From Paracoccaceae bacterium (GTDB taxonomy: Bacteria; Pseudomonadota; Alphaproteobacteria; Rhodobacterales; Rhodobacteraceae): 46,270 bases of DNA. Location of the stretch: the NCBI GenBank assembly GCA_020447005.1, contig JAGRDO010000032.1, forward strand, positions 1-46,270, written 5' to 3'. Each line of letters begins with the position of its first letter. The first letter of the stretch is position 1. A model generated the notes under the pieces. The model did no database searches, was not told the origin of the DNA, and saw only the letters and a list, made by a program, of their open reading frames with translations. Positions 1 to 46,270 of the stretch are shown here, one piece after another. A program made the position numbers and the translations under genes.

Positions 1-914
1 TCTTCATCCTGTTCCCCGAGGGGCGTGTATCAGAGGTGCAGCGGCGCCAGATGACGACGCCGGCCGACGCCAATGTGCACGCGCTGGCGCTGAAGGGCGA
101 TTTCGACGATTGCCAGGCCCGGCTGAAGGACATGTTCAACCATTTCGAGTTCCGCGATGCCGTGGGGCTGGCCGGTGTCAACTCGATCAACTGGGCGCGG
201 GTTCTGGCGCAGGTGGTCTATTACTTCACCTCGGCGGTTTCGCTGGGTGCGCCGGATCGCGAGGTCAGCTTTACCGTGCCCACGGGCAATTTCGGCGACA
301 TCTTTGCGGGCTATATCGCCAAGAGGATGGGCTTGCCGATTGCGCGGCTGGTGATCGCCACGAACCAGAACGACATCCTGCACCGCTGCCTGACGACGGG
401 GCGGTACGAGACCGATGGCGTCCGGCCCTCCATCTCGCCATCGATGGATATTCAGGTGTCGTCGAATTTCGAACGCGCGCTTTTCGATGCCTATGGGCGC
501 GACGGGGGCGCGGTGGCAAAGCTGATGGCGGAGCTGAAGTCCGACGGCGGATTTTCGGTCAGCCAGGGCGCGCTTCAGGCATTGCGCGAGCTTTACGGTT
601 CGGGCCGGGTGTCAGAGGAGGAGACGCTGGCGACCATCGCGGCGATGCGGTCGCAGACCGGAGAGGTCTTGTGCCCGCATTCGGCCGTGGGGGTCGCCGT
701 GGCCGGGGCCGGGCGCGACACGGGCGTTCCGATGATCACGCTGGCCACCGCGCATCCGGCGAAATTCCCCGACGCGGTCGAAAAGGCAACGGGCCTGCGC
801 CCGGCGCTGCCCGAGCGCATGGCCGACCTTTTCAAGCGGCCGGAACGTGTTACATCGGTGCCGAACGATCTGGGCGCACTTGAGGCGCTGATCATGGAAA
901 GGCGAAAGAAGTGA
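1..914 (+). CDS. thrC: Threonine synthase, 5'-truncated by window edge
   Basis: This is the C-terminal part of a PLP-dependent threonine synthase, which converts O-phosphohomoserine to threonine in the cytoplasm. The reading frame is open from base 3, so the N-terminal part with the PLP lysine lies outside the window. The stretch after the edge (ILFPEG, then VSFTVPTGNFGDIFAGY and IATNQNDILHR) is typical of the long ThrC form: the GNFGD turn holds the PLP phosphate and the N-D-I segment lines the active site. The stop overlaps the GTG start of the next gene by four bases (GTGA), so the two are probably translationally coupled. Family call is confident; the missing part cannot be assessed. Confidence 0.95.
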   Translation, partial: FILFPEGRVSEVQRRQMTTPADANVHALALKGDFDDCQARLKDMFNHFEFRDAVGLAGVNSINWARVLAQVVYYFTSAVSLGAPDREVSFTVPTGNFGDIFAGYIAKRMGLPIARLVIATNQNDILHRCLTTGRYETDGVRPSISPSMDIQVSSNFERALFDAYGRDGGAVAKLMAELKSDGGFSVSQGALQALRELYGSGRVSEEETLATIAAMRSQTGEVLCPHSAVGVAVAGAGRDTGVPMITLATAHPAKFPDAVEKATGLRPALPERMADLFKRPERVTSVPNDLGALEALIMERRKK

Positions 915-2173
915 CGACACGGCTGACGACACTGCCGAACGGGTTCCGCATCGTGACGGAACGGATGCCCGGGCTTGCCTCGGCCTCGCTCGGCGTCTGG
1001 CTGACGGCGGGCGGGCGGCATGAACGGGCCGAACAGAACGGCATCGCGCATTTCCTCGAACATATGGCCTTCAAGGGCACGAAGCGGCGCAGCGCCTTGC
1101 AGATCGCCGAGGAAATCGAGGATGTGGGCGGATATATCAACGCCTATACCAGCCGCGAGATGACCGCCTATTACGCGCGGGTACTGGCGGCGGATGTGCC
1201 GCTGGCGCTGGATGTGATTTCGGACATCGTGCTGAACCCGGTCTTCGATCCGAAAGAGATCGAGACCGAGCGTCACGTGATCCTGCAAGAGATCGGGCAG
1301 GCGCTGGATACGCCCGATGACATCATCTTTGACTGGTTGCAGGAAGCCGCCTATCCCGAGCAGGCGATGGGGCGCACGATCCTCGGCCCTTCGGAACGGG
1401 TGTCGGCCTTCGGGCGCGAGGATCTGACAGGCTTTGTCGGCGAACATTACGGGCCGGACAGGATGATTCTGGCCGCTGCGGGCGCTGTCGATCATGACCA
1501 GATCGTGAAAGCCGCCGAGGCGGTGTTCGGCGGGCTGGCGCCGGCGCGGGGCGCGGCGGTCCAGCAGGCAAGCTGGCGCGGCGGTGAGCGGCGCGAGGTC
1601 AAGGAGCTTGAGCAGGTTCACCTTGCGCTGGGCTTTGAGGGGCCAAGCGTGCGCGACCGGGATTTCCACGCCGCGCAGGTCTATACGACGGCGCTGGGCG
1701 GGGGCATGTCGTCGCGCCTCTTTCAGAAGATCCGTGAACAGCGCGGATTGTGCTATTCGATCTATGCGCAGGCCGGGGCCTATGCCGATACCGGGATGGT
1801 CACGATCTATGCCGGAACCTCGGCCGACGAGATCGGCGCGCTGAGCGAATTGACCATCGACGAGATGAAGCGCGCGGCCGATGACATGAGCGAGGCCGAA
1901 GTGGCGCGGGCGCGGGCGCAGATGAAGGCGGGCCTTCTGATGGGGCTGGAAAGCCCCTCGGCGCGGGCGGAACGCATGGCGCGCCACGTCGCCCTTTGGG
2001 GCAAGGTGCAGACCGTCGAGGAAAGCGCCGCCGAGATCGAGGCCGTGACCCGGCAAGAGGTTCTGACCTTCGCCGCGCAGATGGTCGAGGGCACATCGTC
2101 GGCCCTGGCGCTTTACGGGCCGGTCGAACAGGCTCCGACGCATGAAACGCTTCGCAGAAGGCTGGCTGCCTGA
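911..2173 (+). CDS. M16 family zinc peptidase (processing-peptidase-like)
   Basis: A 420-residue zinc metallopeptidase of the M16 (pitrilysin / mitochondrial processing peptidase beta) family. The inverted zinc motif HFLEH is at residues 47-51 (H47, E50, H51 by my count), followed by the MAFKGT stretch usual in this family and a downstream acidic helix (ETERHVILQEI) that supplies the third ligand. The glycine-rich GGGMSSRLFQKIREQRGLCYS block in the C-terminal half is also typical. The single ~420-residue length fits a bacterial homodimeric form. The GTG start at 911 overlaps the thrC stop; a thrC-M16 pair is, from memory, common in Rhodobacterales. The physiological substrate is not evident. 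Confidence 0.93.
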   Translation: MTTRLTTLPNGFRIVTERMPGLASASLGVWLTAGGRHERAEQNGIAHFLEHMAFKGTKRRSALQIAEEIEDVGGYINAYTSREMTAYYARVLAADVPLALDVISDIVLNPVFDPKEIETERHVILQEIGQALDTPDDIIFDWLQEAAYPEQAMGRTILGPSERVSAFGREDLTGFVGEHYGPDRMILAAAGAVDHDQIVKAAEAVFGGLAPARGAAVQQASWRGGERREVKELEQVHLALGFEGPSVRDRDFHAAQVYTTALGGGMSSRLFQKIREQRGLCYSIYAQAGAYADTGMVTIYAGTSADEIGALSELTIDEMKRAADDMSEAEVARARAQMKAGLLMGLESPSARAERMARHVALWGKVQTVEESAAEIEAVTRQEVLTFAAQMVEGTSSALALYGPVEQAPTHETLRRRLAA

Positions 2174-2754
2174 TGTTCCTGCGGCGTCGGGTCAGGATCG
2201 AGACCGAGCGGATGACGCTGCGCCTGCCGAGCCATTCCGACTATCAGGCCTGGAGCAGTCTGCGCCAGCAAAGCCGCGATTTCCTGCTGCCCTGGGAACC
2301 GACATGGGCGCCGGACCATCTGAGCCGGAAGGCCTTTACCAACCGTGTCTACTGGGCCCAGCGCGCCAATTCCGGCGGCACGGCGATGCCGCTGTTCATG
2401 ATCCGCCGGGGGGACGGATCGGTTCTTGGCGCGGTCACGGTGGACAATATCCGGCGCGGGCCCGCACAGGCGGCGACCATCGGGTACTGGATCGGCGCGC
2501 CATATGCCCGGCAGGGATACATGACCGAGGCCCTTCGCGCGGTCATCCATCACTGTTTCACCGCGCTTGACCTCAGCCGGCTGGAAAGCGCCTGCCTGCC
2601 GGAAAACGCCGCGTCGCGCGGGGTGCTCGAAAAATGCGGCTACAAGTACGAAGGTGTGGCGCAAAGCTATCTTCAGATCAACGGCCGCTGGCGTAACCAC
2701 GTGCTTTACGCCAATCTGCGCCACGACCGCCGTGGCCGGACGGATATGGGATAG
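2173..2754 (+). CDS. RimJ/RimL-like GNAT N-acetyltransferase
   Basis: A 193-residue GNAT-fold acetyltransferase of the ribosomal-protein N-terminal-alanine type (RimJ/Acetyltransf_3). Seen in the sequence: an early TERMTLRLP strand, the GYWIGAPYARQGYMTEALRAV segment that carries the acetyl-CoA pyrophosphate loop, and the NAASRGVLEKCGYKYEG ending typical of RimJ-like enzymes. The start ATG shares one base with the TGA of the peptidase gene (TGATG), so it is the third gene of a thrC-M16-GNAT transcription unit. The real acceptor (a ribosomal protein, an antibiotic or another amine) cannot be read from the sequence. Confidence 0.88.
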   Translation: MFLRRRVRIETERMTLRLPSHSDYQAWSSLRQQSRDFLLPWEPTWAPDHLSRKAFTNRVYWAQRANSGGTAMPLFMIRRGDGSVLGAVTVDNIRRGPAQAATIGYWIGAPYARQGYMTEALRAVIHHCFTALDLSRLESACLPENAASRGVLEKCGYKYEGVAQSYLQINGRWRNHVLYANLRHDRRGRTDMG

Positions 2755-2797
2755 GCGGCGCGGACCGGAATTTAGGGTGAAACCGGGAGGTTATCGG

Positions 2798-3520
2798 ATG
2801 ATCATTGGCCATATCGGTGTCCGCAAGGGATCGCGCGGGGTTCCGGGCAAGAATTTTCAACGAATCTGCGGGAGGCCATTGATCGACTGGTCGCTCGACC
2901 AGCTTTTTGAAAACCCGCAGATCGATACGGTCGTGGTTTCGACCGACAGCGAAGAGATTCTGGAACATGCGCTGAAACGCGGATGTCTGGATATCGGATT
3001 GCGGCCGGATCATCTGGCGACGGATACGGCGGCGAAATGGGATGTGTGGCGGCATGCCCTGGAAGCTTGCGAGGCCATTGTCGGCCCGGCTGACATCTTC
3101 CTTGATCTTGACGCGACCTCGCCCCTGCGGATGCCCGAGGATGTGTCCGGCGCGCTCGATCTGTTTCAGGCGGAACGGCCGGACATGGTGATGTCCTGCT
3201 CGATCTCGCGCAAGAACCCCTATTTCAATATCGTCGAGGCGGATGCCAGCGGCGCGCTTCATGTGTCCAAGCCTTTGCCGAACAACGTGGTTGCCCGGCA
3301 GCAGGCACCGATGGTCTATGACCATGTGGGCGTCGTCTATGCCGTCGCGCCCGACTACCTGCGCCGCGCGCGCGCGCTGTTCGAAGGCCGGGTGATCCCC
3401 TTCGTCGTGCCCAACGAACGTTCGCTTGACATCGACAGCCCGCTTGACTGGGAAATCGTCGAAATCCTGCTGGGCCGCCAGATCGCGCAGGGTGTGCGAA
3501 AGGTGCCCGATCAGACCTGA
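2798..3520 (+). CDS. neuA: CMP-sialic acid (nonulosonate) cytidylyltransferase
   Basis: A 240-residue nucleotidyltransferase of the CMP-N-acylneuraminate synthetase family, which activates a nine-carbon keto-sugar with CTP. The N-terminal nucleotide-binding loop reads RKGSRGVPGKN, a variant of the family motif; STDSEEI and LDATSPLR (metal and sugar binding) follow, and the protein ends with the NERSLDIDSPLDW segment of NeuA/LegF proteins. The start at 2798 is chosen over upstream in-frame codons because GGGAGG lies 7 bases before it and family homology begins there. It is the first gene of the glycan locus; neuC and neuB lie on the other strand. Its 3' end overlaps the convergent GT30-like gene by 10 bases. 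Sugar specificity (Neu5Ac or legionaminate) is inferred from neuB/neuC, not from this protein. Confidence 0.88.
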   Translation: MIIGHIGVRKGSRGVPGKNFQRICGRPLIDWSLDQLFENPQIDTVVVSTDSEEILEHALKRGCLDIGLRPDHLATDTAAKWDVWRHALEACEAIVGPADIFLDLDATSPLRMPEDVSGALDLFQAERPDMVMSCSISRKNPYFNIVEADASGALHVSKPLPNNVVARQQAPMVYDHVGVVYAVAPDYLRRARALFEGRVIPFVVPNERSLDIDSPLDWEIVEILLGRQIAQGVRKVPDQT

Positions 3521-4851
3521 TCGCCGCGACAGGTTCCGATCAGCTGCGGAATGGCCGCCAGCGTGCGTTTGGCCGCGCCGCGATGGGCGTCAAAGAAGGC
3601 GTCTATCGTGGCGGCATCCGGAAGCGCGGCATCGGGGGCCAGCGCATCGGCCAGCGCGTCGGGGGGCACGATGCGGCAAACCCCGGCCGCCACGGCCTCG
3701 ACAGCCGGAAATTCGATCGTCCATGTCGAAGGACCGACGATCACCGGTTTCTTCAGCGCCAGCGGTTCGATGATGTTATGCGCCCCGGCGGCGCGATAGC
3801 CGCCCCCGACGATCACGAGATCGGCAAGGGCAAGGTAGAAATACATCTCTCCCAGACTGTCGCCGAGAAGGATGTCGGTGTCGCCGAGGGGACCGGTCGC
3901 GGTCAGGTCCCGGTCGAAGACCTTCGACCGGCGAAGGACGCCCAGCCCCGCGGTGGCGATCATCCCCGCGACCTCGTCAAACCGTTCGGGCGCCCGGGGC
4001 ACATAGACGAAAAGCGGCATCGGCAGGCCGGCGCGGGCATGGTTTTCGCGGGTCTGGCGAATGGCCGAGAGGTAAAGCGGATCTTCGCCATTGACGGCGC
4101 TGGCGATCGTGATCACACGCCGGCCGGCACCGAAGGCGGGCCGCGCGGCGGCGGCGGCGGCGATCTGGGCGGGCGGGACCGGCTGGTCAAAGCGGGTTTC
4201 GCCGGTAATGGCGATATTGGTCACGCCGGCGGTGGCGAACCGTTCGCGTTGCAGTTCGGATTTCACCAAAGCGCCGGCAAAGCCGCGCATCAGTTCAGCG
4301 CGAAGTTTCGTGCGGTGCAGATCGCGCTCATAGGATTTCGACGGATATTGCGCGTTGCACATGAAAAGCGGCAGCCCCGCGCGGCGGCATTCCATGATCA
4401 TCACCGGCCAGACCTCGATTTCCATCACCAGCCCGTAGCGCGGGGCGAAGTGGCGGATGAAGCGGCGCATGGCGGGGCCAAGCTCTAACGGTACCCAGAC
4501 CGGGCGGACCTGTCCGGCCCTGATCTCATCACCGAAAAGGCGCGCGGATTCGCGGCGCCCGGCGGGGGTGAAATGGGTCAGAAGCACGCGTTCGCCGCGC
4601 GTGAGAAGTGCGCGGATCAGGGGGGTGGCCGACCGAAGCTCGCCAAGGGAAACGGCATGGATCCAGACCGGCGCTTCGCCGGGCCAGTCCGGGTAGAGGC
4701 CGAAGCGTTCGCGCAGGTGGCGGCCATAATCGGGATCGCGCCGGGTGCGGCGCCAGAGATAGACGAGCACCGCCGGAAGCCCGAGCCACCAGAGCGCCCG
4801 GTAAAGGACCAGCGCCATCCGCAAGCGCGGCGAGGGAAACCGCCCGCCCAT
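3511..4851 (-). CDS. GT30-like glycosyltransferase (Kdo-transferase family), copy 1
   Basis: A 446-residue protein of the WaaA/KdtA (3-deoxy-D-manno-octulosonate transferase) family. A hydrophobic N-terminal segment (about residues 12-34) would anchor it to the inner membrane. Family blocks appear in order: HAVSLGE (65-71, with the catalytic-base glutamate), LTHFTPAGRRES, MEIEVWP (in place of ETEIWP), GETRFDQP (for GNxKFD), ASAVNGED (for GSTHxGEE), PRAPERF, GDSLGEM and VGGGYRAAGAHNIIEP. It therefore looks active but diverges in the acceptor-side blocks. Its start overlaps the stop of the second copy (ATGA), and it lies between neuA and neuC, so a nonulosonate such as CMP-sialic acid is a plausible donor. 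It could equally be the housekeeping Kdo transferase. Confidence 0.85.
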   Translation of the reverse strand: MGGRFPSPRLRMALVLYRALWWLGLPAVLVYLWRRTRRDPDYGRHLRERFGLYPDWPGEAPVWIHAVSLGELRSATPLIRALLTRGERVLLTHFTPAGRRESARLFGDEIRAGQVRPVWVPLELGPAMRRFIRHFAPRYGLVMEIEVWPVMIMECRRAGLPLFMCNAQYPSKSYERDLHRTKLRAELMRGFAGALVKSELQRERFATAGVTNIAITGETRFDQPVPPAQIAAAAAARPAFGAGRRVITIASAVNGEDPLYLSAIRQTRENHARAGLPMPLFVYVPRAPERFDEVAGMIATAGLGVLRRSKVFDRDLTATGPLGDTDILLGDSLGEMYFYLALADLVIVGGGYRAAGAHNIIEPLALKKPVIVGPSTWTIEFPAVEAVAAGVCRIVPPDALADALAPDAALPDAATIDAFFDAHRGAAKRTLAAIPQLIGTCRGDQV

Positions 4852-6131
4852 CAGCCACGCCCCGGCATGAGCGCGAGCAGGCGCGTGGCGAGGATCGTCA
4901 CATCCTGCGACCCGGCCGTCGCAAGTGCCTGCCCCCGGGTGGCCATTGCCGTCAGGTCGCGGCCAAGGGCCGTCACCAGGGCAGCGGCATCGGCCACGGC
5001 CAGGGCGGCGTCTTCCCCGTCAAGCCGGGCATAGTCGGCGGCGAAATTCGCCGTCCGTGGCCCGTGAAGCACAGCGGCGCCAAGGCGCGCGGGTTCCCAC
5101 GGGTTGTGGCCTTCGACGGGGCCGAAGGTGCCGCCCATCAGCACGGCAGGGCAGAGCCGGTACCAAAGACCCATTTCGCCAAAGGTATCGGCGACATGAA
5201 CCTGATCGCCCGGTCTGGGCAGTTGCGGGCCATTGGCCGATGCACGCAGCGACACGGCCAGCCCTGCCTTCTCTGCGGCCCCGGCAATCCCGGCCCCGCG
5301 GCCGGGCTGGCGCGGCGCGATGATCAACAGCGCGCGCGGGTCGGATTTCACGATCTGGCGATGGGCGGCAAGGGCAATCGCCTCGTCAAAGTCATGCGAG
5401 GAGGCAAGGCACCAGACCCGGCGCCGGGCAAGCTCCCTGCGCATGGCCTGCAGCGCGGCGGCGTCCACCGACAGGGGCGGCGTCGCGGCCTTGAGCGAGA
5501 CATGGGTCAGGACCGGGCCCTTCGCGCCCAGCCGGGTCAGTGCGGCGGCGGTTTCAGCATCCTGCGCGGCCAGCAGCGAAAAGCGCGCGTAAAGATCGCC
5601 GTAAAGCCCCCCGGCGCGTCCCCGCGCGGCGGCCGCGCGCGGGTTCAGCCGCCCGTTTACCAGGGCGAGCGGGATATCGCGGCGTGCCGCCTCGACAACC
5701 ATCCCGGGCCAGAGATCCTGTTCGGACCAGACCGAAAGGTCCGGCCGCCAGTGATCGAAGAACGGCCGGTAAAAGCGCGGTGCGTCGATGGGCAGGAACT
5801 GATGCTGCGTGCGCGGTGGCAGGTTCGCGGCGAATACGCTGGCCGAGCTGCGCGCAGTGGAGGTGACAAGGAACGACAGTCCGGGCGCCTGCGCCGCCAG
5901 TTCGTCGATCAGCCCGCGCAGGGCCATCACCTCGCCCAGCCCGACCGCATGCAGCCAGACCAACGGCCCCGATGGCCGGCGCGCGCCGGTCTGGCCAAGC
6001 TTTTCGGACATGCGCGCGGGGTCTTCCTTGCCGCGTTTCAGGCGGCGGCGCAAAAGCGCGGGGGCAAGCGGGGCAAGCAGGGGTGTCGCGGCAAGGTACA
6101 GCCGCAGCGCCCATCCGGCCGGCGCGGTCAT
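4851..6131 (-). CDS. GT30-like glycosyltransferase (Kdo-transferase family), copy 2, divergent
   Basis: A 426-residue second member of the WaaA/KdtA family, next to and coupled with copy 1. It keeps the first catalytic block (HAVGLGE) and the C-terminal nucleotide block (ADTFGEMGLWYRLCP, then GGTFGPVEGHNPWEP), but other motifs have drifted: EQDLWP for ETEIWP, NGRLNPRA, THVSLK for GNxK, ASSHDFDEA for GSTHxGEE and PRQPGRG for PRHPERF. Length is normal and the frame is clean, so it is a diverged enzyme and not a broken one. Its ATG overlaps the neuC stop (ATGA), which places it in the neuC operon. I infer that it transfers a nonulosonate or another keto-sugar to the glycan; this is not shown by sequence alone. 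Confidence 0.82.
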   Translation of the reverse strand: MTAPAGWALRLYLAATPLLAPLAPALLRRRLKRGKEDPARMSEKLGQTGARRPSGPLVWLHAVGLGEVMALRGLIDELAAQAPGLSFLVTSTARSSASVFAANLPPRTQHQFLPIDAPRFYRPFFDHWRPDLSVWSEQDLWPGMVVEAARRDIPLALVNGRLNPRAAAARGRAGGLYGDLYARFSLLAAQDAETAAALTRLGAKGPVLTHVSLKAATPPLSVDAAALQAMRRELARRRVWCLASSHDFDEAIALAAHRQIVKSDPRALLIIAPRQPGRGAGIAGAAEKAGLAVSLRASANGPQLPRPGDQVHVADTFGEMGLWYRLCPAVLMGGTFGPVEGHNPWEPARLGAAVLHGPRTANFAADYARLDGEDAALAVADAAALVTALGRDLTAMATRGQALATAGSQDVTILATRLLALMPGRG

Positions 6132-7261
6132 GCCCCGGTCCGGGTGAAGTCGCGAAACTGCTTCTGCATGCCGCGCGCCCAGAAGGCGGGGTCGTTCAGC
6201 ACCTCGACAAATCTGGCCGCTGCGCGCCCTGCGCCAAAGGCGGTGTGCCGGTCATAGCGCCGCCCCCATTCTTCGGAAAGAAAGGTCGCGATTGCGGCGC
6301 TGTCCCCGGCCCGCGCGGCGCGGATCGTCGGCGCATCCGAGCGGTTCGTCTGCCGGGTGCCGATGTCCAGCGACGGCAGACCGAGAAACGGCGCTTCGCG
6401 CACCCCGGCGGAAGAATTGCCGACCATGACGGCGGCGTTCTTCATCAATTCGGAAAAATGCGCAAAGCGCATCGAGGGCAGCACCCGGAACCGGTCCCTG
6501 GGCAGGCCTTCGATCGCGGCAAAGATCGCCTCGGACCCCGGATCGTTGTTCGGCGCGATCAGCACGAAATTGCGGCCCGATGCCTGCAAGGCGCCGAACA
6601 GGGCCGTGGATTGCTGCCCCATGGTGGCCGCTTCGGAGGTGACCGGGTGAAAGACGCAGATACCGTAATCGGCAAACGGGATGGCATATCGGTCCCGCAC
6701 ATCGGCGATGCCGACACCGGACGGAGCGGCGTGGAAATCCAGTTCGGGAGAGCCGATCACATGGATCGCGTCATCGGGTTCGCCAAGGGCGCGGACCCGG
6801 TCGGCGGCGGCCTCGGACGACACGAAGTGATGCCCGGCAAGCTTGGTGTTGCAGTGGCGGAACACCTCGTCGATCGTGCCCGAGACCTCGCCGCCCTCGA
6901 TATGGGCCGAGCGGATGTAATTCGTTGCCGTGACCAGCGCGGTTGCCAGCGCCTCGACCCTGTCGCCATGGATCACGACCAGATCGGGCCGGTGTTCGGT
7001 AACGAAATCGGAAAAGCCCGTGACGGTCTTGGCAAGGATCACATCCTGCGGATCGCCCGGCCGCTGGTTGAGGAATTCGTGCACCGCGACGCCGGCCATC
7101 CGGTGAACCTCGTGCTTGGTCAGCCCGTAGCGGTCGAGCATGTGCATCCCGGTGACGAAAAAGGCCACGCGGTACCCGGCATCCCGCGCGGCGATGGCAA
7201 GCGGTTCCAGCTTGCCGAAATCGGCGCGCGTTCCGGTAACGAAGAGAAGCGAGCGGGTCAT
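6128..7261 (-). CDS. neuC: UDP-N-acetylglucosamine 2-epimerase (hydrolysing), NeuC type
   Basis: A 377-residue hydrolysing UDP-GlcNAc 2-epimerase, which yields N-acetylmannosamine for sialic acid synthesis. Seen: the N-terminal TGTRADFGKLEP block, VTGMHMLDRYG, VIHGDRVEAL, HIEGGEVSGTIDE, CVFHPVTSEA, the NSSAGVREAP block and GTRQTNR. From memory these match Neisseria SiaA/NeuC block for block, which favours Neu5Ac over legionaminate. The start is set at 7261 and not at an upstream codon, because the ATG there overlaps the TGA of the methyltransferase gene (ATGA) and homology begins at once. The stop overlaps the start of the downstream GT30-like gene, so methyltransferase, neuC and both GT30-like genes form one coupled unit. 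Confidence 0.93.
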   Translation of the reverse strand: MTRSLLFVTGTRADFGKLEPLAIAARDAGYRVAFFVTGMHMLDRYGLTKHEVHRMAGVAVHEFLNQRPGDPQDVILAKTVTGFSDFVTEHRPDLVVIHGDRVEALATALVTATNYIRSAHIEGGEVSGTIDEVFRHCNTKLAGHHFVSSEAAADRVRALGEPDDAIHVIGSPELDFHAAPSGVGIADVRDRYAIPFADYGICVFHPVTSEAATMGQQSTALFGALQASGRNFVLIAPNNDPGSEAIFAAIEGLPRDRFRVLPSMRFAHFSELMKNAAVMVGNSSAGVREAPFLGLPSLDIGTRQTNRSDAPTIRAARAGDSAAIATFLSEEWGRRYDRHTAFGAGRAAARFVEVLNDPAFWARGMQKQFRDFTRTGA

Positions 7262-7956
7262 TTTGCTTCGGGGGCCGATGTCGGTTCGGGCAGGTCGGCA
7301 ATCGTCCAGATACCCATGCATTTGTCACTGTGCTGGCCCGACGCATTCACGAACTTCTCGTCAACGACATGCAAGGGTTCGGGAAAGTTGAACGGTGGCT
7401 TGCACAGGTCCAAGGGACGCCACTGGCCGGTCAGAATGTCGGCATTCGCCGCCGTGGACGGAAAATTCGTCGCCATCAGATAGGTTGCCCCGCTTTTGCG
7501 GATATTGCTGACGGCCGCGCTGGCATCGGCAAGCGACAGATGCACAAGACAATCGCGTGTAAAGATCATGTCGGCATGGGGCAACGGGGTTTTCATCAGG
7601 TTGATGACGGTGAACCGCACCCTGTCCGACCCGTGGCGCTTGGTATTGTCCGCGATCAGCGCCGGTACGATATCGCCGCCGGTATAGTCGATCCCGGCCA
7701 TATCGACCCGGGACATCCAGTTGAAATCGCCGCAGGGCACATCAAGCAGGGACTTGACCCCGAACCGCGCAAAGACCCCCGGCAGGGCTGCGCGCAGGGC
7801 CGCCGTCACCGCAAGGTTGGAGCCCTTTCCCGACGCGCTTTCCCGGTCGCCCCATGAGTTCCTGGCGTAATAGCGTGAAAAGGTTTCCTCTGCGGTTTCC
7901 CGCTCCAGACGCTTGATACGCCTTTTTTGGCGAAGGGCTTTGAGCAAGCCGAACAT
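7258..7956 (-). CDS. SAM-dependent methyltransferase of the glycan locus
   Basis: A 232-residue class I methyltransferase. The SAM-binding motif I is LLDVPCGDFNWM (about residues 70-81), followed by a motif II-like YTGGDIVPALI and a post-motif region TRDCLVHLSLADA. The N-terminus is very basic (KALRQKRRIKRLER), and no signal peptide or membrane segment is visible. It is the first gene of the coupled minus-strand unit methyltransferase-neuC-GT30-GT30, which suggests a sugar O-methyltransferase acting on the surface glycan. The substrate is inferred from context only. The 159-base gap upstream, shared with the divergent glycosyltransferase, should hold its promoter; I could not pick out convincing boxes. 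Confidence 0.8.
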   Translation of the reverse strand: MFGLLKALRQKRRIKRLERETAEETFSRYYARNSWGDRESASGKGSNLAVTAALRAALPGVFARFGVKSLLDVPCGDFNWMSRVDMAGIDYTGGDIVPALIADNTKRHGSDRVRFTVINLMKTPLPHADMIFTRDCLVHLSLADASAAVSNIRKSGATYLMATNFPSTAANADILTGQWRPLDLCKPPFNFPEPLHVVDEKFVNASGQHSDKCMGIWTIADLPEPTSAPEAK

Positions 7957-8115
7957 GATCCGATCCGTCGGTGATTGATAGACCTAGCCAATACCGGGCC
8001 TTCGCGGGCAGGCAAAGCGAAAACATGATTACAGGGCGTCACGGCGATCCGGACTTCTGGACAGGGCATGTCCACTCGACTACCAGTCCTTCCAGACACG
8101 GGGAGGACCGACGCG

Positions 8116-8928
8116 GTGGCGAAAGATCAGCCGAAGATCGTGCTTTGCATGAAATGGGGTTCGCTCTATCCGGCAAGCTACGTGAATGTACTGCATTCGG
8201 CGGTGCGCCGGCATCTGTCGGGCGATGTGCGTTTCGTCTGCCTCACCCCGGAGCCGGAAGGACTAGACGACGGGATCGAAACTTTTCCGATCCCCGATCT
8301 CGGCTATGGCCCCCGCCACTGGAAACGCGGGGCATGGCCGAAGCTTTCGGTTTTTGTCCCGGACCTTTACGGGCTGCGCGGGCGAGCGCTGTTCATCGAT
8401 CTCGATTCCGTAATTCTTGAGGATCTCGACCCGTTTTTCGAGGTTCCGGGGGATCTGGTTTCCATTGCCGGAGGGCCGGGATGGCGGCGGGGAAGCCTGA
8501 ACCCCACGCCGTCGCTCGCCTCTGGCGTCTTCAGCTTCGATCTGGGCGCGCAGGCGCAGATCGCCGAGCGGTTTCAGGCAGACCCCGAGGGCGCCTTCGA
8601 TACGTTCGGCATCGAACAGCGCTTTGTTCAGGCCCATGTCACCGCATGGGAAACCTGGCCGCGCGAATGGGTGATCAGCTTCAAGAAACATCTGCGCAGG
8701 CCGATGGTTCTTGATCGGCTGCTGGCGCCACGCCTGCCCGATCCCGGCACAAGGATCGTGGCCTTTCACGGAGACCCGCGCCCGATCGACGTCACCCGTC
8801 CGGACCGGTCATCCTGGGCCGCCTTTCCGCGCTATGGCCGCGGGGCCATTCCATGGGTGCGGAACTATTGGCTGGAAAACGGGTTCACGGACGGGCCTCA
8901 GGCAAAATCCGGCAGGTCGCGGGAATAA
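8116..8928 (+). CDS. Putative DxD glycosyltransferase
   Basis: A 270-residue protein with the look of a GT-A nucleotide-sugar transferase: an N-terminal KIVLCMKWG strand, a central FIDLDSVILEDLDPFF block whose D-L-D serves as metal-binding DxD, and a C-terminal VAFHGDPRP histidine segment as in GT8-like enzymes. I choose the GTG at 8116 because a strong GGGGAGG lies 10 bases upstream; an in-frame ATG at 8068 would add 16 residues with a poor ribosome site. It is transcribed against the rest of the locus, and its last 31 bases overlap the 3' end of the convergent sulfotransferase gene. Donor and acceptor are unknown; membership of the glycan locus is inferred from position. Confidence 0.75.
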   Translation: MAKDQPKIVLCMKWGSLYPASYVNVLHSAVRRHLSGDVRFVCLTPEPEGLDDGIETFPIPDLGYGPRHWKRGAWPKLSVFVPDLYGLRGRALFIDLDSVILEDLDPFFEVPGDLVSIAGGPGWRRGSLNPTPSLASGVFSFDLGAQAQIAERFQADPEGAFDTFGIEQRFVQAHVTAWETWPREWVISFKKHLRRPMVLDRLLAPRLPDPGTRIVAFHGDPRPIDVTRPDRSSWAAFPRYGRGAIPWVRNYWLENGFTDGPQAKSGRSRE

Positions 8929-9572
8929 CCGATCAGATCGAAATCGCGGTCATAGATCTTGCGGACCAGATCGGCGGTTTCATCGGTGTAATAGCTGGAC
9001 ATCGGTTTCTTGCCGGCCTTGGTCTTGTTGACATGGCGCAGGGCGAAATCCGGCAGCTTCAGGTCGCGGCTCAGCTCTTCCAGCTCGGCGTTCAGGTTTT
9101 CGAACCTTACCAGCCGCCTGACGGCGAGATCGCCCGCCGCATCGGTCAGGTAGTAGCTTTGATCCGGCATCCGGGCAAAGATCGTGTCGTTCCAGATCGG
9201 CGGTTTCATGCGGTATTCAAGGTAGTCGCGGAACGACATGCGCCCGACCTTGTCGGCGGTCGACTTGATGCGGAACTGCTTCATGTATTCGTAATGCGAG
9301 ACCGCGTGGTCGAACGGATTGCGCACGACCGAAAAGCTGAGAAACCCGTCGAAGACAGGGCGCGAGAGTTTCGCGATCATCTTCGACGCCGGTTCGTGAA
9401 CCCGGAAATGCGCGGCAGAGGGGCTTTCCTTGTAGGGCATGCGCCGCGAGATCGAGCGCCAGATCGTCCGGCCGCGCGGACGGCCGTATTTGCCGAACGC
9501 ATCGGTCACCGAAAGCCCGGCGGTCTTCGGAATATGGACAAAGATGAAATTGTATTTTTCAGAAATGATCAT
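8898..9572 (-). CDS. Sulfotransferase (PAPS-dependent, family 2)
   Basis: A 224-residue carbohydrate sulfotransferase of the sulfotransfer_2 type. The PAPS 5'-phosphosulfate loop is at the N-terminus (FVHIPKTAGLSV) and the 3'-phosphate motif follows (FSVVRNPFDHAVSHYEY). The start at 9572 is preferred over an ATG nine codons upstream because homology starts at once with the first beta strand and a GAAGG-like site precedes it. The family normally sulfates glycan hydroxyl or amino groups. Lying between neuB and the glycosyltransferase gene, it suggests that the nonulosonate-containing glycan is also sulfated; that is inference. Confidence 0.85.
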   Translation of the reverse strand: MIISEKYNFIFVHIPKTAGLSVTDAFGKYGRPRGRTIWRSISRRMPYKESPSAAHFRVHEPASKMIAKLSRPVFDGFLSFSVVRNPFDHAVSHYEYMKQFRIKSTADKVGRMSFRDYLEYRMKPPIWNDTIFARMPDQSYYLTDAAGDLAVRRLVRFENLNAELEELSRDLKLPDFALRHVNKTKAGKKPMSSYYTDETADLVRKIYDRDFDLIGYSRDLPDFA

Positions 9573-9628
9573 CCGATTGCCTTCGTGATCGCCGCGCACC
9601 GGCGCTATAGTGGAAACCGCCTATCGGC

Positions 9629-10660
9629 TCAATCCGCCAGATCGCTCCACTTCAGTTGCGTGTTCCGCGTGACCGCGCGGGTCAGCCGCCGGCCCAGCAC
9701 CTTGTCGAAGTCATAGCCCGCGATTTCGCCCGAGCCGGGGCGGCGGGCCCAGATGTCGGCCTCGGTGATGACATGGCCTTGCGGCAGGTCGCGGTCGGCC
9801 ACGACGCTGGCGCGGGCGAAGCGGTAGACCGGTTCTTCCGCCGCCGTCCTTTGCTTTGGATTGTTCGTGGCAATCCAGATTTCGCGCGAGCGGTCGATCA
9901 AGAGTTTCAGCTCGGCAGGGTCCATCGAATTGATGATGTCGGGGCCCTTGCGATAGCGCGTATCGGTATAGTGCCGTTCGAGGATCGCCGCACCGAGGGC
10001 GACCGAGGCCAGCGCCATTTCGGGGCCGATCGAATGATCGGAAAAGCCGACCACGGCATTCGGAAAGGCCTGTCGCAGGTCGCTGACGCCCCTGAGCGAG
10101 ACGATGTCCGGCGGGCTGGGGTAAAGATTGGTGCATTCCAGAAGCGCATAGTCGATCCCGGCCGCATCGAGGATGGCGACCGAGGCGCGCAGGCTCTCGA
10201 TCGTCTGCATGCCCGTCGACATGATCACCGGCTTGCCCTTGCGCGCGATATGGCGGATCAGCGGCAGGTTGTCCGCCTCGCCCGAGCCGATCTTGTAGGC
10301 GGGCACGTCCAGCTCTTCGAGAAAATCCGCCGCGGCGCGCGAAAACGGCGTCGAGATCCAGATCATCCCGAGGCTTTCGGTATAGCGCTTCAGCTCTGCC
10401 TCATCCTCGCGCGACAGCGCGCAGGCGGCCATCACGTCCCAGATCGAGACATCGGCATTCGGCGGGAAGATCGACTTGGCCTCATCCGTCATCTCGTCTT
10501 CGAGGATATGGGTCTGATGCTTGACCATCTCGCAGCCCGCCAGCGCGGCAAGACGCACCATTTCCTTGGCCACGGCCAGATCGCCGCCATGGTTGATGCC
10601 GATCTCGGCAATGACGAGCGGCGGGTGTTGGGGCGAAATCTCGCGGCCTGCGATATTCAT
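9629..10660 (-). CDS. neuB: N-acetylneuraminate synthase
   Basis: A 343-residue sialic acid synthase, which condenses ManNAc with phosphoenolpyruvate. The TIM-barrel domain carries AEIGINHGG (E19), VKHQTHILEDEMTDEAK (K47), STPFSRAA, YKIGSGEADN and the metal-binding histidines in GFSDHS (H209) and LERHYTD (H230). The C-terminal antifreeze-like SAF domain (about 280-343) holds WARRPGSG, whose arginine reaches the partner active site in the Neisseria enzyme. VKHQTHI..DEM and IPPNADVSI-like spacing resemble Neisseria NeuB more than PseI or LegI as I recall them, so Neu5Ac is the best guess for the product. It is transcribed alone or with the downstream sulfotransferase gene (56-base gap). Confidence 0.94.
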   Translation of the reverse strand: MNIAGREISPQHPPLVIAEIGINHGGDLAVAKEMVRLAALAGCEMVKHQTHILEDEMTDEAKSIFPPNADVSIWDVMAACALSREDEAELKRYTESLGMIWISTPFSRAAADFLEELDVPAYKIGSGEADNLPLIRHIARKGKPVIMSTGMQTIESLRASVAILDAAGIDYALLECTNLYPSPPDIVSLRGVSDLRQAFPNAVVGFSDHSIGPEMALASVALGAAILERHYTDTRYRKGPDIINSMDPAELKLLIDRSREIWIATNNPKQRTAAEEPVYRFARASVVADRDLPQGHVITEADIWARRPGSGEIAGYDFDKVLGRRLTRAVTRNTQLKWSDLAD

Positions 10661-10853
10661 GTCTCATGCCTCGGTAGTGATGCTCGGGTCCCCGAGCCGG
10701 GTTGGCGCTGATTACACCCTTGGCGTCCCGATGAACAGTCCATGCCTTTCGCGCAGCGCGCCGCGCCCCTGGGCCGGGAAGATGCGCGGCCGCTGACGGC
10801 AATGATCCTCATCCCCCCTGCCGCGGGGCGTCCGGGTCATGGGGCGGACGGGA
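10661..10853. other. Intergenic region between DUF2478 gene and neuB
   Basis: 193 bases without a convincing gene. It holds a 6-bp hairpin at 10682-10697 (GCTCGG/CCGAGC, loop GTCC), which falls in the neuB leader on the minus strand, and a weaker CGTCCG/CGGACG pair just after the DUF2478 stop that could end that transcript. No good -35/-10 pair was found for neuB. Confidence 0.4.
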
Positions 10854-11357
10854 TCAGGCGTTGCGCTGGCACCAGACCAGAAGCGCGGCAAGGTCGGGGG
10901 CGAGTTCCTCGGCAAAGCCCTCGGCGAAACTCTGGAACACCGGCAGGTTGGCGCGGCCCACCGAGGTCAGGACCGGGATGCCTTCCGCCAGCGCCTGCCC
11001 GATCAGCGGGCGAAAGCCGCGCCCGTCGGCCTCTTGCTTGCCGAATCTGTTCACGATGAGAAGACGCGGCCGCTCGGGACCGGAGAGCGCGCCCGCAACA
11101 AGGCCCACCGCCTGCTCAAGCCCGTCAGGGTCAAGCCGGCAGCCCTTGGCGAGCTTGCCGAGATTCTGGCTGATGCGGATGATCCGGCGTGCGGCAAGCA
11201 CGTTCAGATCCATGTCGCAGGGGCGCCCGGTGCCGGCGTCCGAGTTGATCTGTACCGCCCCGGCAAGCGGCCAGCCTTCGGCCGCGAGGGTATCGGCGAC
11301 CCCGGCCAGAAGCCGGTCGGCGGTGCCCTGTCCGTCGGTGATCAGATAGCCCAGCAT
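10854..11357 (-). CDS. DUF2478 protein, molybdenum-associated NTPase-like
   Basis: A 167-residue protein of the DUF2478 family, which I know from molybdate and molybdopterin gene neighbourhoods. It starts with a LGYLITDGQGTADRLLAGVADTL segment that resembles a nucleotide-binding strand-loop-helix without a classical P-loop lysine; VNRFGKQEADGRGFRPLIGQA and PVLTSVG follow later. The start at 11357 is chosen because GGGAAAG precedes it; an upstream ATG would add 11 unrelated residues. It is divergent from fdhD, with only 65 bases between the starts, and its neighbours fdhD, mobA, mobB and moeA support a role in molybdenum cofactor or molybdate handling. The molecular function is unknown. Confidence 0.78.
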   Translation of the reverse strand: MLGYLITDGQGTADRLLAGVADTLAAEGWPLAGAVQINSDAGTGRPCDMDLNVLAARRIIRISQNLGKLAKGCRLDPDGLEQAVGLVAGALSGPERPRLLIVNRFGKQEADGRGFRPLIGQALAEGIPVLTSVGRANLPVFQSFAEGFAEELAPDLAALLVWCQRNA

Positions 11358-11367
11358 CGGCTTTCCC

Positions 11368-11395
11368 TTGCAACCCCTGTCGATGGGCATACAAG
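11368..11395 (+). promoter_or_regulatory. Putative sigma70 promoter for fdhD
   Basis: TTGCAA at 11368-11373 and TACAAG at 11390-11395, 16 bases apart, lie in the short gap between the divergent DUF2478 and fdhD genes. A start of transcription near 11402 would exclude the ATG at 11396 and favour the ATG at 11423 for fdhD. Motif match only. Confidence 0.35.
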
Positions 11396-11422
11396 ATGCC
11401 CTGCGAATTCGAAAGACATGTG

Positions 11423-12292
11423 ATGCCGCCCGCCCTGCCTGTTCTGCCCGATCCTTCCGATCCGCGCCTGACGCGCAGGATCACCGGCACCGATCACGCC
11501 GGGATGCCGGCCGAGATCGCGGTGATCGAGGAGCGCCCGCTGACGATCTTCCTGAACAGTCAGGAAATCGTCACCGCGATGACGATCGGGGACTATCCGG
11601 AATATCTGGCGCTGGGTTTCCTGCGCAATCAGGGCATGTTGCGGGCCGACGACGTGGTGACGGGCGTCGATCACGACGAGGAGGCCGAGGCGGTTGTCGT
11701 GCGCACCGCGCGGCAGACCTCTTATGAGGAAAAGGTGCGGAAGAAAACGCGCACCTCGGGTTGTGCGGTGGGCACGGTCTTTGGCGACATGATGGAGGGG
11801 CTGGAGGGGCTGGTCCTGCCCGGGGCCGAGGTGCGGACAAGCTGGCTTTACACGCTTGCGCGCGAGATCAACACCACGCCGTCGCTTTACCTTGAGGCCG
11901 GGGCGATCCACGGCACGGTGCTGTGCGAAAAGGACAGGCCGCTGGTTTTCATGGAGGATGTCGGGCGCCACAACGCGGTGGACAAGATCGCCGGGTTCAT
12001 GTTCCGCCATCGCGTGCCCGCGCATGACAAGATCCTTTACACCACCGGGCGGCTGACCTCGGAAATGGTGATCAAGACGGCGCTGATGGGCATTCCGGTG
12101 CTGGCCTCGCGGTCGGGCTTCACCGCATGGGGGGTCGAGATCGCGCGGCAGGTCGGCCTGACGCTGGTCGGCCGGATGCGCGGCCAGCGCTTCGTGGTGC
12201 TGTCCGGCGAGGAGCGGCTGATCCGGGATGCAGAGCTGACTGGCGAGGGCGAGGAGCGCCGGCACAGGCGCAAGGGGGCGGGGGATGAGTGA
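11423..12292 (+). CDS. fdhD: Formate dehydrogenase accessory sulfurtransferase FdhD/FdsC
   Basis: A 289-residue FdhD-family protein, which passes sulfur from a cysteine desulfurase to the Mo-bis-MGD cofactor of formate dehydrogenase; the Rhodobacter capsulatus homologue is FdsC. Typical blocks are visible: ERPLTIFLNSQEIVTAMTIGDY, YLALGFLRNQG, FMEDVGRHNAVDKI, LYTTGRLTSEMV and PVLASRSGFTAWGVEIAR. The usual cysteine loop (two cysteines, CxxC, in E. coli) is here TSGCAVGT, with one cysteine only. Start choice is uncertain: ATG 11396 is in frame, but the best promoter lies over it, so ATG 11423 is used. It heads the fdhD-GNAT-YcxB-mobA-mobB unit, and its stop overlaps the next start by 8 bases. 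Confidence 0.9.
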   Translation: MPPALPVLPDPSDPRLTRRITGTDHAGMPAEIAVIEERPLTIFLNSQEIVTAMTIGDYPEYLALGFLRNQGMLRADDVVTGVDHDEEAEAVVVRTARQTSYEEKVRKKTRTSGCAVGTVFGDMMEGLEGLVLPGAEVRTSWLYTLAREINTTPSLYLEAGAIHGTVLCEKDRPLVFMEDVGRHNAVDKIAGFMFRHRVPAHDKILYTTGRLTSEMVIKTALMGIPVLASRSGFTAWGVEIARQVGLTLVGRMRGQRFVVLSGEERLIRDAELTGEGEERRHRRKGAGDE

Positions 12293-12593
12293 GCGTTTCA
12301 AGCCGGTCCGCGACGATCAGATCGCAGCACTCGTGGCGCTGTGGGACCGGGCCGGCATGACCCGGCCCTGGAACCCCGCGGCCGACGACATCGCCCGTCT
12401 GCGCGCCCAGCCTGCCGCCGAGGGATGGGCAGGCGCGCGCGGCGTGATCAAGCTGATGCTGGTGGTGCGCGACACCAATCAGGGGGTGATTGGCTTTTAC
12501 GAGCGTCTTGGCTATAGCGACGCGGGTGTCCGGGTGATGCCGCACTGGCTTACCCCTGAGCGCGCCCGCGCCTATGAGGCCGGCCATGCCTGA
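12285..12593 (+). CDS. GNAT acetyltransferase remnant with internal deletion (YpeA-like)
   Basis: An intact 102-codon frame whose two ends match a YpeA-like GNAT enzyme while the middle is missing. Residues 1-40 (ALVALWDRAGMTRPWNPAADDIARL) correspond to the family N-terminus, and residues from about 50 (ARGVIKLMLVVRDTNQGVIGFYERLGY) to its C-terminus. Compared with E. coli YpeA as I remember it (about 141 residues), some 45-48 residues are absent, namely strands 3-4 with the GHDGHRGxxYYLxVxPxxRGxGxA acetyl-CoA loop. The frame is kept, so this is an in-frame deletion. Acetyl-CoA binding should be lost; it is probably a decaying gene held for its place in the fdhD-mobA operon. Confidence 0.7.
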   Translation: MSERFKPVRDDQIAALVALWDRAGMTRPWNPAADDIARLRAQPAAEGWAGARGVIKLMLVVRDTNQGVIGFYERLGYSDAGVRVMPHWLTPERARAYEAGHA

Positions 12594-13113
12594 CGCGTCC
12601 GAAACCATCACAGTCACCTACGACACGGCCCACGACGTCCGAATCGCGTTGAGAAACCTGCGCCGCTACGGGTTCGCTTCGCCGGTCGATCATCTGGCCG
12701 TCGAGGCAGCGCGATTGTCGCTTCTGCCCATCCCGGTGATCCTGACGATCGCCGGCACCATCCGTCCCGATCAGGCCCTTGCGGCCTATGTCGGGTATTT
12801 CGCGCTGCGCTGGTTCAACCTTTTTGCGAGGCCGGCCATCATGCGGCGCCTCGGCCCCGGATTTGGCCAGAGCGCCGGCGGTGCCGTCGAATTTACCTTC
12901 GGCGCCGGGGGGCTGCACTCGGCCAGCAAGCAAATGCAGTTGACGGTGCCATGGGCGTCCATCCCGCCGCAACGGGTCCGCAAGGCGGGCGTGGTGTTCC
13001 GCATCGGTCCCGAACTGGCCATTCCGGTTTCTGCCGGGAGGCTGCCCCCGGGATGGACCCCCGAGAGCTTTTCAGAGCAGGTCGATCGCTGGCGCAGCGA
13101 GGAGGCCGCATGA
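12586..13113 (+). CDS. YcxB-like membrane protein
   Basis: A 175-residue protein with the plan of the YcxB/DUF3592-like family: a short polar N-terminus with a VTYD strand, two hydrophobic segments (about residues 45-62 and 68-82) and a C-terminal beta-rich domain (GGAVEFTFGAGGLHSASKQMQLTVPWASI), usually annotated as YcxB C-terminal. The ATG at 12586 is chosen since GAGG lies 6 bases before it; an in-frame ATG at 12574 is an alternative. It overlaps the end of the GNAT remnant and the start of mobA (ATGA), so it is co-transcribed with cofactor genes, but no link in function is evident. Confidence 0.6.
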   Translation: MPDASETITVTYDTAHDVRIALRNLRRYGFASPVDHLAVEAARLSLLPIPVILTIAGTIRPDQALAAYVGYFALRWFNLFARPAIMRRLGPGFGQSAGGAVEFTFGAGGLHSASKQMQLTVPWASIPPQRVRKAGVVFRIGPELAIPVSAGRLPPGWTPESFSEQVDRWRSEEAA

Positions 13114-13712
13114 GACCGCCCGGCATCATCCTGGCCGGCGGGCGGGCGACCCGGATGGGCGGTGGCGACAAGGGCTTGCGTGTCGTGGCGGGCCGGCGGC
13201 TGATTGACCGGGTGATCGCGCGGCTGGCGCCTCAGTGCGGCGCCATGGCGATCAACGCAAATGGCGATCCGGCGCGGCTGGCAGAGTTCGGCCTGCCGGT
13301 TCTGCCCGACAGCCTGCCCGACCATCCCGGTCCGCTGGCGGGCGTGCTGGCGGGGCTGGACTGGGCGGCGGGTCGCGGGGCGGAGGCCATCGTCACGGTC
13401 GCCGCCGATACGCCGTTCTTTCCCGCCGATCTTGTCACGCGGCTTCGGGCGGCTGCCGGGCCGTCCGGCCTTGCGCTGGCCGCCAGCCGGGACGGGGACG
13501 GCACGCTTTGGCAGCATCCGACCTTCGGGCTTTGGCCGGTTGCCCTGCGTCACGATCTGCGCGCCGCGCTGGAAGGCGGGTTGCGCAAGATCGTCCTTTG
13601 GACCGGGCGTCATGGCGCGGGTATCGCGGAATTCCCCTCCGATCCCTTCGACCCTTTCTTCAACATCAACACGCCCGGGGATATCAGCGAAGCCGAAAGG
13701 CTGATCACATGA
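13110..13712 (+). CDS. mobA: Molybdenum cofactor guanylyltransferase MobA
   Basis: A 200-residue MobA, which joins GMP from GTP to molybdopterin to form the guanine dinucleotide cofactor required by FdsA. The N-terminal nucleotide loop LAGGRATRMGGGDKGL (residues 8-23), DHPGPLAGVLAGL, the metal-binding VAADTPFFP and the C-terminal FFNINTPGDISEAE are all as expected, and length is normal. Both ends overlap neighbours by ATGA (YcxB gene upstream, mobB downstream), so translation of the unit is coupled. Confidence 0.95.
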   Translation: MRPPGIILAGGRATRMGGGDKGLRVVAGRRLIDRVIARLAPQCGAMAINANGDPARLAEFGLPVLPDSLPDHPGPLAGVLAGLDWAAGRGAEAIVTVAADTPFFPADLVTRLRAAAGPSGLALAASRDGDGTLWQHPTFGLWPVALRHDLRAALEGGLRKIVLWTGRHGAGIAEFPSDPFDPFFNINTPGDISEAERLIT

Positions 13713-14203
13713 GACTTTACGGCGTCACCGGCTGGAAGAACGCAGGCAAGACCACGCTGATGGAACGGCTGGTGCGCGAGATCACCGCGCGGGGGATCAG
13801 CGTTTCGACCGTCAAGCATGCCCATCACGATGCCGAGGTGGATCATCCGGGGCGCGACAGTTTCCGCCATCGCGCGGCAGGCGCGCGCGAGGTGCTGCTG
13901 TCCTCGCCCGCGCGCTGGGCCCTGATGCACGAGCTGCGCGGCGCGCAAGAGCCGGCGCTGGACGAATTGCTGGCGCGGCTGTCGCCCGTCGATCTGGTGC
14001 TGATCGAGGGTTACAAGCGCGAAGGTCACCCGAAGATCGAGGCCTATCGGCATGTGATCGGACGCCCGCCGCTGGCAGAGGGCAATGCCACCATCCGGGC
14101 AGTGGCGGCGGACGTGGTGCCGCCGCGGCTCGATGTGCCGAAGTTCGGCCTCGATGACATCTCTGCCATCGCGACATTTGTCTTGCAGGAGGTTGGGCTT
14201 TGA
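13709..14203 (+). CDS. mobB: Molybdopterin-guanine dinucleotide biosynthesis protein MobB
   Basis: A 164-residue P-loop GTPase that assists MobA. The Walker A loop GWKNAGKTT is at residues 8-16, the STVKHAHHDAEVDHPGRDSFRHRAAGA block that is diagnostic of MobB follows, and LVLIEGYKREGHPKIEAYR carries the Walker B-like region. The start ATG overlaps the mobA stop by four bases. A 133-base gap separates it from moeA, so moeA may be read through or have its own signal. Confidence 0.95.
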   Translation: MRLYGVTGWKNAGKTTLMERLVREITARGISVSTVKHAHHDAEVDHPGRDSFRHRAAGAREVLLSSPARWALMHELRGAQEPALDELLARLSPVDLVLIEGYKREGHPKIEAYRHVIGRPPLAEGNATIRAVAADVVPPRLDVPKFGLDDISAIATFVLQEVGL

Positions 14204-14286
14204 TTGTCGCAAACCCGCCTTCCGTCATCGGCCAGAACCCAAGACCGGCATCTCATGCCTGTCAGGGAATTCATGCCTCCGGGGGT

Positions 14287-14307
14287 CCGGGGGCAGGCGG
14301 CCCCCGG
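14287..14307. other. Strong hairpin in the mobB-moeA gap
   Basis: A perfect 8-bp inverted repeat, CCGGGGGC (14287-14294) and GCCCCCGG (14300-14307), with a 5-base loop. No T run follows, so it is more likely an mRNA processing or stability element than a simple terminator. The bases just before it (CATGCCTCCGGGGG) resemble an intergenic element that I recall as frequent in Rhodobacterales. Confidence 0.5.
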
Positions 14308-14336
14308 CCGGCGCTCAGGGGCCGCGAGGTCGAGAC

Positions 14337-15608
14337 ATGAGCGATCCGCTTATCCCGCCCCGTTTGCGCGACGACTGTTTTGCCATGCCGCAGGGCGTGG
14401 ACTGGGTGCCGGTCGCAACGGCTCTCGCCCGGTTGCGAGAGGGTCTTGCGCCGGTGAACGGGACCGAGACCCTGCCGCTGGAAGAGGCGGCGGGGCGCGT
14501 TCTGGCCAAGGATTGCACGGCGCGCCGGTCGAACCCGCCGGCGGCGAATTCGGCGGTGGACGGTTACGGCTTTGCCCATGCGGCGACAGGGGCGGGGGTG
14601 CAGCGCCTGCCGCTGGTGGCCGGGCGCGCGGCGGCGGGCCAGCCCTATGCGGGCGCGGTGCCCGGGGGCCATGCCATCCGCATCCTGACCGGCGCCATCC
14701 TGCCCGAGGGCGTGGATAGCGTGGTGCTGGAGGAAGACTGCGCGACCGATGGCGCGACAGTGGCCTTTGACGGGCCGGTGAAGCCCCGCGCCAACACGCG
14801 CAAGGCGGGCGAGGATGTCGTCGAAGGGGCGGTCGCGCTGGCTGCGGGGCGGCGGCTTCGCGCGCCGGATCTTGCGCTTCTGGCCGCGCTGGGCATCGCG
14901 GAGGTCGAGGTTTGTCGCCCGCTGCGCGTTGGTGTCCTGTCCACGGGGGACGAGATCGTCGCCGCGCCCGGGATGCCCGCCGCACCGCATCAGATCTATG
15001 ACGCGAACCGGCCGATGCTGCTGGCCTTGGCGCGGGCCTGGGGGCATTCCGCCGTCGATCTCGGTCATATCCGCGACGATGCGGGGCTGCTGGCGGCGGG
15101 GTTCGACCGGGCATCGGCCGAGGTCGATGTCATCGTCACGTCCGGCGGGGCGTCCGCGGGGGATGAGGACCATGTCTCGCAGCTTTTGCGTGACAGGGGG
15201 CGGCTGACAAGCTGGCGCATCGCGATGAAGCCGGGCCGGCCGCTGGCGCTGGCGCTGTGGCGGGGGGTGCCGGTCTTTGGCCTGCCGGGAAATCCGGTCG
15301 CGGCCTTTGTCTGCGCGCTGATCTTCGCCCGCCCCGCGCTTTCGCTGATGGCCGGGTCGGGCTGGTCGGTGCCGCAGGGCTTTGACGTTCCTGCGGCATT
15401 TTCCAAGGCCAAGAAAGCCGGGCGGCGGGAATATCTGCGCGCGCGGCTGAACGCGGATGGCGCGGCCGAGGTCTTTGCCTCGGAAGGATCGGGGCGGATC
15501 AGCGGCCTTGCCTGGGCGGACGGGCTGGTCGAGCTTGGCGACGGTGCCGCCACGATCGCGCCCGGCGCGACGGTGCGGTATTACCCGTTCTCTGCCTTCG
15601 GGCTTTAG
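14337..15608 (+). CDS. moeA: Molybdopterin molybdotransferase MoeA
   Basis: A 423-residue MoeA, which inserts molybdate into adenylated molybdopterin. Seen: NSAVDGYGF (substrate-binding aspartate loop), GxxGGHAIRILTGAILPEGVDSVVLEED, the domain III blocks LSTGDEIV and YDANRPML, VTSGGASAGDEDH, MKPGRPLA and LPGNPVAAFV, and a C-terminal domain IV ending in VRYYPF. Length and order are normal. The ATG at 14337 is the first in frame after the mobB gap, and homology begins soon after. The last four bases overlap the convergent tusA-like gene. Confidence 0.95.
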   Translation: MSDPLIPPRLRDDCFAMPQGVDWVPVATALARLREGLAPVNGTETLPLEEAAGRVLAKDCTARRSNPPAANSAVDGYGFAHAATGAGVQRLPLVAGRAAAGQPYAGAVPGGHAIRILTGAILPEGVDSVVLEEDCATDGATVAFDGPVKPRANTRKAGEDVVEGAVALAAGRRLRAPDLALLAALGIAEVEVCRPLRVGVLSTGDEIVAAPGMPAAPHQIYDANRPMLLALARAWGHSAVDLGHIRDDAGLLAAGFDRASAEVDVIVTSGGASAGDEDHVSQLLRDRGRLTSWRIAMKPGRPLALALWRGVPVFGLPGNPVAAFVCALIFARPALSLMAGSGWSVPQGFDVPAAFSKAKKAGRREYLRARLNADGAAEVFASEGSGRISGLAWADGLVELGDGAATIAPGATVRYYPFSAFGL

Positions 15609-15832
15609 GCGCGCCGGATCAGATAGGTCTGGATGCCGCCATCCTCGGCGCTTTCCAGCAGTGCATGCCCGGATTCGGCACAGAAATGGGGAACGTCGAT
15701 GATGGCCGCCGGATCGGTCGCGATCAGGCGCAGCACCTGACCGGGCGCCATCGCGCGCAGTCTTTTGCGCAGCTTCAGCACCGGCAGCGGGCAAAGCAGC
15801 CCCTTGGCGTCGATTTCGTCATCCCATCTCAT
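15605..15832 (-). CDS. tusA: TusA-family sulfurtransferase
   Basis: A 75-residue TusA/SirA-like sulfur carrier. The active-site motif is GLLCPLPVLKLRK (Cys at about residue 14, CPxP), followed by a GQVLRLIATDPAAIIDVPHFC strand-helix typical of the fold. It lies convergent to moeA and next to the fds operon, so it may relay persulfide sulfur for molybdopterin or for FdhD; E. coli TusA has a known influence on cofactor sulfuration. It diverges from fdsGB across a 122-base gap. The ribosome site is weak. Confidence 0.88.
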   Translation of the reverse strand: MRWDDEIDAKGLLCPLPVLKLRKRLRAMAPGQVLRLIATDPAAIIDVPHFCAESGHALLESAEDGGIQTYLIRRA

Positions 15833-15954
15833 GGCGCGACTGATAGGTAATATGGCGATTCCTGTCTATTCTTTCCAACCACACCATGAGAGACATGGCG
15901 TAGCCGGTCCGTGAAGGGACGGGCCAGGGATTGCATTTGAGGGCGGACGGCAGG

Positions 15955-17640
15955 ATGGCACTGGACAACAAGGACGGGGTCTGGAAATCGGGGCGCGGAC
16001 GCGGGCGCAAGACGCCGAAGGGCCGGCAGCTTGACGACCGGGCATGGGCCGAAATGCGCGAGCTGCTGGGCGAGGGGCCGTATCGCCGCGACCTTTTGAT
16101 CGAGTATCTGCACCTTGTTCAGGACAAGTATGGCTGCCTTTCGGCCCCGCATCTGCGCGCGCTGGCCGAAGAGCTTCGCACCGGCATGGCGGAAATCTGG
16201 GAAGTGGCCACCTTCTATGCCCATTTCGACCCCGTGCGCGAGGATGAGGCCACCCCACCCGATCTGACGATCCGGGTCTGTGAGTCGCTGTCTTGCGAGC
16301 TGGCGGGGTCCGAGGCGCTGATCGCCGCGCTTGAGGCGGGCACGGACCCCAAGAAGATCCGCGTGCTGCGCGCGCCCTGCATGGGGCGGTGCGACACCGC
16401 GCCGGTTCTGGAAATCGGTCACCGGCATATCGATCATGCGACCCCGGCAAAGGTCGAGGCGGCGCTGAAGGACGGCCATTTCCATGCCGAGATCCCGGCC
16501 TATGAGGATTTCGCCGCCTATCGGGCGGCGGGCGGCTATGCCACGCTGGCCGGGCTGCGCACATCCGGCAACTGGGAAAAGGTGCAGGAAACCGTGCTGG
16601 CCTCGGGTCTTCGGGGCCTTGGCGGGGCGGGGTTCCCGTCGGGGCGCAAATGGGGCTTTGTCCGTGCCAATCCCGGGCCGCGCTATCTGGCGGTCAATGG
16701 CGACGAGGGCGAGCCGGGCACCTTCAAGGACCGCTACTATCTGGAGCGCACGCCGCATCTGATGCTGGAGGGGATGCTGGTCGCCGCATGGGCCGTCGAG
16801 GCCGAGCGCTGTTTCATCTACATGCGTGACGAATATCCCGCCGTGCTGGAAATCCTGCGGCGCGAGATCGCGGCGCTGGAGGCCGCGGGGATCGCCGCGC
16901 CGGGCTTTATCGAGCTTCGCCGCGGGGCAGGCGCCTATATCTGCGGCGAAGAAAGCGCGATGATCGAATCGATCGAGGGCAAGCGCGGCATTCCGCGTCA
17001 GCGCCCGCCCTATGTGGCCGCTGTCGGCATCTTCGACCGCCCGACACTGGTGCATAACGTCGAAACCCTGCACTGGATCACCCGCATCCTGCGCGAGGGG
17101 CCCGAGATCCTGAGCAGTGTCGAGAAGAACGGCCGCAAGGGGCTGCGGAGCTATTCGGTTTCCGGCCGGGTGGCGAAGCCGGGCGTCTATCTTCTGCCGG
17201 CGGGATCGACGATCACCGATATCATCGAGGCCTCGGGCGGCATGGCCGAAGGCCACGCCTTCAAGGCCTATCAGCCGGGGGGGCCATCCTCGGGCCTGCT
17301 GCCGGCCTCGATGGCCGACATCCCGCTGGATTTCGACACGCTGCAACCCCATGGCAGCTTCATCGGTTCGGCCGCCGTCGTGGTCCTGTCGGACAAGGAT
17401 TCGGCCAAAGCGGCCGCGCTGAACATGCTGCGGTTCTTTGAATCCGAATCCTGCGGCCAGTGCACGCCCTGCCGGGTGGGCTGCGAAAAGGCCGTCAAGC
17501 TGATGCAGGCCGACAAATGGGATCAGGGTCTTCTGGAAGACCTCTGCCAGGTCATGGGCGATGCCTCGATCTGCGGTCTGGGCCAGGCGGCGCCGAACCC
17601 GATCCGCCTGACGATGAAACATTTCCCGGAGGAAGTGTGA
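15955..17640 (+). CDS. fdsB: NAD-dependent formate dehydrogenase, fused gamma-beta subunit
   Basis: A 561-residue fusion of FdsG (NuoE-like) and FdsB (NuoF-like), the diaphorase module that passes electrons from the FdsA iron-sulfur chain to NAD+. The NuoE-like domain (1 to about 155) has the [2Fe-2S] ligands C109 and C114 (CESLSC) and C142 and C146 (CMGRC). The NuoF-like domain holds the FMN/NADH loop GLGGAGFPSGRKWG, NGDEGEPGTFKDR, GAYICGEES and the [4Fe-4S] ligands in CGQCTPCRVGC near residue 500. ATG 15955 is preferred over an upstream TTG at 15931 because GAGGGCGG precedes it. The stop shares a base with the cupin start. In Cupriavidus and Rhodobacter capsulatus, fdsG and fdsB are separate genes. 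Confidence 0.93.
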   Translation: MALDNKDGVWKSGRGRGRKTPKGRQLDDRAWAEMRELLGEGPYRRDLLIEYLHLVQDKYGCLSAPHLRALAEELRTGMAEIWEVATFYAHFDPVREDEATPPDLTIRVCESLSCELAGSEALIAALEAGTDPKKIRVLRAPCMGRCDTAPVLEIGHRHIDHATPAKVEAALKDGHFHAEIPAYEDFAAYRAAGGYATLAGLRTSGNWEKVQETVLASGLRGLGGAGFPSGRKWGFVRANPGPRYLAVNGDEGEPGTFKDRYYLERTPHLMLEGMLVAAWAVEAERCFIYMRDEYPAVLEILRREIAALEAAGIAAPGFIELRRGAGAYICGEESAMIESIEGKRGIPRQRPPYVAAVGIFDRPTLVHNVETLHWITRILREGPEILSSVEKNGRKGLRSYSVSGRVAKPGVYLLPAGSTITDIIEASGGMAEGHAFKAYQPGGPSSGLLPASMADIPLDFDTLQPHGSFIGSAAVVVLSDKDSAKAAALNMLRFFESESCGQCTPCRVGCEKAVKLMQADKWDQGLLEDLCQVMGDASICGLGQAAPNPIRLTMKHFPEEV

Positions 17641-17924
17641 TGGCCGCCGCGCGGCATACCGTAATGATCGACGACGAACGCGTTGTCGTGAACCGGTTCG
17701 ACTTCGCGCCGGGGGATGAGACCGGGCACCATGTGCACGGTCTTGCCTATGTGATCGTACCCCTGACCGACGGGCAGGTTCGCGTGGTCGCGGACGATGG
17801 CAGCGAAAGCGTTTCGCAGATGCGCGGGGGCAACCCCTATTCCCGCCCCGCCGGGGTTTCGCATAACGTCATAAACGCCGGTAAATCATCCCTGTCCTTT
17901 CTCGAGATCGAGTTGAAAACATGA
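17640..17924 (+). CDS. Small cupin protein inside the fds operon
   Basis: A 94-residue single-domain cupin. The metal-binding motif 1 region is GDETGHHVHGLAYVIVPLTDGQVRV (two or three histidines), and motif 2 is a reduced GNPYSRPAGVSHNVIN with one histidine. The start shares one base with the fdsGB stop (TGATG), and the end overlaps the fdsA start by four bases (ATGA), so it is locked between two catalytic subunits. It lacks a signal peptide. A role as accessory, sensor or stabiliser of formate dehydrogenase is possible, but nothing in the sequence specifies one. Confidence 0.82.
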   Translation: MAAARHTVMIDDERVVVNRFDFAPGDETGHHVHGLAYVIVPLTDGQVRVVADDGSESVSQMRGGNPYSRPAGVSHNVINAGKSSLSFLEIELKT

Positions 17925-20692
17925 CCGAGACAATCAAGTTCACCCTTGACGGCAAAGAAGTTTCGGCACGGCCGGGCGAAACGATCTGGGAGGTCGCCAG
18001 GCGCGAGGGCACGGCGATCCCGCATCTGTGCCACAAGGATCAGACCGGCTATCGCCCCGACGGCAACTGCCGCGCCTGTGTCGTCGAGATCGAGGGCGAG
18101 CGGGTTCTGGCGGCTTCGTGCAGCCGCGCGCCCGCCAAGGGCATGGTCGTCAGGACCGCGACCGAACGCGCGAGGAAATCGCGCGAGATGGTCATGGAAC
18201 TTTTGCTGGCGGACCAGCCCGAGCAGGCAAGGGCGCATGATGCCTCATCCCATCTGTGGGACATGGCCGAGGCCAACGGGGTTTCGGCCAGCCGGTTCCC
18301 GAAACTGGAAAAGACACGCATTCCCTTGCTGGACGACAGCCATGTCGCGATGCGCGTCAACCTTGACGCCTGCATCCAGTGCGGCCTTTGCGTGCGCGCC
18401 TGCCGCGAGGTTCAGGTCAATGACGTGATCGGCATGGCCGGACGTGGGCACGATGCCTATCCGGTCTTCGATCTGGCCGATCCGATGGGCCAGTCGACCT
18501 GCGTCGCCTGCGGCGAATGCGTTCAGGCCTGCCCGACCGGCGCCCTGATGCCCGCGACGGTGGTTGACGCCGCGCAGGTCGGCGACCGGGCGGATTTCGA
18601 TTCCGAGACCACCTCGGTCTGCCCGTTCTGCGGTGTCGGCTGTCAGGTTTCGCTGAAGATCAAGGACGGCAAGGTCAAATATGTCGAGGGCATCAATGGC
18701 CCGGCGAACGAAGGCCGCCTTTGCGTCAAGGGCCGCTTCGGCTTTGACTATATCCACCATCCGCACCGGCTGACCAAGCCCCTGATCCGGCGCGAGGACG
18801 CGCCCGCCAAGGGGCTGAACGTCGATCCCGCGAACTGGGACAGGCACTTCCGCGAGGCAAGCTGGGACGAGGCGCTGGATTTCGCCGCGAATGGCATGAA
18901 GGCGCTGGCCGAAAAGACCGGTGGGCGCGCCATTGCGGGGTTCGGTTCGGCGAAATGCTCGAACGAAGAGGCCTATCTGTTCCAGAAGCTGATCCGGCAG
19001 GGTTTCCGCCACAACAACGTCGATCACTGCACGCGGCTTTGCCATGCCTCGTCGGTTTCCGCGCTGCTGGAAATTGTCGGCTCGGGGGCCGTCACCGCGA
19101 CATTCAACCAGATCGAACATGCCGATGTCGCCATCGTCATCGGCTGCAACCCGGTCGAGAACCATCCCGTCGCCGCGACCTATTTCAAGCAGTTCACCAA
19201 GCGCGGCGGCAAGCTGATCGTGATGGACCCGCGCGGGGTGGGCCTGCGCCGTTTCGCCACGCATATGCTGAAGTTCCGTCCCGGCGCGGATGTCTCCATG
19301 CTGAACGCGATCATGGCGACGATCGTCGAGGAAGAGCTTTACGACCGCCAGTATATCGAGGCCTATACCGAGAACTGGGAGGCCGAGAAGGCCCATCTGG
19401 CCAATTTCGCGCCCGAGAAGATGGAGGCGATCTGCGGCATTCCGGCGGCAGAGCTGCGCGCCGTCGCGCGCGAATTCGCCACCGCCAAATCGGGCATGAT
19501 CTTCTGGGGCATGGGGGTCAGCCAGCATGTCCACGGCACCGACAATTCGCGCTGCCTGATCAGCCTTGCCCTGATGTGCGGCCATGTCGGGCGGCCGGGC
19601 ACCGGCCTGCATCCGCTGCGCGGCCAGAACAACGTTCAGGGTGCGTCCGACGCGGGCCTTGTCCCGATGTTCCTGCCCGATTACCAGACCGTCACCGACG
19701 ATGCGATCCGGGGCAAGTTCACCGCTGTCTGGGGTTCGGACGACTTTTCCAACGAAAAGGGCCTGACGGTCACCGAGATCCTTGATGCGGTTCATGCCGG
19801 GCAGGTCAAGGGCATGTATATCCTTGGCGAAAACCCCGCGATGTCGGACCCCGACCTGAACCACGCGCGCGAGGCGCTGGCAATGCTCGATCATCTGGTC
19901 GTGCAGGATATCTTCCTGACCGAAACGGCGAACTATGCCGATGTGATCCTGCCCGCCGCCGCCTTCTATGAAAAGGACGGCACCGTGACGAACACCAACC
20001 GTCAGGTGCAGATCGGCCGCGCCGCCGTTGCCCCGCCGGGCGAGGCGCGCGAGGACTGGAAGATCACCGTCGATCTGGCGAACCGGCTGGGTCTCGGCTG
20101 GACCTATTCCCATCCGCGCGACGTTTTCGCCGAGATGAAACTGGGCATGAAATCGCTCGACAACATCACATGGGACCGATTGGAACGCGAAGGGGCCGTG
20201 ACCTATCCTTCGCTGTCGCCCGAGGATCCGGGGCAAGCGATTGTCTTCGGCAACGGGTTCCCGCGTGCAGGCGGCAGGGCGCGCTTCACGCCCGCGCATA
20301 TCGTGTCGCCGGCCGAGCTTCCGGATGCCGAGTTCCCGATGATCATGACCACGGGGCGGCAGCTTGAACACTGGCACACCGGATCGATGACGCGCCGTTC
20401 GGCGGTGCTGGACGCGGTTGAACCCGAGGCCAACTGTTCGCTGCACCCCGACACGCTGAAGCGGCTGGGGGTTGCGCCCGGCGAAAGGGTGCGGCTGAGC
20501 ACCCGGCGCGGCGAGATCACGATCATGGCGCGGGCGGACCGTGCCGTCGCCGAGGACATGGTCTTTGTGCCCTTCGCCTATGTCGAGGCGGCCGCCAATA
20601 TCCTGACCAACCCGGCGCTGGACCCCTATGGCAAGATCCCCGAGTTCAAGTTCGCGGCCGTGAGGGTGGAAAAGGCTGAAAACGCCGCCTAG
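17921..20692 (+). CDS. fdsA: Formate dehydrogenase alpha subunit (Mo-bis-MGD)
   Basis: A 923-residue catalytic subunit that oxidises formate to CO2 and feeds electrons to FdsB. Order: a NuoG-like [2Fe-2S] domain (C37, C50, C53, C67), a His/Cys cluster region (HDASSHLWD), two ferredoxin clusters (CIQCGLCVRAC and CVACGECVQACP), a [4Fe-4S] cluster (CPFCGVGC with a later RLCVKG) and the molybdopterin oxidoreductase domain. The Mo-coordinating Cys and adjacent His are in DHCTRLCHASSV; the C-terminal cofactor domain has TTGRQLEHWHTGSMTRRS. No TAT signal is present, so the enzyme is cytoplasmic. A small delta subunit gene (fdsD) normally accompanies this subunit, but none follows here. Confidence 0.96.
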   Translation: MTETIKFTLDGKEVSARPGETIWEVARREGTAIPHLCHKDQTGYRPDGNCRACVVEIEGERVLAASCSRAPAKGMVVRTATERARKSREMVMELLLADQPEQARAHDASSHLWDMAEANGVSASRFPKLEKTRIPLLDDSHVAMRVNLDACIQCGLCVRACREVQVNDVIGMAGRGHDAYPVFDLADPMGQSTCVACGECVQACPTGALMPATVVDAAQVGDRADFDSETTSVCPFCGVGCQVSLKIKDGKVKYVEGINGPANEGRLCVKGRFGFDYIHHPHRLTKPLIRREDAPAKGLNVDPANWDRHFREASWDEALDFAANGMKALAEKTGGRAIAGFGSAKCSNEEAYLFQKLIRQGFRHNNVDHCTRLCHASSVSALLEIVGSGAVTATFNQIEHADVAIVIGCNPVENHPVAATYFKQFTKRGGKLIVMDPRGVGLRRFATHMLKFRPGADVSMLNAIMATIVEEELYDRQYIEAYTENWEAEKAHLANFAPEKMEAICGIPAAELRAVAREFATAKSGMIFWGMGVSQHVHGTDNSRCLISLALMCGHVGRPGTGLHPLRGQNNVQGASDAGLVPMFLPDYQTVTDDAIRGKFTAVWGSDDFSNEKGLTVTEILDAVHAGQVKGMYILGENPAMSDPDLNHAREALAMLDHLVVQDIFLTETANYADVILPAAAFYEKDGTVTNTNRQVQIGRAAVAPPGEAREDWKITVDLANRLGLGWTYSHPRDVFAEMKLGMKSLDNITWDRLEREGAVTYPSLSPEDPGQAIVFGNGFPRAGGRARFTPAHIVSPAELPDAEFPMIMTTGRQLEHWHTGSMTRRSAVLDAVEPEANCSLHPDTLKRLGVAPGERVRLSTRRGEITIMARADRAVAEDMVFVPFAYVEAAANILTNPALDPYGKIPEFKFAAVRVEKAENAA

Positions 20693-20716
20693 ATCATCCC
20701 GCCCAAAAATAGGGAT

Positions 20717-20745
20717 TTGAAAACCGCCACTTGTTGGACTAGCGT
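20717..20745 (+). promoter_or_regulatory. Putative promoter of the ABC transporter unit
   Basis: TTGAAA at 20717-20722 and TAGCGT at 20740-20745 are 17 bases apart, just after fdsA. The -10 box is weak. An inverted repeat, ACCGCCAC (20723-20730) with GTGGCGGT (20759-20766), begins in the spacer and ends past the expected start, so it could act as an operator or leader stem. Confidence 0.35.
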
Positions 20746-20840
20746 TTTGCATCGGGAGGTGGCGGTGCAAAAAAGCGTTGATGCCGAAGCGATACGCGAT
20801 GCCACGGAAGCCGGTGGGCCGGTCGCCATGCGCGAACTCA

Positions 20841-20860
20841 GCCGGCGCGGCTGCGCCGGC
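20841..20860 (+). other. Leader hairpin upstream of the binding-protein gene
   Basis: A perfect 8-bp stem, GCCGGCGC (20841-20848) and GCGCCGGC (20853-20860), with loop GGCT, in the leader 51 bases before the binding-protein start. No T run follows. It may stabilise the mRNA or, as part of the 218-base fdsA-transporter gap, stop read-through from fdsA. Confidence 0.45.
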
Positions 20861-20910
20861 GGGCCGGTTTGCGGCACCCATCCTCAAAAATCAGAAACAG
20901 GGAGACTACG

Positions 20911-21657
20911 ATGAAGAAGGTTCTTCTTGCTGCCGCTGTCGCGCAGCTTTTCGCCGGTGCCGTCAGCGCCGCGGATCTTGGAGGCGCTGTCTTGCGCGTG
21001 GGGTCGGACACGACCTATCCGCCGATGGAAACCATCGATCCGGCCACCGGGCAGGTTGTGGGCTTTGACGTCGATGTCGTGAACGGCATCTGCGAGCGCA
21101 TCAACTGCAAGGCCGAGTTTGTCACCACCGCCTGGGACGGCATCTTCGCCGCGATCCAGCAGGGTGAGTTTGATCTGGTCGCCTCGGGTGTCACGATCAC
21201 CGAAGAACGCCAGCAGTCGATGGATTTCACCGACCCCTACATCATCGTCAGCCAGGCGATCCTCCAGCGTGTCGAGGATGAAGGCATGACCATCGATGAC
21301 ATCAAGGCCTCGGGCAAGAAGCTGGCGGCCCAGACCGCGACCACCAACGCCTCGCTGGCCGAAGAGCTGGTTGGCCGCGACAACGTGGCGCTTTACGACA
21401 GCTTCGTGGCCGCCACCGTCGCCCTGAAGAACGGCGACGTGGCCGGTGTCGTGATCGACGGCACATCGGCGAATGCCTATACCAAGGAATTCGCCGGCGA
21501 ACTGATCGTCGGCATCACCGGGCTTCAGTCCGATCCGCTTGGTCTGGTCTTCCAGAAGGGCGACGAGCGTGTCGCCGCCTTCAACGAAGCCCTTCAGATG
21601 ATGAAGGATGACGGTTCGATGGACGTGCTTGTCGCCAAGTACTGGGGCAACAACTGA
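20911..21657 (+). CDS. Amino-acid-type ABC transporter, periplasmic binding protein
   Basis: A 248-residue solute-binding protein of the polar amino acid (SBP_bac_3) family. The first 20 residues form a Sec signal (MKKVLLAAAVAQLFAGAVSA). The mature part begins with VLRVGSDTTYPPMETID and has GFDVDVVNGICERINC, WDGIFAAIQQGEFDLVASGVTITEERQQSMDFTDPY and a second lobe with AAQTATTNASLAEEL, all as expected. A cysteine pair (GICERINC) may form a disulfide in the periplasm. AGGGAG lies before the ATG. It is followed by a hairpin and the permease gene. The ligand (polar or acidic amino acid) cannot be fixed. Confidence 0.92.
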   Translation: MKKVLLAAAVAQLFAGAVSAADLGGAVLRVGSDTTYPPMETIDPATGQVVGFDVDVVNGICERINCKAEFVTTAWDGIFAAIQQGEFDLVASGVTITEERQQSMDFTDPYIIVSQAILQRVEDEGMTIDDIKASGKKLAAQTATTNASLAEELVGRDNVALYDSFVAATVALKNGDVAGVVIDGTSANAYTKEFAGELIVGITGLQSDPLGLVFQKGDERVAAFNEALQMMKDDGSMDVLVAKYWGNN

Positions 21658-21675
21658 CGTTTTGACCGCGTCCTG

Positions 21676-21708
21676 ACTGGCCCGCCTGGTACCCCTGTGC
21701 GGGCCGGT
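21676..21708 (+). other. Intercistronic hairpin between binding protein and permease genes
   Basis: ACTGGCCCGC (21676-21685) pairs with GCGGGCCGGT (21699-21708) through one G-T wobble, with a 13-base loop. It lies in the 80-base gap after the binding-protein stop. Such stems commonly protect the binding-protein mRNA from 3' decay and lower permease expression. Confidence 0.5.
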
Positions 21709-21737
21709 TTCCATGACTCTGCCGGGGACAGGCAATC

Positions 21738-23405
21738 ATGAAATATCTTGCGCGAATGCGGCCGAGCAACCTTGTCATTCTGGCGGCGACCCCCTTCATC
21801 ATCTGGCTTTTCGCGACGGTGCCGAACTATCAGCGTTCGCTTGTCGCCATTGTCGGGGTCGAACCCGGCGCGGGCCGGATGTTCATCGATTTCCTGATCA
21901 TGCTGGCGGTGCTTCTGGCGCTGGTGATGTTCGCGCTGCGCTATCTGCTGCCGGGCAAGCGCGGGCAGCGCGGGGTGCTGCCCTACCTTGTGGCGGCGGT
22001 GGCGGCCGTGGCGGCTGCCTTCCTGATTTCCCGCGGCGTGATCAGCATTGCAAGCCTTGTCAACGTGATCGTCGCCAATGCCGTCGATCCCGCGTTGTCG
22101 GATCTTGTCGTCAAGGCGCTGACGCCCCGGCAACTGTCGCCCGAAGGGGCGGCCATCGTCGAGGCGGCGACCCTGGGCTATATGAACTGGTTTGCGCTGG
22201 CCAATCTGGTTCTGGTTGCCGCTCTCGGTGCCGTACATCTGGGCAAGGCGGCGCGCGGGATCGGCAAGGTCATCGCAATCGCAATCCTTGTGCTGGATGG
22301 CGGTCTTCTGGCCTATCTTCTCTTGAACGCGCATCTGGGTTTTGCCGCCGGTCTGTTCACGACGATCCGCGCGGGGATCTTCGCCTATATGCTGGCGGCG
22401 ACGCTGGGCATCTGCTGGGCGGGGATGCTGCATATCAGCCCCGGCCCGAAGACGACCCGCCGCTATGCGGTTGCCGCCGCGCTGATGCTTGCCGCCGCGG
22501 TCGCGCTGTTCCTGCAACCGCATTCGAAATACGTGCTCGCCGGCAGCCTCGACAAGAAGGTGGCCATCGCCAAGGGCACGCCGAAGCCGATGATCGACGC
22601 GATCCGCTATGGCGGTTTTGACGGGGCACCGGCGGATCGGGAAATCGGTCTGCGAAGCGTGCTTGACGATGACCATGCCTTCCGGCTTCTGCAGGAAGGC
22701 GATCAGGTGTCGGCGGTGTTCGTCCCCGAGGACAAGGCCCCTGCCGGCGCTCCGGTTATCTGGAAGGTGACGTTTCTGCCGGATTATCTGAGCACGCCGG
22801 CAAATACCCTGCTGATCCTTGGCATCCTTCTGGGTCTTCTGACGATCTCGGCCCATCAGCATGGGCGCCATCCGCTGTCGGTGGGGACCGAGTTTTTCGT
22901 CGATACCGTGCGCGGCGTTCCGATGCTGGTCATCATCCTTTTCATCGGCCTGCCGCTGGCCGGGGCGCTGAAGGACGCGACGGGGGGCGCCATCAACCCC
23001 TCGAACGTCGTGCGCGGCGTCTTCGCCATCGCCATCGCCTATTCCGCCTATATGGCGGAAATCTTCCGCGCCGGGATCGACGCGGTTCCGCGCACCCAGT
23101 CCGAGGCGGCGCGGTCGCTTGGCCTGAACAACTGGCAGCTTGCCCGGCTGATCGTCCTGCCGCAGGCGCTGAAGATCGTCATTCCGCCGCTTGGCAACGA
23201 ATTCATCGCCATGCTGAAGGATACCTCGCTTCTGTCGATCCTGTCGGTGCGCGACGTGACCCAGAGGATGCGCGAGTTCCAGTCGGCCAGTTTCCTGCCC
23301 TTCGCGCCCTTCAACTCGGCCGCGATCCTTTATGTGTTCCTGACACTGGCGGCGGCCAGCCTGATCAGCCATCTCGAACGGAAATACGACGTTGGCAAAC
23401 ACTGA
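21738..23405 (+). CDS. Amino-acid ABC transporter permease with long N-terminal region
   Basis: A 555-residue inner-membrane permease. The last ~220 residues are a normal HisM/GltK-type domain with EFFVDTVRGVPMLVIILFIGLPL and the ATPase-contacting EAA loop EAARSLGLNNWQLARLIVLPQALKIVIPPLGNEFI. The first ~330 residues carry several extra hydrophobic helices (about residues 11-27, 50-67, 84-98, 150-170, 180-215 and 238-256) and a soluble insert (DKKVAIAKGTPKPMIDAIRYGG, about 275-340). Usual permeases of this class have 220-400 residues, so this is long, in the manner of AapQ/BztB-like forms but more so. No ATP-binding subunit gene follows; the next gene is a glycosidase that overlaps its end by 14 bases. 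Confidence 0.9.
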   Translation: MKYLARMRPSNLVILAATPFIIWLFATVPNYQRSLVAIVGVEPGAGRMFIDFLIMLAVLLALVMFALRYLLPGKRGQRGVLPYLVAAVAAVAAAFLISRGVISIASLVNVIVANAVDPALSDLVVKALTPRQLSPEGAAIVEAATLGYMNWFALANLVLVAALGAVHLGKAARGIGKVIAIAILVLDGGLLAYLLLNAHLGFAAGLFTTIRAGIFAYMLAATLGICWAGMLHISPGPKTTRRYAVAAALMLAAAVALFLQPHSKYVLAGSLDKKVAIAKGTPKPMIDAIRYGGFDGAPADREIGLRSVLDDDHAFRLLQEGDQVSAVFVPEDKAPAGAPVIWKVTFLPDYLSTPANTLLILGILLGLLTISAHQHGRHPLSVGTEFFVDTVRGVPMLVIILFIGLPLAGALKDATGGAINPSNVVRGVFAIAIAYSAYMAEIFRAGIDAVPRTQSEAARSLGLNNWQLARLIVLPQALKIVIPPLGNEFIAMLKDTSLLSILSVRDVTQRMREFQSASFLPFAPFNSAAILYVFLTLAAASLISHLERKYDVGKH

Positions 23406-24771
23406 CGAACGTGCGGCATATCTGGCGCGGGCCCGTGGGCTGAAGCTGCCACGGGGCTTTGTCCTCGGGGCGGCGACATCGGCCTATCAGATCGAGGGTG
23501 CCCCCCGCGCCGATGGCAAGGGCGAAAGCATCTGGGACCGTTTCGTGCGCCAGCCCGGCGCGATCATCGATGGTACGACCGGCGATGTCGCCTGCGACCA
23601 TTACCACCGCTGGCCCGAGGATCTGGCGCTGATGAAGACGATGGGGCTTGATGCCTATCGCTTCTCGCTGGCCTGGACACGGATTCAGCCCGACGGGGCG
23701 GGCGCGGTCAATGCAAGGGGCATCGCGTTTTACGACCGGCTGATCGACGCGCTGCTGGAGGCGGGCATCGCCCCGCATGTGACGCTTTATCACTGGGATC
23801 TGCCGCAGGCCTTGCAGGACAAGGGCGGCTGGTACAGCCGCGACACATCGGAACGGCTGGCCGATTATGCCGCCATCGCGGCCGGGGCGTTCGGCGACCG
23901 CGTCAGGAACTGGGTCACGATCAACGAACCGTGGACCTTCTGCTGGTCGGGCCATGCCGATGGCGAGGATGCGCCGGGCTTTCGCGATGGCGTGCGGGGC
24001 GGGGTTGCGGCCTCGCATCACGCGCTGTTGGGTCATGGCATGGCGGTGCCGCGGATTCGCGCGGGGGCAAAGGGGGCCGAGGTTGGCGTGGTCTTCGACC
24101 TGAACTGTGTCGAACCGGCCAGCGACAGTGACGCAGACCGCGCCGCCGCGACGCGCTTTGACGGCGCGCAGAACCGCTGGTTTCTGGATGCCGTCTTCAA
24201 GGGCGCCTATCCCGCCGACATGCAGGACCTTTATGCGGGCCTTTTGCCCGAAATCGCGCCGGGCGATGCGGAGATCATCGCCGCGCCGGTCGATTTTCTG
24301 GGCGTGAACATCTATCGCCGTTCCGTCATGCAGGCGGGCACGACATGGCCGCCGCTGAATTTCGACCGGGTTTCGCCGCCGGGCGCCTATACCGCCACGA
24401 ATTACGAAATCTGGCCGCGCTGCATCTATGACATCCTGCATTATGTCCGGCGCAACTATGGCCCCGGGGCGATCTGGATCACCGAAAGCGGCATGGCGCT
24501 GGATGGCGAGGTGGTGGCAGCGGACGGGCAGGTTCACGACCCGGTTCGCGCGGGCTATTACATCGACCATCTGGCCGAGGTCGAACGCGCACGTGCCGAG
24601 GGCGTGCCGGTGAAGGGTTACTTCGCCTGGACGCTGACCGACAATTTCGAATGGGCCTATGGCTATCGCGCGGGGTTCGGCATCACCCATGTCGATTTCG
24701 CCACGCAGGAACGGACGATCAAGCTGTCGGGCCATGTGCTGGCGGAAATCGCGCGGACAAGGGTCGGCTAG
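23392..24771 (+). CDS. GH1 beta-glucosidase
   Basis: A 459-residue family 1 glycoside hydrolase. The acid/base glutamate is in VTINEPWTF (near residue 183) and the nucleophile in WITESGMAL, where the family usually has TENG; Asn to Ser after the nucleophile is a mild change. Other GH1 marks are GAATSAYQIEGA at the start, YRFSLAWTRI, YHWDLPQALQ and the C-terminal GYFAWTLTDNFEWAYGY. There is no signal peptide, so it is cytoplasmic. The start is TTG at 23392, inside the permease gene; no in-frame ATG or GTG lies nearby and homology starts within 20 residues. Hydrolysis of a beta-glucoside or related compatible solute is likely. Confidence 0.93.
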   Translation: MANTDERAAYLARARGLKLPRGFVLGAATSAYQIEGAPRADGKGESIWDRFVRQPGAIIDGTTGDVACDHYHRWPEDLALMKTMGLDAYRFSLAWTRIQPDGAGAVNARGIAFYDRLIDALLEAGIAPHVTLYHWDLPQALQDKGGWYSRDTSERLADYAAIAAGAFGDRVRNWVTINEPWTFCWSGHADGEDAPGFRDGVRGGVAASHHALLGHGMAVPRIRAGAKGAEVGVVFDLNCVEPASDSDADRAAATRFDGAQNRWFLDAVFKGAYPADMQDLYAGLLPEIAPGDAEIIAAPVDFLGVNIYRRSVMQAGTTWPPLNFDRVSPPGAYTATNYEIWPRCIYDILHYVRRNYGPGAIWITESGMALDGEVVAADGQVHDPVRAGYYIDHLAEVERARAEGVPVKGYFAWTLTDNFEWAYGYRAGFGITHVDFATQERTIKLSGHVLAEIARTRVG

Positions 24772-25431
24772 GTGAAGGCGGGCGGCACCGTTCTGATCAC
24801 CGGGGCCGGACGTGGCCTTGGCGCCGAGCTTTCGCGGCAATACCGGGCGGCGGGATGGGACGTCGTCGCCTGCGCAAGGCGGCCGGCGGCGGGAGAGGCA
24901 GCACTCGACCTGGCCGATGACCGCTCGATCGCCGCACTTGCGGCGTCGCTTGCGGGCAGGCCGATCGATGTCCTGATCCACAACGCTGCGATCCGGGGCG
25001 ACACCGGCGGGCTGGCGACGCTGGATCAGGCAGAGTTTCTGGCGGTCATCCATGTGAACGCCTTCGCGCCGCTGGCGCTGACGGCGGCCTTGCTGCCGAA
25101 CCTTCTGGCCGGGCGGGCGCGCAAGATCGCCCATATCTCAAGCCGGGTCGGATCGATGACCGAAGGCATGGATGACGATGGCGATTATGCCTACCGGATG
25201 TCAAAGGCGGCGCTGAACCTTGCCACGGTGAAGCTGGCCCATGACTATCGGCGGCAGGGGATCACCGCGCTGGCGCTGCACCCCGGCTGGATCCGCACCG
25301 ATATGGGCGGGCCGGACGCCGAAACCGGGATCGGCGAAAGTGCGGCTGGGCTGATCGCCGTGATCGAGGGGGCGACACTTGCCGACAGCGGCAGTTTCAG
25401 GGATTTCCGGGGCCGCACCGTCGCCTGGTGA
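24772..25431 (+). CDS. SDR-family oxidoreductase
   Basis: A 219-residue short-chain dehydrogenase of the C-factor-like type. The NAD(P) loop is TGAGRGLG (residues 10-17), with HNAAI for the NNAG motif, a catalytic serine in HISSRVG and the YRMSK pair (Tyr, Lys); LHPGWIRTDMGG closes the cofactor site. The GTG start lies immediately after the TAG of the glycosidase gene with no gap, so the two are in one operon. Substrate unknown. Confidence 0.88.
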   Translation: MKAGGTVLITGAGRGLGAELSRQYRAAGWDVVACARRPAAGEAALDLADDRSIAALAASLAGRPIDVLIHNAAIRGDTGGLATLDQAEFLAVIHVNAFAPLALTAALLPNLLAGRARKIAHISSRVGSMTEGMDDDGDYAYRMSKAALNLATVKLAHDYRRQGITALALHPGWIRTDMGGPDAETGIGESAAGLIAVIEGATLADSGSFRDFRGRTVAW

Positions 25432-25448
25432 TATCCCGCAAATGCAAA

Positions 25449-25466
25449 CGGGGCCCGAAGGCCCCG
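25449..25466 (-). terminator. Rho-independent terminator after rplY
   Basis: Perfect 7-bp stem CGGGGCC/GGCCCCG (25449-25455 and 25460-25466) with loop CGAA. On the minus strand it is followed by TTTGCATTTG, which fits a terminator for rplY 29 bases past its stop. It may also act, less well, on the SDR transcript on the plus strand. Confidence 0.75.
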
Positions 25467-25494
25467 CCGCTGAACACTTTGCCGGAAGAGAGGA

Positions 25495-26124
25495 TTATTC
25501 CTCTTCGGCTTCGCCCCCGTCATCATCACCGTCACCGGTGCCCGCCGAACGCAGACCCGAGGGTGCCGCGACGTTGGCAATGACGAAGTTCCGCTTGATC
25601 GTCGGCGTTGCGCCGGCCGGAAGCTCGACATCGCCGATATGGATGACATCGCCGATTTCGCGCCCGGTCAGGTCGACCGTGATGTGATCGGGGATATCGC
25701 CCGCGGTGACTTCCAGTTCCACTTCGGGACGAACCACGACGAGCGTGCCGCCCTTGCGGAAGCCGGGGGCCTTGTCGTGATTCTCGAAGGTCACGTGGAT
25801 GTACAGGCTGATCCGCGTGGTGCGCTTGATGCGCATCAGGTCGAGATGGGTGGGCAGGTCCTTCACGACGTCGCGCTGGACGTTGCGGCAGATCACGCGC
25901 ACATCTTCCTGGCCTTCAACCTTGAGGTTGAAAAGCGTCTGCAGGAAGCGGCCTGCCTTCAGCTTTTTCAAAAGTGCGTGGTAGTTCACGTTGATCGCGA
26001 GCGGATCCTGTCCGCCGCCATAAACGATGCCGGGTACGTAGCCCTCACGACGAGCTTGACGAGCGGCCCCCTTGCCTGTCCCCGTCCGTACCTCGGCCTG
26101 AAGATCCGGGATCTCTTTGGCCAT
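25495..26124 (-). CDS. rplY: 50S ribosomal protein L25 (long CTC form)
   Basis: A 209-residue L25/CTC protein that binds 5S rRNA. The N-terminal L25 domain runs from [30 protein letters not shown] to HLDLMRI, and the C-terminal TL5-like domain has [29 protein letters not shown]. It ends in a very acidic tail ([13 protein letters not shown]). The start at 26124 is chosen over an upstream ATG because GGAGAG precedes it and MAKEI is the family start. It stands alone with its own terminator; pth usually lies nearby in this order but is not present here. Confidence 0.95.
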
Positions 26125-26314
26125 TGGTCTCTCCATATGTTAGCCGGGCATCCTCCAAGGGTGCATGCCCATGAAGCGGGGGCTATAGAGGGGAATGCCC
26201 GCGAAGGAAAGCGGATTCTTTGCGCCCCTTGCCCGTGCGCGCGGTCCGACCGGGTATTGCCATTGGTGGATGTGCTGTTTAGCAGATGGCGGGCAGGCGC
26301 GGAACGGGAATGAC

Positions 26315-27460
26315 ATGATATTACTAAAAGCGGCCCGCATCGCGAAAGCGCCGAATGCGGGGTTGGCGTCGGTTGGCGTTTTCTGGGGCGGCTTTTCGGC
26401 CCTTGTGCCCGATCTCAAGGCGGGCATCGGCGCGTCCGAGGCAGAGTTCGGGCTGGCGATGATGGTGACGGCGGTGGGCGGCATCTTCGCGATGTTCATG
26501 GCCCCCGCCGTGATGCGGCGCCTCGGCCCGCTTGGTCTGCCTGTGGCCGGAGCATTTCTGGCGGCAAGCGCCGCATCGCCACTGATCCCTTCCAACCCGG
26601 TGGAGTTCGGGCTGACGATGATACTGGTCGGGGCGGCGATCTCGCTTCTCGATATCGGATCCAGCATCCGCGTTTCGGTGCTTGAAGAGAGGGCGGGCGT
26701 TCATCTGATGAATTTCTCGCATGCGATGTTTTCCTTCGGCTTCGCGGCTTCGGCATTCGTGACCAGCGTGGCCCGGGCTGCCGGATACGGGCCCGGGGCG
26801 ATTCTGCCCGCGCTGGCGATCGTGAATGCCCTGCTGATCCTCGCGCTGCGCGAAGGCGCGACGTGGAACGATGCGGCCCCGGCCCCGGCGGGGACCGTCG
26901 CCCGCAATCCCTGGGCGCTGATCTTTCTGGTGGCGGGAATTCTCTTTGCCTCATTCGTGGTCGAGAACGCCTCCGAGACATGGTCGGCCTATTTTATCGA
27001 GCGCGATCTGGGCGCGTTGCCGGGCAGTGGCGGTTTCGGCCCGGTCGCACTGGGGCTGACGATGGGGTTCGGGCGGCTTGGCGGGCAGATCGTGACGGGG
27101 CGGCTGGGCGAGGCAAGGCTGGTTGCGTGGTCCGGTCTCATCGCCGCGACGGGGGCGATGGTGGTCGCCCTGGCGCCGGTGCCCGCCGTGGCGGTGTTCG
27201 GTGTCGGCTGCATCGGTGTCGGCGCGGCGGTTCTGGTGCCCTCGGCCAACTCGATCCTTGGCCGGCTGGTGCGCCCCGATCAGCGCGCCCATGCCATGTC
27301 GCGGGCCTGGATGGTGGGGTTCACCGGCTTTTTCGTTGGTCCTGCGGCGATCGGGCTGATTGCCCAGCATGCGGGCCTGCGCGTTGCCTTCGGCGTGGTC
27401 GCCCTTCTGGCGATGATGGTGTTGCCCCTTGTTCGCGCCCTGCGTCGCCGGGGCGCATGA
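26315..27460 (+). CDS. MFS transporter
   Basis: A 381-residue major facilitator protein with about 12 hydrophobic helices and no signal peptide. The N-half has VGVFWGGFSALVPDLKAGIGASEAEFGLAMM and the MFS loop 2-3 region PAVMRRLGPLG; a conserved acidic helix reads FASFVVENASETWSAYFI, which resembles the YbjJ-like group. The ATG at 26315 is the first suitable codon; an out-of-frame ATG at 26310 stops at once. It diverges from rplY across 190 bases, where TTGCCA (26257) and TAGCAG (26280) give a weak promoter candidate. The cargo is not predictable. Confidence 0.88.
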   Translation: MILLKAARIAKAPNAGLASVGVFWGGFSALVPDLKAGIGASEAEFGLAMMVTAVGGIFAMFMAPAVMRRLGPLGLPVAGAFLAASAASPLIPSNPVEFGLTMILVGAAISLLDIGSSIRVSVLEERAGVHLMNFSHAMFSFGFAASAFVTSVARAAGYGPGAILPALAIVNALLILALREGATWNDAAPAPAGTVARNPWALIFLVAGILFASFVVENASETWSAYFIERDLGALPGSGGFGPVALGLTMGFGRLGGQIVTGRLGEARLVAWSGLIAATGAMVVALAPVPAVAVFGVGCIGVGAAVLVPSANSILGRLVRPDQRAHAMSRAWMVGFTGFFVGPAAIGLIAQHAGLRVAFGVVALLAMMVLPLVRALRRRGA

Positions 27461-27472
27461 GCCGGCCGCCGG

Positions 27473-30400
27473 TCAGGTCCGCAACACCCGATAAAGCGCC
27501 GGGATGACGAGAACGGTCAGCAGCGTCGAGGAGGCAAGCCCGAAGAGGAGCGAGATCGCGAGGCCCTGAAAGATCGGATCGGTCAGGATCACGGCGGCGC
27601 CGATCATGGCGGCCAGCGCCGTCAGCAGGATCGGCTTGAACCGGATGGCGCCCGCTTCGATCAGAACCTCGGTCAGCGGCCGGTCGGGGCGGCGCGCGTG
27701 GCGGATGAAGTCGACCAGAAGGATCGAATTGCGCACGATGATCCCCGCCAGCGCGATGAAGCCGATCATCGATGTCGCCGAAAACGGCGCGCCAAACAGC
27801 CAGTGCCCAAGGATGATGCCGATGAAGGTCAGGGGAACCGGCGTCAGGATGACGAGCGGCACCTTGAACGATCCGAACTGCGCCACGACAAGGATGTAGA
27901 TGCCAAGCAGGGCAACCCCGAAGGCGGCGCCCATGTCGCGGAAGGTGACCCATGTCACCTCCCATTCCCCGTCCCACAGAAGCGTCGGGCGGCTTTCATC
28001 CTCGGGCTGGCCGTGAAGCGCGATTACCGGCTTTTCCAGCCCGGTCCAGTCCTGCGCATCCAGGGCGTCCTGGACGGCAAGCATGCCGTAAAGCGGCGCT
28101 TCGAAATCGCCGGCAAGCTCGGCCGTGACCATTTCGGCGGGCCGCCCGTTATGGCGGAAGACGGGGAACGAGCCTTGTTCCTCGCGCAGGGTGACGACAT
28201 CCCCGAGTTCGACGACGGAGCGGTCGCCGGGAAGGACATTGGCGGGGATCGGGGTTGCAAGGAACGCCTCGTCCAGCACCTTGGCGCTGTCGGGCCGTTC
28301 GACCCGGATCGGCAGCGGCTGGCGGCCATTGCCCCGGTGCGAATATCCCACCGTCGTGCCGCCGTTCAGGATCGCGATCGTGTCCAGCACATCGGATTCC
28401 TGCACCCGGAAATAGTCGGCCTGATCGGTCGATACGGTCATGCGCAACCGCCGCGCGGGATCGCCATAGGAATTGTCGATATCGACGACAAAGGGGACCG
28501 ACCGGAAGGCGGCCTCGACCTTTTCGGCGACGGCGCGGCGGGTTTCGGCATCGGGGCCATAGATTTCGGCCAGAAGCGTGGCCAGAACCGGCGGGCCGGG
28601 GGGCGGTTCCACGACCTTGATCCGCGCCCCGCGCGGAAGGTCCAGCCCCGCGATCCGCTTGCGCAGGTCAAGCGCGATATCGTGGCTTGACCGGTCGCGT
28701 TCCGATTTCGGGGTGAGGTTCAGCGCCACGTCGCCCTGTTCGGGCAGGCTGCGCAGATAGGAATGGCGGACCAGCCCGTTGAAGTTGAAGGGCGCCGCCG
28801 TCCCGGCATGGGTCTGCGCCGAACGCAGTTCGGGCAGATCAAGCGCCAGCGTGGCGAGCGTCTGGGCGACGGCATCCGTCGCTTCGGCCGACGTGCCTTC
28901 GGGCATGTCGATGACCAGCGACAGTTCGGATTTGTTGTCAAAGGGCAGCAGTTTGACCGTCACGTCCCTGGTGTAGAAAAGCGCCATGGAGCCGAAGGTC
29001 AGCGCGGTGACGGCGGCCAGAAAGATCCAGCTTGTCGTCTTGCTGCGCAGCAGGGGCCGCGCGACGGCGGCATAGGCGCGGCCAAGGGGGCCGGGATCAT
29101 CTTCGCCGTGATGGCCGGTGGCGGGCGCCTTGCCCGCAACCTTCAGCATCAGCCACGGCGTGACCATGACCGCGACGAAGAAGGAAAAGATCATCGCCGC
29201 CGAAGCATTCGCGGGGATCGGGCTCATATAAGGCCCCATCAGACCAGAGACAAAGAGCATCGGCAAAAGGGCGGCGACAACGGTCAGAGTGGCGACGATG
29301 GTGGGGTTGCCCACCTCGGCCACGGCATCGATCGCGGCCGTTCGCCGGGGGCGGCCGTCCCCCATCGCCCAGTGCCGGGCAATGTTCTCGATCACCACGA
29401 TCGCGTCATCGACGAGGATGCCGATGGAGAAGATCAGAGCGAAAAGCGAGACGCGGTTCAGCGTGTAACCCATCAGGTAAGAGGCAAAGAGCGTCAGAAG
29501 GATCGTGACCGGGATGACCACGGCGACGACCACAGCCTCGCGCCGGCCGATGGCGATCCAGGCCAGCGCGATGATCGACACGGTGGCAAGGCCGAGGTGA
29601 TAGAGCAGTTCGTTGGCCTTCTCATTGGCGCTTTCGCCATAGTCGCGCGTCACCTCGATCCGCATGTCTTCCGGGATCAGGCGGCCTTCCAGCGCGTGCA
29701 CGCGGTGCAGGATCGTCTCGGCGACGGTAACGGCATTGGAGCCTGCGCGCTTGGCGACCGCGATGGTCACCGCCGGGCGGCGCGAAATGCCGTCTTCGCC
29801 GCGCTGAAGGCTGGCCACGTAAAACCCGGTTTCCTCGCTGGCATAGGCGACATCGGCCACGTCGCGAACATAGACGGGGCGCCCGTCGCGGGTGGTCAGC
29901 AGAAGGTTTCCGATCTCGGCCGGGGAACGCAGGGTTTCGCCGGCGACGAGGGTGATTTCCTCGCCGCCGTCGCGGATCCGGCCCGCGGGGGCCGCGCTGT
30001 TGGCGCCAGAGAGTTTTCCGGCAAGCTGTTGCACCGTCACGCCATAAAGCGCCATCCGGGCCGGCGCGGGGGCGACGCGGATCAGGTCCGAGGTTTCGCC
30101 GACAAGATATGTCAGGCCGACATCGGGTATCTTGGCGATTTCGGTGCGAAGTTCGCGCGCGACGCGGGTCAGGTCGGGCGCCGCGATCCGCCCGGCGGCA
30201 CCATCCGACGGTGTCAGCGTCAGGGTGAGGATGGCAACATCGTCGATCCCGCGCCCGACGATGGCCGGTTCCGGTATGCCCACGGGGATCCGGTCGAGAT
30301 TTGCGCGGACCTTGTCGTGAACGCGCAGCACCGCCGCGTCGGAAGAGGTTCCGACCAGAAACCGCGCCGTGACCGACACCATGTCATCGGCGGTCTGCGA

Positions 30401-30676
30401 ATAGACATGCTCGACGCCGTCAATGCTTTTGACGATGGTTTCAAGCGGTTCGGTGATCAGCTTCACCGCATCCTCGGCGCGCAATCCACTGGCGCGGACA
30501 TGGATATCGACCATGGGAACGGAGATCTGCGGTTCTTCCTCGCGCGGAAGGGCGAACAGCGCGATCAGACCGAAGGCCAGCGCGGCCAAGAGGAAAAGCG
30601 GTGTCAGCGGCGACGTGATGGCGCCGTCGGTAAGACGGCCGGCAAGGCCGCGCGAAGGGGGGGGTGGCATTTTCAT
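27473..30676 (-). CDS. RND efflux pump inner-membrane subunit
   Basis: A 1067-residue RND permease of the AcrB-like (HAE1) type, with one transmembrane helix near residue 30, a long periplasmic domain, helices from about 360 to 500, a second periplasmic domain and final helices. The charged TM4 motif is in IFSIGILVDDAIVVIENIARH (Asp-Asp pair of the proton relay). LPREEEPQISVPMVDIHV at the start is typical of the group with unusual, non-drug substrates. The ATG overlaps the stop of the MFP gene (ATGA). Its place in an operon behind an SqrR-like operator points to sulfide, persulfide or related stress, by inference. Confidence 0.93.
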   Translation of the reverse strand: MKMPPPPSRGLAGRLTDGAITSPLTPLFLLAALAFGLIALFALPREEEPQISVPMVDIHVRASGLRAEDAVKLITEPLETIVKSIDGVEHVYSQTADDMVSVTARFLVGTSSDAAVLRVHDKVRANLDRIPVGIPEPAIVGRGIDDVAILTLTLTPSDGAAGRIAAPDLTRVARELRTEIAKIPDVGLTYLVGETSDLIRVAPAPARMALYGVTVQQLAGKLSGANSAAPAGRIRDGGEEITLVAGETLRSPAEIGNLLLTTRDGRPVYVRDVADVAYASEETGFYVASLQRGEDGISRRPAVTIAVAKRAGSNAVTVAETILHRVHALEGRLIPEDMRIEVTRDYGESANEKANELLYHLGLATVSIIALAWIAIGRREAVVVAVVIPVTILLTLFASYLMGYTLNRVSLFALIFSIGILVDDAIVVIENIARHWAMGDGRPRRTAAIDAVAEVGNPTIVATLTVVAALLPMLFVSGLMGPYMSPIPANASAAMIFSFFVAVMVTPWLMLKVAGKAPATGHHGEDDPGPLGRAYAAVARPLLRSKTTSWIFLAAVTALTFGSMALFYTRDVTVKLLPFDNKSELSLVIDMPEGTSAEATDAVAQTLATLALDLPELRSAQTHAGTAAPFNFNGLVRHSYLRSLPEQGDVALNLTPKSERDRSSHDIALDLRKRIAGLDLPRGARIKVVEPPPGPPVLATLLAEIYGPDAETRRAVAEKVEAAFRSVPFVVDIDNSYGDPARRLRMTVSTDQADYFRVQESDVLDTIAILNGGTTVGYSHRGNGRQPLPIRVERPDSAKVLDEAFLATPIPANVLPGDRSVVELGDVVTLREEQGSFPVFRHNGRPAEMVTAELAGDFEAPLYGMLAVQDALDAQDWTGLEKPVIALHGQPEDESRPTLLWDGEWEVTWVTFRDMGAAFGVALLGIYILVVAQFGSFKVPLVILTPVPLTFIGIILGHWLFGAPFSATSMIGFIALAGIIVRNSILLVDFIRHARRPDRPLTEVLIEAGAIRFKPILLTALAAMIGAAVILTDPIFQGLAISLLFGLASSTLLTVLVIPALYRVLRT

Positions 30677-31638
30677 TCCGCGGTCACGATCCGATCGCCG
30701 GCGGCAAGACCGGTCACCACCTCGATCAGGCTTTCGCCATCCAGTTCAACCGCCTCGCCCAGAAGGACCGCGCGTTCCGAGGAGTGCCCCCCGGCGGTGA
30801 CCGTCACGAAATCGATCCCCGAACGGGTTGAAACGGCACTGGCGGGGACAAGAAGCGCGGTGCGTGTGCCAACGGCCAGGCTGACCAGGACGCGGGCATT
30901 CACGAATCCGGTTTCCAGCCCGTCGACCTCGACATCGGCCGTCACGCGGCCGTTGGATATTTCGGGGTAGATCTTGGCGATATGGCCGGTCTGATGCGCG
31001 GCGCCGGTTGAAATCCGGATCGCATCACCTTCGTTCAGTGACGCCGCGTGGCGTTCAGGGATCGCGAGACGAAGGAAAAACCCGCCGCCCCCGATTGTGG
31101 CGACCGGCTCGCCCGGCAGGATCACGGCGCCCGGCGTGACGGGGACGGTCAGGACACGCCCCGCGCCGGGGGCAAGCACCTCGCCTTCGCTGGCCTGCTG
31201 GCGGATCACCGCGCGTTGCGCCGTGACCGAGGCAATCTGCCCGCGCACCACGTCCACGTCGGTCTGCAACTGATCCAGCCGCTGGACCGTCGCGACGCCC
31301 CGGCCGACCAGTTCCTTGCCCCGGGCAAGTTCGGCTTCGGCGGTGATGCGCTGGGCGTCGAGGGCGTCGATCTGCGCATCCAGCGCCGCGATCTGAAACG
31401 ACAGCTTGTCATCGCGCACCGTGGCGATCCGCTGGCCCTGTGCGACCAGATCGCCTTCGGTGACCAGAAGGTCGGCCACCAGCCCGCCGATCCGCGCCCG
31501 GGCGGGAACCGTTTCGCGCGCCTCGACCTGACCGTAGACCGACTTCCAGTCGGTCACGGTCCGCGATTGCAGCGTCAGGGTTCCGGCGGCGCCTTGCCCG
31601 GACCAGAGCAGGGCAAGGCAGATAAGGGCGGCGCGCAT
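30673..31638 (-). CDS. Efflux RND periplasmic adaptor (MFP/HlyD)
   Basis: A 321-residue membrane fusion protein that links the RND pump to an outer-membrane channel. Signal-like N-terminus (ALICLALLWSGQGAAG), first lipoyl half (RIGGLVADLLVTEGDLVAQGQRIATV), a helical hairpin (LDAQIDALDAQRITAEAELARGKEL to ASVTAQRAVIRQQA), second lipoyl half (LAPGAGRVLTVPVTPGAVILPGEPVATI) and beta-barrel and proximal domains to the end. It starts 12 bases after the DUF2892 stop and overlaps the RND start. The outer-membrane partner is not in the window. Confidence 0.92.
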   Translation of the reverse strand: MRAALICLALLWSGQGAAGTLTLQSRTVTDWKSVYGQVEARETVPARARIGGLVADLLVTEGDLVAQGQRIATVRDDKLSFQIAALDAQIDALDAQRITAEAELARGKELVGRGVATVQRLDQLQTDVDVVRGQIASVTAQRAVIRQQASEGEVLAPGAGRVLTVPVTPGAVILPGEPVATIGGGGFFLRLAIPERHAASLNEGDAIRISTGAAHQTGHIAKIYPEISNGRVTADVEVDGLETGFVNARVLVSLAVGTRTALLVPASAVSTRSGIDFVTVTAGGHSSERAVLLGEAVELDGESLIEVVTGLAAGDRIVTAE

Positions 31639-31650
31639 GGCGGTGATCCT

Positions 31651-31851
31651 TCAGAAGGCAGTGCCGGGTTTGAAGCCGAGCTTGCGGAACGCCATGGCGG
31701 CGGGGCAAAAGCCGGTAAAGGCCGACTGGAGCATGTTCGCGCCGATGAAGACGGTAAACCAGATGAAGTAGGGCGACACCCAGAGGGTAAGGGCCACGGA
31801 CAGAAGAACCATGACGCCGGCAAAGGCCAGTACGGTACGGTCGAGGGACAT
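31651..31851 (-). CDS. DUF2892 (YgaP-type) small membrane protein
   Basis: A 66-residue protein with two hydrophobic helices (about residues 6-26 and 29-48) and the family ending NMLQSAFTGFCPAAMAFRKLGF, which carries one conserved cysteine. This is the membrane part seen at the C-terminus of YgaP rhodaneses and as a free protein in BigR/SqrR sulfur-stress operons. An AGGAGG site lies 7 bases before the ATG. It is the first gene of the operon, directly downstream of the ATTC-N8-GAAT operator, which supports a part in reactive sulfur handling. Confidence 0.88.
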   Translation of the reverse strand: MSLDRTVLAFAGVMVLLSVALTLWVSPYFIWFTVFIGANMLQSAFTGFCPAAMAFRKLGFKPGTAF

Positions 31852-31871
31852 GAGAGCCTCCTTGGCTGATT

Positions 31872-31895
31872 ACACATTCCTAAATATGAATGTGT
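31872..31895 (-). promoter_or_regulatory. SqrR/BigR-type operator
   Basis: Perfect inverted repeat ACACATTC (31872-31879) and GAATGTGT (31888-31895) around CTAAATAT. The core ATTC-N8-GAAT equals the consensus reported for SqrR, a persulfide-sensing ArsR-family repressor of Rhodobacter capsulatus. The centre covers the -10 box of the DUF2892-MFP-RND promoter, as expected for repression. The repressor gene itself is not in the window. Confidence 0.8.
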
Positions 31896-31909
31896 CTGGC
31901 GGATTGCAA
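31881..31909 (-). promoter_or_regulatory. Promoter of the DUF2892-MFP-RND operon
   Basis: On the minus strand, -35 TTGCAA (31909-31904) and -10 TATTTA (31886-31881) have a 17-base spacer. Transcription would start near 31874, within the operator, about 23 bases ahead of the DUF2892 ATG. Confidence 0.6.
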
Positions 31910-31946
31910 GCGCCATCGACGTGTTGACGCGATAATCTGCCCCTGG

Positions 31947-33314
31947 TCAGCTGTCTGGCGGAAATGTCAGGCGCACGATCAGCCCGGGGCGATTGTCCAG
32001 CAGGCTGAGTTCGGCCCCGTGAAGCCCCGCCGTGGCGGCGACAAGCGCCAGCCCGAGCCCGTTGCCTTCGGTGCTGCGGCTGCGCTCCAGCCGGTACAGG
32101 CGGCGAAGGACGTTGCCGCGTTCCTCTTCTGGGATGCCGGGGCCGGTATCCGAGACCTGCACCATCGGCTTTCCCTGCCAGAACCCGGCGGCGACGGTCA
32201 GATGGCTGCCCGCCGGCGTATGGCGCAGGGCATTTTCAATCAGGTTCGACACGGCCTGTCCGACCAGATCGCGATTGGCCCTGACGGTGACCCCGATTTC
32301 CGGCGCCTCGATTGTCAGGCTGCCGCCATGCTCTTCGGCGGCGGGCTGATAAAGCTCGCCGATCTCGCGGGCAAGCCGTGCCAGATCGACCTTGGCGAAT
32401 GTCGCGCCGGCATTGCCGCTTTCGATCTGGGCGATGCGCAAGAGACCGTGAAAGACGCCCACCGCGCCGTTCGCCTCTGCCATGGCGCGTTCGGCCAATG
32501 CGGCCTCTTCACTGCCATCGGCAAGTTTGTCGCGCAGGTCGTGCAGCAGAACCGACATGCGCTGAAGGGGTGTTTTCAGATCATGTGCGATGTCGGTAGA
32601 AACCTGACGCAGCGCGTCCGTCGAGGCCTGCAATCCGGCCGCCATGCGGTTGACGCGGGTTCCGATCCGTTCCAGATCGTCCTGACGGCCACCCTGTGCC
32701 GCTATCCGGGTTTCCAGCGCGCCTTGCGACAGTTTTTCAAGCGCCGTCTCGATCCGTTCGACCCGGCGATGGGCGCGCACCGCGATCGCCGCCCCGATCC
32801 CGAAGGAAATCAGCGCCGTGGGCACGAGGCTGAGCACCAGAAGCGCCGCGAAGGTTTCGCCAAGCAGGCGGATCGGCGCCTTGCTTTCGGCAACGACCAG
32901 TATGCCACCGGCCATGCGCATGACTTCGGGATAATAGCCATCCTCGCTCAGCGGTCTGCCATCGGGGCGGGGCAGGATCTGGATCGAGCCGTTGGCGATC
33001 TTCGCCTCGGCGTTGCCGGTCACCCGGCCATCGGGGGCAATGAAGGCAAAGACGCGGTCTGCCGGATCGGCGGCGTCGGCTTCGGCGGCAACCAGCACTT
33101 CCAGCGTTCGCGGCGATGCGGTGACATCGAACCCGGCCATGTGCTGGGCAAGGTTTGCGCGTATTCCGGATTCGATATTGCGCCGGGCCGCGACATAGGC
33201 GAGCGCGAGGGTGACAAGGCTGACGACGGTGAACACGGCGACAAGCCCCATGGCCTGCCGCACCGGTGTCGATCCGGCGATCTGGTGCAGTGCGACGGGC
33301 AGGCGGGGGCGCAT
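31947..33314 (-). CDS. Sensor histidine kinase
   Basis: A 455-residue membrane kinase with an N-terminal helix (about 22-43), a periplasmic domain of some 115 residues, a second helix (about 155-178), HAMP, and catalytic parts: H box STDIAHDLKTPLQ (phospho-His), N box NLIENALRHTP, G1 DTGPGIPEE and G2 GNGLGLALV. It begins one base after the stop of the partner regulator gene. The pair is divergent from a DegP-like protease gene, which suggests a cell-envelope stress signal, as with CpxAR; that is inference. Confidence 0.92.
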   Translation of the reverse strand: MRPRLPVALHQIAGSTPVRQAMGLVAVFTVVSLVTLALAYVAARRNIESGIRANLAQHMAGFDVTASPRTLEVLVAAEADAADPADRVFAFIAPDGRVTGNAEAKIANGSIQILPRPDGRPLSEDGYYPEVMRMAGGILVVAESKAPIRLLGETFAALLVLSLVPTALISFGIGAAIAVRAHRRVERIETALEKLSQGALETRIAAQGGRQDDLERIGTRVNRMAAGLQASTDALRQVSTDIAHDLKTPLQRMSVLLHDLRDKLADGSEEAALAERAMAEANGAVGVFHGLLRIAQIESGNAGATFAKVDLARLAREIGELYQPAAEEHGGSLTIEAPEIGVTVRANRDLVGQAVSNLIENALRHTPAGSHLTVAAGFWQGKPMVQVSDTGPGIPEEERGNVLRRLYRLERSRSTEGNGLGLALVAATAGLHGAELSLLDNRPGLIVRLTFPPDS

Positions 33315-33315
33315 C

Positions 33316-33987
33316 TCAGGCCTCGATCCGGTATCCTGCGCCGCGCACGGTCTGGATCAGCTCGCGCTCAAAGGGTTTGTCGACCTTGGCGCGCAGGCGG
33401 CTGACATGGGTTTCCACCACATTGGTCTGCGGATCGAAATTGAGGTCCCACACCGCTTCAAGCAGCATCGTGCGTGTCTGCACGCGCCCCTTGCGGCGAA
33501 GCAGATGTTCCAGAAGCGCGAATTCGCGGGGCAAAAGATCCAGTTCCTGCCCTGCCCGCGTCACCTTGCGGCTGATGAGGTCCATCGTCAGATCGGCGGC
33601 GGTCAGCTTGGTTTCCACCGGCTGGGCGGGCGGGCGCCGCGCCAGCACCGCGACCCGGGCCGCGAGTTCGCCGAAGGCGAAGGGTTTGACCAGATAGTCG
33701 TCGCCACCGGCCTGAAGCCCCTCGATCCGGTCATCGACCCCCGCGATGGCGGTCAGGAAGATGGCCGGCGTCGTGACCTTGGCCGAGCGCAGGGCGCGGA
33801 TCAGCGACAGCCCGTCAAGCCCGGGCAGCATGCGGTCGACGATCAGCACATCGTAATCGCCCGACATCGCCTGCATCAGACCGTCGCGCCCGCTGGTCAG
33901 GTGGTCCACCACATGCCCGTCCTGCCGCATGCCCTTGGCGATGAAGGCGGCCGTGGTTTCGTCATCCTCGATCAACAGCAGTTTCAC
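33316..33987 (-). CDS. OmpR-family response regulator
   Basis: A 223-residue regulator: receiver domain (VKLLLIEDDE at the start, phospho-Asp in LIVDRML, Thr in FLTA, Lys in LVKPF) and a winged-helix DNA-binding domain (LLPREFALLEHLLRRKGRVQTR, then VVETHVSRLRAKVDK). The GTG at 33987 is preferred because GGAAGG lies 7 bases before it and the family begins right there; an ATG at 34002 is the alternative and would contain that site. It is co-transcribed with the kinase. Binding to the repeat at 34105-34122 in the shared upstream region is plausible. Confidence 0.92.
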   Translation of the reverse strand: MKLLLIEDDETTAAFIAKGMRQDGHVVDHLTSGRDGLMQAMSGDYDVLIVDRMLPGLDGLSLIRALRSAKVTTPAIFLTAIAGVDDRIEGLQAGGDDYLVKPFAFGELAARVAVLARRPPAQPVETKLTAADLTMDLISRKVTRAGQELDLLPREFALLEHLLRRKGRVQTRTMLLEAVWDLNFDPQTNVVETHVSRLRAKVDKPFERELIQTVRGAGYRIEA

Positions 33988-34104
33988 GTCCCGTCCTTCC
34001 ATCGTGCCAATCCGGCGGCCGGAAACAAGGGCCCGGCGAGACCTATGCCAAACTGTCACCCTGTCGGGCGCCGCTGTCCAGAGGGCGCGCCAGCCCAACA
34101 CCGC

Positions 34105-34122
34105 AGATTGCAGATTTGCAAT
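34105..34122. promoter_or_regulatory. Candidate operator between regulator and degP-like gene
   Basis: Perfect inverted repeat GATTGCA (34105-34111) and TGCAATC (34116-34122) with GATT between them; it also contains a tandem direct repeat, GCAGATT twice (34103-34116 region). It lies in the 220-base divergent region between the OmpR-type regulator and the protease gene, 86 bases before the latter. No firm -35/-10 pairs were found around it. Confidence 0.45.
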
Positions 34123-34207
34123 CTTCCTGTCCGTAAACCGCAAGCTTCGGGGGCCAGATTTGCCGGGTAGCGCGGAAGCCCTGCTTCCCCAGTATCGGAG
34201 TCCGAAG

Positions 34208-35362
34208 ATGAAACCCAAAAGATATTCCGCAATTCCGGCCCTGGCGCTGGGCGCCTTGCTGGGTGCCACCGCGCTGGGCGGCACGATGACAGTCCTTTCG
34301 CCGGGTGCGGCAATCGCTTCGGTTCCGCAGGCCGGGGGCTATGTCGATCTTGTCGCCAAGGTGTCCCCGGCTGTCGTCTATATCGAGATCACCAAGAAAT
34401 TCGAGCAGGGCGAAGGGGGGCAGGGGGCGATCCCGCAGAACTTCCCCTTCGAGGAATTCATGCGCCAGTTCGGAATGCCGGCGCCGATGCCCGGCAATGA
34501 GGGCGATATGGGGCAGGCCGCACCCGAGGTGCATGGCGTCGGCACCGGCTTTATCGTCAGTGCGGATGGCCAGATCGTGACCAATGCGCATGTCGTCGAT
34601 GGCGCCGATGTGGTGAAGGTGACGCTGGCCGACGGGCGCAGCGTGGAAGGCAAGGTTCTGGGCGCCGACACCGCGACGGATATCGCGCTGATCAAGATCG
34701 ACGAAGGCGACGATCTGCCGACGGTCAGTTTCGGCGAGTCCAGCCAGCTGAAGGTCGGGCAGGACGTCGTGGCGATCGGCAACCCCTTCGGTCTGGGCAA
34801 TACCGTCACGGCGGGGATCGTCTCGGCCGTGGGCCGCGACATCAATTCCGGCCCCTTCGACAATTACATCCAGACCGACGCGGCCATCAACAAGGGCAAT
34901 TCGGGCGGGCCGCTTTTTGACGCAACCGGCGCCGTTGTCGGGATCAACACGGCGATCTTCTCGCCCACCGGCGGATCGGTCGGTATCGGCTTTGCCGTTC
35001 CTTCGGACACCGCCGCGCAGGTGGTCAAGGTGCTGGCCGAGGGCAAGACCGTCGAACGCGGGTGGCTGGGCGTGCGCATTCAGCCCGTCTCTGACGACGT
35101 CGCGGCCGCGTTGGGATTTGACAAGGCCAAAGGCGTGCTGATCGCCGATGTCACGGGCGAGACCCCCGCCGCCAAGGCCGGACTCGTTCGCGGCGACATC
35201 GTCCTTACCGTCGATGGCGCCGATGTGAACAGCCCCCGCGACCTGACGCGGGTGATCGCCACGGATACACCGGGATCTGAGGTTCACCTTGGCGTGCTGC
35301 GTGCCGGAAAACCGGTCGATCTTGTCGTGACCTTGGGAACGCGGCCTGACGTTCCCGCATGA
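34208..35362 (+). CDS. DegP/DegQ-like periplasmic serine protease, one PDZ
   Basis: A 384-residue trypsin-like protease of the HtrA family. A signal or anchor helix covers about residues 9-38. The triad is His in VTNAHVV, Asp in TDIALIKID and Ser in NKGNSGGPLF, preceded by the usual GTGFIVSADGQ. One PDZ domain follows (about 290-380, GVLIADVTGETPAAKAGLVRGDIVLTVDG). With a single PDZ it is nearer to DegS/HtrA-short than to the two-PDZ DegP. A CGGAG ribosome site precedes ATG 34208. Divergent from the two-component system, which may control it; followed by a strong terminator. Confidence 0.93.
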   Translation: MKPKRYSAIPALALGALLGATALGGTMTVLSPGAAIASVPQAGGYVDLVAKVSPAVVYIEITKKFEQGEGGQGAIPQNFPFEEFMRQFGMPAPMPGNEGDMGQAAPEVHGVGTGFIVSADGQIVTNAHVVDGADVVKVTLADGRSVEGKVLGADTATDIALIKIDEGDDLPTVSFGESSQLKVGQDVVAIGNPFGLGNTVTAGIVSAVGRDINSGPFDNYIQTDAAINKGNSGGPLFDATGAVVGINTAIFSPTGGSVGIGFAVPSDTAAQVVKVLAEGKTVERGWLGVRIQPVSDDVAAALGFDKAKGVLIADVTGETPAAKAGLVRGDIVLTVDGADVNSPRDLTRVIATDTPGSEVHLGVLRAGKPVDLVVTLGTRPDVPA

Positions 35363-35385
35363 CAAAGGCAAGAAACGGGCAGACG

Positions 35386-35412
35386 GAAACGGGCGCCAGC
35401 GGCGCCCGTTTC
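35386..35412. terminator. Bidirectional terminator between protease and dctM genes
   Basis: Perfect 12-bp stem GAAACGGGCGCC (35386-35397) and GGCGCCCGTTTC (35401-35412), loop AGC, between two convergent genes. On the plus strand TTGTTCGT follows. The symmetric A/T ends suggest it works in both directions. Confidence 0.75.
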
Positions 35413-35431
35413 TTGTTCGTGCCCGTAAGGC

Positions 35432-36820
35432 TTATTTTATGATCGTCTCTGGACCCATGACCAGCGTCGGCAGCCATGTCGACAGGATCGGAACATAGGT
35501 CACGATGATCAGGAAGACGAAGAGGACGGCAAGGAAGGGCAGCGCCGCCTTCACGACCCGCATCATCGACATCCCCGCAACCCCGCTGGTCACGAAGAGG
35601 TTGAGCCCGACCGGCGGCGTGATCATCCCGATTTCCATGTTGACCACCATGATGATGCCAAGGTGGATCGGATCGACGCCCAGCGAGGTCGCGATCGGGA
35701 AGACGAGGGGCGCCACGATCAGGATCAGGCCCGAGGGTTCCATGAACTGACCGCCGATCAGAAGGATCACGTTGACGATGATCAGGAACATGATCTTGCC
35801 GACGCCCACATCGAGCATTGCGGCCGCGATTTGCTGGGGGATCTGTTCATCGGTCAGCACGTGCTTCAGGATCAGCGCGTTGGCGATGATGAACATCAGC
35901 GTGACGGTCAGTTTGCCCGCCTCGAAGAGCGTGGCCCTGGTATCGCGGTGGAAGAAGGCGGTGACAAGGGCGAGCGGCTTCCGGATCAGCGTCAGGTTGC
36001 CCCCGTCCCGCGCCAGCGGCCCCATGTCGCGATAGATGAAAGTGGCCACGATGAAGGCCCAGACCGAGGCGACGGCGGCGGCCTCGGTCGGCGTGAAGAT
36101 CGCCGCGGTGATGCCGGGGATGCCGTAAAGGCCGGCCATGATGATGACGATCAGCATCAGGCCCCAGAAGGCTTCGCCAAAGCTTTCGGCGATTTCACCC
36201 CAGCCCTGCCATTGGCCCTTGGGAAGGTTTTTCCAGATCGCCCAGATCAGAATCGTGGCCATCAGCATCCCGCCGGCAAGAAGGCCGGGGAAAACACCCG
36301 CAAGGAACATCCGGCCGACCGACACATCGGTGGCCGAGGCATAGACCACCATGACGATGGAGGGCGGGATCAGGATGCCCAGCGTTCCGGCATTGCAGAT
36401 GACGCCCGCCGCGAAGTCCTTGGAATAACCCACCTGCCGCATCGCCGCGATGACGATGGAGCCGATGGCGACCACGGTCGCGGGGCTGGAGCCGGAAAGG
36501 GCGGCAAAGAGCATGCAGGCAAAGACGCCTGCGATGGCCAGCCCGCCCGGCAGGTGCCCGACACAGGCGATGGAAAAGCGGATGATCCGCTTGGCCACGC
36601 CGCCCGTGGACATGAAGGACGAGGCGAGGATGAAGAAGGGGATGGCGAGAAGCGTCGCGTGCCCCTCCATCGCCTGATAAAGCGTCTGCGCCACCGAGGC
36701 GAGCGAGGTGTCGGAGAACCACAGAAGGAACAGGGTGGACGAAAGGCCAAGCGAAATGGCGATGGGAACGCCGATCAGCATGAAGCCGATCACCATCACG
36801 AAGAGCAGGAGAACTTCCAT
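35432..36820 (-). CDS. dctM: TRAP transporter large permease DctM
   Basis: A 462-residue inner-membrane protein of the DctM type (12 or so helices) that carries out sodium-driven uptake of the substrate delivered by DctP. Family blocks seen: LSLGLSSTLFLLW, HATLLAIPFFILASSFMSTGGVAKRI, CMLFAALSGSSPATVVAIGSI, GTLGILIPPSIVMVVYA, FTPTEAAAVASVWAF and MEIGMITPPVGLNLFVTSG. It begins five bases after the dctQ stop. The C4-dicarboxylate assignment rests on dctBD next door and the DctP/DctQ type. Confidence 0.95.
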   Translation of the reverse strand: MEVLLLFVMVIGFMLIGVPIAISLGLSSTLFLLWFSDTSLASVAQTLYQAMEGHATLLAIPFFILASSFMSTGGVAKRIIRFSIACVGHLPGGLAIAGVFACMLFAALSGSSPATVVAIGSIVIAAMRQVGYSKDFAAGVICNAGTLGILIPPSIVMVVYASATDVSVGRMFLAGVFPGLLAGGMLMATILIWAIWKNLPKGQWQGWGEIAESFGEAFWGLMLIVIIMAGLYGIPGITAAIFTPTEAAAVASVWAFIVATFIYRDMGPLARDGGNLTLIRKPLALVTAFFHRDTRATLFEAGKLTVTLMFIIANALILKHVLTDEQIPQQIAAAMLDVGVGKIMFLIIVNVILLIGGQFMEPSGLILIVAPLVFPIATSLGVDPIHLGIIMVVNMEIGMITPPVGLNLFVTSGVAGMSMMRVVKAALPFLAVLFVFLIIVTYVPILSTWLPTLVMGPETIIK

Positions 36821-36825
36821 TGGTC

Positions 36826-37506
36826 TTACTCCTCGACGTTCATGTGACGGACGTCATCGATGGCGTCCTCGGCTTCGTGGCTGACGATCAGGCTTTCGCG
36901 GGTGCCGGTGAAGATGCCCCATGTCGCCTGAACAAGGCGGAACAGCAGCAGCGCGCAGCCGATCGGCAGCATCGCATAGGGGATGAAGCGCGGCAGCTTT
37001 TCGTAATGTTCGCCCTGATTGAAAAGCGGCTCGATGAAACGCAGGATATCGGGCATCGGAATCTGCTCGGTTTCATACCAGGCCTGATCGCGGGTCTTGA
37101 TGAAGCCTTCGGGGAACCAGCGGCCGCCCGTCTGTTCAAAGCCCCCGAACGGCGCCCAGTAATCCCAGGCCCCCTTCATCAGAAGGAAGGCATAGGCGAT
37201 GCAGCAGGCGGCGGCGACCAGCGCGAGGATGCGGCGCCCGCGATGCGGAAGGATGTTGATCACGGCATCGACGCCAAGATGGGCCGTGGTCTTCACCGCG
37301 TAGGACATGCCGAAAAGCACCAGCCACGCGAAAAGCGCCGAGGTCAGTTCCAGCCCCCAGATCAATGACGAGTTGAACATGTATCGCAGGACGACATTGA
37401 CAAAGGTGATGATGGTCATGAGGCCGAGAATGATAGCGATCGCGGTTTCCTCGACCTCATGCACCGCACGGCCAAGGGCCGTCGCGGGTTCGTATCTGGT
37501 GCTCAT
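36826..37506 (-). CDS. dctQ: TRAP transporter small permease DctQ (long form)
   Basis: A 226-residue four-helix protein. The DctQ signature FVNVVLRYMFNSSLIWGLELTSALFAWLVLFG is at about residues 35-66, followed by AHLGVDAVI. It has a long periplasmic loop (about 115-185), as in the Rhodobacter capsulatus C4-dicarboxylate DctQ, whereas most DctQ proteins are 160-180 residues. A GAGGGGGACGGGA stretch precedes the ATG. It is separated from dctP by 66 bases that carry a strong hairpin. Confidence 0.93.
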   Translation of the reverse strand: MSTRYEPATALGRAVHEVEETAIAIILGLMTIITFVNVVLRYMFNSSLIWGLELTSALFAWLVLFGMSYAVKTTAHLGVDAVINILPHRGRRILALVAAACCIAYAFLLMKGAWDYWAPFGGFEQTGGRWFPEGFIKTRDQAWYETEQIPMPDILRFIEPLFNQGEHYEKLPRFIPYAMLPIGCALLLFRLVQATWGIFTGTRESLIVSHEAEDAIDDVRHMNVEE

Positions 37507-37530
37507 TTTCCCGTCCCCCTCATGAGATGA

Positions 37531-37552
37531 ACCCGGCGCCAGGGCGCCGGGT
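37531..37552 (-). other. Intercistronic hairpin between dctP and dctQ
   Basis: ACCCGGCGCC (37531-37540) and GGCGCCGGGT (37543-37552) form a 10-bp perfect repeat with a 2-base centre (a 6-base loop after fraying), without a T run. It lies just past the dctP stop and probably protects dctP mRNA or partly stops transcription, so that binding protein exceeds permease. Confidence 0.6.
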
Positions 37553-37572
37553 CCGGTCGTATCTGCGCGGGA

Positions 37573-38580
37573 TCAGTTCGCCGCGTTCGCGGCCTGCGCG
37601 GCGTCGATGTTTTCCTGCCCGACGCCTTCGACGAACTTGTCCCAGACGGGCTTCATCGCCTCGACCCAGGCGGTGCGCTGTTCCGGCGTCAGTTCGCGGA
37701 TCACGCCGCCGGCATCGAGGATGTTCTGACGGGCCTGTGCGTCAACCTCGTTGACCGCGGCATTCCGCTCGACCGTCACTTCGTTCAGGATCTTCAGGAC
37801 CTGATCCTTGACCGCCGGGTCAAGGCTGTCGAGCCAGTCGACCGAGGCAACGACGAGATAGTCGAGCAGACCGTGGTTGGTTTCGGTCGTGCCGTCCTGA
37901 ACCTCGTAGAACTTCTGGCCATAGATGTTCGACCAGGTGTTCTCCTGCCCGTCGACGACACCCGTCTGCAGGGCACCGTAAACCTCGGCGAAGGCCATCG
38001 GCTGGGGCGAGGCGCCAAGGGCTTCCATCTGCGCCACGATGACATCCGAAGGCTGGACGCGGATCTTCAGGCCGGCCATGTCGGTCGGCAGGAGGAGCGG
38101 CTTGTTGGCCGACATCTGCTTCAGCCCGTTATGCCAGAATTCCAGCCCCTGAAGGCCACGGCGCGCCATGGAGCCTTTCATCGCCGTTCCGGTTTCCGAG
38201 TTCTGGAACGCATCGACAGCGGCGATGTTCTTGAACATGAACGGCAGGTCGAAGATCTGGAACTGCTTGGTGAAGGCTTCGAATTTCGACAGCGAGGGTG
38301 CGGCGAACTGCACATCGCCCTGAAGCATCGCTTCAAGCACCTGATCGTCATCGTAAAGGGTCGAGTTCGGATAGACCTCCACGCAGGCGGTGCCGTCCAT
38401 CTCGGCATTCACACGCTCGGCAAAGAGCGAGGCGGCGATGCCCTTGGGGTGCTTGTCCGCGTTCGTCACATGGGCGAACTTCATGACGATCTCGCCTTCG
38501 TCGCAACCGGCGCTGGCAAAGGCCGCGCCGGCCGAAAGGGCAAGGGCCATCGCCGTCATGGTCGTGGTCAGGGTTTTCAT
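37573..38580 (-). CDS. dctP: TRAP transporter periplasmic binding protein DctP
   Basis: A 335-residue DctP protein that captures C4-dicarboxylates in the periplasm. The Sec signal is MKTLTTTMTAMALALSAGAAFA. The mature part has VMKFAHVTNADKHPKGIAASLFAERVNA, LYDDDQVLEAMLQGDVQFAAPS, LGASPQPMAFAEVYGALQTGVVDGQENTW (the conserved arginine is in GLKIRVQPSD) and a long C-terminal helix. A GGGAGG site precedes the ATG. It has its own upstream region of 228 bases with two palindromes and a -24/-12-like site, so transcription is separate from dctBD and probably regulated by it. Confidence 0.95.
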   Translation of the reverse strand: MKTLTTTMTAMALALSAGAAFASAGCDEGEIVMKFAHVTNADKHPKGIAASLFAERVNAEMDGTACVEVYPNSTLYDDDQVLEAMLQGDVQFAAPSLSKFEAFTKQFQIFDLPFMFKNIAAVDAFQNSETGTAMKGSMARRGLQGLEFWHNGLKQMSANKPLLLPTDMAGLKIRVQPSDVIVAQMEALGASPQPMAFAEVYGALQTGVVDGQENTWSNIYGQKFYEVQDGTTETNHGLLDYLVVASVDWLDSLDPAVKDQVLKILNEVTVERNAAVNEVDAQARQNILDAGGVIRELTPEQRTAWVEAMKPVWDKFVEGVGQENIDAAQAANAAN

Positions 38581-38686
38581 TCAATTTCCTCCCGAAATTA
38601 TGAATTCATCGGCATCACGTCGGGGATTCCGACGCCCGCGCCAATGGAAGCGAGTCGGACGCGTTACGGCAACGCTTCTTTTCCGG

Positions 38687-38701
38687 GCGGAAATCGTTCC
38701 A
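38687..38701 (-). promoter_or_regulatory. Sigma54-like -24/-12 element upstream of dctP
   Basis: On the minus strand TGGAACG-ATTT-CCGC (38701 to 38687) keeps the invariant GG and GC with ten bases between, against TGGCACG-N4-TTGC. Predicted start near 38675, about 95 bases before dctP. The TT of the -12 box is replaced by CC, so the match is imperfect. It is also at odds with the GAFTGA-less regulator beside it. Confidence 0.4.
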
Positions 38702-38757
38702 TGAACTTGCGTACAATCAACACGTTAAGCGAAGCGTCCGGTCTTGCGCCGGAACCC

Positions 38758-38777
38758 CTGTGCGGATGATCGCACAG
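38758..38777. promoter_or_regulatory. Palindrome 1, putative DctD binding site
   Basis: CTGTGCG (38758-38764), six bases, CGCACAG (38771-38777): a perfect 7-bp inverted repeat. Its centre lies 32 bases (three helical turns) from that of a second copy and about 90 bases upstream of the predicted dctP start, the normal place for an enhancer-type activator site. Confidence 0.7.
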
Positions 38778-38790
38778 GAAATTCGGCGAC

Positions 38791-38808
38791 TGTGCGAAAA
38801 TCCGCACA
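38791..38808. promoter_or_regulatory. Palindrome 2, putative DctD binding site
   Basis: TGTGCG (38791-38796), six bases, CGCACA (38803-38808). Same half-sites and spacer as palindrome 1. It ends right at the stop codon of the dctD gene. Confidence 0.7.
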
Positions 38809-40038
38809 CTATCCGCGATAGTCTTCCGGCTTGACCCCATGGCGCGCGAGCTTGTCGTAAAAGGTCTTGCGCGGCAGTTTCAGGGCCGCGGCGGCCCCGG
38901 TCGCGTTGCCGCCATGCGTGGCCAGCGCTTCGATGAGAAGCGAGCGTTCGACCCGTGCCATCTGACCGGCCAGCCCCTCTGCGTCGTCGCCGCCGGTGCG
39001 ATCGTCCAGACCCATGGCAAAACGCAACGCGGCGTTCATCAGCGCGCGGGCATTGCCCGGCCAATCCCGCGCCATCAGGCCCGCGACCACCTCTGGCGTG
39101 ACCGTGGGCACTGGCAGGTCGGACTGCTCGCAGGCCAGTGCGACATAGTGCCGGAACAGCACCGGAATATCTTCGGGCCGTTCCTTCAGGGCAGGGATGC
39201 GCACGCGCACGACATCAAGCTTGTAATACAGATCCGGATTGAACCGCCCCTCGCGCGTTTCCTGCGCCAGGTCACGGTATGTGCCGGCGACGATGCGGAT
39301 GCCGGGATGATTGTCGATCAGGTCGATCAGCGCGAATTGCGCGCCCGCCGGCAGGCTGGCGACCTCATCGAGGAAGATTGAACCGCCGTCGGCCCTTGCG
39401 AAGGCCCCCTCAAGGATATCGACCGCCGCAGAGGCGGCGGAGAGTTTCTGGAAAGGACGCATGGCGGCGGCGGACATCAGGTGGATGACTTCGGCCATCC
39501 TGGCGGTTCCCGAACCGGGCGGGCCCGAGATCAGCACCTCGGCCGAGGTGCGGGCCGCGGCGCGGGCGGCGTCGCGCATCTGTTCGGCCAGACGAGAGGT
39601 GCCGACCAGCATCCGCGCGGCCACGTCGCCGCGGCGCAACTCGCGCTTCAGGGCGCGGTTTTCAAGGACAAGGTCGCGGGTTTTCAGCGCCTTTTCCACG
39701 ACCGACAGGAAATCCTGCGGACTGCAGGGTTTTTCCAGAAAGTCGAAGGCGCCGGCGCTGATGCCCCGGACCGCCATCGGCACATCCCCTTCGCCCGTCA
39801 GAAGGATCACCGGCAGATCGGGGTCAACCTTGCGGGTATGTTCGAGAAGCGCGAAACCGTCCTTGCCGGGCATGCGGATGTCCGACACGACGATTCCGGG
39901 AAATTCTGCCGTGATGTGATCCTTGGCCTCGATGTAACTTGCCGCAAGGACCGGCCTCAGTCCCGCCAGATCGAGTGTCTGGCCCAATGCCTCGCGCACG
40001 GCGCGGTCGTCATCGACAAGGATCACTCGTTTTGTCAT
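38809..40038 (-). CDS. dctD: DctD-like response regulator lacking GAFTGA
   Basis: A 409-residue NtrC-family regulator that matches DctD from end to end: receiver domain (D53 in VVSDIRMP, LPVILLTGEGDVPMAVRGISAGAFDF), AAA+ domain and a Fis-type helix-turn-helix (GGNATGAAAALKLPRKTFYDKLARHG). The AAA+ domain is altered: Walker A reads GPPGSGTA (172-179), without the lysine of GxxGxGKE, and the ESELFGHExGAFTGA stretch that contacts sigma54 is deleted, so Walker A and Walker B (IFLDE, 221-225) are about 20 residues closer than normal. The LYYKLDVVRVRIPALKERPEDIP sensor region remains. It is coupled to dctB (ATGA). It may act on sigma70 polymerase, as R. capsulatus NtrC and HupR do. Confidence 0.92.
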   Translation of the reverse strand: MTKRVILVDDDRAVREALGQTLDLAGLRPVLAASYIEAKDHITAEFPGIVVSDIRMPGKDGFALLEHTRKVDPDLPVILLTGEGDVPMAVRGISAGAFDFLEKPCSPQDFLSVVEKALKTRDLVLENRALKRELRRGDVAARMLVGTSRLAEQMRDAARAAARTSAEVLISGPPGSGTARMAEVIHLMSAAAMRPFQKLSAASAAVDILEGAFARADGGSIFLDEVASLPAGAQFALIDLIDNHPGIRIVAGTYRDLAQETREGRFNPDLYYKLDVVRVRIPALKERPEDIPVLFRHYVALACEQSDLPVPTVTPEVVAGLMARDWPGNARALMNAALRFAMGLDDRTGGDDAEGLAGQMARVERSLLIEALATHGGNATGAAAALKLPRKTFYDKLARHGVKPEDYRG

Positions 40039-41756
40039 GCCGCGCGCCCTTTCTTCGCCGGAACAAGTTCGATCACGAACTCGGCGCCGCCCGCGGGACG
40101 GTTCCGCCCCGTGATCGTTCCGCCGAAACTCTGGATGATGCCATAGGAAATCGAAAGGCCAAGCCCCATGCCTTCACTCGCGCCGACCTCCTTGGTGGAA
40201 TAGAACGGATCGAAGATGCGGTCGGGCTCGGCTATGCCCGGCCCGGTATCCGACAGGGTAAGCCGAACACGGCCATCCGCACGGGCGATGCGGATCGTCA
40301 CCGCGCCGCCGGCGGGCATCGCATCGGCGGCATTGGACAAAAGGTTCACCAGAACCTGTTGCAGCCGCACCTCTCCGCCGCGCACCATGACCGGACGCCC
40401 CGGAGGCGTCCAGTTCACCTGAATATCCGCCGACTGAAGCCGGGTTTCCGTCAGTTCCAGCGCGGCCCCCACGGCGGCCGAAAGATCCACATCGGCGATC
40501 CCTTCCACTTCCTGCCGGGCAAAGGCGCGCAGGTTCTTGATGATCCGTCCCATCCGGCGGGACAGATCACTGATGCGCACGAGGTTTTCGGCGGCCTTTT
40601 CGGGCGCATCGCGCGTCAGGAAAAGTTCGGCGTTTTCGGCATAGGACCGGATGGCCATCAGGGGTTGGTTCAGTTCATGGCTGATGCCGGCCGACATCTG
40701 ACCAAGCGCGGACAGCTTGCCGGCCTGCACCAGCTCGGCCTGGGTTCTTTGCAGCCGGTCATTCGTCTGGGACAATTCGCGCGTGCGTTCCGCAACCCGG
40801 CCTTCCAGCCGCGCATTGGCCTCGGCCTCGGCCGCAAGCTGGGCCGAAAGCGCGCGGCGGCGAACCTGGATCGCGAAAAGCAGGGCGCCGACGCCAAGCG
40901 AAACCGCGGCGGCGATGCCGGCCTGAAGCGCGGCCTGACGTTCGGCCGGGGCCGCATCGACCAGCGCCTCTCCGGTCATCCCGATCACCTGCAACGGACG
41001 GGTGATGTGCAAGGCGCGGGCGGGAAGATAGGGGCCGCCGTCAAGATCCCAGATCTCGTGTCCGGCGCTCCGGCGCTGGCTGCGATGGATCAGCCGCCCG
41101 GAACTGTCCCCGCCCTCGCCGTCAATCAGGTCGAGCCGGACAAGGATCAGCTCATCGCGGTTCGACACGAAGACGATGCCGTTTTTGTCGGTGAAGAAGA
41201 CGATCATCGGTTCCCCGCGCCATGTCACCTCGACGGTTTCCGTTTCCACCCGGGTGACAAGAACACCCGCAACCGGACCGGACGGGGAAAAAACCGGGGC
41301 GGCATAGACGAACATGCGCCGGCCATCGATGGGGTCCACCTCATGGTGAAAGCCAAGCGCCCCGTGCATTGCCCGCTTGAAATAGGGGGTGGACGACAGA
41401 TCGAGACCTTCGCCGCCAGCCGAGGCCGCGATCACCCGGCCGGATGCCGTGGCCAGCCGGATTTCGTCCGAGCTTGTCATGTCCGCGCTGCGCTGCAACA
41501 GCGCGCTGACCGGGGCGGAGGGCGCGGCGGGATCAAGCGCGAGGCGCAGCACTTCGGGGTGGTCGGCCATCAGGACCGTCATTTCGCGGTAGCGCTGCAA
41601 CTGCCCAAGCAGCCGGTCGCCGGACAGCGCAAGGTCGGAGCGGCCGCGCTCTTCGAGCCGTTCGAGCGCATCGGTCAACGCCCGCCACCAGATACCGCCG
41701 GTAACGGCACCCGCCAGCGTCAGGAACAGTGCCAGGATTGCCAGCCGCCGGATCAT
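40035..41756 (-). CDS. dctB: C4-dicarboxylate sensor kinase DctB
   Basis: A 573-residue membrane kinase. One helix near the N-terminus (about 5-24), a periplasmic double-PAS-like domain (about 30-285) with SSTPYFKRAMHG and RRMFVYAAPVFSPSGPVAGVLV as in DctB ligand-binding domains, a second helix (about 288-306), a short coiled-coil linker (LAAEAEANARLEGRVAERTRELSQTNDRLQRTQAEL) and the kinase: H box GISHELNQPLMAIRSYAENA, N box NLLSNAADAMP, G boxes DTGPGIAEP and GMGLGLSISYGII. Its stop overlaps the dctD start. It would sense periplasmic C4-dicarboxylates for dctPQM. Confidence 0.94.
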   Translation of the reverse strand: MIRRLAILALFLTLAGAVTGGIWWRALTDALERLEERGRSDLALSGDRLLGQLQRYREMTVLMADHPEVLRLALDPAAPSAPVSALLQRSADMTSSDEIRLATASGRVIAASAGGEGLDLSSTPYFKRAMHGALGFHHEVDPIDGRRMFVYAAPVFSPSGPVAGVLVTRVETETVEVTWRGEPMIVFFTDKNGIVFVSNRDELILVRLDLIDGEGGDSSGRLIHRSQRRSAGHEIWDLDGGPYLPARALHITRPLQVIGMTGEALVDAAPAERQAALQAGIAAAVSLGVGALLFAIQVRRRALSAQLAAEAEANARLEGRVAERTRELSQTNDRLQRTQAELVQAGKLSALGQMSAGISHELNQPLMAIRSYAENAELFLTRDAPEKAAENLVRISDLSRRMGRIIKNLRAFARQEVEGIADVDLSAAVGAALELTETRLQSADIQVNWTPPGRPVMVRGGEVRLQQVLVNLLSNAADAMPAGGAVTIRIARADGRVRLTLSDTGPGIAEPDRIFDPFYSTKEVGASEGMGLGLSISYGIIQSFGGTITGRNRPAGGAEFVIELVPAKKGRAA

Positions 41757-41811
41757 CCTTGCGTCCTCCGCGCCGCTAACATTAAAGTAGCCTTCCCGTC
41801 GTGGCCAGAGA

Positions 41812-41826
41812 CCGCCCCCGGGGCGG
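41812..41826 (-). terminator. Short GC hairpin after pxpC
   Basis: CCGCCC (41812-41817) and GGGCGG (41821-41826) with a 3-base loop, 6 bases past the pxpC stop. There is no T run, so this is a weak terminator candidate in the 75-base gap before dctB. Confidence 0.35.
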
Positions 41827-41831
41827 CAGGA

Positions 41832-42854
41832 TCAGCGTTCACCGGGTGCGTCCCCCGCCGTCACACCGCTGATCAGCTGGTAGTTCAGCAGGTCCGGGAT
41901 CTTGCGAGGATCGCGCACAAGGGGGCGCAGGCCCCGGCGCAGGTCGGCAATCTGGCTAGGCTCGGTCCGAAGCAGGCGATCCGCCTCTTCGAAAGACACC
42001 TCGCGAAAACGCAGGGCCGAGGCCGTGGGCGCCTGCGCCACGATCGGCAGATCGGCGGGCAGCACCGTTCCGATCCTTGGATAGCCGCCGATCGTCTGGC
42101 ATTCGGCCAGAAGGATCGCGGCCTGCCCTTCGCCGGTCATCTGGATATCGCCCTCGATGATCGGTTCGGACACCAGCCCGGCGCGGGGTTCGGCCGCGAA
42201 GGGCGCGCCATCGTGATCAAGCCTGACGCCCTGCCGGTTCGCCGCCCCGGAGACGCGAAATTCCGTCGCGCGGAACCGCTTGCGCGTCTCATCCGAGAAA
42301 AGCGCCGATTGCGGTCCGGCGACATAGCGGATCACGCCCCCGGCGAAACGCGGTGCCTGCGTCATGGTTTCCGGGCCGGCGTCCGTGGCGCCGGTCCGGG
42401 CGATGACGAACCGGTCGCCGGATCGGCAGGCGCGGCCCAGCCCGGCCGCGAGATGGGCGGAAACACTGGACATGAGGGACGGGGCCCCGACCCCGCCTTC
42501 CGGCGTCAGATAGCCATAGCGCCCGGACAGCGCCGGGCCGATTGTCAGGGTCTGGTCGGGCAAAAGCAGGTGCGACGCCCCCCAGGCCAGTTCGCGGCCA
42601 TCGATATCGGCCCGCATCGGTGCACCGGTCAGCGCGATCCTTGCGGCCGCCGTGGTGGTGAAGACGCCGCCGATGCCGGCCATTTCCAGTGCGGCCAGAG
42701 GGGCTTCGGCCTTCAGAAGGGCGGCCGCCTCCAAGAGGGCCAGCCGGTCCACGGCCCCCCCGCGCGACAGGCCAAGCCGCGCCATCCCGGGACGCCCCCC
42801 GTCCTGCACGGTGATGCCCGGGCCCGCCTTGTGAAGGGTCAGCAGCGCGGTCAT
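41832..42854 (-). CDS. pxpC: 5-oxoprolinase subunit C / biotin-dependent carboxylase-like protein
   Basis: A 340-residue PxpC (KipA/AHS2) protein. The start is diagnostic: LHKAGPGITVQDGGRPGMARLGLSRGGAVD; GAPMRADIDGRELAWG, YLTPEGGVGAPSLMSS, RYVAGPQSALFSDETRKRF and ECQTIGGYPRIGTVLPADLP follow. With PxpB and PxpA it cleaves 5-oxoproline with ATP; PxpA is not in the window. The start overlaps the pxpB stop by four bases (ATGA). Confidence 0.93.
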   Translation of the reverse strand: MTALLTLHKAGPGITVQDGGRPGMARLGLSRGGAVDRLALLEAAALLKAEAPLAALEMAGIGGVFTTTAAARIALTGAPMRADIDGRELAWGASHLLLPDQTLTIGPALSGRYGYLTPEGGVGAPSLMSSVSAHLAAGLGRACRSGDRFVIARTGATDAGPETMTQAPRFAGGVIRYVAGPQSALFSDETRKRFRATEFRVSGAANRQGVRLDHDGAPFAAEPRAGLVSEPIIEGDIQMTGEGQAAILLAECQTIGGYPRIGTVLPADLPIVAQAPTASALRFREVSFEEADRLLRTEPSQIADLRRGLRPLVRDPRKIPDLLNYQLISGVTAGDAPGER

Positions 42855-43597
42855 GGCGTGACCTCAAGCCTTGCGCCGCCTTTTGGGTCCCCATCGCGGA
42901 CAAGGGCCGCAATCTCGTCCGTCGTGGCCAGCGACAGGCGGATTTCGTCGCCCGCGCGCAGGGGCACGGGATCGTCGGCAGCGGGCTGGAAGGGCCGAAA
43001 GGCTGTCAGCCCGATCTGCCGCCAGCCGGTTGGCGAGGGATTGGCGAAAAGCACGATCTGGCGCAATGCGACGACGAGGGCTCCGGCCTCGACCCGCGGG
43101 GTCAGGGCGGTCTGGCGAGGGATGTCCCAGATGTCGGGCAAAAGGCCCAGATAGGGCTGGCCGGGCGCGAAGCCGATGGCAAGCACGCGAAGCGGCGTTT
43201 CGGCAAGCTGGCGGATCGCGGCATCGGGGCCGAGCCCAGCCATCGCGGCGGCTTCGGCCAGATCGGGGCCGGCCGCCCCGCCAAGGGCGGCGGGGATGTG
43301 CCATATCCGGCGCGCGGCGTTCAGATCCTTGCCCTGGCGCGGGGCAAGGGCGGCCAGATCGCGCAGGTGCCGGGCGATGTCGTCGCGCGTGACCCGCGCC
43401 GGATCAAAGCGCACGAGGACCGAGGAAAGCGCGGGCACCACGTCGACGACACCGGCAGGAGACATGTCCCCAAGCGCGCGGGCGACGAACTGGACGGCGG
43501 CCGTCGCCTGCGTATCGACGCGCAGGGAAAACCTTAGCAGGACCCCGTCCTGGCCAAGCGCATGCAGGCTGGCGGTCCCCTCTTCGACGCCCGTCAC
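42851..43597 (-). CDS. pxpB: 5-oxoprolinase subunit B
   Basis: A 248-residue PxpB (KipI/AHS1) protein with VLVRFDP, the diagnostic LAIGFAPGQPYLGLLPD and GALVVALRQIVLFANPSPTGWRQIG. The start is taken as the GTG at 43597: GAGG lies 7 bases before it and the upstream FAH-family gene stops at 43626, while any longer frame would run into that gene. Some divergence from the usual P-x-C-Y block is seen (RRIWHIPAALGG). It forms an operon with pxpC and the FAH-family gene. Confidence 0.86.
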   Translation of the reverse strand: MTGVEEGTASLHALGQDGVLLRFSLRVDTQATAAVQFVARALGDMSPAGVVDVVPALSSVLVRFDPARVTRDDIARHLRDLAALAPRQGKDLNAARRIWHIPAALGGAAGPDLAEAAAMAGLGPDAAIRQLAETPLRVLAIGFAPGQPYLGLLPDIWDIPRQTALTPRVEAGALVVALRQIVLFANPSPTGWRQIGLTAFRPFQPAADDPVPLRAGDEIRLSLATTDEIAALVRDGDPKGGARLEVTP

Positions 43598-43625
43598 GGT
43601 GTGCCTCGCACCTGTCGAAACCGGC

Positions 43626-44483
43626 TCATCCGGCGCGCCGGACCTTCTGGCTCTGAACGCCCAGGCCTTCGACACCAAGGCGCATGACCTCACCGCCTTT
43701 CAGATAGACCGGCGGCTTGTGCCCCATTCCGACACCCGGGGGGGTGCCGGTGCAGATCACGTCACCCGGGTTCAGCCGCATGAAGCGGCTGCAATAGGCC
43801 ACAAGGAAAGGCACCTTGTAGATCATGGTGGCGGTCGAGCCGTTTTGCCGCCGCTGACCATCGACCTCCAGCCAGAGCGAAAGCGCGCCGACATCGCCCG
43901 CCTCGTCCGGCGTCACGAGCCAGGGGCCGATGGGGCCGAAGGTATCGCAGCCCTTGCCCTTGTCCCATGTGCCCGCGCGGTTCATCTGATAGTCGCGTTC
44001 CGACACGTCGTTGGCCACGCAGTAACCCGCGATATGACCGGGCGCATCGGCCTCGTCGATATAGGTGCCGCCCTTGCCGATCACGATGGCCAGCTCAACC
44101 TCCCAATCGGTCTTGGTCGAGCCGGGCGGGATGATCACGTCGTCATCCGGCCCGCTGATGCAGGATGTCCACTTGTTGAAGATCACCGGCTCGGGCGGGA
44201 CGGGCAATCCGGATTCGGCGGCATGGTCGGCGTAGTTGAGGCCGATGCCGATATATTTGCCCACCCCGCCCACGCAGGCGCCAAGACGCAACCCGGCCTG
44301 GGGTGTGCCGGGCACGAGGGGCAGGCCGGCAGGGTCAAGCGCGGCAAGCCGCGCGATGCTTTCCGGCAAAAGTGCGTCGCCCGCGATGTCGGCGACATGG
44401 GCCGACAGATCGCGCACGCGGCCATCCTTGTCGAGCAGCCCCGGCCGTTCATCGCCTTTCGGCCCGTAACGCAACAGCTTCAT
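43626..44483 (-). CDS. Fumarylacetoacetate hydrolase family protein
   Basis: A 285-residue FAH-family enzyme (2-hydroxyhepta-2,4-diene-1,7-dioate isomerase / acylpyruvase-like). The C-terminal fold carries the metal triad: an E pair in DWEVELAIVIGKGG, and IGIGLNYADHAAESG, FNKWTSCISGPDDDVIIP and ICTGTPPGVGMG are diagnostic. ATG 44483 has AGGAGGGG 5 bases before it, which rules out the longer frame that would run through the tRNA. It is followed after 28 bases by pxpB. Substrate is unknown; a link with oxoproline catabolism is only positional. Confidence 0.92.
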   Translation of the reverse strand: MKLLRYGPKGDERPGLLDKDGRVRDLSAHVADIAGDALLPESIARLAALDPAGLPLVPGTPQAGLRLGACVGGVGKYIGIGLNYADHAAESGLPVPPEPVIFNKWTSCISGPDDDVIIPPGSTKTDWEVELAIVIGKGGTYIDEADAPGHIAGYCVANDVSERDYQMNRAGTWDKGKGCDTFGPIGPWLVTPDEAGDVGALSLWLEVDGQRRQNGSTATMIYKVPFLVAYCSRFMRLNPGDVICTGTPPGVGMGHKPPVYLKGGEVMRLGVEGLGVQSQKVRRAG

Positions 44484-44605
44484 CCGCCCCTCCTTGACCG
44501 GTTGCCGCAACCATCGGCGAACGGGGCGGGAAGGGTCAAGGCGGAAACCACATGGCCTGCCCGTGGCGCGTTCACGACGACTGCGGAAGCTGAAAGGGAA
44601 GTTTC

Positions 44606-44679
44606 TGGAGCGGGCGGCGGGAATCGAACCCGCGTCATCAGCTTGGAAGGCTGAGGTCTTACCATTACACAACGCCCGC
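44606..44679 (-). tRNA. tRNA-Gly (UCC)
   Basis: Cloverleaf read on the minus strand: acceptor GCGGGCG (44679-44673) with CGCCCGC, anticodon stem TCAGC/GCTGA with loop CTTCCAA (anticodon TCC), T arm CGGGTTCGATTCCCG-like with the standard TTCGATT loop, discriminator T and an encoded CCA (44608-44606). 74 bases including CCA. Confidence 0.97.
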
Positions 44680-44691
44680 GCCGGGACTCAG

Positions 44692-44720
44692 TGGGTATGC
44701 GATTGCTTATGGCCCGTCAA
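44692..44720 (-). promoter_or_regulatory. Putative tRNA-Gly promoter
   Basis: On the minus strand TTGACG (44720-44715) and TACCCA (44697-44692), 17 bases apart, end 12 bases before the tRNA. The -35 box overlaps the stop codon of the amidase gene. Confidence 0.5.
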
Positions 44721-46129
44721 GCGGTCAGCGGCGGCCATTGCGGCCATCCCGCGTGATGTTCGAGGCAGGCGGCGACACGAAGCACGGTCGGATCGTCAAA
44801 CCTGCGGCCGACGATCTGGACCGAGGTCGGCAGCCCGTCGCCCGCCGACCAGTTCGGCACCGCGATGGCCGGGCAGGCCGCCACATTGTTGAAGATGGCC
44901 GTCATGTCGAGGCCGTTCAGCCGCCCGGAGGCGTCCGGTGCCTCGAAATCCGCGTCGCGGTCGGTCGCGGCGGGGGCCTGCCGCGCCATTGTCGGACAGA
45001 GCAGTGCATCGTGGGTCGCGAAGACCCGCGCCAGCTTTTGCCATTGCTCGGTGCGCCGGATGGCCCCGCGTTCGATCGTCACCGCGTCAAGTTTCAGCCC
45101 GTGGTCCAGAAGGGTGGCGAAGTCGGGATCGAGCAGCGCGCGGTCGCGGTCCAGAAGATGCCCGCATTGGGCGGCAAGGAAGACGGCCCAGTAATCGACC
45201 CAGTCCGAGACATGGGCCGCCTGCCAGCCCAGATCGACTTCCTCGACATGGGCGCCCGCTTCGCGCAAGGCGTCAAGGCTGCGCTGAAAGTTGCGGGCGA
45301 CAGGCGGGGCGACATTGTAGATGCCAAGATCCGGGCTGGCCGCAAGGCGCAGCCCCCGGACATCGGGCGACAGGATGTCGGGCAGCGGCGTCGGGTTGAT
45401 CTGGCTCTGGATGTCCAACTCGTCCGGGCCTTCGGTCACCCGCAGGAAGAGTGCCGCATCGGCGACCGAGCGCGCCAGCGGGCCGAAATGCGAGATATGG
45501 TCGAAGACCGTCGCCGTGATCTCGATCGGGATGCGGCCCTTGCTGGGCTTCAGCCCCACGCAACCCGACAAGGCGGCCGGAATGCGGACCGAGCCGCCCA
45601 TGTCGGTGCCTTCGGCCAGGGCCACCGCTCGGGTCACGACCGACACCGCCGCCCCGCCGGATGAGCCGCCGGGCGAGCGGGACGGATCCCACGGGTTTCG
45701 CGTCACCCCCCAAAGCGGGCTTTTGGTGAAACCGGAATGCGCGAATTCGGGGGTCGTGGTCTTGGCCACCACGATCGCCCCCGCCGCTTTCAGCCGCCGC
45801 ACGATGGCAGGGTCAAAGGCGCCGATGTTGTCGGCCAGCGTGCGCGACCCCCGGGTGGTCAGTTGCCCCTTGGTCGGCGTGAAATCCTTGATCGAGATCG
45901 GCAGGCCAAGCATCGGCCCGGTATCGCCGCCCGCCTTGAGGGCGGCGTCGGCAACGCGGGCCGCCGCGATGGCCTCATCCGCGAAAACGGCGGTGAAGGC
46001 GTTGAACGTCGCGTTCACCGCCCCGATCCGCTGAAGCGAGGCGCGAACCAGTTCCTCGGCGCCGATGTCGCGGCGGCGCAGGCGCAGGGCCAGCTCGCTT
46101 GCCGACAGGCCGAGCATGTCGCCGGGCAA
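44717..46129 (-). CDS. Amidase-signature enzyme
   Basis: A 470-residue amidase of the signature family. The Ser-cisSer-Lys triad is visible: Lys in ISIKDF, the cis-serine in the SPGGSSGGAAVSV loop and the nucleophile in TDMGGSVRIPAALSG. It hydrolyses an amide of unknown identity; the resemblance is to general amidases, not to GatA (no gatC/gatB nearby). The start is the TTG at 46129, since AAGGGA lies 8 bases before it; an ATG at 46117 without a clear ribosome site is the alternative. It begins 30 bases past the stop of the ADH gene and may be in its operon. Confidence 0.9.
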   Translation of the reverse strand: MPGDMLGLSASELALRLRRRDIGAEELVRASLQRIGAVNATFNAFTAVFADEAIAAARVADAALKAGGDTGPMLGLPISIKDFTPTKGQLTTRGSRTLADNIGAFDPAIVRRLKAAGAIVVAKTTTPEFAHSGFTKSPLWGVTRNPWDPSRSPGGSSGGAAVSVVTRAVALAEGTDMGGSVRIPAALSGCVGLKPSKGRIPIEITATVFDHISHFGPLARSVADAALFLRVTEGPDELDIQSQINPTPLPDILSPDVRGLRLAASPDLGIYNVAPPVARNFQRSLDALREAGAHVEEVDLGWQAAHVSDWVDYWAVFLAAQCGHLLDRDRALLDPDFATLLDHGLKLDAVTIERGAIRRTEQWQKLARVFATHDALLCPTMARQAPAATDRDADFEAPDASGRLNGLDMTAIFNNVAACPAIAVPNWSAGDGLPTSVQIVGRRFDDPTVLRVAACLEHHAGWPQWPPLTA

Positions 46130-46159
46130 TGCCGTTATCCCTTTCCTGGCCGCTGGCCC

Positions 46160-46270
46160 TTAATACACCACGACCGACCGGATCGATTCACCCGCATGCA
46201 TCAGGTCGAACCCCTTGTTGATGGTGTCGAGCGTCAGCGTGTGCGTGATCATCGGGTCGATCTCGATCTT
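46160..46270 (-). CDS. Class III alcohol dehydrogenase / S-(hydroxymethyl)glutathione dehydrogenase, C-terminal end
   Basis: The last 36 residues of a zinc alcohol dehydrogenase, cut by the window edge: KIEIDPMITHTLTLDTINKGFDLMHAGESIRSVVVY. This ending is typical of AdhC/FrmA, the glutathione-dependent formaldehyde dehydrogenase. The pathway leads by S-formylglutathione to formate, the substrate of the FdsAB enzyme in this window. Zinc and NAD sites are outside the window. Confidence 0.92.
   Translation of the reverse strand, partial: KIEIDPMITHTLTLDTINKGFDLMHAGESIRSVVVY

Follow-up and report, generated by a model that had tools for sequence, protein, structure and literature searches.

WaaA (KdtA) of family GT30, with structures from Aquifex aeolicus (PDB 2xci/2xcu), belongs to a family in which, to our knowledge, Kdo transfer is the only known activity, and Kdo has long been held to be the first core residue in nearly all LPS. 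CMP-sialic acid is used by members of GT29, GT38, GT42, GT52 and GT80. These five sialyltransferase families and the (K/R)XHP motif are named in an excerpt of PMC12887879, which also presents KpsS1 of Acinetobacter baumannii as a retaining pseudaminyltransferase (GT118) of the KpsC/KpsS lineage. Acinetobacter KdoT, labelled ELM1-like and not GT30, uses CMP-Kdo according to an excerpt of PMC12856342. None of the literature matches listed links GT30 to sialic acid or nonulosonates.

We analyzed a locus of a Paracoccaceae bacterium within a window (the whole stretch of DNA under analysis) of 46,270 nucleotides, in which an ORF check places two GT30-type genes, GTb (4851-6131) and GTa (3511-4851), on the minus strand between neuC and neuA. 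The features of the locus are as follows.

2798..3520, plus strand: NeuA-type CMP-acylneuraminate synthetase, convergent with GTa (PF02348, 60.2 bits)
3511..4851, minus strand: GTa, GT30-type protein of 446 aa, candidate CMP-nonulosonate transferase (PF04413, own clade, NeuB/Pse co-occurrence, AlphaFold, residues)
4851..6131, minus strand: GTb, 426 aa, probable relocated housekeeping WaaA/Kdo transferase (PF04413, tree, synteny, residues)
6128..7321, minus strand: NeuC-type hydrolysing UDP-GlcNAc 2-epimerase (NCBIfam NeuC_NnaA, 332.9 bits vs cut-off 235.9)
7258..7956, minus strand: methyltransferase-like protein, variable accessory of the cassette (Methyltransf matches under Pfam cut-offs)
8068..8928, plus strand: ORF with no match in Pfam or NCBIfam (homologues present at 22 of the 80 named GTa loci)
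8898..9599, minus strand: sulfotransferase-like protein, variable accessory (PF03567, 42.7 bits)
9629..10660, minus strand: NeuB-type nonulosonate synthase with SAF domain (PF03102, 226.1 bits; PF08666, 45.2 bits)

Here and below, the named GTa loci are the best 80 of 577 relatives. The neuA ORF spans 2567-3520, and its start was set at 2798 by the MIIGHIG common to relatives. The best NCBIfam match of NeuA is PseF (89 bits, cut-off 205.7) and that of NeuB is NeuB_NnaB (339.6 bits, cut-off 399.65); both fall under the cut-offs, so the sugar here is not certainly Neu5Ac. Identical gene order was found in three further genomes of the genus, with homologues 64-68% identical. The original prediction of two adjacent GT30-like proteins between neuA and neuC was correct, both being far above the PF04413 cut-off of 23.9 bits (GTa 151.7, GTb 154.4; Pfam scan). 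Its description of the pair as ATGA-coupled was right about an overlap and wrong about the place: the ATGA belongs to the neuC-GTb junction, and GTb and GTa overlap by one base in TGATG. The usual sialyltransferases, which it held to be missing from the locus, are likewise absent as domains from the ten proteins scanned (nine of the cassette and flank, plus GTc, the lpxK-linked GT30 discussed below).

GTa and GTb are adjacent, alike in length and members of one Pfam family, as would be expected if waaA had recently been duplicated in tandem, its function unchanged. We regard such an origin as very improbable, and reject it on the AU test and the trees. A single clade of GTa plus GTb is rejected (P = 0.00012, AU test, with a clade set picked after inspection of an earlier tree), and in two trees GTa forms its own clade apart from alphaproteobacterial WaaA. 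In one tree GTa groups with Neisseria WaaA and not with alphaproteobacterial WaaA (100/98), though placement with the latter is not rejected (P = 0.355, AU test). The main GT30 tree omitted L047, L053, L054 and L161, duplicate loci of one gene, and 15 of the 20 GTc rows. The two genes are thus not the tandem copies first supposed, and the remark that the second copy had drifted most is misleading, as it is GTb that clusters with housekeeping WaaA. The pair probably combines one old and one new function.

Tree, synteny, residues and mutual exclusion all mark GTb as most probably the housekeeping Kdo transferase. In the tree, 34 of 35 GTb rows form a clade (support 100) within the WaaA of the family (98), and in a second tree GTb clusters with the WaaA of genomes having a solo GTa (100/98). 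A NUDIX-DUF1178-LysC-PtsP block that adjoins waaA in the genus follows the GTb-GTa pair in 8 of the 80 named loci. Among the matches listed, no further GT30 of at least 120 bits occurs in any of the 45 genomes with the pair; within the genus, another strong GT30 is found in 17 of 18 genomes that lack the pair (G013, the remaining one, has a contig-edge fragment) and in none of the four with it. In the alignment, E67, E137, K214, R274 and E346 of GTb correspond to Aquifex E31, E98, K162, R212 and E276. At the proposed lipid A 1-phosphate residues S28, S54 and R56, the window GTb has G64, A93 and S95; the positions of S54 and R56 vary in ordinary WaaA as well. Ser28, a proposed lipid A phosphate contact, is replaced by Gly in 34 of 35 GTb, so that the activity of GTb itself is not certain. 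GTb also scores under the NCBIfam WaaA equivalog cut-off (264.4 vs 617), as does the GTs tested from a housekeeping locus (L026; 287.9 vs 438). Taken together, sequence comparison suggests that GTb is probably a relocated housekeeping WaaA.

The lpxK-linked GT30, GTc (L003/L004), had been expected to be the housekeeping WaaA. This is unlikely because catalytic residues have been lost: E31, E98 and R212 are each gone in 26 of 27 GTc, and in G140 the GTc still has E31 and K162 and lacks E98 and R212. A copy that groups with housekeeping WaaA in genomes with no other WaaA, the outcome that the original prediction named as contrary to itself, is what we find for GTb and not for GTa. The proposed GT30 branch recruiting CMP-sialic acid or a similar nonulosonate is supported for GTa, a distinct branch that tracks nonulosonate genes, and not for GTb.

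Of 394 family genomes, 70 have a GTa match (E ≤ 1e-60), and in 67 of those 70 there is a NeuB/PseI-type synthase (E ≤ 1e-30). When NeuB was split at 400 bits into type 1, as in the cassette, and type 2, which is PseI-like, GTa was matched in 58 of 62 genomes with type 1 vs 12 of 332 without (the Fisher test of this difference ignores relatedness). Nine of those 12 have a type-2 NeuB, located 27-1078 bp from GTa in seven; of the four type-1 genomes without a GTa match, two are on short contigs. Neither NeuA, NeuB nor NeuC was seen in the DNA examined at six of the 80 named loci. Derived GTa reside in neu loci and basal GTa in pseudaminate loci without GTb. The expected co-occurrence with sialic-acid genes is present, and extends to pse loci. 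NeuC directly precedes GTa, with GTb absent, in L198, L205 (Amylibacter kogurei) and L213, and the gene order in L105 and L106 is PseB-PseC-PseF-PseI-GTa (in L105, PseB, PseC and PseF exceed the NCBIfam cut-offs; PseI reaches 339.2 vs 340.25). A search of a plasmid collection gave 32 records; the 15 listed are 29.8-33.9% identical, with the annotated ones named waaA. These results describe a distinct GT30 branch that is found together with genes for sialic-acid-type sugars in dozens of genera and probably attaches those sugars. One could argue that GTa is still a Kdo transferase, adding a further Kdo or a Kdo that later bears the nonulosonate via another enzyme, and that it accompanies neu and pse genes because it builds their acceptor. 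We consider this unlikely, since GTa is unmatched, at the above threshold, in 324 of the 394 family genomes, and since the pse genes of L105 and L106 lead straight into GTa, with no glycosyltransferase among the three flanking L105 genes scanned.

We compared residues in an alignment of the window GTa with 53 of the 75 GTa having a full start, out of the 80 named. Equivalents of Aquifex E31, E98, R212, N273 and E276 are kept in 52-53 of the 53, and the window GTa retains S68, G70, E71, E144, R286, N359 and E362; this retention of the CMP-site residues and the catalytic Glu of WaaA would suit a Kdo transferase. Against Kdo transfer, the position of K162, the WaaA lysine proposed to contact the Kdo carboxylate, is occupied by Arg in 45 of 53 GTa (R220 in the window) and by Lys in 8, whereas it is Lys in all 100 WaaA, GTb and GTs rows, and Lys197 is found in 53 of 53 GTa where WaaA mostly has Gln. 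The basal pse-linked clade keeps the WaaA lysine in 7 of 8. The Lys-to-Arg change is no clean switch between Neu and Pse, because the pse-linked L104, L210 and L218 carry Arg. GTa has a PF04413 domain and a predicted WaaA-like GT-B fold: its AlphaFold model (pLDDT 96.0) includes the N-terminal helix and has Aquifex WaaA (2xci) as best PDB match (E = 4.4e-19). It nevertheless scores under the NCBIfam WaaA equivalog cut-off (361.4 vs 524).

Genomes with GTa as the only GT30 bear on its donor, part of the gene check behind them covering 16 genomes. In G140, G203, G351, G366 and G190 (98-100% complete), KdsA, KdsB, LpxC and LpxK are present and GTa is the sole intact-looking GT30, which makes it a possible Kdo transferase in these genomes. 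In G215 (93% complete) GTa occupies the waaA-lysC-ptsP locus, and NeuB, NeuA and KdsB were not found. These six genomes fit a GTa that remains a Kdo transferase. The five also fit a promiscuous GTa that uses both CMP-Kdo and CMP-nonulosonate and thereby allows WaaA loss, the more so as four of them belong to the basal pse-linked clade that mostly keeps the WaaA lysine. Promiscuity, which overlaps with nonulosonate transfer, is possible though doubtful: in 61 of the 70 genomes with GTa there is one other strong GT30 (at least 120 bits, among the matches listed; that of G289 is half-length), so GTa is no general replacement of WaaA. Some residual Kdo activity is compatible with GTa being a nonulosonate transferase. 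In one MAG, G301, LpxC and LpxK were found, KdsA and KdsB were not, and GTa is the only GT30, next to NeuC-NeuB-NeuA. Retention of GTa there speaks against Kdo as its donor, and hints that a nonulosonate can replace Kdo. Loss of the Kdo pathway as the general reason for GTa is rejected, because KdsB is strongly matched in every one of the 22 genomes of the genus.

On sequence and model evidence, it is likely that GTa takes CMP-nonulosonates as donors, with Kdo-lipid A or lipid A as the acceptor. From the phylogeny, genomic association, residue conservation and predicted fold, we infer donor, acceptor, linkage and mechanism as follows. GTa would be an inverting GT-B transferase of the GT30 lineage with a changed donor, a CMP-activated nonulosonate: a Neu-type sugar from NeuC-NeuB-NeuA here and pseudaminate in basal relatives. 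As mapped from Aquifex WaaA, Glu71 would act as the base, Glu144 and Arg220 would handle the donor carboxylate, and Arg286, Asn359 and Glu362 would hold CMP. The nonulosonate would be put on the inner core next to Kdo or in its place, the acceptor most likely being Kdo-lipid A wherever WaaA exists. That GTa is a nonulosonate-specific branch acting on lipid A itself, so that the inner core of some marine Rhodobacteraceae would start with a sialic-acid-type sugar and without Kdo, appears quite unlikely, G301 being the one case.

If GTa does use nonulosonate donors, this would be a new job for the GT30 family, and GTa would fill the place of the missing nonulosonate transferase in dozens of Rhodobacteraceae genera that carry neu or pse genes. 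The branch might bear on the sialic acid in Rhodobacter capsulatus LPS (Krauss 1992, as cited in an excerpt of PMC9631793). In the GTa/GTb pair, preference for an eight- or a nine-carbon ulosonate donor may be traceable to few residues, and G301 makes Kdo replacement in LPS a testable question.

Compared with known systems, GTa as proposed would share CMP-sialic acid as donor with GT29, GT38, GT42, GT52 and GT80, but it lacks their domains (only PF04413 was found in the Pfam scan) and the (K/R)XHP motif, and no sialyltransferase structure is among the 50 structural matches listed for its model. It resembles Aquifex WaaA in predicted fold, N-terminal helix and the five conserved residue equivalents, and differs by Arg at Lys162, Lys197 for Gln, a separate clade and the link to nonulosonate genes. 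KdoT, as the excerpt of PMC12856342 presents it, is, like GTa as proposed here, a second enzyme sharing inner-core ulosonate transfer with WaaA, but differs in its ELM1-like label and CMP-Kdo donor. KpsS1, in the excerpt of PMC12887879, is retaining and of the KpsC/KpsS lineage, whereas GTa has no match to Capsule_synth (PF05159; GT118/GT107, KpsS/KpsC) in the Pfam scan and a WaaA-like predicted fold; like the GTa proposed here, KpsS1 is a Kdo-transferase-related enzyme with a nonulosonate donor.

Two GT30-type genes within a sialic-acid locus are a real feature of the window, and the Pfam domain scan found PF04413 in both of their products:

3511-4851, minus strand: GTa, a candidate nonulosonate transferase
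4851-6131, minus strand: GTb, a probable relocated WaaA

The cassette runs NeuA (plus strand), GTa, GTb and NeuC (all minus), accessory genes and NeuB (minus); NeuC and GTb overlap by ATGA, and GTb and GTa by TGATG. Since NeuC exceeds the NCBIfam NeuC_NnaA cut-off and NeuB and NeuA score under the cut-offs of their top NCBIfam models (NeuB_NnaB and PseF, respectively), the predicted product is a nonulosonate, probably of the Neu type and not surely Neu5Ac itself. An open reading frame at 8068-8928 gave no match in Pfam and NCBIfam scans; its homologs occur at 22 of the 80 named GTa loci, the best 80 of at least 577 relatives.

The presence of GTa follows nonulosonate genes. In a family survey of 394 genomes, about one per genus, GTa was matched in 70 and a cassette-type NeuB, resembling that of the window, in 62; the two occur together in 58 (P = 3×10−52, Fisher’s exact test, kinship among genomes ignored), and co-occurrence with neu genes is thus borne out for GTa. 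Nine of the 12 GTa genomes without cassette-type NeuB have another NeuB, 27-1078 bp from GTa in seven; among the remaining three, a NeuA-like gene adjoins GTa in G175 and G342 and none does in G215. Cassette-type NeuB without a GTa match was seen in four genomes: a GT4-type gene adjoins NeuB in G037, other pathway genes are found there in G257, and the contigs examined in G041 and G355 are short. The named loci (best 80 of at least 577 relatives) carry GTb in 71 cases, NeuC in 69, NeuB in 60 and NeuA in 59, and all three Neu genes are absent from the DNA examined at six. Five GTb-GTa pairs in Natronohydrobacter and Shimia (L225, L229, L230, L236 and L238) show no NeuA, NeuB or NeuC match in the DNA examined at the locus. 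A 7 kb contig labelled Chromatiales (L208) carries NeuB-NeuC-GTb-GTa and is probably a misbinned Rhodobacteraceae contig.

The recurring partner of GTa is not GTb but a pathway for a CMP-activated ulosonate. Pseudaminate genes or a PseI-like NeuB accompany seven of the eight basal GTa genes (L101-L107 and L130); the contig of the eighth, L130, is too short to judge. PseB-PseC-PseF-PseI-GTa are consecutive in L105 and L106; in L105, PseB, PseC and PseF clear the NCBIfam cut-offs, whereas PseI misses its own by about one bit. GTa also directly follows a pse-type gene run in L210, where PseG and PseI are above the cut-off, and in L218. In a third context, possibly an unknown amino-ulosonate pathway, genes for DegT aminotransferase, NeuA-like CMP-sugar synthetase and GMC oxidoreductase accompany GTa (L117, L118 and L120 among the loci):

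L117:6901-11529
L118:2284-7081
L120:4674-9328
L243:5523-10317

In G289, a single-contig genome with a pse-GTa run, L317:8208-11382 holds a kdsB interrupted by a stop codon and a waaA frame of half length, reflecting either decay or sequencing error.

The original prediction took both proteins for candidate nonulosonate transferases. In a quick GT30 tree of 158 rows (midpoint root), the 53 GTa rows form a single clade (support 100) separate from WaaA of 29 other alphaproteobacterial families, as predicted; 34 of the 35 rows labelled GTb form a clade (100) inside WaaA of the window’s own family (98), contrary to the prediction. The odd GTb row, from G221, clusters with WaaA of solo-GTa genomes. 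A careful 33-row tree places GTa and GTb likewise and does not separate family WaaA from other alphaproteobacterial WaaA. A joint GTa and GTb clade, picked after the first tree, is rejected on the 33 rows (AU test, P = 0.00012). When beta- and gammaproteobacterial WaaA are added, GTa pairs with Neisseria WaaA (100/98), and joining GTa to alphaproteobacterial WaaA is not rejected (AU test, P = 0.355); acquisition of GTa from another class is possible.

GTb is probably waaA. Its residues E31, K162, R212 and E276 (Aquifex WaaA numbering) are retained in 35/35 and E98 in 33/35, and Gly occupies the Ser28 position in 34/35. At eight of the named loci (best 80 of at least 577 relatives; L177, L180, L181, L183, L186, L199, L233 and L237, Yoonia among them), NUDIX, DUF1178, LysC and PtsP lie a few genes beyond NeuC-GTb-GTa. 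In the matches listed for the 70 GTa genomes, a second strong GT30 (at least 120 bits) adjoins GTa in 45, none of which shows a further one; in 16 it lies elsewhere only (half-length in G289), and nine have neither. Within the window’s genus, 17 of the 18 pair-less genomes carry one strong GT30, a contig-edge fragment being found in the remaining G013; the 17 genes form one clade, and most are flanked by hut genes and, at the opposite end, by threonine dehydratase-NUDIX-DUF1178-SDR-lysC-ptsP. All four neu-cassette genomes (G000, the window’s own, G003, G011 and G015) have the GTa-GTb pair and lack the strong GT30 of this locus type. KdsB is strongly matched in 22/22 genus genomes. In the strong genus genes (17 rows among L015-L034), Thr replaces the phosphate-binding Asn273 in 17/17.

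A weak GT30-like protein, GTc, is present in 20 of the 22 genus genomes; E31, E98 and R212 are each missing in 26/27, and it looks like a conserved pseudo-enzyme. GTc (L004:5391-6617, with homologs in L035-L052, L054 and L280-L286) adjoins lpxK wherever seen. Fourth GT30-like matches of 85-113 bits are among those listed for G030 (C3:2175660), G369 (C2:482013) and G397 (C7:87018 or C10:190470); G359 also has four.

Residue roles were mapped onto the GT30 alignment from passages of PMC6286764, in which K162 of Aquifex WaaA may contact the Kdo carboxylate. GTa retains S28, G30, E31, E98, P211, R212, N273 and E276 in 52-53 of 53. The K162 position is Arg in 45 and Lys in eight of the 53 (Arg in 79 of the named 80, the best of at least 577 relatives); it is Lys in 35/35 GTb, 36/36 waaA-locus GT30 and 29/29 alphaproteobacterial WaaA.

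GTa is the sole intact-looking GT30 in some genomes. G140, G203, G351, G366 and G190 (98-100% complete) all have KdsA, KdsB, LpxC and LpxK, and the other GT30 in each is a GTc without key residues (in G140, E31 and K162 are retained, E98 and R212 lost); here GTa may serve Kdo, or something else may place it. In G215, where KdsA, LpxC and LpxK are present, the waaA locus is occupied by GTa, and searches for KdsB, NeuA and NeuB gave no match. In G301, one MAG (96% complete), GTa is the sole GT30, adjoined by NeuC, NeuB and a NeuA-like gene; LpxC and LpxK are present, and KdsA and KdsB gave no match; of 16 genomes examined, G301 is the only one without KdsA. Some 50 bp of mid-contig sequence separate its TldD-like gene from LpxK, unlike in G140, G351 and others, where inositol monophosphatase and GTc intervene. 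G301 would match the picture expected of a nonulosonate-for-Kdo swap, one MAG being weak ground.

As far as genomes tell, the proposal of a nonulosonate-recruiting GT30 branch is supported for GTa, which follows neu or pse genes, and not for GTb. We infer a division of labor in which GTb would add Kdo to the lipid A precursor and GTa would use a CMP-activated nonulosonate as donor in an inverting transfer of the WaaA type, the acceptor probably being Kdo-lipid A or, where WaaA is gone, perhaps lipid A itself. The putative donor follows from the association with nonulosonate genes and the Lys-to-Arg change, and the acceptor from homology, from the link to waaA and from the cases in which WaaA is lost. 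Rhodobacter capsulatus LPS is among those listed with sialic acid in part of PMC9631793. Our literature search found no paper linking GT30 to nonulosonates among those listed. We rate the GTa branch as a new form of GT30. The predicted GTa model (pLDDT 96.0, pTM 0.92) has WaaA (2xci) as its top PDB match; GTa thus resembles WaaA in predicted fold but differs in the Arg of most members at K162 and in Lys197 (53/53), where the WaaA equivalent is Gln in 95/100. KpsS1, a pseudaminyltransferase (GT118) described in an excerpt of PMC12887879 as related to retaining Kdo transferases, is a precedent for recruiting a Kdo-transferase relative to a nonulosonate, but of a different lineage from GTa.
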